A DNA stretch of 64,000 bases, taken from positions 2,274,001 through 2,338,000 of the forward strand of contig NZ_CP053562.1 of NCBI RefSeq assembly GCF_002085925.2, in the 5' to 3' direction. A model generated the notes under the pieces. It saw only the letters and a program-made list of their open reading frames with translations. It did not search any database and was not told the origin of the DNA. The first letter of the stretch is position 1, and every line of letters starts with the position of its first letter. Below, piece after piece: positions 1 through 64,000 of the stretch. The position numbers were made by a program, and so were the translations under genes. This DNA comes from Thioclava electrotropha. GTDB taxonomy: Bacteria > Pseudomonadota > Alphaproteobacteria > Rhodobacterales > Rhodobacteraceae.

Positions 1-2205
1 GCGGACATGCATCGAGTCGTCGACCTCGTTGCCGCCGGTCCCGGTCGTGTCGTCCAGACCCCAGACCGAGCCCACGTCCCAGAACACGCCGCCGGTGATG
101 CCGTATTCCTCGGGCAGACCGATCGGGAATTCCGCTTCGACCTTGCCGACCCAGTAGTAATTGCCGCCGAGCGCGTCGGTATTGCCCGCATTGAGGTCAC
201 GCGGACCGATGCCGTAGCTCTCGAAGCCGCGGATCTGGCTGCCCGAGAAGCGTTGCAAGATCGTCGAACCATCCGTGGCATCGACCGCGCCCCCTTCGAG
301 CGAGGCGCGCAACGTCGCTTCCTCGTTGAAGATCTTGCGCTCGCCGACGATCTTCGCAGTGGTCTGGCCGCCTTTCACGTCACCGCCGACGCCCCAGAAC
401 TGCTGATCGACGTTGAACCGCCAGGTGAAGCGCGGGTCGATCTGTTCGCGCGCGGTATCATAGCTGTAGCGCAGACCCGGGCCGCTGTAACGCTGCGTGC
501 CCTTGTCGGCTTCTTCGTTCAGCAGGATGTCCGAGGAGTCGCTCGGCACGTTGTTCAGCGTGTCTTCGCCGATCTTGTAGCTCACCTGCAGACGGCCGCG
601 CTCGGAGACCGGGAATTCCAGTGCCGGCTCGACGCTGATGCGGCGCGTGTCGTAAGCGGTGTTCGACGCCGAGCTCGAGGTCGCATAGGCGGCCGAGAAC
701 TTCAGCGCCACGTCACGTCCGAGGAACGCCGGCTCGATAAACCGGAAGCTGGAGCTGTTATTGTCCTTGGTCGTGCCGATCGACACACCGAGATACTGCC
801 CGCGACCGAGGAAGTTTTTCTCTTCCAGCGAAGCGTTGAAACCGATCCCGTCCGAATTCGAATAGGAGGCGCCGAAGCCGAGCGACCCGGTGGGCTGCTC
901 TTCGACGTTCACGTCGACGACGACCTGATCGGAGCTCGAGCCCGGTTTCGTGTTCACGTCGACCGATTTGAAGTAGCCGGTGCCGCGGATGCGGTCGGCG
1001 GCGTTCGAAATCTCGCGCGGGTTGTAGGGGTCGCCTTCAACCGTCCGGAACTCGCGCCGGACCACCCGGTCGAGCGTCGCGGTGTTGCCCTCGATGTCGA
1101 TGCGCTGAACGAAGACGCGCGGGCCACGGACCAGCACGAAATCGACATTGACCGACTGCGTGCGCGGGTCTTGGGTGATGCGCGGCTCGACGCGGGCGAA
1201 TTGGATGCCCTTCTTGATCGCAAGCTGCTCCATCCGGGTCACGGCCAGCTCGATCGCTTTCGGCGAGAAGGTCTGCCCCTGACGGATCTTGGTGAGCGGC
1301 GCGAAGTCGTCAGGCGCGACGCCGTCGATCTCGGAACTCGTGTTGATCGAGTTGAAATGGTATTTCTGCCCTTCGATGATGTTGAAGGTCATGAAGAACG
1401 CATCGCGCTGGCGCGACATCTGCGAGGACACACCGGTGACCTGCACGTTCTTGTAGCCACGCGCCTGGTAGAAATCGATCAGCTTCTGACGGTCGACCGG
1501 GATCCGGTTGGCGTTGAACGTGTCGTTCTTCACGAAGGTACGGAAGATCCCCGCCTGCTTCGTTTCGAGCACCTGACGCAGGCGACGGTCCGAATAGGAG
1601 CGGTTGCCGGTGAAGGTCACGCGCTCGATCGAGGTGACCTTGCCTTCCTTGATCTCGAAGGCGACGTCGACGCGGTTATTGTCGCGGCGAATGACCTTCG
1701 GCACCACACGGGCGGCCATGCGGCCGTCCTCGGAATAGGCGCGCGCCAGACGCTGGGCGTCGGCTTCGATCTGGGCCGGGTTATAGACGCGGTTCGGCTT
1801 CGCCTGAATGATCGTGGCGAGCTGCTCGTCCTTGATGATCTTGTTGCCTTCGAAATTGATCACGCTGATCGTCGGGTACTCAGTCACGGCGATCTTGAGC
1901 GTGTTGCCCTGCGGCGTGATTGCAACGTTCTCGAACAGGCCGGAATTCGTCAGGCGCTGGTACGCGGCGTTGAGATCGGCGGCGGTGACGGCCTGATTGC
2001 GGGCGATTCTGGCGAAGGACAGAATCGTCGCCGCGTCGACGCGCTCGTTACCGGTGATCACCACCTGGGAAAAACTATATTGCTGCGCCTGAGCGATCAC
2101 GGGAACCGCAAGGCAACTCATTGCAACTGCTGGAAATACTACGCTGGCCCGCAGTGCCTTTCGCGTCGCACAGAGTCTCAGCATAGTTTGCACGCTCATA
2201 GACAT
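1..2205 (-). CDS. bamA: Outer membrane protein assembly factor BamA, 3' end cut by window edge
   Basis: BamA (Omp85 family) is the central outer-membrane subunit that folds and inserts beta-barrel proteins. From the ATG at 2205 the frame stays consistent for 735 codons to base 1. The protein begins with a signal peptide ending near AQAQQ, followed by the first POTRA domain (VVITGNERVDAATIL); five POTRA domains should fill roughly residues 40-360 and the barrel the rest. The visible end reads VFWDVGSVWGLDD and continues to VDDSMHVR, so only the last few barrel strands, perhaps 50 residues, lie outside the window. The start is chosen for the GGGAGAGGG ribosome site just upstream; a second ATG lies two codons in. 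It follows the rseP block but is separated from it by a small membrane gene and a terminator, so it probably has its own promoter in 2206-2330. The identity is secure. Confidence 0.96.
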   Translation of the reverse strand, partial: MSMSVQTMLRLCATRKALRASVVFPAVAMSCLAVPVIAQAQQYSFSQVVITGNERVDAATILSFARIARNQAVTAADLNAAYQRLTNSGLFENVAITPQGNTLKIAVTEYPTISVINFEGNKIIKDEQLATIIQAKPNRVYNPAQIEADAQRLARAYSEDGRMAARVVPKVIRRDNNRVDVAFEIKEGKVTSIERVTFTGNRSYSDRRLRQVLETKQAGIFRTFVKNDTFNANRIPVDRQKLIDFYQARGYKNVQVTGVSSQMSRQRDAFFMTFNIIEGQKYHFNSINTSSEIDGVAPDDFAPLTKIRQGQTFSPKAIELAVTRMEQLAIKKGIQFARVEPRITQDPRTQSVNVDFVLVRGPRVFVQRIDIEGNTATLDRVVRREFRTVEGDPYNPREISNAADRIRGTGYFKSVDVNTKPGSSSDQVVVDVNVEEQPTGSLGFGASYSNSDGIGFNASLEEKNFLGRGQYLGVSIGTTKDNNSSSFRFIEPAFLGRDVALKFSAAYATSSSASNTAYDTRRISVEPALEFPVSERGRLQVSYKIGEDTLNNVPSDSSDILLNEEADKGTQRYSGPGLRYSYDTAREQIDPRFTWRFNVDQQFWGVGGDVKGGQTTAKIVGERKIFNEEATLRASLEGGAVDATDGSTILQRFSGSQIRGFESYGIGPRDLNAGNTDALGGNYYWVGKVEAEFPIGLPEEYGITGGVFWDVGSVWGLDDTTGTGGNEVDDSMHVR

Positions 2206-2330
2206 CGCCCTCTCCCGCCGGAAGTTCACTTTTTCCCTTTGATAAGGGTCGTACCGAAGGGCGTAAGCGATGTCAAAGCTGGGATGGGGGCTCAGACCCG
2301 AGATTTTGTGGAGCGCGATCATCTTGCCAC

Positions 2331-2356
2331 GAAAGAAAGGGCCGCGAAGGCGGCCC
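2331..2356 (-). terminator. Rho-independent terminator after the small membrane gene
   Basis: On the minus strand a perfect 7-bp stem (GGGCCGC / GCGGCCC) with a CTTC loop is followed by TTTCTTTC. It lies between the stop of the 57-residue membrane protein gene and bamA, so the pyrH-to-rseP transcript is probably at least partly terminated here. Confidence 0.75.
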
Positions 2357-2410
2357 CGGGATCGACGAAGAACGGGTTTTGCGGGCGTTTCGTGCCCTTT
2401 TCGGACCGGC

Positions 2411-2584
2411 TCAGATGCGCTGGAAGCTGGACGCGTCGCCGCCGAGAATGTCGATCAATTGAACACCGATCAGCGCCGCGCCGAACAGCGCGACCAGAAC
2501 CGCTGCGATGAACAGCAGCCGGTCCCCGACGATTTCCACCAACGGGCGAAGTTCGCGATAGTGATGCGCGATAATCTCGGACAT
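2411..2584 (-). CDS. Small single-pass membrane protein, 57 aa, unknown function
   Basis: This short gene encodes a 57-residue protein starting MSEIIAHHYRELRPL and ending SSFQRI. It has a short charged N-terminus and one strong hydrophobic segment (about residues 22-46), so it should sit in the inner membrane. The start is well supported: AAGGAGAC lies six bases before the ATG. It sits 111 bp after rseP and is followed by a clear terminator before bamA, so it looks like the last gene of the pyrH-frr-uppS-cdsA-dxr-rseP transcript. I recognise no family. The position between the site-2 protease and BamA suggests an envelope role, but that is inference only. Confidence 0.72.
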   Translation of the reverse strand: MSEIIAHHYRELRPLVEIVGDRLLFIAAVLVALFGAALIGVQLIDILGGDASSFQRI

Positions 2585-2695
2585 GAGTGGTCTCCTTCGC
2601 GCGATTTGCGCTAAGAGTTCCCTACCCTGTCTTCATGACCGCATTGCGAGGCAATTGTGGCGAAATCTGGGCCGTCACCGCCGTCACGGGCCCGC

Positions 2696-4036
2696 TCAGC
2701 AGGTCAGATCGTTCCAGAGCCCGAAGACCATCAGCGTCAGTACCAGCGCCAGCCCGATCGACATGAAGACGTTCATCAGCTGATCGGAGGGCGGCTTGCC
2801 CGTGATCGCCTCGTAAAGGTGGAACATCAGATGCCCGCCATCGAGCACCGGGATCGGGAAGAGGTTCAGGAAGCCCACCGCCGTCGACAGAACCGCGATA
2901 AACCAGATGAAATCGAGCACGCCCGATTTCGCCGCCGCCGCCGAGGTCTCGGCAATGCGCAGCGCGCCGGTCAGGTTACAGCTCGAGATCCGCTGCGCGA
3001 TCATCGCCTGAATGCCCGAGACCGATTGCGTGATGATACCCCAGGTCTGCCGCGCGCCGCCGACGATTGCATCGACCGGGCCCACCGATTGCGTCACCGG
3101 CTCGAACATGAATGAGCCTGTCGCCCCGATAAGGAAACGCGTCTCGAACTGCCCGTCACCCACCGGCAGATCGGTGCGGCGCGGCGCCAGCGTCACGGAG
3201 AACGTCTCGCCGCCATCGCCCTCGGGCCGCCAGATATCGAGCGAGACCGCCTTGCCCTCGCCTGCCTTCACCGCGTCCTGCAGATCGACGAAGCGATAGA
3301 CCGGTTTGCCATCAATCGCGGTGATCACATCGCCCGCGCGCAGACCGGCATCATACGCAGCAGAGCCCGGCTGAACGCCCGCAAACCGCGCCGGGAAGAG
3401 CTGCGGCCCCGTCGCGTCGGTTTTGCTTCCGTCGCGGGTCACGGTGTAATCGAGCGTCGGCCCTGCGGGCAACTGGTCGACCACATCGGAGAGCGCCTGA
3501 TAATCCGGCGTAGGCTTGCCCGCCACCGCGTCGATCACGTCGCCCTGCTGCAGATCGCCCGACCCGCCGGGCAGCGCGACGACGGTCTGGATCGCGGGCG
3601 TCTCGGTGGCCTGCCCCGTCCAGAGGCTCAGCCCCGCGATCACGCAGATCGACAGGATGAAGTTGAAGACCGGCCCGGCCGCCACGGTCGCCGCGCGCGC
3701 CCAAAGCGGCGCGCCATGCATCGTGTGGCGGCGTTCCTCGGGGCTCAGATGGGCCATTTCCTCGGAGTCGACCCCGGCCGAGGCCGCATTCGCATCGCCC
3801 AGAAACTTGACGTAGCCGCCAAGCGGCACGGCGGCGATCTGCCAGCGCGTGCCATGCTTGTCGACGCGGCTTATCAGCTTCGGCCCGAAGCCGAGCGAGA
3901 AGACCTCCGCCTTGATCCCGGAAATCCGCCCGATGATGTAATGGCCGTATTCATGCACCGCGACGATGATCGAGAGCGCGACGACGAAGGCCACAACCGT
4001 ATAGAGCAGATTGCCGAATTGGGGCAGCAGGTCCAA
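2696..4036 (-). CDS. rseP: RIP metalloprotease RseP (site-2 protease)
   Basis: An intramembrane zinc protease of the M50B/site-2 family, 446 aa, which cleaves anti-sigma factors and leftover signal peptides in the inner membrane. The HEYGH zinc motif lies in the first transmembrane segment (residues 28-32), and the second metal-ligand motif (NLFPIPVLDGGH) lies near residue 395. Two PDZ-like regions occupy the middle (around 130-215 and 215-300), and a final hydrophobic segment closes the protein. Its ATG lies three bases after the dxr stop, so the two are co-transcribed and probably translationally coupled. Length and motif order are normal for the family. Confidence 0.96.
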   Translation of the reverse strand: MDLLPQFGNLLYTVVAFVVALSIIVAVHEYGHYIIGRISGIKAEVFSLGFGPKLISRVDKHGTRWQIAAVPLGGYVKFLGDANAASAGVDSEEMAHLSPEERRHTMHGAPLWARAATVAAGPVFNFILSICVIAGLSLWTGQATETPAIQTVVALPGGSGDLQQGDVIDAVAGKPTPDYQALSDVVDQLPAGPTLDYTVTRDGSKTDATGPQLFPARFAGVQPGSAAYDAGLRAGDVITAIDGKPVYRFVDLQDAVKAGEGKAVSLDIWRPEGDGGETFSVTLAPRRTDLPVGDGQFETRFLIGATGSFMFEPVTQSVGPVDAIVGGARQTWGIITQSVSGIQAMIAQRISSCNLTGALRIAETSAAAAKSGVLDFIWFIAVLSTAVGFLNLFPIPVLDGGHLMFHLYEAITGKPPSDQLMNVFMSIGLALVLTLMVFGLWNDLTC

Positions 4037-4039
4037 AAC

Positions 4040-5218
4040 TCAGATCCTTCCGTGTTCACAAATCGCCATCGCGCGCGCCCGCGCTTCGGCGTCGCAGCTC
4101 AGAACCATATCGAGGTCTTTTGCGGCGATTCCAAGACCCTGGTCCCGCGACATCTCGCCCAGAACCCTCTCGACCAGCGTGGCCATGTCGAGAAATCCGA
4201 TCCGGCCCGCGATGAAAAGATCGAGCGCGACTTCCTTGGCGGCGTTGAAGACGGTGCCCGCCAGACCGCCGGTTTCCATCACCTCGCGCGCCAGCCGCAG
4301 GGCGGGGAACCGCTCCAGATCCGGGGTGCGGAAATCGAGCTGTCCGATCTTCGCCAAATCGAGCTTCTCGACCGGCAGCGGCTTGCGCGCGGGCCAGTTG
4401 AGCGCATAGCCGATCGCGTGGCGCATGTCGGGCACGCCCATATGCGCCATCAGCCCGCCATCGTGGAACCCGACCAGCGAATGAACGATGCTCTGGGGAT
4501 GGACGAGCACTTCGATCTGCTCCGGCGCAAAACCGAAGAACTCTTTCGCCTCAATGACTTCCAGAGCTTTGTTAAACATCGAAGCGGAGTCGATCGTGAT
4601 CCGCTGGCCCATGTCCCAGTTCGGGTGTGCCGAGGCTTCGGCCACCGTGGCATGGGCGAGCTTTTCCATCGGCCAGTCACGAAACGCGCCGCCAGAGGCG
4701 GTGATGATCACCCGCTCGACCGCGGCGATATCCTCGCCGACGAGCCCTTGGAAGATAGCCGAATGCTCGCTGTCGACTGGCAGGATCGTCGCGCCATGCG
4801 CACGCGCCTCGGCCATCAGCAAGGGCCCCGCGGTCACCAGCGATTCCTTGTTGGCCAGCGCCAGCGTCGCACCTTGCGAGAGCGCCGCAAAGCCGGGCGC
4901 GAGCCCCGCCGCGCCGACGATCCCCGACAGGACCCAATCGGCCGGACGATAGGCCGCCTCGATCAGCGCCTGCGGCCCGGCGGCCACCTCGATCCCGGTC
5001 CCGGCCAGCGCATCGCGTAGCGCGGGCAGACACTCGTCGAAGGCCGTCACGGCCAGATCGGCCTTCAGCGCCACGGCCTGCTCGGCCAGTCGCGCGACAT
5101 TGCGGCCTGCGCTCAGCGCGACCACGTCATAGGCCTCCGCCCCGCCCTGCGCCATCAGCAGATCAAAGCAGCTTTCGCCGATCGAGCCGGTCGCCCCGAA
5201 GACCGAAACCTTCCGCAT
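4040..5218 (-). CDS. dxr: 1-deoxy-D-xylulose 5-phosphate reductoisomerase
   Basis: Dxr/IspC (392 aa) converts deoxyxylulose 5-phosphate to methylerythritol 4-phosphate with NADPH, the committed step of the MEP isoprenoid pathway. The NADPH-binding GATGSIGESCFDLL motif is at residues 9-22. The metal and substrate region is visible as ANKESLV, PVDSEHSA and TASGGAF, with the flexible-loop region around HPNWDMGQRIT. The gene lies between cdsA (3-bp gap) and rseP (3-bp gap) in one transcript. The fused ispDF gene of the same pathway is at 44.9 kb in this window. Confidence 0.97.
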   Translation of the reverse strand: MRKVSVFGATGSIGESCFDLLMAQGGAEAYDVVALSAGRNVARLAEQAVALKADLAVTAFDECLPALRDALAGTGIEVAAGPQALIEAAYRPADWVLSGIVGAAGLAPGFAALSQGATLALANKESLVTAGPLLMAEARAHGATILPVDSEHSAIFQGLVGEDIAAVERVIITASGGAFRDWPMEKLAHATVAEASAHPNWDMGQRITIDSASMFNKALEVIEAKEFFGFAPEQIEVLVHPQSIVHSLVGFHDGGLMAHMGVPDMRHAIGYALNWPARKPLPVEKLDLAKIGQLDFRTPDLERFPALRLAREVMETGGLAGTVFNAAKEVALDLFIAGRIGFLDMATLVERVLGEMSRDQGLGIAAKDLDMVLSCDAEARARAMAICEHGRI

Positions 5219-5221
5219 CGT

Positions 5222-6019
5222 TCAGCCTTCCGTCAGCGGCAGGGTCATCACCTGCGAAATCAGCATCAGGAACACGACCGCGCCGGTCAGCGCGTCGAAA
5301 CGGTCCAGCACGCCGCCATGGCCCGGGATCAGCGAGGAGCTGTCCTTCACGCCGGTCGCGCGCTTGATCGCGCTTTCGGCGATGTCGCCCAGCTGGCCTG
5401 CGAAGGCCAGAAGCGGCGAGATCCAGATCATCGCGAGCCCGCCGCCCATCTGGGCGAAGAGAAAGCCCACCAGCGCCGCACCGACCCAGCCGCCGACCGT
5501 GCCCGACCATGTCTTCTTCGGGCTGACCTTGGGCCAGAATTTCGGCCCGCCCATCGTGCGGCCCACGAAATATCCCATGATATCAGAGACAACGACCACC
5601 GCGACGATCCAGGTGATCGCACCAAGCCCCGCGCCTTCGCGCAGTGCGACGAGCCCATAGCCCGTCAGCATGATCGCCAGCGCATAGCCCGCGCCAAGCC
5701 AGCGCCGCCCGGTGCAGATCACCGCCGCCATGATCGGAACGATCAGCAGATAAAGCAGGCCATAAGGCTCATGGATGGCGAGGACGAACGTCAGTGCAGC
5801 CGCCGCCACCAGCCCCAGACCGACCGCCTTGCCGGGGCGTTCGGGGCGCAGCATCGCGGTGAGCTCCCAGATCATCAGACCCGTCACAAGCACCGAGAGC
5901 GCCGCGAAGACGGGTCCGCCCCACCAGATCGCGGCGAGCCCGATCGCGACCATCGCAAGCCCGGAGGCAAGCCGCGGGACGAGATCGCCCCATTTGCCGG
6001 TCCGCGGCGTCTCCGTCAC
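5222..6019 (-). CDS. cdsA: Phosphatidate cytidylyltransferase
   Basis: CdsA (265 aa) makes CDP-diacylglycerol from phosphatidate and CTP, the entry point to bacterial phospholipids. It is a polytopic inner-membrane protein with about seven or eight hydrophobic segments. The family signature is near the C-terminus: SAIKRATGVKDSSSLIPGHG followed by GVLDRFD. Conserved SDIMGYFVGR and SPKKTWSG stretches precede it. Its start overlaps the uppS stop by four bases and its stop is three bases from dxr, the usual order in this lineage. Confidence 0.96.
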   Translation of the reverse strand: MTETPRTGKWGDLVPRLASGLAMVAIGLAAIWWGGPVFAALSVLVTGLMIWELTAMLRPERPGKAVGLGLVAAAALTFVLAIHEPYGLLYLLIVPIMAAVICTGRRWLGAGYALAIMLTGYGLVALREGAGLGAITWIVAVVVVSDIMGYFVGRTMGGPKFWPKVSPKKTWSGTVGGWVGAALVGFLFAQMGGGLAMIWISPLLAFAGQLGDIAESAIKRATGVKDSSSLIPGHGGVLDRFDALTGAVVFLMLISQVMTLPLTEG

Positions 6020-6774
6020 GAGGCGACCCCGCCGAAGCGCCGCTCGCGCCCGGCAAACCGATCGAGAATATCGGACAGCTCGTCCGGCGTGAAATCGGGC
6101 CAGAGCGTCGGCGTGAATTCATATTCCGAATAGGCCGCCTGCCACGGCAGGAAGTTCGAGGTCCGCGTCTCGCCGGAGCTGCGGATCACCAGATCGGGGT
6201 CGGGCATGCCGGCGCTGTCGAGCCGCGACGAGATCATCGCCTCGTCCACCTCGTCGGCCGTGATCTTGCCCTCGGCGACGTCGCGCGCAATCGACTGCGC
6301 TGCGCGTTTCAGCTCGTCGCGCCCGCCGTAATTGATCGCAACCGCCAGCGTCAGCTTGGAATTGCCCTTGGTGCGGGTCTCGATCGCGTCCATCGTCTCG
6401 CGCAGCAGCGGGTCGAGCGGCGTGCGGTCGCCGATAAAGCGCAGCTCGACGCCCTGACGCGACAGCTCCGCCGCCTCGCGTTTGATCATCAGCCGGAACA
6501 TCTTCATCAACCCGAGAACTTCCTGCGTCGAGCGCTTCCAGTTCTCCGTCGAGAAGGCGTAGATCGTCATGTAGCGGATGCCGAGATCGGGCGCGGCCTG
6601 CACGACCTTCTTGATCTGCTCGGCCCCCTTGCGGTGACCGGCCAGACGCGGCCAGCCCCGCTGGGTGGCCCACCGGCCGTTGCCATCCATGATGATCGCG
6701 ACATGCAGCGGCGCCGGGGCGCCCCCCTCATGCCCCTGCGGGGTCTGGGCGATGTCGGGAATGCTAGGGGCCAT
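6016..6774 (-). CDS. uppS: Undecaprenyl diphosphate synthase (cis-prenyltransferase)
   Basis: UppS (252 aa) extends farnesyl diphosphate with isopentenyl units in cis to make the C55 carrier for peptidoglycan and O-antigen. The catalytic-Asp motif HVAIIMDGNGRWA lies near residues 24-36, with YAFSTENWKR and the late DLVIRSSGE / RTSNFLPWQ motifs in order. The first 20 residues are a variable extension. The ATG at 6774 lies 51 bp after the frr stop, and the end overlaps cdsA by four bases (ATGA). Confidence 0.96.
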   Translation of the reverse strand: MAPSIPDIAQTPQGHEGGAPAPLHVAIIMDGNGRWATQRGWPRLAGHRKGAEQIKKVVQAAPDLGIRYMTIYAFSTENWKRSTQEVLGLMKMFRLMIKREAAELSRQGVELRFIGDRTPLDPLLRETMDAIETRTKGNSKLTLAVAINYGGRDELKRAAQSIARDVAEGKITADEVDEAMISSRLDSAGMPDPDLVIRSSGETRTSNFLPWQAAYSEYEFTPTLWPDFTPDELSDILDRFAGRERRFGGVAS

Positions 6775-6811
6775 CGGCGATGTGATCCTTTTCGCTCAAG
6801 ACGCAGGGGGA

Positions 6812-6829
6812 CTGAGGCAAAAGCCTCAG
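6812..6829 (-). other. Stem-loop overlapping the frr stop codon
   Basis: A perfect 7-bp stem (CTGAGGC / GCCTCAG) with a four-base T loop contains the frr stop codon and starts the 51-bp frr-uppS spacer. No T-run follows on the minus strand, so it is more likely an RNA-processing or stability element than a terminator. Confidence 0.4.
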
Positions 6830-7389
6830 ACCTGCATGATCTCGGCTTGCTTGTCTTCGAGCGCCTTGTCGACCTTGGCGATATGCGCGTCGGTCATGTC
6901 CTGAACCTCGCTCTCCCAGATCTTCACGTCGTCTTCGGACATGCCGTCGGCCTTGGCCTTCTTGATCTGGTCCATGCCGTCGCGGCGCACGTTGCGGATC
7001 GCGACGCGGGCGTGCTCGGCATATTGAGCGGCGACCTTGGTCAGCTCGCGGCGGCGTTCCTCGTTCAGCTCCGGGATCGGCAGCATGATGATCGTGCCGT
7101 TGGTCTGCGGGTTGATGCCCAGACCGGATTCGCGGATCGCTTTCTCGACCTTGCCGACCATCGACTTGTCCCAGACGTTGATCGTGACCATCCGCGGCTC
7201 GGGCACGTTCACGGTACCGACCTGATTGATCGGGGTCATCTGGCCATAGGCTTCGACCTGAACCGGCTCTACCATCGAGGCCGAGGCGCGGCCCGTGCGC
7301 AGCGACGCGAATTCATGCTTGAGCGAGCTCATTGCGCCATCCATGCGGCGGGCAAGGTCATCGGTGTCGATCTCGATATCGTCGGACAT
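6826..7389 (-). CDS. frr: Ribosome recycling factor
   Basis: RRF (187 aa) splits post-termination ribosomes together with EF-G and IF3. Length and sequence are typical: the N-terminal helix with [34 protein letters not shown], then MTPINQVG in the small domain and a conserved C-terminal helix pair ending [19 protein letters not shown]. It lies 89 bp downstream of pyrH on the same strand, as in most proteobacteria. Confidence 0.97.
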
Positions 7390-7478
7390 TGGGTATTTCC
7401 CCGTTCTTGTTGAGCCTCGGGCCGAGCTTTAGCGCAGCTCGCAGGCGAAAACTAGCATTTGTGACCGTCGCGCGGCGC

Positions 7479-8210
7479 TCAGCCCTGCACTTTGGTGTAG
7501 GTGCCTTCGCCCGCCAGAATGCCGCGGAAGCCACCCGGCTCGTCAAGCGAGAACACAATGATCGGCTTGTTGTTATCGCGTGCGAGCGCGATCGCCGAGG
7601 CATCCATCACGCCGAGGTTCTTCTGCAGAACTTCATCGTAGCTGACGGTGTCATAGCGCTTGGCGTCGTCGAATTTCACCGGGTCCTTGTCATAGACCCC
7701 ATCGACCTTGGTGCCCTTGAAGATCGCCTCGCAGGACATTTCGTTGGCGCGCAGCGTGGCGGCGGTGTCGGTCGTGAAATAGGGATTGCCGGTGCCGGCA
7801 GCGAAAATGCAGACCCGCTTCTTCTCGAGGTGGCGCACCGCGCGGCGGCGGATATAGGGCTCGCAGACCTGATCCATCGGGATCGCCGAGATCACGCGGG
7901 TGAAGACGCCAAGGCCTTCCAGCGCGGATTGCATCGCCAGCGCGTTCATCACCGTCGCGAGCATCCCCATGTAATCGGCCGTCGTGCGCTCCATCCCCTG
8001 AGCCGAGCCCGCAAGCCCGCGGAAGATGTTGCCGCCGCCGATCACCATGCAGATCTCGACGCCCAGATCGCGCACCGATTTCACTTCATGCGCTATACGC
8101 GAGACGGTCGGCGGATGCAGGCCGTAGCCCTGATCGCCCATCAGCGCCTCACCCGAGATCTTCAGTAGCACGCGATTGTATTTGGCCGCGGGATGCGTCT
8201 CGGTGCTCAT
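7479..8210 (-). CDS. pyrH: UMP kinase
   Basis: PyrH (243 aa) phosphorylates UMP to UDP and belongs to the amino-acid-kinase fold. The ATP-binding [16 protein letters not shown] lies at residues 15-30, [10 protein letters not shown] near 65, and the late [15 protein letters not shown] loop is present. The frame is open about 80 codons further upstream, but the ATG at 8210 is chosen because homology begins there and an AGGATCAG site precedes it. The usual upstream rpsB-tsf pair is absent; instead miaA diverges from this gene across a 118-bp spacer. Confidence 0.96.
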
Positions 8211-8328
8211 CTGATCCTCCGATGGGCTGTTGTCATTGGCGCGCAAAATGATCCAAATAGAGCCGGGGTTCAACCTCTTGCGAAAGCGTAGAGCCCCGAG
8301 CCCGCCAGAAAGCCTGCAAGAGCCGCCG

Positions 8329-9213
8329 ATGCCGACTGCCCTGCCCGAAATATCGCCGCGAACGCCCGTGCTGATCGCGGGAGCGACGGCGAGCGGAAAA
8401 TCGGCGCTGGCGCTCTCGATTGCCGAAGCCGAGGGCGGCGTGGTGATCAATGCCGACGCGCTGCAGGTCTGGTCGTGCTGGCGGGTGCTGAGCGCGCGCC
8501 CCTCGCCCGGGGAAGAAGCCCGCGCGCCGCATGCGCTCTACGGTCATCTCGATCCCGGTGCCGACTATTCCGTCGGCCATTGGCTGCGCGACGTCACCCC
8601 GTATCTGGAGGCCTTTCACGCAGGCGGACCGCGCCCGATCATCGTGGGTGGCACCGGGCTCTATTTCACCGCGCTGACGCAAGGCTTGGCGGAAATCCCT
8701 GAAACGCCACCGGAAATCCGCGCCGAGGCCGACGGGCGGCGGCTCTCGGAAGGCCATGCCGGGATGCTGGACGAGCTCGACGATGCGACCCGCGCGAAGA
8801 TCGACGCGCAGAACCCGATGCGGGTGCAGCGCGCGTGGGAGGTGCTGCGCGCTACCGGTGAGGGACTTTCTGCGTGGCAGGCCCGCACCCCGCCGCCGCT
8901 CCTGCCGCTCGACACCGTGGCGCCACTTCACCTCGATCCGGATCGCGACTGGCTGGCAGACCGCATCGACCGCCGCTTCGATCTGATGCTCGAACAGGGC
9001 GCGCTCGACGAGGTCCGCGCGGTGGAGCCGATCTGGGATCCGAACGCGCTCTGGGCGAAGGCGATCGGGGCGCCGGAACTGATCGCGCATCTGCATGGCG
9101 AGCTCGATCTGAACGAGGCGCGAGAGCGCGCACAAGCGGCAAGTCGCCAATATGCCAAGCGGCAGCGCACTTGGTTTCGTGGCCGCATGAAGGCGTGGCA
9201 CAAGATCGCGTAG
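8329..9213 (+). CDS. miaA: tRNA dimethylallyltransferase
   Basis: MiaA (about 294 aa) transfers a dimethylallyl group to A37 of tRNAs that read UNN codons. The P-loop [12 protein letters not shown] starts near residue 17. The DALQVW stretch replaces the more usual DSMQVY, and the GGTGLYF motif follows near residue 110. The tRNA-binding half ends with [16 protein letters not shown]. The frame opens further upstream at 8230, but the ATG at 8329 is preferred because the P-loop is then about 15 residues from the start, as in relatives. It is divergent from pyrH and stands alone, with 108 bp before the next gene. Confidence 0.92.
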
Positions 9214-9321
9214 ACTGTGACCCTGCGGCAACTGGGCGCCCGGGCTTCTGTGGAAAATTCCTTGGTCCACGAGAGTGTTGCGGTCTATCCTCCCGCCGAC
9301 ATCGCCTAGGATCAAAGCATC

Positions 9322-10215
9322 GTGAAGCTCTTCTCGACACCGCCCCTTTCGCAGCTCTCGCAGGCCAAAACCGTGAAGCCCGGCGCAAGCGGCTCGCCCG
9401 GCCCGGCGCAGACCGCGACCGACCTGCCGAGCCCCCCGAGTGAGCCGCGGCTGGTGCAGATCGCCCATCTCGCCAAGGGCGGGCGCTGGCGGGTCGAGGC
9501 GATGCGCGCCCATTCCGAGCCCTGCCTGCTGTGGTTCTCGCGCGGGCAAGGCCGGATCACGCTGGGCGGCGTGACCCGCGGCTACGGCCCCAATAACGCG
9601 ATCTTCATCCCGCCGGGCGTGATGCACGGCTTCGAGATTTCCAACCAGACCCACGGTCAGGCCCTGTTCTTCGGCCGCGACAGCGACATCGCCCTGCCGC
9701 CCGCCGCCCATCACCTGCGCATCCGCGAAGCGATCGCGCAGGGCGAGATCGGCTCGATCTTGGAGGCAATCCAGCGCGAGAGCGAGAGCACGCGCCCCGC
9801 CGCAGACCGTGCGCTGCGCAGCCATCTGGGCCTGCTGAGTGTCTGGCTCGAGCGGCAGATCGCGAGCAATGCGAACGAGGCGATCCGCCCGAGCGCTGCG
9901 CGCCGTCTCGTCACGCGCTACGCCGTTCTGGTCGAGCGCGAGTATCGCGCGGGAACGCCGGTCGCGGATATCGCGCGCGAGTTGGGCGTCACGCCCACGC
10001 ATCTGTCGCGCGCCTGCCGCGATGCCTGCGGGAAATCGGCGCTGGAACTGATGCAGGAACGGCGTCTGTATGAAGCGCGCCGCCTGCTGCGCGACACGCC
10101 CGTCCCGATCAAGGATATCGCGCAGCTTCTGGGCTATCGCAGCCCGGGCTATTTCTCCCGCGCCTTTCAGGCCGGAACCGGCAGCACTCCGAACGCCTTC
10201 CGCCGCGCGAGCTGA
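9322..10215 (+). CDS. AraC-family regulator with cupin-like N-terminal domain
   Basis: A 297-aa transcription factor. Residues 45-130 look like an AraC-type cupin sensor (a short GQGRITLGG, IFIPPGVMHGF pattern). Residues 195-297 form the double helix-turn-helix; the first helix pair is IARELGVTPTHLSRACRDACG and the second is IKDIAQLLGYRSPGYFSRAF. The first 40 residues are Pro/Ala rich and poorly conserved. It converges on the aldehyde dehydrogenase gene, separated by that gene's terminator. Pairing with an alcohol or aldehyde dehydrogenase suggests related control, but no operator for it is visible. Confidence 0.85.
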   Translation: MKLFSTPPLSQLSQAKTVKPGASGSPGPAQTATDLPSPPSEPRLVQIAHLAKGGRWRVEAMRAHSEPCLLWFSRGQGRITLGGVTRGYGPNNAIFIPPGVMHGFEISNQTHGQALFFGRDSDIALPPAAHHLRIREAIAQGEIGSILEAIQRESESTRPAADRALRSHLGLLSVWLERQIASNANEAIRPSAARRLVTRYAVLVEREYRAGTPVADIARELGVTPTHLSRACRDACGKSALELMQERRLYEARRLLRDTPVPIKDIAQLLGYRSPGYFSRAFQAGTGSTPNAFRRAS

Positions 10216-10265
10216 CCCGCGCCGGGACAGGCCGCCTGCCCGATCTTCCCCGACCCAGCGACACG

Positions 10266-10296
10266 AAAAAGGGCCGCGCCTTTGCAGACGCGGCCC
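10266..10296 (-). terminator. Terminator of the aldehyde dehydrogenase gene
   Basis: A perfect 8-bp stem (GGGCCGCG / CGCGGCCC) with a 10-base loop is followed on the minus strand by five T. It lies 24 bp past the aldehyde dehydrogenase stop. There is no T-run on the plus strand, so it serves mainly the minus-strand gene. Confidence 0.8.
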
Positions 10297-10319
10297 GGGG
10301 TTTGGGGAGGTAAACCCTA

Positions 10320-11846
10320 TCAGAAGAACCCGAGCTTGTTCGGATTGTAGCTGACCAGCATGTTCTTGGTTTGCTGGTAGTGATCAAGCATCATCTTGTG
10401 GGTCTCGCGACCGATGCCCGATTGCTTGTACCCGCCAAAGGCCGCATGGGCCGGATAGGCGTGGTAGTTGTTGACCCAGACGCGCCCGGCCTCGATGCCG
10501 CGCCCGAAGCGATAGGCACGCGAGCCGTCACGGGTCCAGACACCGGCGCCAAGGCCGTACATCGTGTCATTCGCGATCTCGAGCGCCTCGGCCTCGTCCT
10601 TGAAGGTCGTGACCGACACCACCGGGCCGAAGATTTCCTCTTGGAAGACCCGCATCTTGTTGTGGCCCTTCAGGATCGTCGGCTGGATGTAGAAGCCGTT
10701 CGCCAGATCGCCGTTGAAGCGTGCGGCGTCACCGCCGGTCAGCACCTCGGCCCCTTCTTCGCGACCGATGCTCAGATAGGACATGATCTTGTCATGCTGC
10801 TCCTGGCTGGCCTGCGCACCGACCATCGTCTCCATCGCGCGGGGATCGCCCTGCTTGATGGCTTCGACGCGGGCGATGCAGCGCTCCATGAACTTCTCGT
10901 AGATGTCTTCCTGAATGAGCGCACGGCTCGGGCAGGTGCAGACCTCGCCCTGATTGAAGGCAAACAGCACGAAGCCCTCGACCGCCTTGTCGAGGAAGGC
11001 GTCATCCTCGGCCATCACGTCCGAGAAGAAGATGTTGGGCGATTTGCCACCCAGTTCCAAGGTGACCGGGATCAGGTTCTCGGTCGCGGCCTGCATGATC
11101 TTGCGACCGGTTGCGGTGGAGCCGGTAAACGCGATCTTAGCGATGCGCGAGGAGCTCGCGAGCGCCGCGCCGACTTCCGCGCCGTAGCCGTTGACGATAT
11201 TCAGCACGCCATCGGGCAGCAGGTCGGCAATGACTTCCATCACCACGAGGATCGCCGCCGGGGTCTGCTCCGCCGGTTTCAGCACGATGCAGTTGCCCGC
11301 CGCCAGAGCCGGCGCCAGTTTCCATGCCGCCATCAGCACCGAGAAGTTCCACGGGATGATCTGACCCACGACGCCCAGCGGCTCGTGGAAGTGATAGGCG
11401 ACGGTGTCGTTGTCGATCTCCGACATCGTGCCTTCCTGGCTGCGCAGAACGCCCGCGAAATAGCGGAAATGGTCGACGGCGAGCGGAATGTCGGCAGCCG
11501 TGGTCTCGCGGATCGGCTTGCCGTTGTCCCAGGTCTCGGCGGCGGCGATCAGGTCGAGATTTTCCTCGATCCGGTCGGCGATCTTGAGAAGGACATTCGA
11601 GCGCTCGGCGGCGGAAGTCTTGCCCCACGCGTCTTTCGCGGCATGGGCGGCATCGAGCGCGGCTTCGATATCCTCTGCGGAGGAATGCGCGACTTCACAG
11701 ACCTTGCCGCCGGTGATCGGCGTGATGTTGTCGAAATACTTGCCGTTTTTCGGGGGCACGAATTTGCCGCCGATGAAGTTGTCATAACGGTCGCGGAACG
11801 GCGAAACCGAAACGCCCTTGAATTCAGGTGCCATATCGTTGGCCAT
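10320..11846 (-). CDS. NAD-dependent aldehyde dehydrogenase, ExaC/AcoD type
   Basis: A 508-aa class of aldehyde dehydrogenase (acetaldehyde/ethanol oxidation type) that oxidises aldehydes to acids with NAD. The cofactor region IIPWNFSVL is at residues 163-171 and the FTGSTATG loop at 240-247. The general-base Glu264 lies in LELGGKSPN and the catalytic Cys303 in GEVCTC, where a second Cys follows at 305, as in the ExaC subfamily. The start is supported by GGGAGGAAG upstream of the ATG at 11846. A CTGTCTC-N6-GAGACAG palindrome lies about 110-130 bp upstream, the same as in front of the GAF-Fis regulator at 22.4 kb, so that regulator probably controls this gene. Substrate identity is inferred from family only. 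Confidence 0.92.
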
Positions 11847-11955
11847 TGGTCTTCCTCCCAGATTGAACGCAACCGACAGGGCTGCGCGCCATGGGATAAG
11901 CCTGCCGAACCGCGCGCCCTGCGCATAGCCGCTCTGCGCTGGTGGAATGCATCAT

Positions 11956-11975
11956 CTGTCTCGCGCCTGAGACAG
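11956..11975. promoter_or_regulatory. 20-bp palindromic operator upstream of the aldehyde dehydrogenase
   Basis: CTGTCTC-N6-GAGACAG is a perfect 7-bp inverted repeat whose centre is about 119 bp before the aldehyde dehydrogenase ATG. An identical half-site pair with the same 6-bp spacer occurs at 22517-22536 upstream of the GAF-Fis regulator. The form fits binding by a dimeric Fis-type helix-turn-helix protein. The assignment to that protein is inference. Confidence 0.7.
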
Positions 11976-12111
11976 GTGCAGCCGCAGCATTGAGATTTTG
12001 CCGGGGCGCTGAGACTATCGAAGACGGCGTGTGTCGCGCGCGTCAGGAAGCGAAGTCCTGAGACGAGTCGAGATCGCGACGGCAAGTCGTTCGGGGACGG
12101 CCCGAGCCGGA

Positions 12112-14492
12112 TCAGAAACGCGCCGTCCATCCCAGCGAAACCCCCATCGCCGAACTCTGCCCCGGCTCGTAGACGAGCCCCGCACCGAGTCGCCCGATCC
12201 CGGCCTTGCGCGAATAGCCGATCTGCAGGTCGGGCTGAGGGGCCGCACTTTCGATATTCACCGAGGCTGTCGTCATCACGACCTTTTCGGAGCGCGTATT
12301 TCCGACGGCTGCGCCGACAGCGGTCGGAACGCTCATCGTCAATTTCCCCGAGGCCAGCGCGATCGGCGTAGAAACCCCGACAGAGAGGCGGTCGTCCCCG
12401 GTCAGAAAACCGGTCTTGCTCAGGCCAATGGCATAGGCGTTCGACCTCAGCCCGCTCCCGGATTGGAGCAAACCGTTCCCGGAGAAGCTGGAGTTGCCAT
12501 TCGCTGCGGTAAGCTCGAGAGTCGTCCCGTCGCCGAGAGCGACATTCATCCCGAGCTGTACGAAATGGGTATTGCTCGAAAGCCCGCCGCCAAACGCGCC
12601 CCCCACCGAGGTGCCCAGGAAACCGCCGTCTTCGTGCAGATTGCCGACGGTCATCGAAAGCGTGCTGGCGCCGAACCGGGCATTGAGCGAACCGGCGATA
12701 TATTGCGAGCTAACATCGCCCGCGCCGCCGCCTGCCTGCGAAATCGAGGCCGATACGCCATCGCCGAGACCGACTTCGTAGTGAAGCGCGGAGTCGGTGT
12801 CGAAAGACTTCAAATAAGGCGCGGCCATCGCGGCACTGTCGACCCATTTCGTTCCGGCAATCGCGGAGCTGTCGCCATGTGACAGCGACAGGGTGCCGGT
12901 GCCCGCGCTGAAATTGACCGGAGCGGTCGCCCCCATCGCGAAAGTCTCGGTGGAGGCCTGCGCGGCGCGGGCATCGGCATAGTCGGCCACGAAGCTGCTC
13001 GCCGCCACGTGATAGCCGCGATCATAGGCATCCGTGACGATCATCCGCTGATTGGAGAGTGTCGCGCGCAGGGCGCCTGCGACACCGCGGGTTGCGCTGA
13101 TCGTGCTCTGGGTGGCGGGCACGGAAGGACCGTCGAGCGAGCTGGTCGTCTCGACTTTCAGCGTTCCGGCCGGTGCCTGAGCCTGCCGGAGATTGAGCTC
13201 GCCCCAGCCATAGATCGGGTCGATCCCCACCGCACCGAGATCGGTTGCGCTGTTTTCGAGGATCTGCACGATCTGCTGACCGGTGAGCTCGGGGAACTCG
13301 CTCTTGAGCACCGCAACCGCGCCGGTGACATAGGGCGTCGCCATCGAGGTCCCGCTCATATAGGCGTAATCGCTTCCAAGATCGCTCGGGTAGGTCGAGA
13401 GGATATCCACGCCCGGTGCCGCGAGGCAATAATTCATCGCCTCGCCACAGCGGTTGGAAAAACTGGCGATCTGGTGGTTGCTGTCAACAGCCACGACACC
13501 AAGGATCGAGCCTTCCATTTCCGGGAAATACTCCGGCAGGCCCGCCATCAAACTGGGATTGGCGCCGCCGTCATTGCCCGCGGCGAACACGCTGACCATT
13601 CCCGCCTTTGCCGCCGCGTCGAGCGAGTCGATGGTGGCCGATCCAAGCTGTTGGCGGATCTGGTCGGCGCTCGAAAACTGGTCGATCGTGAGCGTCTTGT
13701 TATTGCTGTCCACATAGGCCCAGCTGTTGTTCATCGATACCGCGCCGGCATTGACCGAGCGCGTGACCGCATCGGCGTAGCTGCCCGCAGGCACCGAACC
13801 TCCGACGCCTTGCAGGATCATCAGCTTGGACCCCAGGCAATCCCCTCGATCCCCTGCCCGTTCTGCACACCGGCAACGATCCCGGCCACATGCGTGCCGT
13901 GCCCGTCGGTGTCGGTGACGTCAGAGGTGTTGTCGAAATAGCTGTAGGAGAGCGCGCCATCGATGTTGTCAGCGAGATCGGGATGGGTCACATCCGCGCC
14001 GGAATCGTAGATCGACACGAGCGTTCCCAACCCATAGGCCCCCTCGGCGTAGCGATAGGCCGCCTCGGTCTGCGCAAGACCGCCGCTTGCATAATACTCG
14101 TCGGTCTCGAAACTGCTGACGCTGCCGCCAGTGCCGGTATACGGCGCGTTGCCCGAGGGCGGCGGCTGGGTGTTGCTCGAGGAGCCGGATGAGCTCGAGG
14201 ACCCGCCTCCTCCTCCCCCCGCAGCGGCGGCCAGCCCCACCACGCCAAGGCCAAGGAGCAAGAGCATGCTGTTGGAGCCGGTCACGGATGTCGTGCTGGC
14301 CGCGGCAGTATCCGCAGTATTTCCCGAAGCGGTGTCAGCCGAACCGGGCGCGGCGGCGGGAGCCTGCGCGAGTCCGTACGAGACCGTCGTGCGACCCGCG
14401 AGCGCGATCCGTTGAGTGAGATCCTGTGCATGCACCTGTGTGACGGCAAGCGAGGTCAAAGCCGTCGCCGCCAGAATACGTCCCATCGTCAT
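12112..14492 (-). pseudogene. Autotransporter subtilase (S8 peptidase) split by a frameshift
   Basis: A secreted serine protease of the type Va kind: signal peptide, S8 catalytic domain, then a C-terminal outer-membrane barrel ending in Phe (LGWTARF). The 5' part (14492-13821, 223 aa) carries signal peptide MTMGRILAATALTSLAVTQVHA, a second hydrophobic stretch, a Gly6-Ser linker, and catalytic Asp163 (YDSGAD) and His198 (DGHGTH). The 3' part (13821-12112) carries the oxyanion Asn in AGNDGG, catalytic Ser in SGTSMATP and the barrel. The frames join at 13831-13834, where a run of four G (minus strand) would restore AWGSKLMILQG if it were five. So either one G has been lost or the assembly has a homopolymer error; the two halves overlap as TGATG. 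The ATG at 14492 is chosen over a TTG one codon upstream, with AAAGGG as ribosome site. Restored length is about 795 aa. Confidence 0.85.
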
Positions 14493-14968
14493 CAAGATCC
14501 CTTTCGCGGAAAAATGCCTGCGTCGCGGAGGTCCGGTCTTCTTTTTGTCTGGATAGCCTCAGCGATACTGTGCTTCTCCCCTTGCTTCAACGACACTTGA
14601 GTTAAGCATCGGTTAAACGCGCTGGCATGTGTCGATAGCGACGCAGGGAGCCCTCGGAAAATTCATCAGGGCGCGCTTGGAAACGCAGTGGACACGGTGC
14701 GAAATCTCAATGTTTCTTGGCCCGCCTTAGCGAAGTCGCAGATGGCGGGACGTCGGATGCGCTGCGCCTCGCAAGCATGCCGGTCGCTTCGGATACACGA
14801 ACAATTGAAACGTTATCGCGGCGCTCGGTCGGGTTGCATCGGCCCCTTTCGGCACAATCTGCAGCGTAGCGGGTCGCGTACCGCGGCGCGCGACGTTGAG
14901 CGAACCGCGCGCATCTATGCGAGACGAGGCGGCCAAATGACCCGCGACTGAACCGCTTTGATCTGCGC
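14493..14968. other. 476-bp intergenic region, no supported gene
   Basis: This holds the upstream region of the autotransporter gene and the region downstream of the GNAT gene. Several open frames of 60-110 codons cross it, but none has a ribosome site, a recognisable domain or convincing codon structure. I see no strong hairpin with a T-run. Confidence 0.5.
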
Positions 14969-15787
14969 TCAACCAAGCTCCATCGTTGCGATGGCCTGCA
15001 AGGATGCCGTCGTCTTCGGAGCGGTGCCGCGATACATGCGCGCCGTCTCGAAAGCCGGGGTGAAGCCGCACTCCGACAGACGGGCCCTGAGTGGCGCGTT
15101 GCTCTCGGGCAGGTCGATCGAGACGGGCGCAGTCGGAAAGCGGTTCGCCGCGGCACGTGCCAGCCGCATCGCATCGTCACTCCGCTCGGCAATGATCGGC
15201 CCGATCTTGAGCCCCTCGCGACATTGCCGCACGGTCGCGAAGCCTGTGCCATCGCTGAGCCGGACGGTCTGACGGGATGGGCCGGGCGCGAGCCAGCGGC
15301 TCAGGAAAGCGTCCCGCCGCACGCCAGATGCCTGCGCATCGAGCGCAATGAGGTGCTTCAGGTCAGCATGCTCGGCCAGCACGATGCCCGTGTCGTCTTC
15401 GGGTGACAGCACCCCCGTCAGCCGCAAACTCGCGCCCTGACGTCGAAACCCGGAGCGCGCGTAATTGTCCTGCTGCGCGGCCACGCCATCGAGCCCGACG
15501 CTGCGCTCTCCTGAATGGCGCAGCGCATGTTGCCACAGGGCGAACCCGATGCCCTGCCCCCGGACTTCGGGTTTGCAGATATAGAGACCCAGGAACGCGT
15601 TTTTCGCATCGTGATTGACCACAGAAATCGCGGCAACAGGCGCGCCATCCACATCTGCGACAAAGAAGCCTTGGGGATCGGCTGCGTAGAACGCCTCGGC
15701 ATCCGCGAGGCCGGGATTCCAGCCCTCGGCGGCGGCCCAGTCGAGAACCGTCTCCAGCTCTGACAGATCGGCATTGCGCAGGATCAT
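14969..15787 (-). CDS. GNAT-family N-acetyltransferase with Acetyltransf_18-like C-terminal domain
   Basis: A 272-aa protein. Residues 1-130 form a GNAT domain with the acetyl-CoA loop seen in CKPEVRGQGIGFALWQHAL. Residues 140-272 resemble the second domain of YitH/HolE-like acetyltransferases and end with MYRGTAPKTTASLQAIATMELG. The ATG at 15787 overlaps the GntR stop by four bases (ATGA), so the two are translationally coupled. The frame is open further upstream, but homology starts at MILRNADLSE. The substrate is unknown; the neighbours suggest a role in handling the compound sensed by the GntR protein. Confidence 0.8.
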   Translation of the reverse strand: MILRNADLSELETVLDWAAAEGWNPGLADAEAFYAADPQGFFVADVDGAPVAAISVVNHDAKNAFLGLYICKPEVRGQGIGFALWQHALRHSGERSVGLDGVAAQQDNYARSGFRRQGASLRLTGVLSPEDDTGIVLAEHADLKHLIALDAQASGVRRDAFLSRWLAPGPSRQTVRLSDGTGFATVRQCREGLKIGPIIAERSDDAMRLARAAANRFPTAPVSIDLPESNAPLRARLSECGFTPAFETARMYRGTAPKTTASLQAIATMELG

Positions 15788-16470
15788 GCCCCCAACGCCT
15801 CCCTCAAGCTCGCAGGGGCGGAGGTGCGGTTTCGCAAGTCGAGCGAGCTGAGGAGGTCGAGAAGGTGGTTTTTCATCAGCTCCTCCGCCAAATCGGCATC
15901 GCGTTCCGCGAAGGCGCGCATCAAGGCATGGTGGGCGTGGCTTTCGCAAAGCGCCCCGCGCCGGTGCCAATAGAGCGCGATGATCAACGAAGACCGCGCG
16001 ACCAGCTGGGTGATGAATTCGGTGATCGTGGCCTGATCGGCAATCCGTGCGATCTCGAGATGGAACTGCCCCGAGAGAAAGAGCGCCCGGCCCGCCTCGC
16101 CATCGTCGATCGCCGCGTGCTCTTCATCGATGTGACGTTGAAGCGCCGCGAGGTCGTCCTCGGTGATCCGCTCGGCGGCCGAGCGCGCGGTGCGCGGCTC
16201 GAGCAGGGCGCGCGCCTCGAACACCTCGCGCGCCTCGCGCACCGTGGGCTGCGCGACATAGGCCCCGCGGTTGCGCTTGAGTTCCACCAGCCGGTCATGG
16301 GCCAGCCGCTGCAGCGCGGCGCGGATGATGGTCCGCGAGACACCGTATATCTCCCCCAGCTCCTCTTCCGACAGCTTTGTGCCCGGCATCAGCCGATGCT
16401 CGTGAATCGCGAGCGCCAGATCATTGGCGATCGTATCGGGCATCGGGGCGGCGGGGAGCGGGTCGTTCAT
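15784..16470 (-). CDS. GntR/FadR-family (FCD domain) transcriptional regulator
   Basis: A 228-aa regulator. The N-terminal winged helix spans about residues 10-75 (ALAIHEHRLMPGTKLSEEELGEIYGVSRTIIRAAL), and the alpha-helical FCD ligand domain covers about 85-215. FCD metal ligands are plausible at FHLEIAR and in SHAHHALMRAF. The ATG at 16470 is supported by AAAGGAACT; an upstream in-frame codon would run the gene through its own operator. It is divergent from an ABC importer operon, with a perfect ATTGTATACAAT operator in between, so it most likely represses that operon and itself until a ligand is present. Confidence 0.9.
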   Translation of the reverse strand: MNDPLPAAPMPDTIANDLALAIHEHRLMPGTKLSEEELGEIYGVSRTIIRAALQRLAHDRLVELKRNRGAYVAQPTVREAREVFEARALLEPRTARSAAERITEDDLAALQRHIDEEHAAIDDGEAGRALFLSGQFHLEIARIADQATITEFITQLVARSSLIIALYWHRRGALCESHAHHALMRAFAERDADLAEELMKNHLLDLLSSLDLRNRTSAPASLREALGA

Positions 16471-16540
16471 CTTGAGTTCCTTTCGTTCACACGATGCCCC
16501 GGGCGATCCGCGGAGGACAAGCTGGATCGCTTCGATTCGG

Positions 16541-16552
16541 ATTGTATACAAT
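16541..16552. promoter_or_regulatory. GntR/FCD-type operator ATTGTATACAAT
   Basis: A perfect 12-bp palindrome in the divergent spacer between the GntR gene (71 bp away) and the importer operon. TTGTATACAA-like palindromes are typical of FCD-type GntR regulators, so this is the likely site for the adjacent protein. Confidence 0.75.
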
Positions 16553-16574
16553 GTTGTGTCGTAATTTTGCGCAT

Positions 16575-16591
16575 GCAGAAAATTTTTCTGC
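16575..16591. repeat. 17-bp inverted repeat in the GntR/importer spacer
   Basis: GCAGAAAA-T-TTTTCTGC is a perfect 8-bp inverted repeat one base apart, 22 bp from the GntR-type operator and about 108 bp before the importer ATG. It could be a second regulator site or part of a promoter; no protein can be named. Confidence 0.45.
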
Positions 16592-16698
16592 TCAAATTCG
16601 AGGCAAGGTCGGATTCACGGCACCGTGAGTTCGGAAAATGATGGCGAGCTGTCCGGTTCGCACCGAAGGCTGAACCCAGATCAAAGGGAAGCGATGCG

Positions 16699-17673
16699 AT
16701 GCGAACGGCACATGATCTCGAGCTGGTGAACCTGACGAAGCGCTACGGCGACACGGTCGCGGTGGACGCGATCAATCATGTCTTCGCGCCGGGCAGCTAT
16801 GTCTGCCTGCTCGGTCCCTCGGGCTGCGGCAAGAGCTCGACCCTGCGGATGATCGCGGGCCATGAAAGCGTGAGCGAAGGCGCGATCCGCCTGAACGGCG
16901 TTGATATCTCCGCCCTGCCCCCGGCCAAGCGCGGCACGGCGATGATGTTTCAGAACTACGCGCTCTTTCCGCATCTCTCGGTCAAGGACAATGTCGCGTT
17001 CTCGCTGCGGATGAAGGGCGTCGACAAGACCGCGCGCCATGCCAAGGCGATGGAGCTTCTCGAACTCGTCGATATGGCGCATCTCTCCGAGCGTCTTCCC
17101 ACGCAGCTCTCCGGTGGGCAGCAGCAACGCGTCGCGCTGGCGCGCGCGCTGGTCACCGAACCGGAAGTACTGCTTCTCGACGAACCGCTTTCCGCGCTCG
17201 ACCCCTTCCTGCGGGTGCGGATGCGTGCCGAGCTCAAGCGGCTGCAGCGCGAGCTCGGCATCACCTTCCTTCATGTCACCCACGGGCAGGACGAGGCGCT
17301 CGCGCTCGCCGACGAGGTCGTGGTCATGAACAATGCCGTCATCGAACAGGCCGGACCCGCACGCGAGGTGTTCAACACGCCCCGGACCGAATTCGTGGCG
17401 CGCTTCATGGGCGGCCACAACGTGGTCACGCTCGACGGGCAGCTCCATGCGATCCGCTCGGATGCAGTGCGCCTTGGCCCCGAGGGGATGCCCGCGACGG
17501 TCAGTGCGATCGAATATCAGGGCGACCGCGTCGCGGTAACCGCCCAGGCCGAGGGCCAGGAACCGATCATCGCGCTGATGAGCGACGAGGCCTTCTATTC
17601 CAACGACATAAACCCGGGCGAGCAAGTGCGTCTTGCTTGGGATGAGGGGCGGCTGCACCGCCTCCGTGCCTGA
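16699..17673 (+). CDS. ABC importer ATP-binding protein, PotA-like
   Basis: A 324-aa ATPase of the polyamine/iron/sulfate (CUT1-MOI) importer family. Walker A is GPSGCGKSS (about residues 40-48), the Q-loop is [11 protein letters not shown], the signature is [15 protein letters not shown], Walker B is [11 protein letters not shown], and the switch His is in [16 protein letters not shown]-like C-terminal region follows (about 240-324). The AAAGGGAAG site favours the second of two close ATGs (16694 and 16699). It is the first gene of a five-gene unit with a Tat-exported binding protein, two permeases and a racemase. Confidence 0.92.
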
Positions 17674-17704
17674 AATCGACACTCCAACAGAGGGATAAGT
17701 GACA

Positions 17705-18970
17705 ATGTCGAAAACCGGTTATACCCGCCGCTCGATTCTCAAGACCGGGGCGGCCGCGCTTGGCGCCTCCGCCTTCCCGGCGCCGATGATCTGGGCGCAG
17801 GAAATCAAGAACATCACGCTGCGCCAGTTCGGCACGGGCGTGTCGAACCTCAATGACGTGGCCAACAAGGTGAAGGAAGACCTTGGCTTCACGCTCGAGA
17901 TGACCGCGCTCGATTCCGACGCGGTGACCCAGCGCGCGGCAACCCAGCCCGACAGCTTCGACATCGCCGATATCGAATACTGGATCTGCAAGAAGGTCTG
18001 GCCGACCGGCAACCTGCAGGCGATGGATACCTCGAAGATCAAGAATTACGACAAGATCGTCGGCATCTTCAAATCCGGCAAGCTGACGCCCGAGAGCGAG
18101 ATCGCCCAAGGCACCGCGCCGTCGACCGTGGGCTTCGTCGAGGGCCCCGGCGGCACCACCTTCGCCGATCAGGAAACCGGCTGGATGACGCTGATCCCGA
18201 CCATCTACAACGCCGACACGCTGGGCATCCGCCCCGACCTGATCGGGCGCCCGATCGAGAGTTGGACGGAACTGCTGAACCCCGAGTTCAAGGGCAAGGC
18301 TTCGATCCTCGACATCTCCTCGATCGGCATCATGGACATGGCCATGGTCTGCGAGGCGATGGGTGAGATCCAGTATGGCGACAAGGGCAACATGACCCGC
18401 GAAGAGATCGACAAGACCATGGCGATCTTCACCGAGGCGAAGAAGAACGGCCAGTTCCGTGCCTTCTGGAAGACCTTCGACGAGAGCGTGAACCTGATGG
18501 CCTCGGGCGAGGTCGTGATCCAGTCGATGTGGTCGCCCGCGATCACCGCGGTGAAATCGCGCGGCATCGATTGCGTCTACCAGCCTCTGAAAGAGGGCTA
18601 TCGCAGCTGGGGCGGCGGTCTCGGCCTGTCGAAGTCGCTCTCGGGCATGGAGCTCGATGCGGCCTATGAATACATCAACTGGTATCTCTCGGGCTGGGTC
18701 GGCGGCTACCTGATGCGTCAGGGCTATTACTCGGCCGTGCCGGAAACCTCGAAGGACTTCATGTCCGACAACGAGTGGGGCTACTGGTTCGAAGGCAAGC
18801 CCGCGACGGATGTGATCACCAGCCCGACCGGCGACAAGCTGGCCGAAGCCGGCGAGACCCGCGACGGCGGCTCTTTCTACGACCGCATGGGCCATGTCGC
18901 GTGCTGGAACGCAGTGATGGACGAGAACCAGTACATGGTTCGCAAGTGGAACGAGTTCATCGCCTCGTGA
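17705..18970 (+). CDS. Extracellular solute-binding protein family 1 (PotD-like), Tat signal
   Basis: The 421-aa periplasmic receptor of the importer. The N-terminus has a twin-arginine signal (TRRSILKTGAAALGASAF) and cleavage is likely after MIWA. The body has the two-lobed type II binding-protein layout seen in spermidine/putrescine and related receptors, such as SFDIADIEYW near residue 80 and VIQSMWSPA in the second lobe. A GTG two codons upstream is an alternative start; the ATG at 17705 has better spacing to GAGGGATA. A hairpin repeat follows the gene before the permeases. The ligand cannot be read from the sequence; the racemase in the operon suggests an amino acid or hydantoin-like compound. 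Confidence 0.9.
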   Translation: MSKTGYTRRSILKTGAAALGASAFPAPMIWAQEIKNITLRQFGTGVSNLNDVANKVKEDLGFTLEMTALDSDAVTQRAATQPDSFDIADIEYWICKKVWPTGNLQAMDTSKIKNYDKIVGIFKSGKLTPESEIAQGTAPSTVGFVEGPGGTTFADQETGWMTLIPTIYNADTLGIRPDLIGRPIESWTELLNPEFKGKASILDISSIGIMDMAMVCEAMGEIQYGDKGNMTREEIDKTMAIFTEAKKNGQFRAFWKTFDESVNLMASGEVVIQSMWSPAITAVKSRGIDCVYQPLKEGYRSWGGGLGLSKSLSGMELDAAYEYINWYLSGWVGGYLMRQGYYSAVPETSKDFMSDNEWGYWFEGKPATDVITSPTGDKLAEAGETRDGGSFYDRMGHVACWNAVMDENQYMVRKWNEFIAS

Positions 18971-18978
18971 TGACCGTG

Positions 18979-19030
18979 GTGGGGCTATCCGCCCCCCACA
19001 CCCCCCGAGGATATTTGAGCCAAGTCGAAG
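18979..19030 (+). repeat. Dispersed hairpin repeat, copy A (one hairpin plus tail)
   Basis: A GTGGGG / CCCCAC stem-loop is followed by the tail CCCCCGAGGATATTT, then CCAAG and CGAAG. The same tail occurs at 37441-37470 and, reversed, at 49731-49752. Here it sits between the binding protein and the first permease and may reduce read-through or stabilise the upstream message. Confidence 0.65.
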
Positions 19031-19042
19031 GGCAGGATCGCG

Positions 19043-19900
19043 ATGAAAGTGACCCGCGAGACGGTGACGGGATGGTTGCAGGCGGCGCCCCTGACGGTGG
19101 TGTTGCTGGGCTTTCTGGTCGCGCCGATCATTACCATCGTGATCGTCAGCTTCTGGCAGGCGACCGAGTTTTCGATCATCCCCGCCTTCAGTCTTGAGAA
19201 TTACGAGTTCCTGTTCGGCTCGCCGGTGACCTACAAGGTCTTCGCCGCGACCTTCAAATACGCCTTCCTGACCTGGGCGATGACGCTCGCGATCGGTTTC
19301 ACCGTCGCCTATTACCTCGCCTTTCACATCCGCAGCCAGACGATGCAGATCGCGCTGTTTTTGCTGTGCACGATCCCGTTCTGGACCTCGAACATCATTC
19401 GCATGATCTCGTGGATCCCGTTCCTCGGGCGCAACGGGATTGCGAACCAGACGCTGATTTCATGGGGCGTGATCGACCAGCCGCTGGAGTGGCTGCTCTA
19501 TTCCGATTTCTCGGTGATCCTCGCCTTCGTGCATCTCTACACGCTGTTCATGGTGGTGCCGATCTTCAACACGATGATGCGGATCGACCGCAACCTGATC
19601 GAGGCGGCGCGCGACAACGGTGCGAGCGGGTTCCAGACGCTGGTCCATGTGATCATCCCGCTGACCAAACCCGGCATCATGATCGGCACGATCTTCGTGC
19701 TGACGCTGGTGATGGGCGATTTCATTACCGTGCGGTTCATGTCCGGGTCGCAGCGGGCCAATGTGGGGCGGCTGATTTCCAACGATATCGCGCTGCTGCA
19801 ATACCCCTCCGCGGCCGCCACGGCGGTGGTGCTGCTGTGTACCGTGCTGATCGTGATCGGGATCCTGCTGCGCTTCGTCAACATCCGCAAGGAGCTCTGA
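19043..19900 (+). CDS. ABC importer permease, PotB-like
   Basis: A 285-aa inner-membrane permease with about six transmembrane segments, starting with a hydrophobic helix near residues 14-36. The coupling-helix EAA motif is EAARDNGASGFQTLVHVIIPLTKPG (near residues 190-215). It is 3 bp from the second permease, and the two presumably form the heterodimeric channel fed by the PotD-like receptor. The start is taken at 19043 behind AGGGCAGGA. Confidence 0.92.
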   Translation: MKVTRETVTGWLQAAPLTVVLLGFLVAPIITIVIVSFWQATEFSIIPAFSLENYEFLFGSPVTYKVFAATFKYAFLTWAMTLAIGFTVAYYLAFHIRSQTMQIALFLLCTIPFWTSNIIRMISWIPFLGRNGIANQTLISWGVIDQPLEWLLYSDFSVILAFVHLYTLFMVVPIFNTMMRIDRNLIEAARDNGASGFQTLVHVIIPLTKPGIMIGTIFVLTLVMGDFITVRFMSGSQRANVGRLISNDIALLQYPSAAATAVVLLCTVLIVIGILLRFVNIRKEL

Positions 19901-19903
19901 TCC

Positions 19904-20740
19904 ATGGAGAAACGCCCGCGCAGCTTCTACGTCCTGACCGTCATCTTCGCGCTTTTCGTGCTGTTCCTTTACGGGCCGACGATCACCATCGGCATCCTGA
20001 GCTTTCAGGGCCCCGAGGGCGGGCTGACCTTCCCGATGCGGGGCGTGTCGCTCAACTGGTTCCACGAGCTGTTCCAGCAGCAGGCCGTGGGCGATATCTG
20101 GGGCGCGTTCCGGCGGTCCTTCATGCTCGGCCTGCTGGTCATGGTGACGACGGTCGTCGTCTCGGTCATGGCGGGCCTCGCATTCCGCAAGAAATTCCCG
20201 GGCTCCGGCATTCTGTTCTACCTGACGATCGCCTCGCTGGTGATCCCCTCGATCCTGATCTCGCTGGGCGTGGGGCTGATCTTCAACCAGCTCGGGCTAA
20301 AGGTGCATTGGGCGACCTCGGGCTTCGGCTCACAGCTGACATGGACGCTGCCCTTCGGTCTTCTGATCATGTTCGCCGTCTTCAACCGTTTCGACAAAAG
20401 CTTCGAGGAGGCCGCGCGCGATCAGGGTGCGAGCGCATGGCAGACGATCCGTTTCGTCGTGCTGCCGATCATCGCGCCGTCGCTGATCGGGGTGGCTCTG
20501 TTCGGCTTCACGCTGAGCTATGATGAATTCGCGCGCACGCTGTTGACGGCGGGCAGCTACAACACGCTTCCGCTCGAGATCTTCGGGATGACGACGAATG
20601 TGACGACGCCCGTGGTCTATGCCCTGGGCACGCTGACCACGATGTTTTCGCTTCTGATCATCGGGGCGTTCTTGGTCGCCGCCTGGATCATGGCACGGCG
20701 GCGCGCACGGCTCGGCTCGGATGCCGGGAAAGGCGTTTGA
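19904..20740 (+). CDS. ABC importer permease, PotC-like
   Basis: A 278-aa inner-membrane permease with about six transmembrane segments. The EAA loop reads EAARDQGASAWQTIRFVVLPIIAPS (near residues 165-190). The conserved FTLSYDEFARTLLTAG that follows is typical of PotC-like subunits. Upstream and downstream gaps are 3 and 6 bp, so it is firmly in the operon. Confidence 0.92.
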   Translation: MEKRPRSFYVLTVIFALFVLFLYGPTITIGILSFQGPEGGLTFPMRGVSLNWFHELFQQQAVGDIWGAFRRSFMLGLLVMVTTVVVSVMAGLAFRKKFPGSGILFYLTIASLVIPSILISLGVGLIFNQLGLKVHWATSGFGSQLTWTLPFGLLIMFAVFNRFDKSFEEAARDQGASAWQTIRFVVLPIIAPSLIGVALFGFTLSYDEFARTLLTAGSYNTLPLEIFGMTTNVTTPVVYALGTLTTMFSLLIIGAFLVAAWIMARRRARLGSDAGKGV

Positions 20741-20746
20741 TCCCAG

Positions 20747-21397
20747 ATGCGCATTCTCTACATCAACCCGAATTCGACGGCGTCGATGACCGATCAGATC
20801 GTGGGCATCGCGCGGGCAGCACTACCTGACGCCGAGATCGTCGGCTGGACGAATGCGGAAGGGCCGCCCGCCATTGAGGGGCCCGAGGATGGTGCGCATG
20901 CCGTGATCGGGCTGAAGAAACTGTTGCCGGAGGCGAAGGGGATTGGCGCCGATCTGATCGTGATCGCCTGTTTCGACGATACTGGGCTCGAGGAGCTGCG
21001 CGCCGCCGCGCATTGCCCGGTGATCGGGATCGGTCAGGCCGCCTATGTGATCGGCGCGCTCGCCTTCGGGGCGTTCTCGGTGGTGACCACGTTGCCGGTA
21101 TCCGTGCCGGTCCTCGAGGAGAATATCGCGCAGTACGGGCTTGCGGGCGCGTGCATCGCGGTGCGCGCGAGTGGCGTGCCGGTGCTGGCCGTCGAAGAGG
21201 GATCAGAGCCGGTCCGCGCGCGCCTCTCCGAGGAGATCGCCGAAGCCGGGAAGGAAGGCGCACGGGCTGTTGCGATGGGATGCGCAGGCATGTCGCATTT
21301 GCGCGCCGATCTCTTCGAGAGAACCCGCGTTCCGCTGATCGACGGGGTCATCGCCTCGGCGCATCTGGCGCGGGCGATCCGGGCGACCCTGAATTGA
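20747..21397 (+). CDS. Asp/Glu/hydantoin racemase family protein
   Basis: A 216-aa protein of the aspartate/glutamate/hydantoin racemase superfamily (PF01177 fold). The start MRILYINPNSTASMT is typical of hydantoin racemases. The two catalytic cysteines are in IACFDDTG (near residue 75) and MGCAGM (near 180). It begins 6 bp after the second permease and is the last gene of the importer operon, so it should act on the imported compound, for example racemising a 5-substituted hydantoin or amino acid. No hydantoinase or carbamoylase gene is nearby, so the pathway is open. Confidence 0.87.
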   Translation: MRILYINPNSTASMTDQIVGIARAALPDAEIVGWTNAEGPPAIEGPEDGAHAVIGLKKLLPEAKGIGADLIVIACFDDTGLEELRAAAHCPVIGIGQAAYVIGALAFGAFSVVTTLPVSVPVLEENIAQYGLAGACIAVRASGVPVLAVEEGSEPVRARLSEEIAEAGKEGARAVAMGCAGMSHLRADLFERTRVPLIDGVIASAHLARAIRATLN

Positions 21398-21446
21398 GAT
21401 CAGAAGCGTCCCTGAGGGCGAAGCACCCTGCCCGTTCCCCTGCCGC

Positions 21447-22418
21447 TCAGACGCCGAGATTGAGCGCCTTGGCCTTGCGGTAGAACGTCGCCCGCCCGAT
21501 GCCGAGATCGCGCGCCGCCGCCGAGACATTGCCGCCGTTGCGGGCCAGCGCGCGGGCCATTTCGGAGCGTTGCGCCTCTTCCAGCCCGTTGCGGATGCCG
21601 TGCTCCAGCAGGTCCGACGCCGGAAGCTGGCCGATCTGCCCGGCCTCGATCCCAAGGTGTCGCCGCGCGGCGCGGGTGGCTCCGACGACCAGATCGTCGC
21701 GATCGAGCGCCAGCAGCATCACGCCCTGCGCCCCGGTCTCGCCCGAGCCAGTCGAGAGGATGCGCGCGCCGTCATAGGAGGCGCGGAACAGGTCCGCCTC
21801 GATCCGATGCGCCGCGTCCTGAACGGTCAGCGCCACGAGCCGGGCATAGCCCTCGGTCATGTCCGAGCGCGCGGAGCTGACATCGATCACCCCCGCCAGA
21901 TCGCCCTGCGCGCCGAAGATGGGCGAGCCCATGCAGGTCAGCACGGTGTTGCGGGTGCGGAAATGCTGATCGCGCCAGACGGTGACGGGGCGCGCCTCGG
22001 CCACGCAGGTGCCGATGCCGTTGGTGCCCTCGACCCCTTCGGACCAGTCCGAACCGGGCGCGAGGTTCGAGGAATGGAAGTCATCGACATCCGCGTCGCG
22101 CAGGCGCTCATCGAGCACCAGCCCGCCCGCATCGGACAGAAGCACCGTGCAGCCCGCATCGCCTGCCGCGCGCGACAGTCGGTCGAGCACCGGCGAGGCG
22201 ATCCGCATCATCAGACCCGCCCGCTCGCGCCGCTCGCGCATCTCGGCCTGGGTCAGACGCTCGTTGCGCCCGCCGGTTTCCGGGTCGATACGGTGATGGA
22301 TCATCGAGCGGCGCCAGCTGGCCGCGAACCCCGCCCGCGTGGCGGATTTCGGCGAAGAGACGACCTCTCGCACGATATCGGCATGTTGGCGCGGAACGCC
22401 CGTATGCAGTGACGGCAT
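21447..22418 (-). CDS. GAF-Fis transcriptional regulator (AcoR-like, no AAA+ domain)
   Basis: A 323-aa regulator. The first 230 residues match the N-terminal part of AcoR-type activators: an opening SWRRSMIHHRIDPE, then a GAF domain with SEGVEGTNGIGTC and HFRTRNTVLTCMGSPIF. The last 50 residues are a Fis-type helix-turn-helix (ALARNGGNVSAAARDLGIGRATFYRKAKAL). The central sigma-54 AAA+ domain of AcoR is entirely missing, with only about 40 residues linking the two ends. The start is set by GGGAGG before the ATG. A CTGTCTC-N6-GAGACAG palindrome lies about 108 bp upstream and its twin lies before the aldehyde dehydrogenase at 11.8 kb, which suggests autoregulation and control of that gene. Confidence 0.88.
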   Translation of the reverse strand: MPSLHTGVPRQHADIVREVVSSPKSATRAGFAASWRRSMIHHRIDPETGGRNERLTQAEMRERRERAGLMMRIASPVLDRLSRAAGDAGCTVLLSDAGGLVLDERLRDADVDDFHSSNLAPGSDWSEGVEGTNGIGTCVAEARPVTVWRDQHFRTRNTVLTCMGSPIFGAQGDLAGVIDVSSARSDMTEGYARLVALTVQDAAHRIEADLFRASYDGARILSTGSGETGAQGVMLLALDRDDLVVGATRAARRHLGIEAGQIGQLPASDLLEHGIRNGLEEAQRSEMARALARNGGNVSAAARDLGIGRATFYRKAKALNLGV

Positions 22419-22516
22419 GCGAAAGCCTCCCTCTCTTGCGCAGCCTATGAAAGCCCAAGCAGGTTAGGCCGATTCGGACCTTACACAACGTAAATTCCCG
22501 CTGAGCGGCCCGGCAC

Positions 22517-22536
22517 CTGTCTCGGGGGTGAGACAG
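22517..22536. promoter_or_regulatory. 20-bp palindromic operator upstream of the GAF-Fis regulator
   Basis: CTGTCTC-N6-GAGACAG, identical in half-sites and spacer length to 11956-11975. It is centred about 108 bp before the regulator ATG and just after the rlmE stop. An outer CTGAGC / GCTCAG pair (22501-22506 and 22542-22547) could extend it to a long stem in RNA. Confidence 0.7.
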
Positions 22537-22543
22537 TCGCGGC

Positions 22544-23281
22544 TCAGTCCTCCTCGTGCCGCCGCCCGCGAAATCCTTGGGCGACCACGAATTTCTCCGA
22601 GCTGTCCGAGCGCGAGGCCGGTGGTTTCACATTCGCGACCTTGGTGAAGTTTTTCTTCAGGATCGTCATCAGCCCCTGCTCCGCACCGCCTGCGAGGACC
22701 TTGGCGACGAAAGTGCCGCCCTCTTCGAGCACGTCGAAGGCGAACTCCGCCGCCGCTTCGCACAGCGTGATGATGCGCAGGTGATCGGTGTTCTGGTGCC
22801 CCGAGGACGAGGCCGCCATATCCGACATCACCACATCCGCAGACCCGCCGAGCCATTCCTTGACCTTGTCGTCGGCGCCTTCCTCGAGGAAATCGAGCAC
22901 ATGGATCTCGGCCCCCGGGATCGGATCGACCTCCTGCAGATCGACGCCCAGAACGGTGCCGACCTTCTTGCCCGATTTCTCGCCCAAGGCGTTCACGCGC
23001 TTGACGGCCACCTGACACCAGCCGCCGGGCGCGCAGCCCAGATCGACCACCCGCGCGCCGGGTACGAGGAAGCGATACTTGTCGTCCAGCTCGAGGATTT
23101 TGTAGGCCGCACGGCCACGATAGCCCTCTTTCTTCGCGCGCTGCACGTAAGGGTCGTTGAGCTGCCGCTCCAGCCAGAGGGTCGAGGAGAGCTTGCGCCC
23201 CCTCGCCGTCTTCACGCGCACGCGCAGGTCGCGCTGGCCGCGCCCGGAAGTGTTCTTGCCGCTGGGTGTCTTCGCCATCAT
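22544..23281 (-). CDS. rlmE: 23S rRNA (uridine-2'-O)-methyltransferase RlmE
   Basis: RlmE/FtsJ (245 aa) methylates the 2'-O of U2552 in the ribosomal A-loop. The SAM-binding motif [16 protein letters not shown] is near residue 80, and the K-D-K catalytic set is visible as [22 protein letters not shown] and FVAKVL. It has a basic N-terminal tail ([27 protein letters not shown]), longer than in E. coli, as in many alphaproteobacteria. It starts ATGATG; the first ATG (23281) overlaps the ppx stop by four bases, so the pair is coupled. Confidence 0.95.
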
Positions 23282-24423
23282 TTCATCTCTTCTAACACGC
23301 CGTCTCCGGCCATTTGCGCATAGAGGAGCCCCTCGCGCAGGCCACGGTCGGCAATGGACATCTGGTCGGTGGGCCAAACCCGCATCAGGGCCTGCAGGAT
23401 TGCAGCCCCCGACATAATCAAAGTGTGCCGGTCGCGCCCGATCCGAGGATCCGAGCGCCGCCCGGCAGGCCCGAGCTGCAGGAAGGAGCGGATCACCGCG
23501 TCGATCTCTCCCGAGGTCATGGTCAACCCGTCGACCCGGTTGCGATCGTAACGCTTCAGGTTGAGGTGGCAGGCCGCGACAGTCGTCACCGTGCCGGAAG
23601 TCCCGATGATCTGGAACCCGTCCTGCGGGCTGCCAGCCGCATAGGGCGTGAAGTCCGCGAGCTTTTCCTCGAAGAACCAGCTCATCAGCGCAAACCGCGC
23701 GGCATCGTCCTCGACATCGGCAAATTGATCCTTGAGCGTCGCGACCCCGAGCGGCACCGAAATCCAGTCCACCACCCGCGCTGCCGGGTCCGGCCCGTCG
23801 GGCTGGTTGAACCCTTGCGAGAGCCGCATGATCGCGCGGGCGCGGTCGCCAGGCGGCACGTCTTCGAGGTCGATCCAGACAAGCTCGGTCGAGCCGCCGC
23901 CGATATCGACCACCAGCACCTGCTCGGAATTGGGCGACACCAGCGAGGCGCAGGAAATCACGGCCAGCCGCGCCTCCTCCTCGGGCGGAATGATCTCCAG
24001 CGGCAGGCCGGTCTCGCGGCGCACATAGCGGATGAAATCGCGCGCGTTCTTGGCGCGGCGACAGGCCTCGGTCGCCACCAGCCGCATCCGGGTGACCCCA
24101 TGCGTTTCGATCTTGCGGCGGCAAATCTGCAAAGCCTGAACGGTGCGCGACATCGAGCTGCGCGACAAACGGCCATAGGTTTCAAGACCTTGGCCCAGCT
24201 GGACGGCTTTTGAGAAGCTATCCACGACCTGAAACTGAGAACCCCTTGGACGGGCAATCAGCATCCGGCAACTGTTGGTGCCAAGGTCGAGAGCGGCATA
24301 TAGCCCCTCGCCGGACTTGGCGGATTTGGTCGCGGGGGACTCGACCTGAGCCGGTTTCACCGCCCGCGCGGGCGATGCAGCTGTCGGGAGCGCGCCCGCC
24401 GACCGGGGACGCTTGGGCGCCAT
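23278..24423 (-). CDS. ppx: Ppx/GppA phosphatase family protein
   Basis: A 381-aa ASKHA-fold enzyme of the exopolyphosphatase / guanosine pentaphosphate phosphatase family. The phosphate-binding [12 protein letters not shown] is near residues 45-56, the second loop [12 protein letters not shown] near 170, and the [11 protein letters not shown] loop near 275. At 381 residues it has only the core catalytic domains, without the C-terminal extension of E. coli Ppx, so polyphosphate versus pppGpp specificity cannot be assigned. A 40-residue Ala/Pro/Lys N-terminal extension is low complexity. It is coupled to rlmE by an ATGA overlap. Confidence 0.88.
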
Positions 24424-24554
24424 GATTACGCCCTCCGATTTGAAGTTGCTCTAAAGCTATCGGTTTGCGCCTCCCGGTTCAAGGGAGCGCGACGCGGAAG
24501 TGATAGAAGGCCGGCGCTTTTCGCGGGCCGCAACCGGGTCGCCCCGGCGCGCCC

Positions 24555-25613
24555 TCAGACCGCGGGCAGGATCACCGTGAAGCAGCTGCCCTCGCCCTTC
24601 TTGCTGTCGACGCGGAAGCGCCCACGGTGGCGCGCCACGATATGCTTGACGATGGCGAGCCCCAGCCCGGTGCCGCCCTTCTCGCGCGAGCGGTGGGTGT
24701 CGACGCGGTAGAAGCGCTCGGTGATGCGCGGCAGATGCTGTTCGTCGATCCCCTCGCCCCGGTCGATCACATCGACGCGATAGGCTTTGCCGCGAAGCAC
24801 AGGCTCATGCGCGATCGCCGAGACGCGCAGCCGCACCTCGCCGCCCTGCCCGCCATATTTGATCGCGTTCTCCACGAGGTTGGAAAAGACCTGCGTCAGC
24901 TGATCGGGGTCGCCCTGCACCGGCAAAGCCCCGGTCTCGCCCTCGGAGATCAGCTTCACCTTGGCCGCCTCGGCGACGGGTTCGAGCGTCTGCGTGACAC
25001 CCTTGAGCACCAGCGCCAGATCGACCTTGGTTGTCGGGCGCATCCGTTCCTCGCCCTCGACGCGGCTCAGCGACAGAAGATCGCCCACCAGACGGTTCAT
25101 CCGCGCCGCCTCGCGCTCCATGATCGACAGGAACCGATCGCGCGCCGCCGCATCGTCGCGCGCGCTCGAACGCAGAGTCTCGATGAAGCCCATCAACGCG
25201 GTCAGCGGCGTGCGCAACTCATGGCTGACATTGGCCACGAAATCGCGCCGCATGGCTTCGGCGGTCTCCAGCGCGGTGATGTCCTCGAAGCTCGCCAAAA
25301 CCGAATTCGTGGAAAGCGGGCCTTCGGGCGCGGGCGGCAGCGGAGAGAAATGCACCAGCGTGATCGTCTCGGCCTGACCGGTGGGATGCAGCCGCAGGCG
25401 AACCGGGTCGGGCCGCGCGCCGCGCAGTGCCGCGCTGACTGCCGCGCCGAAACCGGGCTGGCGCAGCACCGTCACATAGGGACGCCCGAGAAACTGCGTA
25501 CCGAACAGACGGTTGGCCGCCACATTTCCCTGCGCGATCCGCTCGTCGCGCCCGATCAGCAAAACCGCGCTCGGCAGCGCGTCGAGAACCTGTCCGATCG
25601 CCCCTTGGCTCAT
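24555..25613 (-). CDS. PhoR-like sensor histidine kinase without membrane segments
   Basis: A 352-aa histidine kinase. A PAS domain fills about residues 5-110, then HisKA with phospho-acceptor His in NVSHELRTPL (near 130) and a HATPase domain with NLVENAIKYGG, DRGEGI and GGTGLGLAIVKH motifs. Its layout and length match the PhoR type of Rhodobacterales, but no transmembrane segment is visible and no phoB, pst or phoU gene is adjacent. The second of two ATGs (25613) is preferred because GGAGG is seven bases upstream of it and only one base upstream of the first. It may sense phosphate status through a Pst/PhoU complex encoded elsewhere, which is inferred. Confidence 0.85.
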   Translation of the reverse strand: MSQGAIGQVLDALPSAVLLIGRDERIAQGNVAANRLFGTQFLGRPYVTVLRQPGFGAAVSAALRGARPDPVRLRLHPTGQAETITLVHFSPLPPAPEGPLSTNSVLASFEDITALETAEAMRRDFVANVSHELRTPLTALMGFIETLRSSARDDAAARDRFLSIMEREAARMNRLVGDLLSLSRVEGEERMRPTTKVDLALVLKGVTQTLEPVAEAAKVKLISEGETGALPVQGDPDQLTQVFSNLVENAIKYGGQGGEVRLRVSAIAHEPVLRGKAYRVDVIDRGEGIDEQHLPRITERFYRVDTHRSREKGGTGLGLAIVKHIVARHRGRFRVDSKKGEGSCFTVILPAV

Positions 25614-25856
25614 TGCCATGCCTCCCCGCCTGCCATCGCTGTCGCGGCAAGGTTTGAGCGATGCGGCGCGAGCTGTAAAGCCTTGCCATGCCCGAAAAAC
25701 CGACCCCTGCTTCGGTTTTGCAACTCACGCTTCGCAGTCAACAATCAGTGCCTTGTGAAATAAGTAAAAAAACGCTAAACCTAGGCGTGTATTTCATGGG
25801 ATCTTTCCGGATCCCGTCACTTACACCGCGGGGGCGATGAGGTTTGCACTATTACT

Positions 25857-26264
25857 ATGTCAAGAACCCCCCGTTCCCGTCTCGCCTTACAAGCCGTTCT
25901 CTTTCAATGTGTGAAGGCGTCTGAGACCAGCAACCTGCTGTTGGTCGACCCCGCGCGTGAGCTGCCGTCTTCGCTCAAAGAGATCTCCGGCCAGGCGATT
26001 CAGGTGCTTCAATACGACCAGATCACCGCGCAAAAGATGGTGAAGCTGCGCCCCGAACTGGTGCTGGCTCCGCTTCTGTCGGAGAGGTTCGACATTCTCG
26101 ATCTCGCGAAGCGGCTCGAGGAATTCGGGTTCACCGGCAAGCTGCGGGCCTATTCCCGCCCGCTGCCGAATATCGCCGCGATCCGGCAGGAGGTGCGCGC
26201 CGCGCATCCCCAGCTCGATTTCGACATATTCACCCTGCCGATCGATGAGTTTCGCGACAATTAG
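25857..26264 (+). CDS. Conserved hypothetical protein, 135 aa
   Basis: A 135-residue soluble protein. It opens with basic [19 protein letters not shown], then a possible Rossmann-like alternation ([34 protein letters not shown]) and a C-terminal [18 protein letters not shown] do not recognise a family. It is divergent from the PhoR-like kinase across a 243-bp spacer and converges on the carbonic anhydrase gene with a 4-bp overlap of stop codons. The ribosome site is weak. The central alternation looks like a degenerate receiver-type fold, but the phospho-Asp pattern is not there, so no function is assigned. Confidence 0.7.
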
Positions 26265-26782
26265 CCGATCGCTTTCAGCCCCTTGGAGAAGCGCGCAGCG
26301 TTTTCGCGGTAATGCGCGGCCGAGCCCAGCAGCGCCTGCAGCGCCTTCTCGTCAAGCTGGCGGACCACCTTGCCCGGCGCGCCCATCACGAGGCTGCCAT
26401 CGGGGATTTCCTTGCCTTCGGTGATCAGCGCGCCCGCGCCGATCAGGCAGCCTTTGCCGATCTTCGCGCCGTTGAGCACCGTCGCGCCCATGCCGATCAG
26501 CGAGCCATCCCCGATCGTGCAGCCATGCAGCATCGCCTTGTGCCCGACCGTGCAATTCGCGCCGATGGTCAGCGGAAAGCCCATATCGGTATGGCAGACG
26601 ACGTTCTCCTGCAGGTTCGAGCCCGCGCCCACGCGGATTTCCTCGTTATCACCGCGCAGAGTGCCGCCGAACCAGACCGAGGCCTCAGTTTCCAGCACCA
26701 CCTTTCCGATCAGATTGGCGTCCGGCGCGACCCATGCGTCTTCGGCGATTTCGGGCGCAATCCCGTCCAGTTCGTAAATCAT
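26261..26782 (-). CDS. Gamma-class carbonic anhydrase-like hexapeptide protein
   Basis: A 173-aa left-handed beta-helix protein of the gamma carbonic anhydrase / YrdA / PaaY group. Zinc ligands are visible as His in [11 protein letters not shown] and the pair in [10 protein letters not shown], and hexapeptide repeats ([29 protein letters not shown]) run through the core. Size and motifs are normal. It overlaps the gmk stop by four bases (ATGA) and ends the yicC-gmk operon. Whether it hydrates CO2 is uncertain, since many family members lack measurable activity. Confidence 0.88.
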
Positions 26783-27423
26783 CTTGCCTCGAACTCCCTG
26801 TTCAACTTTCGCACGAACTCACTCAACCCGGTCTGACGGTCGCGACGGCTGCGCTCGGCGGTCAGGATCGTGCGCAACTGCTCTTCGGCGCGGTCGAGAT
26901 CATCATTGACCAGAACATAGTCATATTCCGACCAATGGCTGATTTCGGCGAGCGATTTTTCCATCCGGCCATTGATCACGGCATCGCTGTCCTGCGCGCG
27001 GCTGCGCAGCCGCTCTTCCAGCGCCGCAATCGAGGGCGGCAGGATGAAGATCGAGACCACGTCCTTGCCCAGCGAGGAGTTGCGGATCTGCTGCCCGCCC
27101 TGCCAGTCGACGTCGAACAGCGTATCGCGCCCCTCGCCCATCGCGGCCTCCACCGGCCCTTTCGGCGTGCCGTAGAAATTGCCGAACACCTCGGCATGCT
27201 CCAGCATGTCGCCCTGATCGACCATCTTCTCGAACTCGGCGCGGGACTTGAAGAAATACTCCACCCCGTCGCTCTCGCCCGGGCGCGGATCGCGCGTCGT
27301 GGCCGAGACCGAGAAGCGCAGCGTCGAGTCCCAGTTCATCAGCCGCTTGGCCAGCGTGGATTTGCCTGCGCCCGAGGGCGAAGAAAGGATAATGAGAAGG
27401 CCGCGGCGGCTGGTATCGGGCAT
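26779..27423 (-). CDS. gmk: Guanylate kinase
   Basis: Gmk (214 aa) phosphorylates GMP to GDP. The P-loop is [15 protein letters not shown] (residues 9-23). GMP-binding residues are in [21 protein letters not shown], the lid is near [10 protein letters not shown], and [11 protein letters not shown] follows. The ATG at 27423 lies five bases after the yicC stop; the longer open frame upstream belongs to yicC coding sequence read in another phase. Confidence 0.96.
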
Positions 27424-27428
27424 CGGAA

Positions 27429-28364
27429 TTACTCTACGTTCTGAATCTGCTCGCGCAGCTGGTCGATCGCGTATTTCAACGCCAGACCGATCCGCGTCAA
27501 CTCCGCATCGCCCGATTTCGAGCACAGCGTATTGGCCTCGCGGACGAATTCCTGCGCGAGAAATTCGAACTTGCGGCCCACGGGTCCGATCTCGGCCAGA
27601 AGCGCACGGGCGGCCTCGACATGGACGCGGAGGCGTTCAATTTCCTCAGTCACGTCGGACTTGATCGCGAGCAAGGCCAGTTCCTGCGCGACGCGATCCG
27701 GATCGACATCGGTCGCCTCCATCACCCGCGCAAGCGCGGCCTTCAGCGTCTCTGCAGCCTTCGGGGCACGCGCGGCGGCAGCCTCTGCGGCCTCGTCGGT
27801 CAGCGCGGCGATCTCGTCGATGCGCGCGGCCAGCAAAGCGCCGGTTCGGGCGCCTTCCTCGCGGCGCATCGCGACGAAACTCTCCAGAACGGGCTCGAAA
27901 CTCTCCAGCAGCGCTGCCAGCAGTGCCGCGGAATCCTCGATCGTGCCGCCCGAGTGATCGACCACTCCGCGCATCGCCATCAGATCGCTCGGCTTGAGCG
28001 GCGCCAGCGCCACGCCCTTGCGCTCGGCGGCGCGCTCGACTTTGTCGACGGCGGCAAGGGCGGCATTGAGCACGTCGGGCTCGATCCGCATCGCGGCGCT
28101 GCCTGCGGCCTGCGCGAGTTTGAGGTTCAGCGTGACATTCCCCCGCGCGACCCGGTCGCCGACCGCCTTGCGCAGAGCCGGCTCCAGCCCCTCGATATCG
28201 GGCAGCCGCAGCCGCAGGTCGAACCCTTTGCCATTGACCGAGCGCAAATCCCAGCTCCAGTCATGCCCCGCGCCGCTCCCCTGTCCGGCGGCAAATCCAG
28301 TCATCGAGACAGTAGCGGCGGCGGGCGCCCCCTCCGGGCGCGGCTCTGGAGCGGGTTTAACCAT
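27429..28364 (-). CDS. yicC: YicC family endoribonuclease-like protein
   Basis: A 311-aa member of the YicC/YloC family, endoribonucleases that promote decay of certain RNAs. The conserved start [10 protein letters not shown] is at residues 20-29, followed by [18 protein letters not shown] and a C-terminal DUF1732 part with [22 protein letters not shown]. The 19 residues before MTGFA are an Ala/Pro-rich extension; the ATG at 28364 has no strong ribosome site, so translation could start at the internal Met at residue 21. It leads the yicC-gmk-carbonic anhydrase unit. Confidence 0.9.
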
Positions 28365-28538
28365 TTAAGAGTTTCTTTCCCCATGTGACGAAAAAATGGC
28401 CTAACTTGGCCTTGGTAAGAGTTCAGTAACGATTTCGCCCTGACGGTCAACCGCAAGGCGGCATGTGCCGCCCGATCGTCGGGCGCGAGACAGCCACCCC
28501 GCGCCCGTGCCGCGCGGGACGAAGTAAGGGTGATTGAA

Positions 28539-29309
28539 ATGGATCGCGAGACCGACAGCAACGCCGCATCCCCCGCCTCGGCCAAAGGTCGCCGGATTGG
28601 CAACGAGCTGCGCGCCTATTGGGAAGCGCTGCTGGCAGGCCGCCCGATGCCCGCACGCGCCGATATCGATCCGCGCGGCATCGACCGCGCGCTGGAATTC
28701 GCCTTCATCCTCGAACGGGTTGCGCCGGGCATGGGGCGGTTTCGTCTCGCAGGGCAGCATATCTGCGACCTGATGGGCATGGAGGTGCGCGGGATGCCCC
28801 TGACCTCGCTTTTCGCGCCCGAGGGCCGCAAGCAGATCGCCGATCTGACCGAGGCCGTCTTCGCGCGCCCCGCCATCGCCGAGGCGCAACTGGTCTCGGA
28901 GGCCGGGATCGGCAAGCCGGGGCTGGCGGGCCATCTGGTGATGCTGCCGCTGACGGATGATTTCGGGGCGGTGACGCGGGTGCTGGGATGTTTCGTGGCA
29001 GAGCCCCTGCGCAATACGGGCGAGGCGGAAGACATTCACGATGCAGGCCGCGCTCCGCGCCGTTTCACCGTCACGGGCGCCCGGATCAAGCCGCTGGAGA
29101 TGCCGCCGCTGCGCGAGCCCCAACCCGCCGGGCGCAGCCCCCGCGCGTCACAGTCGTTCGAGCAGCCCGCACCGATGCCCGCCAGCTCGGGCTTTGCGGA
29201 GGGTCAGACGCCCTACACGCCACGCCCGAAGTCCCGCGCCGAGCATCTGGCGGAGATGACGCCGGACGAGCGCCGCGCGATGTTCCGAGTGGTGCGTCAG
29301 GAGGGCTAA
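28539..29309 (+). CDS. PAS domain (PAS_5-like) protein
   Basis: A 256-aa soluble protein. Residues 15-155 match the PAS_5-type domain common in alphaproteobacteria (RRIGNELRAYWEALLAGRPMPARADIDPRGI, then FRLAGQHICDLMGMEVRGMPLTSLF). The C-terminal 90 residues are Pro/Arg rich, ending KSRAEHLAEMTPDERRAMFRVV. No output domain is present, so it probably acts by protein contact. The ATG at 28539 is preferred over a GTG at 28530 because AAGGGTGA is properly spaced. It stands alone, divergent from yicC. Confidence 0.82.
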   Translation: MDRETDSNAASPASAKGRRIGNELRAYWEALLAGRPMPARADIDPRGIDRALEFAFILERVAPGMGRFRLAGQHICDLMGMEVRGMPLTSLFAPEGRKQIADLTEAVFARPAIAEAQLVSEAGIGKPGLAGHLVMLPLTDDFGAVTRVLGCFVAEPLRNTGEAEDIHDAGRAPRRFTVTGARIKPLEMPPLREPQPAGRSPRASQSFEQPAPMPASSGFAEGQTPYTPRPKSRAEHLAEMTPDERRAMFRVVRQEG

Positions 29310-29339
29310 GACCCTTAATGCATGAACCCTGCCACGCTT

Positions 29340-29368
29340 GAAAAAAGCCCGGACACCAAGGTCCGGGC
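29340..29368 (-). terminator. Terminator of aroG
   Basis: A perfect 8-bp stem (GCCCGGAC / GTCCGGGC) with a six-base loop is followed on the minus strand by six T. It lies 40 bp past the aroG stop. Confidence 0.88.
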
Positions 29369-29407
29369 CAATCAATTCGTTGAAACCTGCCGCGTCGCGG
29401 CGCGCGC

Positions 29408-30777
29408 TTATTGCGACGCCGCTTTCGCGAACTTGCGACGGTCCTGAAGTTCCTCGGCGACGAGGAAGGCCAGTTCCAGCGACTGGCTCGCATTCAGACG
29501 CGGGTCGCAGGCGGTGTGGTAGCGCGAGGACAGATCGCCATCGGTCACGGCGCGCACGCCGCCGGTGCATTCGGTCACGTCCTTGCCGGTCATCTCGAAA
29601 TGCACGCCGCCGGGGATCGTGCCCTCGGCTTTGTGGATCGCGAAGAACTCCTTCACCTCGCGCAGCACGGACTCGAAGGGCCGGGTCTTGAACCCGCTCG
29701 CCGATTTGATCGTGTTGCCGTGCATCGGATCGCAGGACCAGACGACATTCGCGCCCTCGGCCTCGACCGTGCGGATCAGGCGCGGCAGGTGATCGCCGAC
29801 ATTGCCCGCGCCGAAACGCGCGATCAGGGTCAGACGGCCCGCCTCGTTTTCCGGGTTCAGCTTCTCCATCAGCACCTTGAGGTCGTCCTCGGTGGTGGTG
29901 GGGCCGCATTTCAGGCCGATCGGGTTCTGCACGCCGCGTGCGAATTCGACATGCGCGCCGTCGGGCTGACGGGTGCGGTCGCCGATCCAGAGCATGTGGC
30001 CGGTGCCCGCGATCGGCAGGCCGGAGGTGGAATCGATGCGGCAGAGCGCCTCTTCATATTCCAGCAGCAGCGCCTCGTGCGAGGTGTAGAAATCGACCGA
30101 AGCCAGCTCATGCGCGGTTTCCGAGGTCACGCCCGCAGCCCGCATGAAGTCCATCGCCTCCGAGATCTGATCGGCGACCTGACGGTATTTCTCGGCATCG
30201 TCGGCATCGGTGAAGCCCGCGATCCAGCTTTGGACGCGGTGGATGTCGGCGAAACCACCGGTCGAGAAGGCGCGCAGCAGGTTCAGCGAGGCCGCCGCCT
30301 GCGTGTAGGCCTGCAGCATCCGGTTCGGATCGGGCAGACGCGCCTCCGAGGTGAATTCGAAGCCGTTGATGATGTCGCCGCGGTAGCTCGGCAGCTCGGT
30401 GCCGTCGATGGTCTCGGTCGGTGCCGAACGCGGCTTGGCGAACTGACCCGCCATGCGACCGACCTTGATGACCGGAACCTTCGCGCCCCAGGTCAGCACG
30501 ACAGCCATCTGCAGCATCACTTTGAAAGTGTCGCGAATGTTATCGGCCGAGAATTCCCCGAAGGACTCGGCGCAATCGCCACCCTGCAGCAGGAATGCTT
30601 CGCCGCGCGCGGCTTTCGCCAGCTCCGACTTCAGCGTGCGTGCCTCGCCCGCGAAGACCAGCGGCGGCATCCGCGACAGCTGTGCCTCGACAGCGTTCAG
30701 CGCCCCTGATCGGGATAGTCGGGCATCTGAACCCGCGGTTTCGCGCGCCAGTCCGATTTGCTCCAACCCTTGCCCAT
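29408..30777 (-). pseudogene. aroG: Class II DAHP synthase, frameshifted after codon 25 in this sequence
   Basis: 3-Deoxy-D-arabino-heptulosonate 7-phosphate synthase of the plant/class II type, first step of the shikimate pathway (phosphoenolpyruvate plus erythrose 4-phosphate). The body ([17 protein letters not shown], then [14 protein letters not shown]) is intact to the stop at 29408, with normal [14 protein letters not shown] and [14 protein letters not shown] regions. The ATG at 30777, behind a perfect GGAGG, reads [24 protein letters not shown] and then stops after 26 codons. A run of four G (minus strand, 30703-30706) would, if five, read straight into ALNAVEAQ, as in relatives. The enzyme is likely the main DAHP synthase, so a sequencing or assembly homopolymer error is more likely than a real loss. 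Restored length is about 456 aa. Confidence 0.9.
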
Positions 30778-30954
30778 CTGATCCTCCAAAAGCGTGGTCG
30801 TTTCATTCGGCGCCGCTTATAGACGGCGCGGGTCAGGGAAACAAACCCGAAATTGCATTTCCGCACGCCTGCGGGCCCCTCCGTAAGTTCCCCCTCTTGC
30901 GGCGGGCACCAATTTCCTGTTTCGGTGATTCACCACAGATGACGGATTGACGAC

Positions 30955-32028
30955 ATGCCTGATCCCCGCCCCACCCGTCGCCCAGCCCCTTCGCAGGGGA
31001 TGATCCGGATCGCGCCGGACGCGCGCCAGCGCTCGGTCGTCTTCATGCTTCTCGACCGGTTCACGATGATGGCCTTCGCCAGCGCGATCGAGCCGCTGCG
31101 CCTCGCCAATCAGGTCTCGGGCCGCACGCTTTATACGTGGAAACTGGCCTCGGAAACCGGCGAGGATGTCACCTGTTCGAACGGCACGACCTTCCGCACC
31201 GATATCGGGCTCGAAGAATTGGGCCGCGATACGATGGTGCTGGTCTGCGGCGGCATCGACGTGGCCGAGGCGGTCACCAAGCCGCTTCTGAACTGGTTGC
31301 GGCGCGAGGCACGACGCGGTGCTACGATCGGGGGCCTGTGCACCGGCTCTTATGCGCTGGCCCGCGCGGGGCTACTCGATGGCAAGCGCGCGACGATCCA
31401 TTGGGAGAATGTCGACGCTTTCGCCGAGGATTTCCCCGATATCGAGCTGACCAAGGGCGTCTTCGTGATCGACGGCAACCGGGTGACGACGGCGGGCGGC
31501 ACCGCCTCGATCGACCTGATGCTGCGGCTGATCGCCCGCGATCACGGCGAGGAACTGGCCAATACCGTCGCCGATCAGCTCATCCATTCCTCGATCCGCT
31601 CGGATCGCGACACGCAGCGCCTGTCGATTCCCACCCGGATCGGCGTGCGTCACCCCAAGCTCGCGCAGGTGATCGGGCGGATGGAACGCAATATCGAAGA
31701 CCCCATCAGCCCCGCGACGCTCGCGACCGAAGTGGGCATGTCCGCGCGCCAGCTGGAGCGGCTGTTCCGTCGCTATCTCAACCGCTCGCCGAAGCGCTAC
31801 TACATGGAATTGCGGCTGCAAAAAGCGCGTAACCTGTTGATGCAAACGGAAATGAGCGTGATCAACGTGGCCATGGCCTGCGGCTTTGCGAGCCCGTCGC
31901 ATTTCTCGAAATGCTACCGCGCGCATTACCAGACCACACCCTACCGTGAACGCGGCGCGAGCGCTGCGGGCGAAAAGGAAAGCCTGGACTCCACCGTGGA
32001 TTTAGGACCGGAAGACTCGCTCGACTGA
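30955..32028 (+). CDS. GlxA-family regulator (DJ-1/PfpI domain plus AraC helix-turn-helix)
   Basis: A 357-aa regulator. Residues 25-195 form a class I glutamine amidotransferase-like (DJ-1/PfpI) sensor with the nucleophile-elbow motif GGLCTGSYALA. Residues 220-325 form the AraC-type double helix-turn-helix, with LATEVGMSARQLERLFRRYL and INVAMACGFASPSHFSKCYR. Relatives include GbdR and ArgR/CdhR types that respond to glycine betaine, carnitine or amino acids. It is divergent from aroG and lies 191 bp upstream of a LIV-type operon, so it may control that operon; a short palindrome directly follows its stop. Confidence 0.9.
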   Translation: MPDPRPTRRPAPSQGMIRIAPDARQRSVVFMLLDRFTMMAFASAIEPLRLANQVSGRTLYTWKLASETGEDVTCSNGTTFRTDIGLEELGRDTMVLVCGGIDVAEAVTKPLLNWLRREARRGATIGGLCTGSYALARAGLLDGKRATIHWENVDAFAEDFPDIELTKGVFVIDGNRVTTAGGTASIDLMLRLIARDHGEELANTVADQLIHSSIRSDRDTQRLSIPTRIGVRHPKLAQVIGRMERNIEDPISPATLATEVGMSARQLERLFRRYLNRSPKRYYMELRLQKARNLLMQTEMSVINVAMACGFASPSHFSKCYRAHYQTTPYRERGASAAGEKESLDSTVDLGPEDSLD

Positions 32029-32030
32029 AA

Positions 32031-32040
32031 ATTGCGCAAT
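32031..32040. promoter_or_regulatory. ATTGCGCAAT palindrome upstream of the first LIV operon
   Basis: A perfect 10-bp palindrome, 2 bp past the GlxA-type gene stop and 180 bp upstream of livK. Its TTGCGCAA core recurs upstream of amt (47094-47105), ispDF (44846-44853) and the DUF2927 gene (58961-58968). It might be a regulator site; no protein is assigned. Confidence 0.35.
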
Positions 32041-32219
32041 CACCCCCTGCGCCTTTCACGAATTTGCACATAACCCCAAATTGCCGTTACGTCGCATTGC
32101 GCGCACCTTGACCTTCGGGTCCGTTTTTCGCGTCATCGCGCCACTCGCGGTTCTTCACATTTGACAAACCGCGCACTAACCTCGCGCAAGAACGCGAGTT
32201 CCAACACGGGAGTGAACAC

Positions 32220-33404
32220 ATGAAAAAACTGCTTCTGGCTTCGGCTGCGATCGCGCTTGGCGCGACTGGCGCATATGCCGATGACGTGAAGATGGGCGTC
32301 CTGCTGGGCTTTACCGGCCCGCTTGAATCGCTCGCCCCGCCGATGGCGCAGGGTGCCGAGATGGCGATCAAGGAAGTCTCCGATTCCGGCAAGCTGCTGG
32401 GTGGCGACACCGTGACCGCAGTCCGCGGCGACTCGACCTGCGTCGACGCAGCCGCCGCCACCGCGGCAGGCGAAACGCTGGTCACTACCGACAAGGTCGC
32501 TGGCATCATGGGCGCAATGTGCTCGGGCGCGACCACCGCTGTCCTGCAGAACGTCGCAATGCCGAACGGCGTCGTGATGATCTCGCCCTCGGCGACCTCG
32601 CCGGCACTCTCGACGCTCGAGGATGATGGCCTGTTCTTCCGCACCGCGCCGTCGGATGCGCGTCAGGGCGAAGTCATGGCCGACGAGATCCTCGAGAAGG
32701 GCATCAAGAACGTCGCTGTGACCTACACCAACAACGACTACGGCAAGGGTCTCGCGGACAGCTTCGAGAAAGCCTACAAGGCCAAGGGCGGCAGCGTCAC
32801 GATCTCGGCCGCGCACGAAGACGGCAAAGGCGACTACTCCGCTGAAGTCGCATCGCTCGCTTCCGCAGGTGGCGACGCGCTCGTCATCGTCGGCTATATC
32901 GACCAGGGCGGCTCGGGCATCCTGCGCGGCGCACTCGACACCGGCGCCTTCGAGAAGTTCGTCTTCCCCGACGGCATGGTCAGCCAGACGCTTGAGGACA
33001 ATTTCGGCTCGGAAATCAACGGCTCCTTCGGCCAGCTTCCCGACTCGGCAGGCGACGGCATGAAGACCTATCTCGGCATGGCAGAGAAAGCCGGCTTCGA
33101 CGGCTCGTCGGCCTATTCGGGCGGCGCCTATGACGCGGCGGCTCTGATGCTGCTCGCAATGCAGGCGGCGGATTCCACCGACCCGAAAGTCTACAAAGAC
33201 AAGGTCATGGAAGTCGCGAACGGCCCCGGCGAGAAGATCTATCCCGGCGAGCTGGGCAAGGCGCTCGACCTGATCAAGGAAGGCAAGCCGGTCGACTATG
33301 AAGGCGCGACCGCCGTCAACCTGATCGGCAATGGCGAAGCCGCGGGCACCTTCCGCGAAATCACGATCAAGGACGACAAGATCGAGACGGTGAAATACCG
33401 CTAA
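32220..33404 (+). CDS. LIV-type ABC importer substrate-binding protein (first copy)
   Basis: A 394-aa periplasmic receptor of the branched-chain amino-acid / amide (Peripla_BP_6) family. The signal peptide MKKLLLASAAIALGATGAYA is cleaved before DDVKMG. The two-lobed body shows CVDAAAATAAGETLVTTDKVAGIMGAMCSGAT and the typical YTNNDYGKGLADSFEKAYKAKGG. Two cysteines in the first lobe could form a disulfide. It heads the operon K-G-F-H-M and is followed by a strong stem-loop that probably limits transcription of the permease genes. The ligand, likely a branched-chain or other amino acid, is not determined. Confidence 0.92.
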   Translation: MKKLLLASAAIALGATGAYADDVKMGVLLGFTGPLESLAPPMAQGAEMAIKEVSDSGKLLGGDTVTAVRGDSTCVDAAAATAAGETLVTTDKVAGIMGAMCSGATTAVLQNVAMPNGVVMISPSATSPALSTLEDDGLFFRTAPSDARQGEVMADEILEKGIKNVAVTYTNNDYGKGLADSFEKAYKAKGGSVTISAAHEDGKGDYSAEVASLASAGGDALVIVGYIDQGGSGILRGALDTGAFEKFVFPDGMVSQTLEDNFGSEINGSFGQLPDSAGDGMKTYLGMAEKAGFDGSSAYSGGAYDAAALMLLAMQAADSTDPKVYKDKVMEVANGPGEKIYPGELGKALDLIKEGKPVDYEGATAVNLIGNGEAAGTFREITIKDDKIETVKYR

Positions 33405-33423
33405 GCGATCATCAGAGCTGAAG

Positions 33424-33449
33424 CAGCCCGGAGCGATCCGGGCTGTTTT
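33424..33449 (+). terminator. Attenuator-like stem-loop after the substrate-binding gene
   Basis: A perfect 9-bp stem (CAGCCCGGA / TCCGGGCTG) with a GCGA tetraloop is followed by TTTT. It is 19 bp past the receptor stop and 60 bp before livG, so partial termination or 3' protection of the abundant receptor message is expected. Confidence 0.8.
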
Positions 33450-33508
33450 CAATTATAAAACAACAAGATGCGGCGTGAAGCTAACACGCCTACAACTCAG
33501 GGGACCCT

Positions 33509-34369
33509 ATGATCCGGGTTGAAAACCTAGTCAAATCCTTCGGCGGATTCCGCGCGGTCGATGGCGCGAGCCTCGAAATCGCGACCGGCTCGATCACCGG
33601 GCTGATCGGCCCGAACGGCGCCGGCAAATCCACGCTCTTCAACGTCATCGCAGGCGTGCACGAACCCACCGCGGGCCGTGTCACGATGGATGGCGAGGAC
33701 ATCACCGGGCTTGCCCCGCACGAGCTGTTCCACAAGGGGCTGCTGCGCACCTTCCAGATCGCGCACGAGTTTCCTTCGCTCACCGTGCGCGAGAACCTGA
33801 TGATGGTGCCCACCGGACAGGCGGGCGAGACGCTCTGGAACACATGGTTCGGGCGAAAGCACATCCGCGACGAGGAAGCGGCGCTTCTGAAGAAGGCCGA
33901 TGAAGTTCTCGATTTCTTGACGATTTCGCATCTCAAGGATGAGAAGGCGGGCAACCTCTCGGGCGGTCAGAAGAAGCTTCTGGAGCTGGGCCGCACGATG
34001 ATGGTCGAAGCCAAGATCGTCTTCCTCGACGAGGTCGGCGCGGGCGTGAACCGGACGCTTCTCAACACGATCGGCGATGCCATCGTGCGCCTCAACAAGG
34101 AACGCGGCTACACCTTCTGCGTGATCGAACACGACATGGATTTCATCGGCCGCCTCTGCGACCCGGTCATCGTGATGGCCGAGGGCAAGGTGCTGGCCCA
34201 AGGGTCTGCCGATCACATCATGGAAAACGAGGCCGTCATCGAAGCCTATCTGGGCACCGGGTTGAAGAACAAGGTCAAGGCCGAGGAAACCGCCGAGACC
34301 GCCGCCCACGAAGATCACGGCGCGCAGCCCGGTCTGGGCGATGAAGCCGGCCATGGAGGCGACCAATGA
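33509..34369 (+). CDS. livG: LIV-type ABC importer ATP-binding protein LivG (first copy)
   Basis: A 286-aa ATPase. Walker A is GPNGAGKST (near residue 36), the LivG-type region is LLRTFQIAHEFPSLTVREN, the signature is LSGGQKKLLELGRTMM, and Walker B is IVFLDEVGAGV. A LivG C-terminal Gly-rich region is followed by an acidic/His tail of about 30 residues (KAEETAETAAHEDHGAQPG) not typical of the family. Its stop overlaps livF by four bases. Confidence 0.93.
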   Translation: MIRVENLVKSFGGFRAVDGASLEIATGSITGLIGPNGAGKSTLFNVIAGVHEPTAGRVTMDGEDITGLAPHELFHKGLLRTFQIAHEFPSLTVRENLMMVPTGQAGETLWNTWFGRKHIRDEEAALLKKADEVLDFLTISHLKDEKAGNLSGGQKKLLELGRTMMVEAKIVFLDEVGAGVNRTLLNTIGDAIVRLNKERGYTFCVIEHDMDFIGRLCDPVIVMAEGKVLAQGSADHIMENEAVIEAYLGTGLKNKVKAEETAETAAHEDHGAQPGLGDEAGHGGDQ

Positions 34370-35070
34370 GCTATCTCAACGCTTCCAACATGACCGGCGG
34401 CTACGGCAAGGCCGATATCCTGCACGATTGCACGCTGACCGTCGAAAAGGGTGAGATCGCCGTAATCGTCGGCCCCAACGGCGCGGGCAAATCCACCGCG
34501 ATGAAGGCGGTCTTCGGCATGCTCGGCCTGCGCGAAGGCAAGGTCACGCTCGACGGGCAGGACATCACCGGCCTCTCGCCGCAGGACCGCGTTAAGAAAG
34601 GTATGGGCTTCGTCCCGCAGGTGAACAACGTCTTCCCGACCATGACGGTCGAGGAAAACCTCGAGATGGGCGCCTTCATCCGCGACGACGATTTCCGGGG
34701 CACGATGGATCAGGTCTTCGATCTGTTCCCGATCCTGAAGGAAAAACGTCGCCAGAACGCGGGCGAGCTGTCCGGCGGCCAGCGTCAGCAGGTGGCCGTG
34801 GGCCGCGCGCTGATGACCCAGCCGAAACTGCTGATGCTCGACGAGCCGACCGCGGGCGTCTCGCCCATCGTGATGGACGAGCTGTTCGACCGCATCATCG
34901 AGGTCGCCCGCAGCGGCATCTCGATCCTGATGGTCGAACAGAACGCCCGCCAAGCCCTTGAGATCGCGGATAAAGGTTATGTCCTCGTGCAAGGCGCGAA
35001 CAAATACACCGACACTGGCGAGGCCCTTCTGGCCGACCCGGAAGTCCGCCGCACCTTCCTGGGGGGCTGA
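34366..35070 (+). CDS. livF: LIV-type ABC importer ATP-binding protein LivF (first copy)
   Basis: A 234-aa ATPase of normal LivF length. Walker A is GPNGAGKST, the signature LSGGQRQQVAVGRALM, Walker B LLMLDEPTAGVS, and the switch His position is replaced by a Glu/Gln pair (MVEQNARQALEIA), as is normal in LivF. It pairs with LivG as the ATPase heterodimer. It is in the operon between livG (4-bp overlap) and livH (3-bp gap). Confidence 0.93.
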   Translation: MSYLNASNMTGGYGKADILHDCTLTVEKGEIAVIVGPNGAGKSTAMKAVFGMLGLREGKVTLDGQDITGLSPQDRVKKGMGFVPQVNNVFPTMTVEENLEMGAFIRDDDFRGTMDQVFDLFPILKEKRRQNAGELSGGQRQQVAVGRALMTQPKLLMLDEPTAGVSPIVMDELFDRIIEVARSGISILMVEQNARQALEIADKGYVLVQGANKYTDTGEALLADPEVRRTFLGG

Positions 35071-35073
35071 GCA

Positions 35074-36081
35074 ATGGAACTCATCAACGCGCTTGTCGCG
35101 GTCACCAATTACGTCATCATCCCCGCCACCGCCTATGGCGCGCAGCTCGCGCTCGGGGCGCTCGGGGTCACGCTGATCTACTCGATCCTGCGGTTCTCCA
35201 ACTTCGCCCATGGCGACACGATGGCCTTCGGCACCGGGGTCGTGATCCTGATCACCTGGGGTTTCCAGGCGATGGGGATCAGCTTCGGCCCGCTGCCGAC
35301 CGCCCTTCTCGCCCTGCCCTTCGGCATCGCGGTCACCGCGGCGCTGATGCTCGGGACCGACAAGGTCGTTTACCAATATTACCGAAAAGTCAGGGCTGCG
35401 CCCGTGGTCATGGTCATGGTCTCGGTCGGCGTGATGTTCGTGATGAACGCGCTCACCCGCTTCCTGATCGGCGTCGACCAGATCAATTTCGACGACGGCA
35501 CGCGTTTCGTGATCAACGCGCGGCAATGGCGCGAGATGACGGGTCTGCACGAGCCGCTGACGCTGCGTTCGACCCAAGTCATCACCGTCGTCACCGCGAT
35601 CATCACCGTGGCCGCCCTGTTCTGGTTCCTCGGCAAGACGCGCACCGGCAAATCCATGCGCGCGTTTTCCGATAACGAGGATCTGGCGCTGCTGTCGGGC
35701 ATCGACCCGAACAAGGTCGTGGCCGTCACCTGGATCATCACCGGCGCGCTCGCGACCATCGCAGGCACGCTTTACGGGCTCGACAAGTCGTTCAAAGCCT
35801 TCACCTATTTCCAGCTTCTGCTACCAATCTTCGCCTCGGCCATCGTCGGCGGCATCGGCAACCCGGTGGGCGCGATCGCGGGCGGCTTCGTGATCTCCTT
35901 CTCGGAGGTGGGCCTCACCTACGCGTGGAAGAAGGTCGCGACCTATCTGGTCCCGAACTGGGAGCCGGACGGCCTCGTCCAGCTTCTCTCCACCGATTAC
36001 AAATACGCAGTCAGCTTCACGATCCTGATCCTCGTCCTGATCTTCAAGCCGACCGGCCTCTTCAAGGGGAAAATCGTATGA
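35074..36081 (+). CDS. livH: LIV-type ABC importer permease LivH (first copy)
   Basis: A 335-aa inner-membrane permease with about eight hydrophobic segments. Typical LivH stretches are LGALGVTLIYSILRFSNFAHGD near the start, MRAFSDNEDLALLSGIDPNKV (coupling region), and FASAIVGGIGNPVGAIAGG near residue 255. It overlaps livM by four bases. Confidence 0.93.
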   Translation: MELINALVAVTNYVIIPATAYGAQLALGALGVTLIYSILRFSNFAHGDTMAFGTGVVILITWGFQAMGISFGPLPTALLALPFGIAVTAALMLGTDKVVYQYYRKVRAAPVVMVMVSVGVMFVMNALTRFLIGVDQINFDDGTRFVINARQWREMTGLHEPLTLRSTQVITVVTAIITVAALFWFLGKTRTGKSMRAFSDNEDLALLSGIDPNKVVAVTWIITGALATIAGTLYGLDKSFKAFTYFQLLLPIFASAIVGGIGNPVGAIAGGFVISFSEVGLTYAWKKVATYLVPNWEPDGLVQLLSTDYKYAVSFTILILVLIFKPTGLFKGKIV

Positions 36082-37406
36082 GCAGCAATCGTCAGGCTGG
36101 CGAGACCAGCCGTCTCCGCGCCCCCCTCTTCTTCGCCATCATGGCCGCGCTCATCCTGCTCGAGGGCTTCACCTCGGGCTGGAACTCGGCGCTCGGCATT
36201 CTCAACATGGGGCTTCTGTCGGCGATCATGGCGCTCGGCGTGAACATGCAGTGGGGCTATGCGGGCCTGTTCAACGCGGGCGCAATGGGCTTCCTCGCGC
36301 TTGGCGGCCTCGCCCCGGTGCTGATCTCCATGCCGCCCACCCCCGGCGCCTTCTCGGGCGGCGGTCCGGGCATCATGGCGGCCTTCTTCGTGGCCATCGT
36401 CGCGGTGCTGGCGGCGGTCTGGATCTGGCGCAACCTGCGCGGCAAGACGCGCGGCCTCGCCGTGACCGCGGTGCTGGTCGTCGGCTTCTTCACCTATCGC
36501 TGGCTGTTCGATCCGGCGGTCGAGGTGATCGAGGCGATCAACCCCTCGGCGCAGGGCAACCTCGGCGGGCTGGGCCTGCCGACGCTGATCTCCTGGCCCG
36601 TGGGCGCGGTTCTCGCCGCAGGCGCGGCCTGGCTGGTCGGCAAGACCGCTCTCGGCCTGCGCTCGGATTACCTCGCGATCGCCACGCTCGGCATCGCAGA
36701 GATCATCGTCGCGATCCTGAAGAACGAGCAATGGCTCGACCGGGGCGTGCTGAACGTCAACGGCATCCCGCGCCCCTGGCCGGTGCCCTACGAGATCGAC
36801 CTGCAGAACTCGCCCGATTTCGTCGCACAGATGCAGAGCTGGGGTCTCGATCCGCAGCTGGGCTCCACCATCGCGGTGAAGCTGGCCTTCCTCGTTCTGT
36901 TCGTGATCGTCATCCTCGCGCTGATCTGGCTGACCGAGATGTCGCTGAAAGCGCCCTGGGGCCGGATGATGCGCGCGATCCGCGACAACGAGATCTCGGC
37001 GGCGGCAATGGGCAAGAACGTCACCCGCCGCCACCTGCAGATCTTCGTGCTGGGCTCGGCGGTGATCGGGCTTGCGGGCGCGATGATGATCTCGCTCGAC
37101 GGGCAGATGACGCCGACCTCCTACAACCCGCTGCGCTACACCTTCCTGATCCTCGTGATGGTGATCGTGGGCGGCTCGGGCAACAACTGGGGGTCGATCC
37201 TCGGCGGTGTGCTGATCTGGTATGTCTGGGTCAAGGCGGGCGACTGGGGCCCGGATATCATGGGCGCGCTGGCCGCACCCTTCCCCGATGGCGGGCTCAA
37301 GGATCACCTGATCCAGTCGGCCCCGCATATGCGGATGCTCGTGATGGGGATCATCCTGCTGATGGTGCTGCGCTTCAGCCCGCGCGGCCTGCTGCCGGAG
37401 AAATAA
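36078..37406 (+). CDS. livM: LIV-type ABC importer permease LivM (first copy), long form
   Basis: A 442-aa permease, about 100 residues longer than the LivM of the second operon. The extra part (about residues 90-165) contains two additional hydrophobic segments (AAFFVAIVAVLAAVWIWRNL and GLAVTAVLVVGFFTYRWLF) before the usual LRSDYLAIATLGIAEI. The coupling region MMRAIRDNEISAAAMGKNVTRRHLQIFVLG and the late VIVGGSGNNWGSILGG are normal. The gene ends the operon and is followed by a hairpin repeat and a terminator. Confidence 0.92.
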   Translation: MSSNRQAGETSRLRAPLFFAIMAALILLEGFTSGWNSALGILNMGLLSAIMALGVNMQWGYAGLFNAGAMGFLALGGLAPVLISMPPTPGAFSGGGPGIMAAFFVAIVAVLAAVWIWRNLRGKTRGLAVTAVLVVGFFTYRWLFDPAVEVIEAINPSAQGNLGGLGLPTLISWPVGAVLAAGAAWLVGKTALGLRSDYLAIATLGIAEIIVAILKNEQWLDRGVLNVNGIPRPWPVPYEIDLQNSPDFVAQMQSWGLDPQLGSTIAVKLAFLVLFVIVILALIWLTEMSLKAPWGRMMRAIRDNEISAAAMGKNVTRRHLQIFVLGSAVIGLAGAMMISLDGQMTPTSYNPLRYTFLILVMVIVGGSGNNWGSILGGVLIWYVWVKAGDWGPDIMGALAAPFPDGGLKDHLIQSAPHMRMLVMGIILLMVLRFSPRGLLPEK

Positions 37407-37410
37407 AAAC

Positions 37411-37470
37411 GAGGGGCTCTGCCCCTCGCCCGTTCCGGGCTCACCCCGGGATATTTCTTCCAAAACGAAG
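37411..37470 (+). repeat. Dispersed hairpin repeat, copy B (two hairpins plus tail)
   Basis: First hairpin GAGGGGC-TCT-GCCCCTC (37411-37427), second hairpin GCCCG-TTC-CGGGC (37428-37440), then the tail with CCCCGGGATATTT, CCAAA and ACGAAG. It begins 5 bp after the livM stop. The layout is the same as the reverse copy at 49731-49784 and, with only one hairpin, at 18979-19030. Confidence 0.75.
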
Positions 37471-37476
37471 ACAAGG

Positions 37477-37505
37477 CGCGCGCCCCGAAAGGAGGCGCGC
37501 GTTTT
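37477..37505 (+). terminator. Terminator of the first LIV operon
   Basis: A perfect 8-bp stem (CGCGCGCC / GGCGCGCG) with a nine-base loop is followed by TTTT on the plus strand. It lies between livM and the convergent ntrX gene, whose stop is four bases further on. Confidence 0.72.
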
Positions 37506-37508
37506 CCG

Positions 37509-38909
37509 TTACTCCTCGCCGCCGTCGAATTGGGCGACGCGGGCGCCCGCCTTGTTCGTGGTGACGACGCCGAGCGATTTGAGTTTGCGGTGCAGCGCCG
37601 AGCGTTCCATGCCGACGAAATTCGCAGTCCGCGAGATGTTGCCCCCGAAACGGTTGATCTGGGTGAGCAGGTATTCGCGCTCGAACAGCTCGCGCGCCTC
37701 GCGCAAAGGCAGCGTTGCGAGCGCGCCGCCCAAAACGATGCGGCCCTCATCCGCCGGGCCTTCCTGACCGGGCAGCTCGCGCGCCTCGATCGCGCCCGTG
37801 CCTTCGCCGAGGATCAGCACCCGCTCGATCACGTTGCGCAGCTGGCGGACATTGCCCGGCCAGTCCATCGTCTGCATCAGCGCCGCGGCCTCTTCCGAGA
37901 TTTCACGCAGCGGCAGGCCCTGGGTCTCGTTGAAGCCGCGCAGGAAATGATCGGCCAGAAGCGGCACGTCCTCGCGCCGCTCCGAGAGCGGCGGCACCTC
38001 GATCGGCACCACGTTCAGCCGGTCGTAGAGCTCCTGCCGGAAAAGCCCCTCGCGAATCTGCGTCATCAGATCGCGAGTCGTCGACGAGATCACCCGCAGA
38101 TCGACGCGGACCTTGTCGGCCCCGCCCACGCGCAGGAATTGCTGCTCGGTCAGCACGCGCAGGATTTTCGACTGCGTGCCGAGCGGCATCTCGGCCACCT
38201 CGTCGAAATAGATCACGCCGCCATGGGCCTGTTCCAAGAGCCCCTTCTCGACGCCGCGCTCGGGTGTTTCGCGCCCGAAGAGCACCTCTTCCATCCGGTC
38301 GGGTTCGATCGAAGCGGAATTGACCGTGATGAACGGCCCCGCCGCACGGGTCGAGAACTGGTGGATATAGCGCGCGGCCATCTCCTTGCCCGAGCCCGGC
38401 TCGCCCGTCAGCATCACCCGGCCGTTGGACTTGGTCACCTTGTCGAGCTGATCCTTCAGCCGCCGGAACGCGGCCGAGTCGCCGATCATCTCGCCCGAGG
38501 ACATGTCGCGGCGCTTGAGCGTCGAGTTCTCGCGCCGCAGCCGCGCCGTCTCCATCGCGCGCGAGATCACCACCATCAGCTGGTCGATGTTGAAGGGCTT
38601 CTCGATGAAGTCGTAGGCGCCCTGCTTGATCGCCGCCACCGCGATCTCGATATTGCCGTGGCCCGAGATGATGATCACCGGCACGTCCGGGTTGTCGCGC
38701 TTGACCGTCTTGAGGATGTCGATCCCGTCCATCTTGCTGTCCTTCAGCCAGATATCGAGGATCATCAGCGCCGGTTCCTGCGCGTTGATCTCGTCCATGC
38801 ACTCGTTGGAATTCGCCGCGAGGCGTGTCTTGAAGCCTTCGTCGCGCAGGATGTCGGCGATCAGCTCGCGGATGTCTTTCTCGTCGTCGACGATCAGAAT
38901 GTCGCTCAT
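37509..38909 (-). CDS. ntrX: Nitrogen-related response regulator NtrX
   Basis: A 466-aa response regulator. The receiver domain (1-120) has phospho-acceptor Asp52 (LDIWLKD). The AAA+ domain has Walker A GEPGSGKE and Walker B VIYFDEVAEM. A Fis-like C-terminus follows (INRFGGNISRTANFVGMERSALHRKLKSLG). The GAFTGA sigma-54 contact loop is missing; the corresponding region reads VLFGRETPERGVEKGLLEQ. So it should not activate sigma-54 RNA polymerase, as with other Rhodobacterales NtrX. Its start overlaps the ntrY stop by four bases. Confidence 0.95.
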   Translation of the reverse strand: MSDILIVDDEKDIRELIADILRDEGFKTRLAANSNECMDEINAQEPALMILDIWLKDSKMDGIDILKTVKRDNPDVPVIIISGHGNIEIAVAAIKQGAYDFIEKPFNIDQLMVVISRAMETARLRRENSTLKRRDMSSGEMIGDSAAFRRLKDQLDKVTKSNGRVMLTGEPGSGKEMAARYIHQFSTRAAGPFITVNSASIEPDRMEEVLFGRETPERGVEKGLLEQAHGGVIYFDEVAEMPLGTQSKILRVLTEQQFLRVGGADKVRVDLRVISSTTRDLMTQIREGLFRQELYDRLNVVPIEVPPLSERREDVPLLADHFLRGFNETQGLPLREISEEAAALMQTMDWPGNVRQLRNVIERVLILGEGTGAIEARELPGQEGPADEGRIVLGGALATLPLREARELFEREYLLTQINRFGGNISRTANFVGMERSALHRKLKSLGVVTTNKAGARVAQFDGGEE

Positions 38910-41188
38910 GTCACTTCCCCGGGGGCTTCGCCCCTCTCCTTGATGGCTCTGAGCGCTGCTCGCGCGCGTGGGAGCCTGATTTCGGCGAGCGCCCCGCGAT
39001 GAGCACCCTCTGCGAAGGCGGGCGCGTCGCTCAGCGTCAGCGTTCCACCATGTTCCTCAATGATCTTCTTGACGATGGGAAGGCCCAGCCCGGTGCCTTT
39101 CTCGCGCGTCGTCACGTAAGGCTCGAACAGCCGCGAGCGGTCGGGCGGCAGGCCGATCCCGTTATCCGCGATATGGATCGTCACATGCTCGGGCGCGACC
39201 TGCATATCGAGGCGAACCTCGGGCGCGAAGCCTTCTTCCACGTTGCCTTTTTCCGTATAGGATTCAATCGCTTCGCCAGCATTCTTCACAAGGTTCGTCA
39301 CCGCTTGCGAAATCATCGTCGCGTCCAGTTCGACAATCACCGGCTCTGTCGGGACATCCGTCACCAGCTTCGCGCCATGCAGGCTGTCTTGCTGCAAGGT
39401 CGCGGCGTCGCGCACGAGCTGCGCCAGATCGTGATCGGCGCGGTCGGGTTCCGGCATCCGCGCGAAGCGCGAGAATTCATCAACAATGCGCCGCAAGTCA
39501 TTGGTTTGCCGCACAATCACGCCGGTGAGCTGATTGAGCGTTTCGAGATCTTCACCCTCGGTCATCTTGCCGAATTTGCGCTTGATCCGCTCGGCCGAGA
39601 GCTGGATCGGCGTCAGCGGGTTCTTGATCTCATGAGCGATGCGCCGCGCAACGTCGCCCCATGCCGCCATCCGCTGGGCCGAGACCAGATCGGTCACATC
39701 CTCGAAGGCCACCACATAGCCCTCGGGCGTGCCCAGATCGTTGCGCCGCACCGCCATGCGCACCAGCAGGCTTTCCAGCCGCCCACCGCGCGAGACCCGG
39801 ATTTCCTCTTGCGCGACCTCGTTAAGTCCGTCCTGCAAGCGATTGTAAAGCCCGACGAATTCCGGAACGGCGGTCGAGAGCTCGCGGGCATTGTCACGCG
39901 CACTATCGAGCGCCAGCAAGGTCATCGCCGCCCGGTTCACGAAGTCTATCCGCCCATCGGCGTCCAGCCCGATCACCCCCGAAGTCACCGAAGACAGCAC
40001 GGAATCGAACATCCGCCGACGTTCCTCGGTCTCGCGGTGGTTCTCGATCAGGGCCATGCGCTGGCCCTTCAACTGCCCGGTCATCCGGTTGAACGCCTCG
40101 CCGAGGGTCGCGATCTCGTCGTCGCCCTCGGCCTCGATGACCCGCGCATCCAGATCGCCCGACCCGACGCGCTCTGCCGCGGCGGCAAGCCGTCCGATGG
40201 GGCGCGACAGGCGCTCTGCGAACCACAGGCCCATCCAGAGCGCGGCGAGGATCAGGATCAGCGCGAAGCCGAAGTAAAGCAGCCCGAATTCGAAAATCAC
40301 CCGGCCGCGCGCGCTTTCCAATTGCTGATAGAGCGTCACCGTCTCGCGCGTTTTATCGAGCAGCGCGAGGATCTGCCCGTCCACCTTGCGCGAGATATAG
40401 AGATAGCGGTCTACAAATGCATCGAGCCGGATCAGCGCGCGCAGTTCCGAGTTCGGCCAATCCTCGATCAGCACCGTCTCACCCTTCTGCGCCTCGACGA
40501 TGTCGCGCGGGGAAGGTTCTTCGTAATCAAAGAGATAGGAGCGATCGCCGCGGGCTACGATCCGGCCCGTGCCGTCGATCACATAGGCCTCTTTCACGCC
40601 GCGCTGGATGCCCGCCTGCCCGGTGATCAGCAATTCGCGCAGTTCGCCATCCGACATGAAGGTCGAGGCCTGCCGCCGCAGATTGAGGAAATTCGCGAGC
40701 GCCCGGCTATCCTGCACAAGATCGCGCTTATGCTCGGACTGATACGCCTCGGCGGCCTGAAGCGACGTGCCCACGACCGAGCGCACGCGATCCGAGAACC
40801 AGCCCTCGAGACCGATATTCACCGTGAGGAACGCGAAGACCGCGACGAGGATCGTCGGCACCAGCGCGATGCCCGCGAAAACGCCCGTCAGGCGCAGGGT
40901 CAGCCGCGATCCGGCGGAATGCGCGCGCCGTGCCGCAATGATCTGCACCAGCCGCATCAGGATCAGACCGGCGAGTAGCAGGAAATAGACGAAATCGGCG
41001 AGCAGGATCAGGCGCAGCGCGGTGCTGTCCGCCCCCTGTCCCAAGGGCCCGAGGACTATAAAGGTCGCAATCGCGAGCGCCGGGCCCAGAACGACCAGAC
41101 CGAAGGTAAACAGGTTGCGCACCCGCTTCTGGCGGCGAAAGCGCGCCAAACGGTCCCAGCCTGAGCGATATGCCGTGCTGCCCTGCAC
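38906..41188 (-). CDS. ntrY: Nitrogen-related sensor histidine kinase NtrY
   Basis: A 760-aa membrane kinase. The first 120 residues carry about three transmembrane segments. A periplasmic domain (about 120-290) is closed by another membrane helix and a HAMP region (LWFAERLSRPIGRLAAAAERVGSGD). A PAS domain, then HisKA with RRIAHEIKNPLTPIQLSAERI and HATPase with NLVKNAGEAIESYT, DNGIGLP and GTGLGLPIVKK, complete the protein. It is the cognate kinase of NtrX; the pair is known to influence nitrogen metabolism, respiration and envelope traits in relatives. It lies 73 bp after ntrC. Confidence 0.95.
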   Translation of the reverse strand: MQGSTAYRSGWDRLARFRRQKRVRNLFTFGLVVLGPALAIATFIVLGPLGQGADSTALRLILLADFVYFLLLAGLILMRLVQIIAARRAHSAGSRLTLRLTGVFAGIALVPTILVAVFAFLTVNIGLEGWFSDRVRSVVGTSLQAAEAYQSEHKRDLVQDSRALANFLNLRRQASTFMSDGELRELLITGQAGIQRGVKEAYVIDGTGRIVARGDRSYLFDYEEPSPRDIVEAQKGETVLIEDWPNSELRALIRLDAFVDRYLYISRKVDGQILALLDKTRETVTLYQQLESARGRVIFEFGLLYFGFALILILAALWMGLWFAERLSRPIGRLAAAAERVGSGDLDARVIEAEGDDEIATLGEAFNRMTGQLKGQRMALIENHRETEERRRMFDSVLSSVTSGVIGLDADGRIDFVNRAAMTLLALDSARDNARELSTAVPEFVGLYNRLQDGLNEVAQEEIRVSRGGRLESLLVRMAVRRNDLGTPEGYVVAFEDVTDLVSAQRMAAWGDVARRIAHEIKNPLTPIQLSAERIKRKFGKMTEGEDLETLNQLTGVIVRQTNDLRRIVDEFSRFARMPEPDRADHDLAQLVRDAATLQQDSLHGAKLVTDVPTEPVIVELDATMISQAVTNLVKNAGEAIESYTEKGNVEEGFAPEVRLDMQVAPEHVTIHIADNGIGLPPDRSRLFEPYVTTREKGTGLGLPIVKKIIEEHGGTLTLSDAPAFAEGAHRGALAEIRLPRARAALRAIKERGEAPGEVT

Positions 41189-41261
41189 TAATGCCCCCTC
41201 ATTCCAGACCGTGGCTCGCGAATCCGTGTGAACGGAAAAGCCACAGGCCCCTGTTGCGGGT

Positions 41262-42632
41262 TTACATCAGTTTGCGGCGGCGTGTCACCTGAATATCCAG
41301 ATCGGTGATCTTTTTACGCAACGTATTGCGGTTGATGCCAAGCAGATCGGCACATCTGGCCTGGTTGCCACCGGTCGCATCGAGCGCGATTTCGATCAGC
41401 GGCGCCTCCATTTCCTTCAAAATCCGGTCGTAAAGGCCCGGAGGCGGCAGCGTGCCGCCGTGAAGGTCGAAATAGCGCCGCAGGTGGCGCGCGATGGAGG
41501 CGGAGAGCTTCTCGCCCTCGCCGCCTTGGCGCAGCGGCTCGATCGCAGGCTGGTTGCCCAGCACGAATTCCGCCTCCGCGCGGGTGATTTCTTCCTCGGG
41601 CGAGGTCACCGCAAGACGGCGGATCGTGTTCTCCAGCTGGCGCACGTTGCCGGGCCAGGAATAGGCGCGCACGAGTTGCAGAGCCTCGGGCGTGAAGCGG
41701 CGCAGGCCCAGCCCGTCGCGCTCGGCGCGGGCAAGGAAATGCTCGGCCAGAAGCGGGATATCCTCGACCCGCTCGCGCAGGCTCGGCACGTTCAGCGTCA
41801 CGCCGCCCAGCCGGTAGAACAGGTCCTGACGGAACTTGCCGGCCTCCATCAGCCCCGCGAGGTCGATCTGTGTCGTCGCCATGATCCGCGGCGCGGGATC
41901 GGGCAGCGCGTCGAGCATCCGCACGATACGCGCCTGCGTGTCGTCGTCGTAATCGCCAACCTCGTCGAAGACGAGCGATCCGCCCTTGGCCTTCGCCACC
42001 AGCGCCGCCGGGCCGTCCGCGCCCTGCAGATCGCCCGCCTGCGCCACCACGAAGGGCAGCGTACGGCGATCCGAAAAGTCGTGAATAGCCTTCGCGATCA
42101 AGGACTTGCCGGTGCCGCTTTCACCCGCGATCAGCACCGCGAGATCGGCATTCATCACCCGTGCGACAAGCCGATAAAGCTCCTGCATCGCCGGCGTCCG
42201 CCCGACCAGAGGCAAATCGCCCGCATCGCCGCCGCCTTCGATCTCGCGCGGGGCGATCGGGCTACGGCGCTTCTGCTCCAGCGCCTTTTGCGCGCGCTTC
42301 ATCAGGTCCGGCAGATCGAACGGTTTGGGCAGATAGTCGTAAGCCTCGGCCTCGGCTGCCTGGATCGCGGTCATGATCGTGTTCTGCGCAGAGATCACGA
42401 TGACCGGCAGACCCGGGCGCTCCTCGGAGATTTTCGGCAGCGCCTCCAGCCCGTTACCGTCAGGCATGATCACGTCCGAGATCACCAAGTCGCCTTTGCC
42501 CTCTTCGACCCAACGCATCAGCGTTACCAGCGAAGCAGTGGCATGAACCTTACAGCCCGCCCGGGTCAGGGCCTGGGTCAGAACGGTGCGGATTGTGCGA
42601 TCGTCATCCGCGACAAGTACGGTGCCGTCCAT
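41262..42632 (-). CDS. ntrC: Nitrogen regulatory response regulator NtrC, no GAFTGA
   Basis: A 456-aa regulator. The receiver has Asp53 ([12 protein letters not shown]), the AAA+ domain has GESGTGKS and LVFDEVGDY, and the C-terminal Fis-like helix-turn-helix reads [22 protein letters not shown]. The GAFTGA loop is deleted: after [24 protein letters not shown] comes Walker B directly. Rhodobacter capsulatus NtrC is the well-known case of this form, activating sigma-70 promoters. Phosphorylation should come from NtrB, encoded 3 bp upstream. Confidence 0.95.
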
Positions 42633-42635
42633 GGA

Positions 42636-43703
42636 TCAGGCCTCCTTTGGCGCAACGGGAAGTGAAATGCGAAACCGGGTCTTGCCCGGGACCGAGTCGA
42701 GCGTGACCCAGCCGTCGTGATCGTTGATGATCTTCGAGACAAGCGCGAGACCAAGCCCCGTGCCGTTCTCACGCCCCGAAACGAAGGGCTCGAAGATCTC
42801 GTTGGAGATTTCCGGCGGGATGCCGGGGCCGTCGTCGATGATTTCGATCTGCAGCGGCAGCGGCTGCCCCGATCCATCGGCGCGACGCAGACGCAGGCTG
42901 TGTTCGTAGAAGGTACGGATCTTGATTTCTCCATTCCCTTCCGAAGCTTCTGCGGCGTTCTTCAACAGGTTCAGGAAGACTTGAGTCAACTGATCCGCAT
43001 CGCCCAGCGTCGGCGGTAGCGAGGGATCGTAATCCTCCTTGATCGTCATATGTGCGCCGAAGCCGACGCCTGCGGATTTGCGCGCGCGGTCGAGCACGTC
43101 ATGGATATTGACCGGCTTCTTCTCCGGTGCGCGGACGTTTCCGAACTGTTCGACCTGTTCGAGCAGCTTCACGATCCGGCGCGTCTCGTCGACGATTAGG
43201 TCCGTCAATTCAAGGTCTTCGCCGGACAAGTTCATGCTTAGAAGCTGGGCCGCCCCGGCGATCCCGGCGAGCGGGTTCTTGATCTCATGGGCCAGCATCT
43301 CCGCCATGCCGATGGCCGAGCGCGCCGCCGATTTCACGAGGCTCGCGCGGCCCAACCGGTCAGCCAGCTCGCGCGGCTCGATCAGCAGCAGCACCCTGTC
43401 GGGGTCTTCGCCCACAGGCGCGGCTTGCAGATTGCATTGCACCGGGGCTTTCTCGCCCGTCGTCAACTCGACATCGTTAACGAAGAGCGAGGCACGGTTC
43501 TTCCGAACCCGATAGAAGATTTCTTCCAAAGGCGCGGAAATCGCGAGCCTTTCGCCGATCGCCTTACCTCTCAGCGCCTTGGCGGAGAGGTTAAGAAACA
43601 GCTCGGCGGCCGGGTTCACCTCGTCGACGAGATCATCGCCGTCGATCAGCAAAGCCGGGGTCGGCAGCGAGGTCCAGATAATGCCGGGGGCCGGAAGGTT
43701 CAT
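42636..43703 (-). CDS. ntrB: Nitrogen regulatory sensor histidine kinase NtrB
   Basis: A soluble 355-aa kinase. A PAS domain (about 1-115) is followed by HisKA with EMLAHEIKNPLAGIAGAAQLL and HATPase with NLLKNAAEASEG, IDDGPGIP and GTGLGLALVSKI. Its activity is expected to be controlled by PII protein (GlnB/GlnK, not encoded here). The start at 43703 overlaps the dusB stop by four bases; a longer open frame upstream is dusB sequence in another phase. Confidence 0.95.
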   Translation of the reverse strand: MNLPAPGIIWTSLPTPALLIDGDDLVDEVNPAAELFLNLSAKALRGKAIGERLAISAPLEEIFYRVRKNRASLFVNDVELTTGEKAPVQCNLQAAPVGEDPDRVLLLIEPRELADRLGRASLVKSAARSAIGMAEMLAHEIKNPLAGIAGAAQLLSMNLSGEDLELTDLIVDETRRIVKLLEQVEQFGNVRAPEKKPVNIHDVLDRARKSAGVGFGAHMTIKEDYDPSLPPTLGDADQLTQVFLNLLKNAAEASEGNGEIKIRTFYEHSLRLRRADGSGQPLPLQIEIIDDGPGIPPEISNEIFEPFVSGRENGTGLGLALVSKIINDHDGWVTLDSVPGKTRFRISLPVAPKEA

Positions 43704-44680
43704 GCGGCGCACCTTTCCCCGAAAGCACGCTCGATCAGCGACAAGGTCGCCTCCGGCGTCTGGCTGACCATCATCTCGGCGCGCAGCGGCGCATTCGCCG
43801 CCTCGCAATACCAGCCCAGATGCTTGCGCGCGAGACGCAGCCCGAGATCACGTCCGTAGAAACTCAAGATCGCCTCGTAATGCTCTGAAATATAATCGCA
43901 AAGCGCATTCCCATAGGGAACCTGCGGCTTCGGCGATCCGAAGATTTCGTGCCCGATTTCAGCCAGCCGCCACGGCGCGCCCTGCGCCCCGCGACCGACC
44001 ATCACACCCGCCGCGCCCGATTGCGCAAGCGCTGCGCGCGCGGAGCTCGCATCGACCACGTCGCCATTGGCGATCACCGGGATCGAGACCGCGTCGACGG
44101 TCTCGGCAATCGCGGCCCAATCGGCGTTGCCCTTGTAGAACTGCATCCGCGTGCGCCCATGCACGACGATCATCTTCACGCCCGCAGCCTCGGCCCGGCG
44201 CGCGATCTCGGCCGCGTTATGCGTATCGTCACACCAACCCAGCCGCATCTTCAGCGTCACCGGCAGGTCGACCGCGCCCACCGTCGCCTCGATCAGCCGC
44301 AGTGCATGATCGGGATCGCGCATCAGCGCCGAACCCGACGCCCCGCCCGTCACCTTCTTGGCCGGGCAGCCCATATTGATGTCGATGATCCGCGCGCCCA
44401 TGTCGGCGACCATCTTCGCGGCCTCAGCCATCGGTTCGGGCTCGCGCCCGGCAAGCTGCACCGAGGTCGGCAGCTCCAGCCCCATCTCGACCCGTGCTTT
44501 CGCGCGCACCGAGGGTTTCGCGGTCAGCATCTCTCCCGAGGCCACCATCTCGGACACGACAAGACCCGCGCCGAAACGCGCCACCATCCGCCGGAACGGA
44601 AGGTCGGTGATCCCGGCCATGGGCGCGAGAAAGACCGGTGGGGTCAGTGTGATGTCGTCGAGAACTAAAATCTGCGGCAC
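43700..44680 (-). CDS. dusB: tRNA-dihydrouridine synthase DusB (NifR3)
   Basis: A 326-aa flavoenzyme that reduces uridine in the tRNA D-loop. FMN-barrel motifs LAPMAGITDLPFRRM, INMGCPAKKVTGG with catalytic Cys, VHGRTRMQFY and IANGDV are all present. The start is a GTG at 44680, because an in-frame stop lies only five codons upstream. As nifR3 it heads the ntr operon, the normal position in this group. Confidence 0.94.
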   Translation of the reverse strand: MPQILVLDDITLTPPVFLAPMAGITDLPFRRMVARFGAGLVVSEMVASGEMLTAKPSVRAKARVEMGLELPTSVQLAGREPEPMAEAAKMVADMGARIIDINMGCPAKKVTGGASGSALMRDPDHALRLIEATVGAVDLPVTLKMRLGWCDDTHNAAEIARRAEAAGVKMIVVHGRTRMQFYKGNADWAAIAETVDAVSIPVIANGDVVDASSARAALAQSGAAGVMVGRGAQGAPWRLAEIGHEIFGSPKPQVPYGNALCDYISEHYEAILSFYGRDLGLRLARKHLGWYCEAANAPLRAEMMVSQTPEATLSLIERAFGERCAA

Positions 44681-44896
44681 GGAGGTGTCCTGTCACTCGT
44701 CTTCCTTCGAATTAGGCGTTTGACCAAAGAATCACAATTGCGTCCACCCCTTTTTAGGTGGGAAAATCAGCATCCGCCTATTTTTTAATCACCTAACTGT
44801 GGCCAGTTGTCACATCGCGCGACGTATCGCGTCCAGCGGCACCGATTGCGCAAAGCCGCGTCTTCGCCTAAGCCCTTGGGCGATCAGGGAGCCGCC

Positions 44897-46024
44897 ATGA
44901 GCAACGCCATCATCATCGTCGCCGCCGGGCGTGGCACCCGCGCCGGCGGAGAAACCCCGAAGCAATGGCAGAGCCTCGCGGGGCAGCCGGTGCTGGCCCA
45001 TACCGTTGCCGCTTTCAAAGGCATCGGGCGGATCGTGGTCGTTCTGCATCCCGAGGACATGACGCGCGGCATCGCGCAGTTTCAGGGCGAGGTCGCGCTT
45101 TGTGCGGGCGGTGCGAGCCGCGATGCCTCGGTGCGCAATGCGCTGGAGATGCTCGAGGGCTCGGGCGTCGAGAAGGTGCTGATCCATGACGGCGCGCGCC
45201 CGCTGGTCAGCCGCGCGGTGATCGACGGCGTGCTCGACGCGCTCGACAGCGCGCAGACGGCAGCGCCCGCCCTGCCCGTGTCGGACGCGCTCTGGACCGG
45301 CGAGAACGGTCAGGTCACAGGCACACAGGATCGCAACGGGCTCTACCGCGCGCAGACCCCGCAGGGCTTCGATTTCAACGCGATCCTCAACGCCCACCGC
45401 GCCCATCCGGGCGGGTCTGCCGATGACGTGGAAGTGGCCCGCGCGGCCGGTCTTTCGGTTGCGATCACGCGCGGCTCGGAAGACAATCTGAAGATCACCT
45501 ACCCGGAGGATTTCGCCCGGGCCGAGAGACTGTTGGGAGACAAGATGGATATCCGTTTGGGCCATGGCTACGACGTGCACGCTTTCGAGCCGGGCGATCA
45601 TGTGACGCTCTGCGGGGTCACGGTGGCGCATGACAAGAAGCTCAAGGGTCATTCCGATGCCGATGTGGGCATGCATGCGCTGACCGATGCGATCTATGGC
45701 GCGCTGGCCGAGGGCGATATCGGGCGGCATTTCCCGCCGTCGGACCCGCAATGGAAAGGCGCCGCGTCGGAGATTTTCCTCGACCACGCCGTGAAACTGG
45801 CCGAAGCGCGGGGCTTTCGTCTGGGCAATGCCGATGTCACGCTGATCTGCGAGCAACCCAAAATTGGTCCGCATGCCATTGAAATGGCGCAGGCTCTGGC
45901 GCGCATCATCGGGATCGAGCCGGGCCGGATCTCGGTCAAGGCCACCACCTCGGAACGTCTGGGCTTCACCGGGCGCGAGGAAGGCATCGCCGCCATCGCC
46001 ACCGCTACATTGATCAAGGAGTAA
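44897..46024 (+). CDS. ispDF: Bifunctional IspD/IspF enzyme of the MEP pathway
   Basis: A 375-aa fusion. The N-terminal IspD part (CTP:methylerythritol 4-phosphate cytidylyltransferase) has [21 protein letters not shown] and covers about residues 1-216. The C-terminal IspF part (cyclodiphosphate synthase) starts at Met217, [14 protein letters not shown], with zinc ligands in DVH and the [14 protein letters not shown] stretch. The ATG at 44897, behind AGGGAGCC, is favoured over a longer frame. It is followed closely by pgpA and pncC. Confidence 0.96.
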
Positions 46025-46028
46025 CCCC

Positions 46029-46538
46029 ATGCTGCGCGTCCTCAACACGGTCGGATTTGTCGGCTTGCTGAAACCCGCGCCGGGCACCTGGGGCTCGCTG
46101 GTCGCGGTACTGGTCGGCTGGGCGATCGAGCATTGGCTGGGCTTCTTCCCGCTGGTGATCGCCACCATCGCGGTCACCGCGCTCGGCTTCTGGTCGGTGC
46201 GCGCGCAGCTGGGCGACAGCGAAGACGACCCTTCCGAGATCGTCATCGACGAGGTGGCGGGCCAATGGGTCGCGCTCCTGTTCCCCGCCTTCGGCTTCTG
46301 GCAGCGCGGCCTCTCCACGGGCGTCGATCTGCACATGGTCTGGCCCGGCCCGGTCGCGGCGTTCCTGCTGTTTAGGCTGTTCGACATCTGGAAGCCGTGG
46401 CTCGTGGGCCGCGCCGATCGCCGCCATGATGCGACGGGCGTGATGCTCGACGATATCTGGGCCGGGGTCTTCGCCGGGATCGTGTCGATAATCCTCGCAG
46501 GCCTCTACCACATCGTCTTTCTGGGCATGATGGGATGA
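46029..46538 (+). CDS. pgpA: Phosphatidylglycerophosphatase A
   Basis: PgpA (169 aa) dephosphorylates phosphatidylglycerophosphate to phosphatidylglycerol in the inner membrane. The conserved KPAPGTWGSL near the N-terminus, PSEIVIDEVAGQWVAL in the middle and FRLFDIWKPWLVGRAD are diagnostic. About four hydrophobic segments are seen. It overlaps pncC by four bases and lies 4 bp after ispDF. Confidence 0.94.
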   Translation: MLRVLNTVGFVGLLKPAPGTWGSLVAVLVGWAIEHWLGFFPLVIATIAVTALGFWSVRAQLGDSEDDPSEIVIDEVAGQWVALLFPAFGFWQRGLSTGVDLHMVWPGPVAAFLLFRLFDIWKPWLVGRADRRHDATGVMLDDIWAGVFAGIVSIILAGLYHIVFLGMMG

Positions 46539-47008
46539 GCCCCGCGTCGGACGTTCTCGACGCCTGCAAGGCGCGCGGCCTGATGGTCGCGACCGCCGAG
46601 AGCTGCACCGGCGGCATGGTCGCCGCAGCCCTCACCGATATTCCGGGCTCGTCGGCGGTCGTGGAGCGCGGTTTCGTCACCTACACCAATGACGCCAAAC
46701 GCGAGATGCTGGGCGTCAGCGCGGAAAGCCTCGACGCCCATGGCGCGGTCTCCGAGGAGGTCGCGCGTGAGATGGCCGAGGGCGCGCTGAGCCACTCCCA
46801 CGCTCAGATCGCGGTCGCGATCACCGGCATCGCAGGACCGGGCGGCTCGGAATTCAAACCCGAGGGCCGCGTCTGTTTCGGCCTCGCGCGCGAGGGCGCC
46901 GAAACCCAAGTCGAGACGGTCGAATTCGGCGCACTCGGCCGCGACAAGGTGCGCGAAGCGGCCCGCGATCACGCGCTCGCCCTGCTGCTTTCGGCGGCGC
47001 AAGCCTGA
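46535..47008 (+). CDS. pncC: Nicotinamide-nucleotide amidase (CinA C-terminal domain protein)
   Basis: A 157-aa stand-alone CinA C-terminal domain that deamidates NMN. Catalytic Ser is in TAESCTGGMVAAALTDIPGSS, and VAITGIAGPGGS is the second conserved region. The N-terminal CinA domain (ADP-ribose pyrophosphatase) is absent, as usual for this form. It ends the ispDF-pgpA-pncC operon. Confidence 0.93.
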   Translation: MSPASDVLDACKARGLMVATAESCTGGMVAAALTDIPGSSAVVERGFVTYTNDAKREMLGVSAESLDAHGAVSEEVAREMAEGALSHSHAQIAVAITGIAGPGGSEFKPEGRVCFGLAREGAETQVETVEFGALGRDKVREAARDHALALLLSAAQA

Positions 47009-47093
47009 CTCCAAACCGCCCACGTCATAAGCATATGTACCCCGTACCGCCCATTTTTAGCGCAGTTACAAAAGTGACGCGCGAATAGGCGGG

Positions 47094-47105
47094 TTTTGCG
47101 CAAAA
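47094..47105. promoter_or_regulatory. TTTTGCGCAAAA palindrome upstream of amt
   Basis: A perfect 12-bp palindrome 70 bp upstream of the ammonium transporter ATG. Its TTGCGCAA core is shared with the palindrome upstream of the first LIV operon. It could be an operator for a nitrogen regulator, but it does not match the classical NtrC site. Confidence 0.4.
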
Positions 47106-47175
47106 TGTCTCTTTATTGCGCGCGGCGCTTATGGCCCCTGCCCTCCAGAGGGAATTTCGAGGAGGATTTGTCGAG

Positions 47176-48366
47176 ATGGAAGCGGGGATGAACGCGGCCG
47201 ATACCGCGTGGATCATGGTGGCGACGGCGCTGGTTTTGCTGATGACGCTGCCGGGGCTGGCGCTGTTTTACGGCGGGCTCGTGCGGGCGCGCAACGTGCT
47301 GTCGATTTTCATGCAATGTTTCTCGATCGCGGCGCTGATGAGCGTGCTGTGGCTGCTATTCGGCTATTCGATCGCCTTCGGGGACGCCAATGGCTATTGG
47401 GGCGGCTTGGGTAAATTCGCGCTGCTGGGCATCACGCCGGACACGCTGTCGGGCTCGATCCCCGAGATCGTCTTCTTCTCCTTCCAGATGACCTTCGCGA
47501 TCATCACGCCCGCGCTGATCGTCGGCGCCTTCGTGGAGCGCATCAACTACGGCTTCGTGATGGTCTTTACCGGTCTCTGGATGCTGCTGATCTACGCCCC
47601 CGTCGCGCATTGGATCTGGGGCGGTGGCATCATGTCCGATGGCGGTATCTGGGGTGCGGTCGGCACCAAGGATTTCGCGGGCGGCATCGTGGTGCACGAA
47701 ACCGCAGGTCTTGCGGCCCTCGTGCTGGCGCTGATGATCGGCCCGCGGGTGAAGCGCACCACGCCGCCGCATAACCCCGGCATGGTCGCGATGGGCGCAG
47801 GCTTGCTGTGGGTCGGCTGGTTCGGCTTCAACGGCGGATCGGAGCTGGCAGCCGATGGCGTGGCCGGCATGGCGATCACCGTCACCCATATCTCCGCCGC
47901 CGCCGCCTCGCTCAGCTGGGCGCTGTGGGAGCGTATCAAGTTCGGCCGCGCCTCGATGGTGGGCCTCGTGACCGGCACGATCGCAGGCCTCGCCTCGATC
48001 ACCCCGGCCTCGGGTTTCGTCGGTCCGATCGAAGCGCTGGTAATCGGCTTCGCCGCCGGGATCATCTGTCAGGAATTCGTCGTACTGATCCGCGAAAGGC
48101 TGCATGTCGACGACAGCCTCGACGTCTTCGCGGTCCATGGCGTGGGCGGCATCTTCGGCACGATCATGATCGCGGTCTTCGGCCATGGCAGCTTTGTCGC
48201 CCAACTCGGCGCGCTGGCCGTCGTCGGTGTGTTCACCGTCGCGGGCAGCTGGGTTCTGGCGATGCTGGTGCGGCTGGTCTTCCCGCTGCGGGTGAGCGAC
48301 GAGCACGAGACCAACGGGCTGGATCTGTCCACCCATGGCGAGCGCGCCTATGACATGAACTCCTGA
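47176..48366 (+). CDS. amt: Ammonium transporter Amt
   Basis: A 396-aa channel of the Amt/MEP/Rh family with about eleven transmembrane segments. The twin-histidine pore motif is in VVHETAGLAALV and FAVHGVGGIFG. LPGLALFYGGLVRARN near the N-terminus and WFGFNGGSEL are also diagnostic. The ATG at 47176 is chosen for the GGAGG ten bases upstream; an earlier in-frame start would add 20 unrelated residues. No glnK is adjacent. It sits among nitrogen-related genes. Confidence 0.95.
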   Translation: MEAGMNAADTAWIMVATALVLLMTLPGLALFYGGLVRARNVLSIFMQCFSIAALMSVLWLLFGYSIAFGDANGYWGGLGKFALLGITPDTLSGSIPEIVFFSFQMTFAIITPALIVGAFVERINYGFVMVFTGLWMLLIYAPVAHWIWGGGIMSDGGIWGAVGTKDFAGGIVVHETAGLAALVLALMIGPRVKRTTPPHNPGMVAMGAGLLWVGWFGFNGGSELAADGVAGMAITVTHISAAAASLSWALWERIKFGRASMVGLVTGTIAGLASITPASGFVGPIEALVIGFAAGIICQEFVVLIRERLHVDDSLDVFAVHGVGGIFGTIMIAVFGHGSFVAQLGALAVVGVFTVAGSWVLAMLVRLVFPLRVSDEHETNGLDLSTHGERAYDMNS

Positions 48367-48390
48367 TCACAAGGGTTTGACCCGGAATGG

Positions 48391-48419
48391 AAAAGGCCGC
48401 CCCAACGGGCGGCCTTTTT
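48391..48419. terminator. Bidirectional terminator between amt and coq10
   Basis: An 8-bp stem (GGCCGCCC / GGGCGGCC) with four-base CAAC loop, extended by A/T pairs, has TTTTT after it on the plus strand and TTTT on the minus strand. It should end both amt and the convergent coq10 transcript. Confidence 0.88.
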
Positions 48420-48443
48420 CGTGGCACCTGAGGCGAGTTTCCC

Positions 48444-48902
48444 TCAGCCCTTCGGCCCATACAATTCCTCGGCGCGTTTCTCGAAGGCCCGCACGATCCG
48501 CTGCATCGCCTCGTTGAAGACGACGCCGATCACGCCCTGCAGGATCGCGTTCTTGAACTCGAAATCGACATGGAAATCGACCTCGCAGGAGCCGTCATCG
48601 CGATCGCTCATCCGCCAGTGGCTGTGCATGTATTTGAACGGCCCGTCGAGATATTCGGTCTCGATGTGATGTTCGTCGGGATGCAGCACCACGCGTGAGC
48701 CGAACTTTTCGCGGAACACTTTGAACGAGATCACCAGATCGGCCAGCATCAGGATCGAGCCGTCCGGGCGCTCCTCGCGCGAGCGCACGCGGGCTGCCGA
48801 ATTCCACGGCAGGAATTTCGGATAGCTCCCCACATCGGCCACCAGATCGTAAATCTGTTGCGCGCTATAGGGCATGACCCGGTTCTCGTGATGCTTAGGC
48901 AT
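48444..48902 (-). CDS. Coenzyme Q-binding protein Coq10 / START-domain protein
   Basis: A 152-aa protein of the polyketide cyclase/START (Coq10, RatA-like) family. It opens MPKHHENRVMPYSAQQIYDLVADVGSYPKFLPW, the family hallmark, and ends FEKRAEELYG. In mitochondria and alphaproteobacteria the family binds ubiquinone and aids respiration. The ATG at 48902 is supported by GGGAGAGAC and by where homology starts; the frame continues 18 codons upstream. It is divergent from hpt. Confidence 0.88.
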   Translation of the reverse strand: MPKHHENRVMPYSAQQIYDLVADVGSYPKFLPWNSAARVRSREERPDGSILMLADLVISFKVFREKFGSRVVLHPDEHHIETEYLDGPFKYMHSHWRMSDRDDGSCEVDFHVDFEFKNAILQGVIGVVFNEAMQRIVRAFEKRAEELYGPKG

Positions 48903-48986
48903 GTCTCTCCCGTTTTCTTGCGCCTCTTGATGCGCTAAAGCTAAGCCCGAGTTCAAGCCCTACAACCCGTTTCGAGGCCCGACATC

Positions 48987-49535
48987 ATGACGCAGCGCCC
49001 CTATGTGATCGACCAGATGATTTCGGCCAAGCAGATCGCGGCCCGGGTCGAGGAATTGGCCGCCGAGATCACCCGGACATTCAAGGGCACCGACAAGCTG
49101 GTGGTCGTGGGCCTCTTGCGCGGCTCCTTCGTGTTCATCGCCGATCTGGTGCGCGAGATCGACCTGCCGGTTGAGGTCGATTTTCTCGAAGCCTCCAGCT
49201 ACGGCGACGCGATGACCAGCTCGCGCGAGGTGCGCATCCTCAAGGACCTGCGCGCAGGCATCGAGGGCCGCGACGTACTGGTGGTCGAGGATATCGTCGA
49301 TACCGGCTTCACCCTGCACCACGTCATGGGCATGCTGCGCGCGCGCAAACCGGGCCGGATCGAATGCTGTGCCCTGCTCGACAAGCCCTCGCGGCGCGAG
49401 GTCGATGTGCGCGCCACCTGGACCGGCTTCGAGATCCCCGACGAATTCGTCGTGGGCTACGGCATCGACTTCGCGCAGCGCAATCGCAACCTGCCCTTCA
49501 TCGGCAAGGTGCGCTTCACCGAGGATGCTTCGTGA
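48987..49535 (+). CDS. hpt: Hypoxanthine phosphoribosyltransferase
   Basis: A 182-aa purine salvage enzyme converting hypoxanthine or guanine plus PRPP to IMP/GMP. The PRPP-binding loop is [17 protein letters not shown] (near residues 96-112), an early [13 protein letters not shown] is present, and a conserved LDKPSRREV follows. Its stop codon overlaps by four bases (GTGA) a small membrane protein gene. Confidence 0.92.
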
Positions 49536-49714
49536 ATTACACGTGGCTGCTGCGCATGGCGCGGTGGGCACGTCGCCCACCGTCGATGACGCAGGTGAAG
49601 ATCGTCGCCGTCGTGGCGCTGGCCGTGATCGCGATCGTTATCATTGAAAAGCTGGGATATTGGCCGGATTGGGCGACGGTGAACCCGCGCGCCCTGCGCG
49701 CGCCCAGACCGTAA
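49532..49714 (+). CDS. Small single-pass membrane protein, 60 aa, coupled to hpt
   Basis: A 60-residue protein starting [18 protein letters not shown], with a basic leader and one membrane segment (about residues 22-38, [16 protein letters not shown]), ending PRALRAPRP. The start is a GTG overlapping the hpt stop (GTGA), so it depends on translational coupling. It resembles small conserved proteins I have seen annotated after hpt in Rhodobacterales, though no function is known to me. It is followed by a reverse copy of the dispersed hairpin repeat. Confidence 0.75.
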
Positions 49715-49730
49715 GCGTCCCTTTCTCGGG

Positions 49731-49784
49731 CTTGCCAAAATTATCCCGGAAGGCTCGCAAAGCGAGCGGGGGCAGAGCCCCCGC
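49731..49784 (-). repeat. Dispersed hairpin repeat, copy C (two hairpins plus tail, reverse)
   Basis: On the minus strand: hairpin GCGGGGGC-TCT-GCCCCCGC (49784-49766), hairpin GCTCGC-TTT-GCGAGC, then TTCCGGGATAATTTTGGCAAG. It follows livM of the second operon (10 bp past its stop), just as copy B follows livM of the first operon. Confidence 0.75.
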
Positions 49785-49794
49785 CACGCCAGTT

Positions 49795-50799
49795 TTACAG
49801 CGACGAAATGCGCAGCAGACGCGCGATCTCGCCGACGATGCCGCGGCGGAACAGCAGCACGCAGGCGATGAAGGTGCCGCCGATCACGACCTGCACCCAC
49901 GAGCCGATGCCCGACAGGAAGTGCTGCAGCGTGACCACGATGAACGCGCCCACGACCGGGCCGAAGATCGTGCCCATGCCGCCCAAGAGCGTCATCAGGA
50001 TCACCTCGCCCGACATCTGCCAATGCGCGTCGGTCAGCGAGGCGAACTGGAACACCAGCGCCTTGGTCGAGCCCGCCAGCCCTGCCAGCCCCGCCGAGAG
50101 CACGAAGGCCAGCAGCTTGAACCGGTCCACGTTATAGCCGAGCGACAGCGCGCGCGGCTCGTTCTCGCGGATCGCCTGCAGAACCTGGCCGAAGGGCGAA
50201 TGCACGATGCGGTAGATCGCGAGGAAGCCAACGATGAAGACGGCCGCCACGAAGTAATACATCGTGATCGGATCGCTGAGGTTGAAGATGCCCAGCAGGT
50301 TGCCGCGCGGGATGCCCTGCAGGCCGTCCTCGCCCCCGGTGAAGGGCATTTGCAGCGCGAAGAAATACACGATCTGCGCGAGCGCCAGCGTGATCATCGC
50401 GAAGTAGATGCCCTGCCGGCGGATCGCGAGCGAGCCCACGACCCAGCCCATCGCAGCCGCTGCGAGCGTGCCTGCGATGATGCCGAGGATCGGCGGGAAG
50501 CCCCAGACCTTCAGCACATGGCCCGCCACATAGGCCGCGCCCCCGAAGAAGGCGGCATGGCCGAAGCTCAGCAGGCCGGTGAAGCCGATCAGCAGGTTGA
50601 AGGCCGCCGCAAACAGCGCAAAGCACAGCAGCTGCATCACGAAGACCGGGTAGAGGAAGAACGGGGCCACCGCGAGGAAGCCCAGCAGCACCACCCAGAA
50701 CACCGCCTGCACCATGCGGCCGCGCTTATGGGTCTCGGGGCTGACGTCGTCCTGTTCGAATTCGCCGATTTCGCTCGTCGTACTTGTCGTATTGCTCAT
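49795..50799 (-). CDS. livM: LIV-type ABC importer permease LivM (second copy)
   Basis: A 334-aa permease of normal LivM length, with about nine hydrophobic segments. GFTGLLSFGHAAFFGGAAYV, IRRQGIYFAMITLALAQIVYF, AIRENEPRALSLGYNVDRFKLLAFVLSAGLAGLAG and MTLLGGMGTIFGPVVGA are diagnostic. The ATG at 50799 is supported by a GTGAGGGTGAAG leader; the frame extends 16 codons further. It ends the second K-G-F-H-M operon, 10 bp after livH. Confidence 0.92.
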   Translation of the reverse strand: MSNTTSTTSEIGEFEQDDVSPETHKRGRMVQAVFWVVLLGFLAVAPFFLYPVFVMQLLCFALFAAAFNLLIGFTGLLSFGHAAFFGGAAYVAGHVLKVWGFPPILGIIAGTLAAAAMGWVVGSLAIRRQGIYFAMITLALAQIVYFFALQMPFTGGEDGLQGIPRGNLLGIFNLSDPITMYYFVAAVFIVGFLAIYRIVHSPFGQVLQAIRENEPRALSLGYNVDRFKLLAFVLSAGLAGLAGSTKALVFQFASLTDAHWQMSGEVILMTLLGGMGTIFGPVVGAFIVVTLQHFLSGIGSWVQVVIGGTFIACVLLFRRGIVGEIARLLRISSL

Positions 50800-50809
50800 G
50801 TCTTCACCC

Positions 50810-51715
50810 TCACCCTTGACGTCCGAAGAGGCCCGACGGGCGCACAAGAAGCACGATCACCATCAACAGGAAGATCACCGTGTTCGCAGCGGGCGCGTAG
50901 AAGACCTTAGTCACGCCCTCGATCAGCCCCAGAGAGAAGCCGGTAATCACCGCCCCCGCAATCGAGCCCATGCCGCCGATCACGACGACCGCGAAGATCA
51001 CGATGATCAGGTTCGCCCCCATCAGCGGGCTGACCGAGTAGATCGGTGCCGCCAGCACCCCTGCGAGACCCGCAAGGCCGGTGCCGAAGCCGAAGGTCAG
51101 CATCACCATCAGCGGCACATTGATCCCGAAGGCTTTCACCAGCTCGGGGTTCTCGGTGCCTGCGCGCAGCCGTGCGCCGATCCGGGTCCGCTCGATCACG
51201 AACCAGGTCACGAAACACACCACGATCGAGAAGACGATCACGAAGAGGCGGTATTTCGGGAACATCATGAAGCCGAGATTGGTCACGCCCTTCATGCTCT
51301 CCGGCATCCCCGGATAGGGCGTGCCCGACGCGTTGAAGAAGTTGATGAACAGGCCCTGCAGCACCAGCGTGATCCCAAAGGTCAGCAGCAGCGAGTAGAT
51401 CGGGTCGAGCTTGTAGAGCCTGCGCAGCAGGAAGCGCTCGATCAGCATCCCGAAACAGGCCACCAGGATCGGCGCGAGGATCAGCGCCGGCCAGAAGCCG
51501 ATATGCAGGTCCGCCATGCCGATCCACTGACCGACATAGGAATACAGGATCAGCGCGAGAAACGCGCCGAGCATATAGAGCGCGCCATGCGCGAAATTGA
51601 CCACGTTCAAGAGGCCGAAGATAACCGCGAGCCCGAGGCTCAGCATCGCGTAGAACACGCCGTTGTTTAGGCCCAGCATCCCCTGGGCAAGAATAAGTCG
51701 GATCATCGGATCCAT
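50810..51715 (-). CDS. livH: LIV-type ABC importer permease LivH (second copy)
   Basis: A 301-aa permease. Typical stretches are LNNGVFYAMLSLGLAVIFGLLNVVNFAHGALYMLGAF near the start, LRAGTENPELVKAFGINVPLMVMLTFGFGTGLAGLAG in the coupling region, and GGMGSIAGAVITG late. GGGAGGAC precedes the ATG. It is 54 bp after livF. Confidence 0.93.
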   Translation of the reverse strand: MDPMIRLILAQGMLGLNNGVFYAMLSLGLAVIFGLLNVVNFAHGALYMLGAFLALILYSYVGQWIGMADLHIGFWPALILAPILVACFGMLIERFLLRRLYKLDPIYSLLLTFGITLVLQGLFINFFNASGTPYPGMPESMKGVTNLGFMMFPKYRLFVIVFSIVVCFVTWFVIERTRIGARLRAGTENPELVKAFGINVPLMVMLTFGFGTGLAGLAGVLAAPIYSVSPLMGANLIIVIFAVVVIGGMGSIAGAVITGFSLGLIEGVTKVFYAPAANTVIFLLMVIVLLVRPSGLFGRQG

Positions 51716-51769
51716 CGGGGTTGTCCTCCCTGTCGGGTCTCGGGCGCCTGAGCCCGGCCCGGTTTCTCG

Positions 51770-52492
51770 TTACACGCTCAGGTAATGGTTCAGCCGGTCC
51801 ATCGAGGCTTCGACCTGATCGGCTTCGATCACGTCGATCACCTCGCCATGTTCGATGACGTAATGGCGGTCGGCGAGCGGGGCGGCGAAGCGGAAGTTCT
51901 GCTCCACCAGAACGATCGTATAGCCACGCGATTTCAGGTCGCGGATCACGCGGCCCAGCGTTTTCACGATCACGGGCGCAAGACCCTCGGTGATCTCGTC
52001 AAGGAGCAGCAGCCGCGAGCCGGTGCGCAGGATACGCGCGATGGCCAGCATCTGCTGTTCGCCGCCCGAGAGCCGAGTGCCCATCCGCTTGCGGACATTG
52101 GCGAGGTTCGGGAACATCTCGAAGAGTTCCTCCACCGACATGCCGCCCTCGCCCACGCTCGGCGGAAGCATCAGGTTTTCCTCGACATTAAGCGAGGCGA
52201 AGATGCCGCGCTCCTCGGGGCAATAGCCAATCCGCGCATCGGGCGAGATCTTGTGCGTGGGTTTCGTCAGGAACTCCTCGCCATTGATCTTGATCGAGCC
52301 TTCGCGGCGATCGACCATCCCCATGATCGAGCGCAGCGTGGTCGAACGACCCGCGCCGTTGCGGCCTAGAAGGGTGATCAGCTGCCCCTCGCCCAGTTCG
52401 AGATTGATCCCGTGCAGGACGTGGCTCTCGCCATACCATGCATGCAGGTTCTCGATCTTGAGCATCGGTTTGATCATCGTTTCGGTGCTCAT
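51770..52492 (-). CDS. livF: LIV-type ABC importer ATP-binding protein LivF (second copy), Walker A Arg
   Basis: A 240-aa LivF-type ATPase. Walker A reads GRNGAGRST, with Arg49 where nearly all ABC ATPases have Lys (codon CGT, so not a one-base reading slip). The signature LSGGEQQMLAIARIL and Walker B LLLLDEITEGLAP, with Ile in place of Pro after the Glu, are otherwise intact. The Arg form may be normal for this subfamily, but ATP hydrolysis could rest on LivG. It overlaps livG by four bases. Confidence 0.92.
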   Translation of the reverse strand: MSTETMIKPMLKIENLHAWYGESHVLHGINLELGEGQLITLLGRNGAGRSTTLRSIMGMVDRREGSIKINGEEFLTKPTHKISPDARIGYCPEERGIFASLNVEENLMLPPSVGEGGMSVEELFEMFPNLANVRKRMGTRLSGGEQQMLAIARILRTGSRLLLLDEITEGLAPVIVKTLGRVIRDLKSRGYTIVLVEQNFRFAAPLADRHYVIEHGEVIDVIEADQVEASMDRLNHYLSV

Positions 52493-53262
52493 GCGACCTC
52501 CTCCTGCTCATCGGCGGAGACGCCCATATAGGCCTCCATGACAGCCGGGTTCTTCGACACTTCGGAATAGGGCCCTTCGGCCAGAACTTCGCCGCGCGCC
52601 AGCACGGTGATCGTGTCGGCCAGTTCGGCCACGACGCCGAGGTTATGCTCCACCATGACGATGGTGCGCCCCTCGCGGACACGGCCGATCAGCTCGGTCA
52701 CGGCGCCCACGTCCTCGGTGCCCATGCCCTGGGTCGGCTCGTCGAGCAGCATGAGTTCCGGCTCCAGCCCCAGCGTCGTCGCAATCTCCAGCGCGCGTTT
52801 GCGCCCGTAGGGCAGCTCCACCGCCTTGAGATGGGCGAACTCCTTCAGACCCACCTGATCGAGCGCCGCCACCGCTTTCGCGTCGAGATCGTGCAGCACC
52901 GATTTGGAGCGCCAGAACTGGTAGCTCACGCCCAGCGAGCGCTGCAGCGCGAGGCGCACGTTCTCCAGCGCCGTCAGGTGCGGGAACACGGCGGAAATCT
53001 GGAACGACCGCACGATGCCCATATTGGCGATCTCCGCGGGTTTGCGATTGGTGATATCGCGGTCGTTGAAGAGGATCTTGCCCGATGTGGGCGTGATGAA
53101 TTTCGTCAGCAGGTTGAACATCGTCGTCTTACCCGCGCCGTTCGGGCCGATGATCGCGTGGATCGCGCCGCGCTTGATGCGCAGGTTCACGTCATTGACG
53201 GCCACGAAGCCGCCGAAACTCTTGGTCAGGTTCTTGGCCTCGAGAATGATATCGTCGCTCAT
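52489..53262 (-). CDS. livG: LIV-type ABC importer ATP-binding protein LivG (second copy)
   Basis: A 257-aa ATPase. Walker A is GPNGAGKTT (39-47), Walker B LMLLDEPTQGMG (170-181), and the switch-His region is VMVEHNLGVVAELAD. The signature is LPYGRKRALEIA in place of LSGGQ, as in many LivG proteins of this kind. Standard length. It lies 72 bp after livK, with a long stem-loop between them. Confidence 0.93.
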   Translation of the reverse strand: MSDDIILEAKNLTKSFGGFVAVNDVNLRIKRGAIHAIIGPNGAGKTTMFNLLTKFITPTSGKILFNDRDITNRKPAEIANMGIVRSFQISAVFPHLTALENVRLALQRSLGVSYQFWRSKSVLHDLDAKAVAALDQVGLKEFAHLKAVELPYGRKRALEIATTLGLEPELMLLDEPTQGMGTEDVGAVTELIGRVREGRTIVMVEHNLGVVAELADTITVLARGEVLAEGPYSEVSKNPAVMEAYMGVSADEQEEVA

Positions 53263-53287
53263 GGTCTCGCTTTCGGACTGATACGCA

Positions 53288-53319
53288 GGCGCAGGGCGGT
53301 CGCAATGCCGCCCTGCGCC
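53288..53319 (-). other. Stem-loop after livK of the second operon
   Basis: A perfect 12-bp stem (GGCGCAGGGCGG / CCGCCCTGCGCC) with an eight-base loop lies 15 bp past the receptor stop. No T-run follows on the minus strand, so it probably protects the receptor mRNA 3' end rather than terminating. Confidence 0.7.
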
Positions 53320-53334
53320 AAGGATTTGTTCAGA

Positions 53335-54552
53335 TCACTTGTTGACCAGCTTGCAGCCGCCCGCTTCGAGCGAGGCATAGGCCTCGTTGCCCGGAATCGT
53401 GCGTGCCACGTCGGCCACATCCCACGGATCTTCGCCGCCGTCTTTCACCTTGAGCAGGTACATGTCGTGCTCAAGCAGGCCGTCGGGACGGATGGTGCCG
53501 CCCTTGGCGAAGAAGTCGTCGATCTTCATCTTGCCAAGCTGCTCACGCACTTTGTCGGCGTCGTCGGTGCCAGCTGCCTTGATCGCCTCGAGATAGGCCA
53601 TGGTCAGCGAGTAGTCGGCTGCGTGCACGAAGGTCGGCGCTTCGCCGCCCGAGAACTTCTCGTACTCCGCTTTCCACTTCCTGCTCTCGTCATCCATGTT
53701 CCAGTACCACCCGCTGGTGAACTGGAGGCCTTTGGCGACGTCGGTGCCGAGCGACTTCACGTCCGAGATCAGCACGAGCATACCAGCGAGCTGCTGGCCG
53801 CCTGCGACGATGCCGAATTCATGCGCCTGCTTGATGGCGTTGACGGTGTCCTGACCCGCATTCGCGAGACCGATCACCTTCGCGCCCGAGCTTTGCGCCT
53901 GCAGCAGGTAGGAGGAGAAGTCGGTGGTCGCCAGCGGAACGTCCGAGCTGCCCACGACCGAGCCGCCCAGATCTTCCACGACCGAGGACGTGTTGTCCTG
54001 CAGCGCGTGACCGAAGGCGTAATCGGCGGTGATGAAGTACCAGCTGTCGCCGCCATTCTTCACAACGGCCGTCGCGGTGCCGACCGGCAGCGCGTGGGTG
54101 TCGTAGCCGTAGTGGATACCGTATTTCGAGCAGTTCTCGCCGGTCAGGGCCGCGGTGGCAGCACCGGTGGCGAAGGTGATGGTCTTCTTCTCGGAGGCGA
54201 GCTGCTGCACGGCAAGCGCCACGGCCGAGTTGGTCAGGTCGGCGATCATGTCGACATGCTCTTGGTCGATCCACTCGCGAGCGGTGGCCGAACCGACGTC
54301 TGCCTTGTTCTGGTGGTCGGCCGAGATCACTTCGATCGGCTTGCCGAGAACTTCGCCGCCGAAGTCGCGCACGGCCATCTTGACCGCGTCGACCGCGCCC
54401 TTACCCGAGAAACCGGTCGAATAGACGCCGGACATATCGCCCAGCACACCGATTTTCACGGAGCCGTTCGAGATCGCGTCCTGCGCCATCGCGCCGCCTG
54501 CGGCCAAGCTCAGCGCCGCGGCACTCACACCTGCGTAAATAGCTGATTTCAT
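53335..54552 (-). CDS. livK: LIV-type ABC importer substrate-binding protein (second copy)
   Basis: A 405-aa periplasmic receptor (Peripla_BP_6 family). The signal peptide MKSAIYAGVSAAALSLAAGGAMA is cleaved before QDAISN. The body has IGVLGDMSGVYSTGFSG, FATGAATAALTGENCSKYG, YFITADYAFGHALQDNTSSVVEDLGG and a C-terminal Cys (LEAGGCKLVNK). The ATG at 54552 is chosen because GGGAGG is seven bases upstream; the open frame is longer. It leads the second operon and is divergent from a LysR regulator. The ligand is unknown and clearly differs from the first receptor. Confidence 0.92.
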   Translation of the reverse strand: MKSAIYAGVSAAALSLAAGGAMAQDAISNGSVKIGVLGDMSGVYSTGFSGKGAVDAVKMAVRDFGGEVLGKPIEVISADHQNKADVGSATAREWIDQEHVDMIADLTNSAVALAVQQLASEKKTITFATGAATAALTGENCSKYGIHYGYDTHALPVGTATAVVKNGGDSWYFITADYAFGHALQDNTSSVVEDLGGSVVGSSDVPLATTDFSSYLLQAQSSGAKVIGLANAGQDTVNAIKQAHEFGIVAGGQQLAGMLVLISDVKSLGTDVAKGLQFTSGWYWNMDDESRKWKAEYEKFSGGEAPTFVHAADYSLTMAYLEAIKAAGTDDADKVREQLGKMKIDDFFAKGGTIRPDGLLEHDMYLLKVKDGGEDPWDVADVARTIPGNEAYASLEAGGCKLVNK

Positions 54553-54925
54553 CAACATTCCTCCCATTGGTTGATAGATTTGACTCCCCGGCGCGCGGCG
54601 CCATGAGAGCACACCGACGGGACGCCTTTTCGGTCCCTGCCGGAATAAGATCTTGTGTTTCTCCTCGTGCGGCCGTCCCTGCTCCTCAACGCGGCCGCCA
54701 GTGAATTCAGCGTGGAAACGGACGGACATTCAAGTGCTTGCGCCGCCGCGGTTCCCGATGACCCGATAAACTTCCCGTCAGTGCACGCACCTTAGGCAGA
54801 AACCGGCCATGTGCAAAAGGCTAGGTGGGAAAATGCACGCGACCATGCCACGTATTGCCAAACGCATGTGCGAAAATGCCCATATCTCCCGTTTTTCCGA
54901 CGCGAGACCGCAAAAAGGACCGTCA
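54553..54925. promoter_or_regulatory. 373-bp divergent control region, livK / lysR
   Basis: The spacer between the second LIV operon and the LysR regulator should hold both promoters and LysR sites. I see no gene in it. AT-rich stretches occur near 54640-54660 and several TGCAC/GTGC half-sites near 54780-54880, but no perfect long palindrome allows a firm assignment. Confidence 0.45.
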
Positions 54926-55840
54926 ATGAGCTTCGATTGGGACGATCTCCGATTCTTTCTCTCGGTGGCCCGGGCCGGTCGCCTGACCGTCGCCGCCCGT
55001 GCGATGGGCACCGATCATGCCACTGTATCACGTCGGGTCAAATCTCTGGAGACCCAGCTTGGCGCGCAATTGTTTGAGCGGAGCCCGCGGGGCTATGCGC
55101 TCTCGGAACATGGCGAGCGGCTATTGGCGAAGGCCGAGCAGATCGAGAATGTCGCGGCGCGCGTGCAGGACGAATTGTCGGGCACGCTCTATGCGTTGTC
55201 GGGTACGGTGCGGATCGGCGCGCCCGATGCCTTCGGCGCGTTCTTCCTCGCGCCGCGTCTGGCGGAATTCATCAAGGCCAATCCCGAACTGGAGGCGCAG
55301 CTGGTCGCGACGCCGCGCCTCTTCTCGCTGTCCAAGCGCGAGGCGGATATCGCGATCACCCTGTCGCGGCCCGAAAAGGGGCGGCTCGTGTCACGAAAGC
55401 TCACCGAATATACGCTGCATTTCTACGCCTCCCCCGATTATCTCGCACGCAACTCGGCGATCAACCGCAAGGAGGATCTGCTGAAGCACCCTCTGGTCGG
55501 CTATATCCCCGAGCTGATCTACACACCGGAGCTGGATTACCTGTCGGTCACGCTGGGCGATCACACGCCGCGCCTGTCCTCGACCAACCTCTTCGCGCAT
55601 AAACATGTCGCCGAGGCCGGACGCGGGATCGCGGTGCTGCCCGACTTCCTCGCCCGCCACTCGACGAAGCTGGTGCCGATCCTGCCCGACGAGATCGAGA
55701 TCCGCCGCACCTTCTGGCTGGTGACCCATGAAGACCTGCACGAGATCGCCCGCGTCCGCGCCGCGATGCGCTTCATCGCCGAGGAGGTCTCCAAGAACCG
55801 CGCCGAGTTCCTGCCCCGGATCACGGCCACCAGCACCTGA
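54926..55840 (+). CDS. LysR-family transcriptional regulator
   Basis: A 304-aa LysR regulator. The winged helix-turn-helix is at residues 3-65 (DDLRFFLSVARAGRLTVAARAMGTDHATVSRRVKSLE), and the effector domain is about 90-295. The ATG at 54926 has AAAAAGGAC upstream; an open frame begins 39 codons earlier, but homology does not. Divergent placement suggests control of the second LIV operon. A similar regulator often lies next to methylmalonate-semialdehyde dehydrogenase, but none is here. Confidence 0.9.
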   Translation: MSFDWDDLRFFLSVARAGRLTVAARAMGTDHATVSRRVKSLETQLGAQLFERSPRGYALSEHGERLLAKAEQIENVAARVQDELSGTLYALSGTVRIGAPDAFGAFFLAPRLAEFIKANPELEAQLVATPRLFSLSKREADIAITLSRPEKGRLVSRKLTEYTLHFYASPDYLARNSAINRKEDLLKHPLVGYIPELIYTPELDYLSVTLGDHTPRLSSTNLFAHKHVAEAGRGIAVLPDFLARHSTKLVPILPDEIEIRRTFWLVTHEDLHEIARVRAAMRFIAEEVSKNRAEFLPRITATST

Positions 55841-55894
55841 CGGCCCGACCGCAAGGCGACCGGGCGTCATGGCGTTGCCCTGACTGTGCGGGCG

Positions 55895-56335
55895 TTACTG
55901 TGCGGGCTTGCGCGCGAAATCGTCGATGGTGATCCCGCCATCGGCATTCTTGTCGAGCTGGGCGAACCACTTGGCCGTGCTGGTCTGGAACTCGGCCAGC
56001 GTCACCAGCTTGTCGCCGTCAGCATCGGTCGCGGCCATCGTCATGCCATCGGCCATCTTCTGCATCTGCGCGCGCTGCTGGCCCTCGTAGCCCGCCACGT
56101 CATTGGCGCGCGCCTCGTCGAAGACCGCGTGTTCCTCGGCGTCGAGCTTGCCGTCTTCATTGGCATCGAAAGAGGCGAAGACATCCGAGCGCATCTGCTC
56201 CAGCTCGGCCAGCGTCGCGGTGCCGTTGCCATCGAGATCCCAGGTGGACATGAACTGCTCGCCGGGGCTCTCGGCCTGGGCGGCGAAGGGGAGCGCGGTG
56301 AACAGCGCCGCGATCAGAATGGGGGTCTTGGTCAT
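55895..56335 (-). CDS. Periplasmic EF-hand protein with four calcium loops
   Basis: A 146-aa exported protein with signal peptide MTKTPILIAALFTALPFAAQA. Four EF-hand loops are readable: DLDGNGTATLAE (33-44), DANEDGKLDAEE (57-68), DADGDKLVTLAE (about 103-114) and DKNADGGITIDD (about 127-138). The third has a one-residue irregularity. Such calmodulin-like periplasmic proteins are common in alphaproteobacteria, but their targets are mostly unknown. It is convergent with the LysR gene and stands alone. Confidence 0.87.
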   Translation of the reverse strand: MTKTPILIAALFTALPFAAQAESPGEQFMSTWDLDGNGTATLAELEQMRSDVFASFDANEDGKLDAEEHAVFDEARANDVAGYEGQQRAQMQKMADGMTMAATDADGDKLVTLAEFQTSTAKWFAQLDKNADGGITIDDFARKPAQ

Positions 56336-56650
56336 CTCGGATCATCTCTCTGACTTGGCCGCACCGCACAGGGGCGGCCTGTTTTCGGGTTGCCCGGAGG
56401 ATGTAGACAGTGCGGCGCGTCACAGAATGTGCCAGATCGCCGCGCGGCGTTTGTGCCGCAGGCCGCTTGAGCGACGCTCATGATCTTGGCGCGAATTATT
56501 CCGATGCACAGAGGTGGCCCAGCCCCCTGCCCGGCTGCTATCACCTGCCCCACAGTCGCCGGCACGTCGCTCAGCCGCGACGGAATGTCGAAAATCCACC
56601 CTGTCCCGCTTCGGTTTCGGGCAATTCTGCGCATACGAGGAGAGATTCGC
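56336..56650. other. 315-bp divergent spacer
   Basis: This lies between the EF-hand gene (minus) and the methyl-THF module (plus) and should carry both promoters. No open frame with a ribosome site and no clear palindrome or terminator was found. Confidence 0.5.
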
Positions 56651-56962
56651 ATGGCACAGATCACCTTGGTCTATTGGCGCGACATCCCGGCCCAGATCAT
56701 TGCGGGCAAGGGACGGCGTGGCGTCAAGAAACCGCTGCCGGAACGGTTCGAGCAGGCGATCGACCGCGCGGCCATGAAGATCGGCGCCCGCGACAGCGAC
56801 GCCTATCTGGCCGAGTGGCGCAAAGTGCCCGAGGGCGAGGAGCCCGGCGACGATGCCGAGGCGGCCGAAGCCGTTCTGGCGCGTATTCTCTCTGACTATG
56901 ACGACGCGCGGTTGCGTGCGTTGATTGCCAATGACGGCTGGAACACCCAGCCCGACGCGTAA
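56651..56962 (+). CDS. Virulence_fact (PF13769)-like small protein
   Basis: A 103-aa protein opening MAQITLVYWRDIPAQIIAGKGR, with RRGVKKPLPERFEQAIDRAAMKIG, a Glu-rich middle and a final LRALIANDGWNTQPDA. This matches the small family named virulence factor in databases (PF13769), although that name carries no proven function. It sits 14 bp before metF and apparently forms one operon with metF and a methyltransferase gene, so it is probably an accessory of one-carbon/corrinoid methyl transfer. Confidence 0.8.
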   Translation: MAQITLVYWRDIPAQIIAGKGRRGVKKPLPERFEQAIDRAAMKIGARDSDAYLAEWRKVPEGEEPGDDAEAAEAVLARILSDYDDARLRALIANDGWNTQPDA

Positions 56963-56976
56963 GGGAGAATAGGCGC

Positions 56977-57870
56977 ATGGCTCTTGTGAATTTCCGCCGT
57001 GAGGCTGCGAAACCGGCCCGCCCGCCGGTCAACGGCAAGATGGTGGCTCTGCTGGAAGGCGCCTCGGTCGAGGTCATGCCGCGCACCGCCGCCAAGGTGG
57101 AAAGCTTCGCGCCTTTGTTCGCGAAGGGCTCCCGCGTCTATATCGCTCATATCGACGGCACCCCGATCGAGGAGATGCTCGCCACCGCCAAGCGTCTGCG
57201 CGAAGAGGGCTTCGAGCCGATGCCGCACTTCCCCGCGCGCATCATCCGCGACGAGGCGCAGCTCAATGACTGGGTCGCGCGCTATCGCGGCGAGGCAGGC
57301 GTCGAGCAGGCGCTGCTGCTGGGTGGCGGCGTGGCCGAGCCGAAGGGCGACTTCCACTGCGCGATGCAGATGATCGAAACCGGCGCCTTCGACGGCTTCG
57401 CGCGTCTGCACGTCGCCGGCCACCCCGAGGGCAACCGCGACATCGACCCCAAAGGCGGCGAGGCCGAGGTGATGGCCGCGCTGAAGCTCAAGCAGGATTT
57501 CGCGAACCGCACCGATGCGGATATGGCGATCGCCACGCAATTCGCCTTCGAGGCCGGTCCGATCCGCGACTGGGCCAAGCGTCTGGAAGCCAACGGCATC
57601 GAAATGCCCGTCCATCTGGGCATCGCGGGCCCCGCGAAGCTGCAGACGCTTCTGAAATTCGCCATCGCCTGCGGCGTCGGCCCTTCGCTGAAAGTGCTGC
57701 AAAAGCGCGCCCGCGACGTGACCAAGCTGCTCATGCCCTTCGAGCCGACCGAATTGCTGGCCGATCTGGCCGCCGATTGCCCGTCGAATATCGAAGCCGT
57801 GCATTTCTTCCCGCTGGGCGGTATCACCGCCACAGCCAATTGGATCGCCGAACAGAGAGGCCATGAATGA
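56977..57870 (+). CDS. metF: Methylenetetrahydrofolate reductase family protein
   Basis: A 297-aa TIM-barrel flavoprotein of the MetF family, interconverting 5,10-methylene- and 5-methyl-THF. Visible features are EVMPRTAAKVESF at the N-terminus, LLLGGGVAEPKGDFH (FAD-site region), HVAGHPEGNRDI and IATQFAFEAGPIRDW, where Gln is a folate-binding position. The Glu catalytic position of E. coli MetF (Glu28) is not obvious in the N-terminal region. It is coupled by a four-base overlap to a methyl-THF:corrinoid methyltransferase, so in vivo it probably oxidises methyl-THF. Confidence 0.85.
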   Translation: MALVNFRREAAKPARPPVNGKMVALLEGASVEVMPRTAAKVESFAPLFAKGSRVYIAHIDGTPIEEMLATAKRLREEGFEPMPHFPARIIRDEAQLNDWVARYRGEAGVEQALLLGGGVAEPKGDFHCAMQMIETGAFDGFARLHVAGHPEGNRDIDPKGGEAEVMAALKLKQDFANRTDADMAIATQFAFEAGPIRDWAKRLEANGIEMPVHLGIAGPAKLQTLLKFAIACGVGPSLKVLQKRARDVTKLLMPFEPTELLADLAADCPSNIEAVHFFPLGGITATANWIAEQRGHE

Positions 57871-58853
57871 CCCGCACCGTCCTTGAGTCCAAAACCAAAA
57901 CCGTCGTGATCGGCTTTGACGAGCCCTTCTGCGTCATCGGTGAGCGGATCAATCCCACCGGCCGCAAGAAGCTGGCAGCCGAGCTGGAGCAAGGCGATTT
58001 CTCGACCGTCGAGAAAGACGCGCTCGAGCAGGTCGCCTGCGGCGCGACGGTTCTGGACATCAACTCGGGTGCGGTGTTCTCGAACAAGATGGCGGAAGAC
58101 CCGCGCTATGCGGATAACAACTTCGTCGAACCCTCGCTGATGCGCGACCTGATCAACTGCGTGCAGGGCGTGATCGACGTGCCGCTCTGCATCGACAGCT
58201 CGGTCCCGGCGGCGCTCGAGGCGGGTCTCGAAGCCGCCGAAGGCCGTCCGCTTCTGAACTCGGTCACCGGCGAGGAAGAGCGTCTGGAACTGGTTCTGCC
58301 GCTGGTGAAGAAATACAACGTGCCGGTCGTCGCGATCTCGAACGACGACACGGGGATTTCCGAAGATCCCGACGTGCGTTTCGCCGTGGCCAAGAAGATC
58401 GTCGAGCGCGCCGCCGATTTCGGCATCCCCGCGCATGACATCGTCGTCGATCCGCTTGTGATGCCGGTGGGCGCGATGGCCTCCGCGGGCCGTCAGGTCT
58501 TCACGCTGGTCAACCGCCTGCGCGACGAGCTGGGCGTGAACACCACCTGCGGCGCGTCGAACATCTCCTTCGGCCTGCCGAACCGCCACGGGATCAACGG
58601 GGCCTACCTGCCTATGGCGATCGGCGCGGGCATGACCTCGGCCATCATGAACCCGGTGCGCAATCAGGAGATGGAGGCGATCCGCGCCGCCAACCTGCTG
58701 ATGAACCACGACCCGAACGGGATGGAATGGATCCGCCTGTCGAAGACGCTCGACGCGATGAAGGAGGGCGGTCTCAGCTTCGCCGAAGCCTCCGCCGCAG
58801 CAGCGACCTCCTCGGTCGGTGGGCGTCGTGGTGGGCGCCGTCGCCGCGCCTGA
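57867..58853 (+). CDS. Methyltetrahydrofolate:corrinoid methyltransferase (pterin-binding)
   Basis: A 328-aa protein with a pterin-binding barrel of the MetH/AcsE/MtgA type. Pterin contacts are seen in VIGERINPTGRKKLAAEL, LDINSGAVF, PLCIDSS, LLNSVTGEEERL and the late GASNISFGLPNRHGINGAYLPMAI. No cobalamin-binding or activation domain is attached and no corrinoid protein gene is in the window. The tail SVGGRRGGRRRRA is Gly/Arg rich. With MetF it would carry methyl groups from a corrinoid donor into folate, as in glycine betaine or methylamine demethylation. Confidence 0.86.
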   Translation: MTRTVLESKTKTVVIGFDEPFCVIGERINPTGRKKLAAELEQGDFSTVEKDALEQVACGATVLDINSGAVFSNKMAEDPRYADNNFVEPSLMRDLINCVQGVIDVPLCIDSSVPAALEAGLEAAEGRPLLNSVTGEEERLELVLPLVKKYNVPVVAISNDDTGISEDPDVRFAVAKKIVERAADFGIPAHDIVVDPLVMPVGAMASAGRQVFTLVNRLRDELGVNTTCGASNISFGLPNRHGINGAYLPMAIGAGMTSAIMNPVRNQEMEAIRAANLLMNHDPNGMEWIRLSKTLDAMKEGGLSFAEASAAAATSSVGGRRGGRRRRA

Positions 58854-58874
58854 TCCGCCCCACGAAGACTGTCG

Positions 58875-58904
58875 AACGCCCGGGGCTCGCTCCGGGCGTT
58901 TCGC
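58875..58904 (+). terminator. Terminator of the methyl-THF module
   Basis: A perfect 9-bp stem (AACGCCCGG / CCGGGCGTT) with an eight-base loop ends in TT, with a broken T-run (TCGCATTTT). It lies 21 bp past the methyltransferase stop. Confidence 0.65.
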
Positions 58905-59227
58905 ATTTTGCGCATCGCGTCTCCTCCAGCCCGGAGTTGCGGCCGTTTCAGCGGCGATTGTTGCGCAAACAGCCACAAAACGTCCGTAGATCCGCGACAA
59001 TGGCGATGATCACGGCGCGATTCGCGGATCCGTGATCAATCCGAGCGCCCACGCACAGAAACCGTCTCGTTCAGCGCTTTGCAGCCTTGGCTGTGCAGCA
59101 AACCGGCGGGATGTCGCCGCTTCAGGGCGCGCAGGGTCAAAATTCCAATTATAAGGCAAAGATTTACTGGTCGGGCTTAAACCCGTATGTGTACCTTTGC
59201 GGCAACGAACAGGGATCACACGCTGCC
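58905..59227. other. 323-bp intergenic region with inverted repeats
   Basis: Upstream region of the DUF2927 gene. It holds a TTGCGCAA core (58961-58968), a GATCCGCG / CGCGGATC inverted repeat (58989-58996 and 59023-59030) and an interleaved GATCACG / CGTGATC pair (59008-59014 and 59031-59037). An AT-rich segment is near 59140-59190. An open frame from 59087 into the next gene lacks a ribosome site and is not taken as the start. Confidence 0.45.
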
Positions 59228-60718
59228 ATGCGCTTAGCATTCAAACCGCTCAGCGCGGCCTCCCCGGCGCCGACGCGCCTCGGGACGGCACCGCGCTCAG
59301 GCCTGCTGAAAGGCGCGTCCCCCGGACGTGCTGCTGCGCGGGCGGGCACGCTTGCCGCGCTGATCATCGCGGGCGCCCTCGCCGCCTGTTCGACCAACAG
59401 CCCCGAAGTGACGACGGCCCGCGGCACGGCCCAGCTGCTCGATCTGTCCGCGCCCGATCTGGCGCCGGGGCTCAAGAACGGCCCCCCGTCTGAGCGGCTC
59501 CCCGATAACAGCCATCTGGGCGCCGACTTCATGGAGCTCAGCTTCTTCCTCGAATCCGGTCGCGCCCTGCCGCGTTTCACCCGGTTCGAAGGCCCGGTCT
59601 CGATCACGCTCGCAGGCAACGCGCCGCCCGTGGCGCAGACCGAGCTTGGCCATCTGGTCCACCGGCTGCAGAGCGAGGCGGGGCTGAACGTCTCGACCGA
59701 GCCGGGCAATGCCAACACGATCTCGGTGCAATTCGTACCCAAACGGCAGATGCGCCAAGAGGTTCCCAACGTCGCCTGTTTCGTGGTGCCTAACGTCGAA
59801 AGCTGGACGGATTACCGCAACTCGCATGGCGACGAGGCGAGCGATTGGGCCAAGCTGACGCAACGCCAATCCGCCACCGTGTTCATCCCGGCCGACTCCA
59901 CGCCGCAGGAAATCCGCGACTGCCTGCATGAGGAGGTCAGCCAGGCGCTCGGGCCGGTGAACGATCTCTACCGCCTGCCCGACACGGTCTGGAACGACGA
60001 CAATTTCCACACCGTGCTGACCAAGTTCGACATGACGATCCTGCGCGCCTATTACGATCCGGCGCTGCATACCGGCATGAGCCCCGCCGAAGTGCGCGCG
60101 GCCCTGCCCGCGATCCTGTCGAAGATCCACCCGTCGGGCGGTTCGATGCGCACGCTGCCCGCCGATCCGACGCCGCGCGCCTATGTGAAGGCGATCACCA
60201 CCGCGCTCGGCCAAGGGGCGAACGACAACCGCCGCCGGGCCGCTGCCGAACGCGCCACGAAGATCGCCACCAGCCGGGGCTGGCATGACAGCCGCGCCGC
60301 CTTCGCGTGGTTCGCGGTCGGGCGGCTGACGATGAAGACCGACCCCGAGAAAGCGGTCGCGGCCTACAAGAAAGCGGGCCGGATCTATCGCGCGACCCCG
60401 GGCGCGGAAATTCAGGCCGCCCATATCGACATGCAGCTTGCGGCCTACGCGCTTGGCACGGGCCGCGCGCAGGAGGCAGTGTCGCTGGTGAACCGCGCGC
60501 TGGCCTCGGATGTGTCGAGTGAGAACGCCTCGCTGATGGCCACACTCTACATGATCCGCGCCGAAGCCTATGGCCAGCTTGGTGACGCGACGAAGGAACA
60601 TCAGGCCCGTCTCGACATGCAGCAATGGGCGCGCTATGGCTTTGGCTCTGACGCGGCGGTGAAACGCCGCGCGGATGAGGTGGCGGCCCTCGCCAATGCG
60701 GGCGCTCGCGTGAACTGA
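59228..60718 (+). CDS. DUF2927-domain lipoprotein with C-terminal TPR-like repeats
   Basis: A 496-aa predicted lipoprotein. After a basic 40-residue leader comes a hydrophobic stretch and lipobox LAACST (Cys near residue 53). Residues 95-320 match DUF2927 (FMELSFFLESGRALPRFTRFEGPVSI, then IRDCLHEEVSQALGPVNDLYRLPDTVWND), a family with a protease-like HEE motif. Residues 340-490 look like TPR helices. The leader is long for a signal peptide, so a start further downstream cannot be ruled out. No substrate is known. A small membrane protein and a vWA protein follow. Confidence 0.8.
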   Translation: MRLAFKPLSAASPAPTRLGTAPRSGLLKGASPGRAAARAGTLAALIIAGALAACSTNSPEVTTARGTAQLLDLSAPDLAPGLKNGPPSERLPDNSHLGADFMELSFFLESGRALPRFTRFEGPVSITLAGNAPPVAQTELGHLVHRLQSEAGLNVSTEPGNANTISVQFVPKRQMRQEVPNVACFVVPNVESWTDYRNSHGDEASDWAKLTQRQSATVFIPADSTPQEIRDCLHEEVSQALGPVNDLYRLPDTVWNDDNFHTVLTKFDMTILRAYYDPALHTGMSPAEVRAALPAILSKIHPSGGSMRTLPADPTPRAYVKAITTALGQGANDNRRRAAAERATKIATSRGWHDSRAAFAWFAVGRLTMKTDPEKAVAAYKKAGRIYRATPGAEIQAAHIDMQLAAYALGTGRAQEAVSLVNRALASDVSSENASLMATLYMIRAEAYGQLGDATKEHQARLDMQQWARYGFGSDAAVKRRADEVAALANAGARVN

Positions 60719-60770
60719 CCGCAAAAGGCGGACCGGGCGCGCCCGGACCAAGACCGTAAGGGGGCGCAGC

Positions 60771-60938
60771 ATGTATGTTCTGGCAGGTGTCGTGATCGGG
60801 CTGATCTGGGGCGACTGGAAGGCCCGCAAACGCGGCGGCAACAAGCTCGACCGGGCGCAATATGCAGCCGTCCATGCGATCGGGCTGGCGCTGGTGGGCC
60901 TTTTCGTCACCGTGATCATCAACCGCATCTGGGCATAA
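60771..60938 (+). CDS. Small two-helix membrane protein, 55 aa
   Basis: A 55-residue protein, MYVLAGVVIGLIWGDWKARKRGG at the start and ending TVIINRIWA. Two hydrophobic segments (residues 2-14 and about 35-52) flank a basic loop, a hairpin-in-membrane layout. AAGGGGGCG lies just before the ATG. It is 52 bp after the DUF2927 gene and 13 bp before the vWA gene, so it is likely in that transcript. No known family is recognised. Confidence 0.75.
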   Translation: MYVLAGVVIGLIWGDWKARKRGGNKLDRAQYAAVHAIGLALVGLFVTVIINRIWA

Positions 60939-60951
60939 TCGGAGGGCGGCG

Positions 60952-62133
60952 ATGTTCCTGCCATTCTTCGATGCTCTGCGGCGCGGCGGTGTTCCAGTCT
61001 CTCTGCGCGAATATCTGAGCTTCCTCGAAGGGCTGGCCGCAGGGCTTTGCACCTACGATATCGACGGCTTCTACTATTTCGCCCGCGCCGCGATGGTGAA
61101 GGACGAACGCTTCCTCGACCGGTTCGACCGGGCGTTTTCCGAGGCGTTCTCGGGGTTGGAGGCGATCACCCCGGACGATGTGCTCAACGCCGTTGATCTG
61201 CCCGAGGAATGGCTGCGCAAGCAGCTGGAGAAACACCTCACCGACGAGGAAAAAGCGCAGATCGAGGCGCTTGGCGGGTTCGACAACCTGATGGAGACGC
61301 TGAAAAAGCGGCTCGAGGAACAGAAAGGCCGCCATCAGGGTGGCAGCAAATGGATCGGAACGGGGGGCACCTCGCCCTTCGGCGCTTACGGCTACAATCC
61401 CGAAGGCGTCCGCATCGGCCAGAAAGAGAGCCGCCACCATCGCGCCGTGAAGGTCTGGGACAAGCGCGAGTTCCGCGATTTCGACGACACTGTGGAACTG
61501 GGCACCCGCAACATCAAGGTCGCGCTGAAACGCCTGCGCCAATGGGCGCGGCATGGCGCGAATGAGGAACTGGACCTGCCCGGCACCATCCGCGCCTCTG
61601 CAGAGGCGGGCTATATCGACGTGAAAACCCGACCCGAGCGGCACAATGCGGTGAAGGTGGTTCTATTCCTTGATGTGGGCGGTTCGATGGACGCCCATGT
61701 GCAACTGGTCGAAGAGCTGTTCTCGGCGGCCAAGTCCGAGTTCAAACATCTCGAACACTGGTATTTCCACAATTGCCTCTACGAGGGCGTCTGGAAATCG
61801 AACAAGCGCCGCTGGAACGAGGCGACGCCGACCTGGGACGTGCTCCACCGCTATGGTCCCGATTACAAATGCATTTTCGTGGGCGACGCGTCGATGTCCC
61901 CCTATGAGATCACCCATCGCGGCGGCGCGAACGAGCATTGGAACGACGAGGCGGGCCATGTCTGGCTGACCCGTGCGCGCGAGCAATGGCCCGATCACAC
62001 ATGGCTCAACCCGATCCCCGAACGCGGCTGGGGCTACACGCAGTCGATCCAGATCATCCGCGAGATCTTCGAGAACCGGATGCATCCGCTGACGCTTGAG
62101 GGGATCACCGCGGCCATGAAGGAACTCGGATGA
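60952..62133 (+). CDS. vWA-domain protein, CoxE-like
   Basis: A 393-aa cytosolic protein of the CoxE/YehP-like family. The N-terminal half contains GVPVSLREYLSFLEGL and KWIGTGGTSPFGAYGYNPEG. The C-terminal von Willebrand A fold has the MIDAS motif DVGGS (Asp241-Ser245) in a VVLFLDVGGSMDAHV strand, and WYFHNCLYEGVWKSNKRR follows. CoxE works with a MoxR-type AAA+ ATPase (CoxD) in metal-centre or complex maturation; no MoxR gene is in this window, so the partner is elsewhere or upstream of the usual position. It overlaps the next gene by four bases. Confidence 0.87.
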   Translation: MFLPFFDALRRGGVPVSLREYLSFLEGLAAGLCTYDIDGFYYFARAAMVKDERFLDRFDRAFSEAFSGLEAITPDDVLNAVDLPEEWLRKQLEKHLTDEEKAQIEALGGFDNLMETLKKRLEEQKGRHQGGSKWIGTGGTSPFGAYGYNPEGVRIGQKESRHHRAVKVWDKREFRDFDDTVELGTRNIKVALKRLRQWARHGANEELDLPGTIRASAEAGYIDVKTRPERHNAVKVVLFLDVGGSMDAHVQLVEELFSAAKSEFKHLEHWYFHNCLYEGVWKSNKRRWNEATPTWDVLHRYGPDYKCIFVGDASMSPYEITHRGGANEHWNDEAGHVWLTRAREQWPDHTWLNPIPERGWGYTQSIQIIREIFENRMHPLTLEGITAAMKELG

Positions 62134-62504
62134 ACCGGCTGCGCTACCTCTGGGGGCATCACAAGATCGCCTCGCTGGGCTTCATTCTCGCGGTCGCGCT
62201 GTCGTTGTTCTTCGGCGCAAGGTTCGTCTCGCGCGCGATCTACTGGTCGGATCCCGCCCATCTGCATCAAAGCCCCGAGGAATGGATGACGCCGGGCTAT
62301 ATCGCGCGCAGCTGGCATCTGGAGATCGAGGAGGTCGACGCGATCCTCGGCATCGAGGATGGGCGTGCGCTGGTCGGCGCGGGCCGCCCGACCTTGGAAC
62401 GTATCGCAAAGGCCAAGGGCGAGCCGCTGCAGGACCTGATCCGCAAACTCTCGCTCGGCCTGCCCAAGACCATCGCCGACAAAGAGGCGCAGCCACAGCA
62501 ATGA
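62130..62504 (+). CDS. Hypothetical membrane-anchored protein, 124 aa
   Basis: A 124-residue protein. One membrane helix (about residues 12-30, IASLGFILAVALSLFFGARF) follows a short basic N-terminus, and the C-terminal 80 residues include SPEEWMTPGYIARSWHLEIEEVDAILGI, a possible helix-turn-helix-like pattern. I do not recognise a family. It is coupled on both sides (ATGA with the vWA gene, 4-bp overlap with the DedA gene), so it belongs to that operon. Confidence 0.75.
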   Translation: MNRLRYLWGHHKIASLGFILAVALSLFFGARFVSRAIYWSDPAHLHQSPEEWMTPGYIARSWHLEIEEVDAILGIEDGRALVGAGRPTLERIAKAKGEPLQDLIRKLSLGLPKTIADKEAQPQQ

Positions 62505-63121
62505 GCTTCTCCGACCTTTCAGATTGGCTGCTCGCGCAGGTGCCGCTTTACGGGCCGTGGCTGCTGGGTCTCACGACCTTCCTGAGCTGCCTCGCGATCC
62601 CGGCGCCGTCCTCGCTGATGATGATCGCAAGCGGCGCCTTCGTGGCCTCGGGCGATCTGGACCTCGCGACCGTCGGCGGCGCAGCCTTCACCGGCGCGGT
62701 GATCGGCGATCAGGTGGGGTTCCAGCTGGGCCGCCGGGCCGAGCGCTTTCTGCCCCATCCCGACACCAAACGCGGCGCACTGGTCGCGAAAGCGATGGCC
62801 GCCCTGCGCAAACGCGGCGCGGTCACCGTCTTCTTCACCCGCTGGATGTTCTCCGCGCTCGGGCCTTGGGTGAACCTCGCAGCTGGCGCGTCCGGCTTCG
62901 CGCATCGGCGCTTCACCCTCGCGGATCTGGCGGGCGAAGCGGTCTGGGTCACCACCTATGTGGGCCTCGGCATCACCTTCGGGGCCAATCTGGACGCCGC
63001 GGCCGAGCTTGCAGGCAACGCGCTGGGGCTGCTGGGCGCGGGTGCTGCCGCCTTCGCCTTCGGCTGGTGGCTGTGGCACGCGGCCAAGCGCGCCCCGAAA
63101 GCCCCTCAATCCGACGCCTGA
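62501..63121 (+). CDS. DedA family membrane protein
   Basis: A 206-aa polytopic protein of the DedA/SNARE-associated family, implicated in flipping undecaprenyl phosphate or lipids. Typical motifs are GLTTFLSCLAIPAPSSLMMIASGAFVASG, GDQVGFQLGRRAERF (GDQ, Arg pair), and FFTRWMFSALGPWVNLAAGASG (the F-R-x-x-P-like region, here TRWMFSALGP). A final hydrophobic helix and basic tail follow. It lies in an operon with the vWA gene, with a four-base overlap. Confidence 0.88.
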   Translation: MSFSDLSDWLLAQVPLYGPWLLGLTTFLSCLAIPAPSSLMMIASGAFVASGDLDLATVGGAAFTGAVIGDQVGFQLGRRAERFLPHPDTKRGALVAKAMAALRKRGAVTVFFTRWMFSALGPWVNLAAGASGFAHRRFTLADLAGEAVWVTTYVGLGITFGANLDAAAELAGNALGLLGAGAAAFAFGWWLWHAAKRAPKAPQSDA

Positions 63122-63165
63122 TCACGAAGCTTGATCACGGGCCTGCGAGCCGCCATATCCATCCC

Positions 63166-63861
63166 ATGTTGTTCCGCCTTCTCCCGATCCTGCTGCTGGT
63201 CCTCTACGGCTTCGCCATGTGGCACTTCTCGACCTGGCAACTCAAACGCCAGCTGAACGGGAATTCGCGCCGGTTGCGCGACAGCAAGCTGGAGCCCTAT
63301 CTCGACCGGCTCGCCGCCGCGCTCGAAGTCTCGGAAATCCCCGTCCATGTCTACCAGATCGAGCCGGTGAACGGCCTCGCCGCCCCCGATGGCCGCGTCT
63401 TCATCACCGAAGGCTTCATGCGCAAATATCGCGCGGGCGAAGTGTCTCCGGAAGAACTGACCTCGGTGATCGCGCATGAGTTGGGCCATGTCGCCTTGGG
63501 CCATTCGCGCCGCCGCATGATCGACTTTTCGGGCCAGAACGCCCTGCGCGCCGTGCTGATGACGGTGCTTGGCCGCTTCATCCCCTTCATCGGCCCGTGG
63601 ATCGCCAATCTGATCACCGCCGCGCTCGCCGCCCGCCTCAGCCAGCGCGACGAGTTCGAGGCCGATGAATTCGCCTCCGCGCTGATGATCAAGGCGGGCT
63701 TCGGCACCGAGCCGCAGGTCACGCTGTTTCACAAGCTCGACGCGCTGACCAAGAACGCGGGCCAGACCACACCCGCCTGGCTGCTGACCCACCCCAAGAC
63801 CGAAAAGCGCATCGCCGCGATCGAGGCGAACCAGCTGCGCTGGTCGCGCGCAGAGCACTGA
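63166..63861 (+). CDS. M48 family zinc metalloprotease
   Basis: A 231-aa membrane-anchored protease. A transmembrane helix is at residues 3-18. The HELGH zinc motif (IAHELGHVALGH) lies near residue 105, the third ligand Glu is in EFEADEFAS about residue 165, and the substrate-edge THPKTEKRI is near the end, as in HtpX/BepA-type enzymes. It follows the DedA gene by 44 bp, in the same direction. It probably degrades or folds misassembled envelope proteins. Confidence 0.9.
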   Translation: MLFRLLPILLLVLYGFAMWHFSTWQLKRQLNGNSRRLRDSKLEPYLDRLAAALEVSEIPVHVYQIEPVNGLAAPDGRVFITEGFMRKYRAGEVSPEELTSVIAHELGHVALGHSRRRMIDFSGQNALRAVLMTVLGRFIPFIGPWIANLITAALAARLSQRDEFEADEFASALMIKAGFGTEPQVTLFHKLDALTKNAGQTTPAWLLTHPKTEKRIAAIEANQLRWSRAEH

Positions 63862-63917
63862 TTTTCCTTACTTTCGCCGCGCAGGACCGCTAATCTGCCC
63901 GCGAGGAAGGGCAGTGA

Positions 63918-64000
63918 ATGACAAGCGGACCTAAAGGGCGGGTGCACAGGCGCCGGGTGTTCTACATCCCCGGCTACGACCCGATTCATCCCCGCCGCTA
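63918..64000 (+). CDS. N-terminal fragment, alpha/beta-hydrolase-like protein
   Basis: The first 27 codons of a gene running past the right edge. It reads MTSGPKGRVHRRRVFYIPGYDP and then IHPRR, resembling the start of a conserved Rhodobacterales hypothetical that has an alpha/beta-hydrolase look (FYIPGYDP). The ATG at 63918 is preceded by GAGGAAGGG. Too little is present to assign a function. Confidence 0.55.
   Translation, partial: MTSGPKGRVHRRRVFYIPGYDPIHPRR

Follow-up and report, generated by a model that had tools for sequence, protein, structure and literature searches.

Regulators of the AcoR and DhaR kind have an N-terminal GAF domain and a C-terminal Fis-type helix-turn-helix (HTH), and carry an AAA+ sigma-54 domain. 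EatR of Pseudomonas aeruginosa, which has a role in ethanolamine use, a process in which ExaC also acts, is likewise annotated as a sigma-54-dependent regulator. The closest described system is EtgR/etgABC of Paracoccus denitrificans. According to its published account, a Fis-family gene lies directly ahead of an ExaC-type aldehyde dehydrogenase (ALDH) gene and controls alcohol and aldehyde oxidation (PMC12214560). The same account reports that a mutant lacking etgR cannot grow on ethylene glycol, barely grows on ethanol and no longer shows reporter induction, and that the etgR/etgA intergenic region is a working promoter driving an alcohol-induced reporter (PMC12214560). EtgR is described there as ‘Fis family’, with residue numbers up to 266, and structure 9fm9 is that of EtgA from P. 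denitrificans (PMC12214560). The terms ‘inverted repeat’, ‘palindrome’ and ‘TGTC’ are absent from the main text of the paper (PMC12214560).

A comparable pair of genes occurs in Thioclava electrotropha, within a stretch of 64,000 nucleotides that was analysed as a whole and is here called the window (Table 1). Two palindromes, one upstream of each gene, are very probably operators of the GAF-Fis protein encoded there, an EtgR-like relative of AcoR and DhaR without an AAA+ domain that would activate exaC, whose product removes toxic aldehydes, and control itself. This operator reading draws on the sites, their conservation, their co-occurrence with the regulator, their spacing and their covariation with the recognition helix. 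The original prediction, in which the GAF-Fis protein controls itself and the ALDH through the palindromes, is well supported by sequence comparison, own-gene control being the less secure part. The palindrome would be a newly recognised operator for regulators of the EtgR kind, in a gene arrangement whose partners have been parted. No other account of this regulator or motif was found among the papers listed by literature searches, which is no proof of absence.

Table 1. Positions in the window of the regulator, its predicted target and the associated sites.
Feature	Position	Strand	Basis and remarks
exaC, NAD-dependent acetaldehyde dehydrogenase, 508 aa	10320..11846	-	NCBIfam NF050026
Possible exaC 5'UTR hairpin, CGCAGCC-CTGTC-GGTTGCG	11868..11886	-	Read from sequence
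Palindrome A, predicted exaC operator	11956..11975	.	Exact match; coding strand CTGTCTCAGGCGCGAGACAG
DNA between regulator and exaC control region	11976..21446	.	Open reading frames; junctions approximate
GAF-Fis regulator (EtgR-like), 323 aa	21447..22418	-	Pfam; GAF 73-200, Fis-type HTH 279-317
Palindrome B, predicted operator of the GAF-Fis regulator gene	22517..22536	.	Exact match; coding strand CTGTCTCACCCCCGAGACAG

The nearest characterised counterpart of the window regulator is the activator EtgR, a likeness based on gene order and on the match to EtgA. The dehydrogenase is called as an ExaC equivalog (934.9 bits against a cut-off of 900), and its best PDB match is 9fm9, at 900 bits. The window differs from the described etgR locus in the distance of about 9.6 kb that separates regulator and exaC, where etgR and etgA adjoin, and in having a second site ahead of the regulator. 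On a plasmid of P. albus (L138), the genes follow in the order regulator, ALDH, AdhP, topoisomerase and DUF779, with an exact palindrome between regulator and ALDH. There are relatives in which a DUF779 gene comes after exaC; none was found in the Thioclava genome. Gene order suggests that EtgC is a DUF779 protein. No P. denitrificans protein is named among the best 120 of 1493 and the best 120 of 2164 protein matches, and none of the Paracoccus-type proteins checked (P0115-P0238) has both D193 and V266.

The likeness to AcoR-type relatives, drawn in the original prediction, does not hold in full. Both GAF and Fis-type domains are common to AcoR, DhaR and the window regulator, but no AAA+ domain is found in the latter (Pfam; no match to PF00158), and it is not a full AcoR-type sigma-54 activator. 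At about 320 aa, with a GAF domain, a Fis-type HTH and no AAA+ domain, it has the composition sought in an EtgR-like protein. The DhaR model aligns with residues 25-210 at 67 bits, far under its cut-off of 551. EatR, unlike the window regulator in its sigma-54 annotation, aligns with a Paracoccus GAF-Fis protein, P0115, over residues 6-207 of the latter at 35.6% identity (hit H90). The genome also encodes an AcoR-like protein, P0239, which matches sigma-54 domain models in part and is 34% identical to the regulator over 244 N-terminal residues. Control of the palindromes by P0239 appears unlikely and was set aside, given its different recognition helix (VNRSTILRR, against IGRATFYRK in the window regulator). 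In an AlphaFold2 model of the regulator (mean pLDDT 89.9), the last HTH helix spans residues 309-318 and includes Tyr313, numbered from the alignment, in the helix sequence GRATFYR.

The sequence CTGTCTC-N6-GAGACAG is present with 0 mismatches at both places where it had been noted, and palindromes A and B share the same half-sites and the same six-base spacer length. The distances to the genes are shorter than first given: palindrome B lies 98 rather than 108 bases from the GAF-Fis ATG (22418), and palindrome A 109 rather than 119 bases from the ALDH ATG (11846). Palindrome B is also 7 bases from the stop codon of rlmE. Across the whole genome (4,395,474 bases), TGTCTC-N6-GAGACA has two exact copies, palindromes A and B, so the claim of no other full copy, made by eye for the window, is correct genome-wide. 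The motif search that the original prediction had proposed finds both exact copies at the promoters of exaC and the regulator. A backwards-read control pattern has 0 exact copies in the genome. A single further copy carries one mismatch (C1:716436); it reads GGGAGGAG on its strand, 4 bases upstream of an ATG, and looks like a Shine-Dalgarno coincidence. Allowing up to two mismatches yields 78 hits for the motif and 40 for the control pattern, which leaves weak matches with little meaning. The window holds 2 matches at up to three mismatches, against a shuffle mean of 2.71 (76 of 100 shuffles reach 2), a chance-level count, but both matches are exact.

Conservation among relatives was assessed at 88 loci, after removal of redundancy on the basis of the C-terminal 150 residues of the regulator. 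In 77 of these, the window included, exaC lies downstream of the regulator, and the following counts use the 76 others. A site could have no more than one mismatch in either arm, and both T and G were allowed at the variable base. Between regulator and exaC, 67 of the 76 loci have an exact site, each arm being either TGTCTC or TGTCGC, and 74 have one within one mismatch, whereas two control patterns score 0 and 2 of 76 at one mismatch; when two mismatches are permitted, these controls climb to 15 and 12 of 76. The two loci without a site are L139, in which one arm has decayed, and L170. Plasmids of Hyphomicrobiales and Sphingomonadales have the same regulator-palindrome-exaC arrangement (15 of 125 matching plasmid records examined).

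The motif and the regulator also occur together. Among 120 genomes of the family, one per genus, 17 have both the exact motif and a short GAF-Fis protein (E below 1e-45), 7 have the motif alone, 6 the regulator alone and 90 neither (Fisher p 1e-10). The two tallies were joined by the handles G000-G119 and agree wherever both list a genome; in two of the 17 genomes (G063 and G077), the motif copy lies away from the regulator. The same 120 genomes contain 24 exaC genes (E up to 1e-150). A palindrome is found upstream of all 20 that share a genome with the regulator, with 0-4 mismatches to the T form, the one with 4 mismatches being a perfect G-form palindrome. It is absent from all 4 exaC genes in genomes without the regulator (best 5-6 mismatches), a contrast confounded by lineage since these genes are more distant (70-73% identity). 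In a class-wide search, the regulator was found in 6 of 337 genomes, that of Thioclava electrotropha included.

At most fetched loci of the family, exaC directly follows the regulator with one palindrome between them, often 0-20 bases past the regulator stop. In Thioclava pacifica and T. marina (L077, L078), both palindromes are present and the two genes adjoin, with none of the intervening DNA between them. Thioclava sp. JE_KL1 and T. sediminum (L076, L079) resemble the window in having other genes after the regulator. Palindrome B has an exact counterpart at the same place in all four of these Thioclava loci (L076-L079) and in Pseudothioclava (L083). Immediately before palindrome A, the sequence agrees with that of T. 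marina at 11 of 12 bases and then diverges, so the intervening DNA lies just outside the control region. This DNA encodes an S8-type autotransporter, a GNAT protein, a GntR-FCD regulator, an ABC transporter operon and an Asp/Glu racemase, three of which were named by Pfam and the others by reading. The S8-type (subtilisin-like) autotransporter seemingly consists of two overlapping minus-strand frames (13821-14495 and 12112-13821), as judged from translations. Four genomes have the genes apart and keep the site at exaC: the window genome (9.6 kb), G046 (about 6 kb), G225 (about 5 kb) and G016 (2.2 kb). Given its wide occurrence, adjacency looks like the older arrangement and the 10-kb separation like a derived state.

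Sites ahead of the regulator are less common. An exact site is present there at 10 of 88 loci and one within one mismatch at 15 of 88, compared with 0 of 88 for both controls; the other 73 have no upstream site at one mismatch or less. Autoregulation is therefore less secure than control of exaC, as most relatives have no upstream copy. All 10 exact copies fit the class of the regulator’s own recognition-helix residue; 3 of the 5 one-mismatch copies do so, and 2 (L018, L044) do not.

Other genes may also be targets of the regulator. At 11 regulator loci, the stretch examined contains no exaC. In 7 of these, the surroundings of the regulator hold no site at one mismatch or less, though two of the 7 genomes (G046, G225) have a site at a distant exaC. 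G046 has a further exact site ahead of a c-type cytochrome gene. In G082 (L029/L158), exaC is replaced by genes that were named by reading as CoxG-like, 2Fe-2S and molybdenum oxidoreductase genes, preceded by the regulator and an exact site. On an Agrobacterium plasmid (L148), a one-mismatch site separates the regulator from a divergent Mo-oxidoreductase/cytochrome operon. Methylocystis has a second site, likewise with one mismatch, which stands between the regulator gene and one for a PQQ alcohol dehydrogenase. Further exact sites are found before a TolC-like gene (G186), inside an open reading frame with no Pfam match (G077) and in G063 and G193; these four may be due to chance.

Two further plasmid loci were noted in passing. 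In Rhizobium sp. CB3090 (L146), an exact TGTCGC-type palindrome (3951-3968) follows a GAF-Fis gene with no exaC, and the next annotated gene encodes a YoaK/DUF1275 protein. In Paracoccus sp. Arc7-R13 (L137), eutBC, the GAF-Fis gene, an exact palindrome, exaC, DUF779, a cysteine hydrolase gene and acs (on the opposite strand) lie together. This gene set runs from ethanolamine ammonia-lyase to acs, that is, from ethanolamine to acetyl-CoA, beside the same predicted operator.

The family site takes two forms, depending on the group: CTGTCTCA-N4-TGAGACAG or CTGTCGCA-N4-TGCGACAG. Where the recognition helix has Tyr, both arms carry T in 52 of 55 exaC sites, the remainder being mixed (2 G/T and 1 C/T). 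Where it has His, at least one arm carries G in 20 of 20 exaC sites, and both arms do so in 15. In the tree-based test set, residue and operator agree in 79 of 82 sites, a set that includes two 2-mismatch sites (L162, L172) that are probably chance. A tree built without the HTH has 2 residue changes and 4 operator changes. The covariation, which has the look of a contact rule, thus goes back to one or two independent events; the independent pairs for the Tyr/His switch (1 on starred branches, 2 on all) are too few to reach significance. Searches for further His-type genomes yielded one genome each.

The spacing of the site to a -35-like element is also conserved at many loci. A -35-like TGAC core begins 28 or 29 bases past the site at 42 of 74 loci, while the next commonest offset occurs at 2; the sites of L024 and L141 are self-complementary, and these counts, like those of the leader hairpins below, use the correct strand. 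With the usual spacer, this offset places the palindrome centre near -73. Activators that contact RNA polymerase from the upstream side typically bind at such a position. At the window’s two promoters, no -35-like element and no sigma-70 promoter could be recognised. Seven loci of the Thioclava group have a GGCTATGCA-like sequence near the matching place. A sigma-54 promoter was considered, with scores that differ little from those of shuffles: a crude -24/-12 consensus reached at least 8/12 in 26 of 75 exaC upstream regions and in 21 of 75 shuffled ones (one shuffle each), with L024 and L141 taken on the wrong strand.

The leaders of exaC contain a second recurrent element. In 41 of 74, a hairpin with a Shine-Dalgarno-like loop (GGAGG/GAGGAG) precedes the real Shine-Dalgarno sequence, about 30 bases before the ATG (L111, L184, L043, L114, L036 and others), compared with a mean of 1.6 and a maximum of 5 over 50 shuffles; the rule for counting it was devised after the leaders had been inspected. 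Stem sequences differ greatly among loci, and an Rfam search with three of them matched no family. A function as a standby site or as the target of an sRNA is possible for this hairpin. In the window exaC leader, a stem is possibly left, with CTGTC as its loop, which is not Shine-Dalgarno-like. This hairpin is perhaps a degenerate form of the one seen in relatives, and it is missing from the minimum-energy structure of the entire leader.

In the proposed mechanism, a dimer of the regulator would bind the 20-bp site, C-TGTCTCA-N4-TGAGACA-G in its family form, through two Fis-type HTHs, while the GAF domain would sense an alcohol or aldehyde signal. The bound protein would activate exaC from a site centred about 73 bp before the presumed transcription start, a class I-like arrangement involving the house-keeping RNA polymerase, and would control its own gene through palindrome B. 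In this Thioclava lineage, some 9.6 kb would have come between the two genes, leaving the regulator to act on exaC at a distance.

A first alternative is that the GAF-Fis protein binds the same sites as a repressor and is relieved by aldehyde. Sites before a regulator’s own gene are indeed common for repressors. The position of the palindromes points the other way: where a -35-like TGAC is present, it follows the site by 28-29 bases and is not overlapped by it. Loss of growth and of reporter induction upon etgR deletion, as given in the EtgR account, also argues for activation (PMC12214560). Repression is accordingly an improbable reading.

Slightly less probable still is that another, unlinked transcription factor binds the palindromes, with the GAF-Fis gene a mere fellow member of its regulon. 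In most relatives the site lies between both genes, so adjacency alone cannot name the binder. Several observations nevertheless favour the GAF-Fis protein itself. Exact site and regulator co-occur across genera, the site is missing at exaC in all four regulator-less cases, and the operator base follows the recognition-helix residue. Moreover, at some regulator loci that lack exaC, a site persists ahead of other genes, exact in L029/L158 and L146 and with one mismatch in L148.

That the palindromes act instead as RNA hairpins, in a terminator or attenuator, has very little probability. Under this explanation palindrome B would end the rlmE transcript. In its favour, palindrome B lies close to the rlmE stop codon, and the sites of relatives are often found just past the regulator stop. 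However, no terminator-like site coincides with palindrome A or B, the one detected lying elsewhere (12121-12137). The arms are conserved in sequence and not in pairing alone, and they keep a fixed spacing to the -35-like TGAC; the terminator or attenuator was therefore rejected. Coincidence is next to impossible: the chance-level window count at three mismatches and the 18-mer in 7 of 120 genomes without a detected regulator speak for it, but both matches are exact and lie at promoters, and relatives conserve them in corresponding positions.

As operators of the GAF-Fis protein, the palindromes would give EtgR-type activators, relatives of which occur in many Alphaproteobacteria, a precise predicted operator. 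Activators of this type govern ethylene glycol and ethanol oxidation in P. denitrificans, which makes them relevant to the upcycling of plastic monomers. The Thioclava locus presents a regulator and its predicted target that have been parted in the genome while the DNA site was retained. A broader proposal, for and against which the chances appear evenly balanced, is that a single recognition-helix residue, Tyr313 in the window regulator and either Tyr or His among its relatives, distinguishes T from G at one base of each half-site, TGTC[T/G]C. These AcoR relatives without an AAA+ domain would then possess a simple DNA code and activate ordinary promoters from a fixed upstream position. If true, it would suggest a one-residue recognition rule for Fis-type HTHs, and the operator would allow genes of alcohol and aldehyde oxidation to be mapped from genome sequence throughout Alphaproteobacteria, those for the Mo- and PQQ-type enzymes replacing or joining exaC included.
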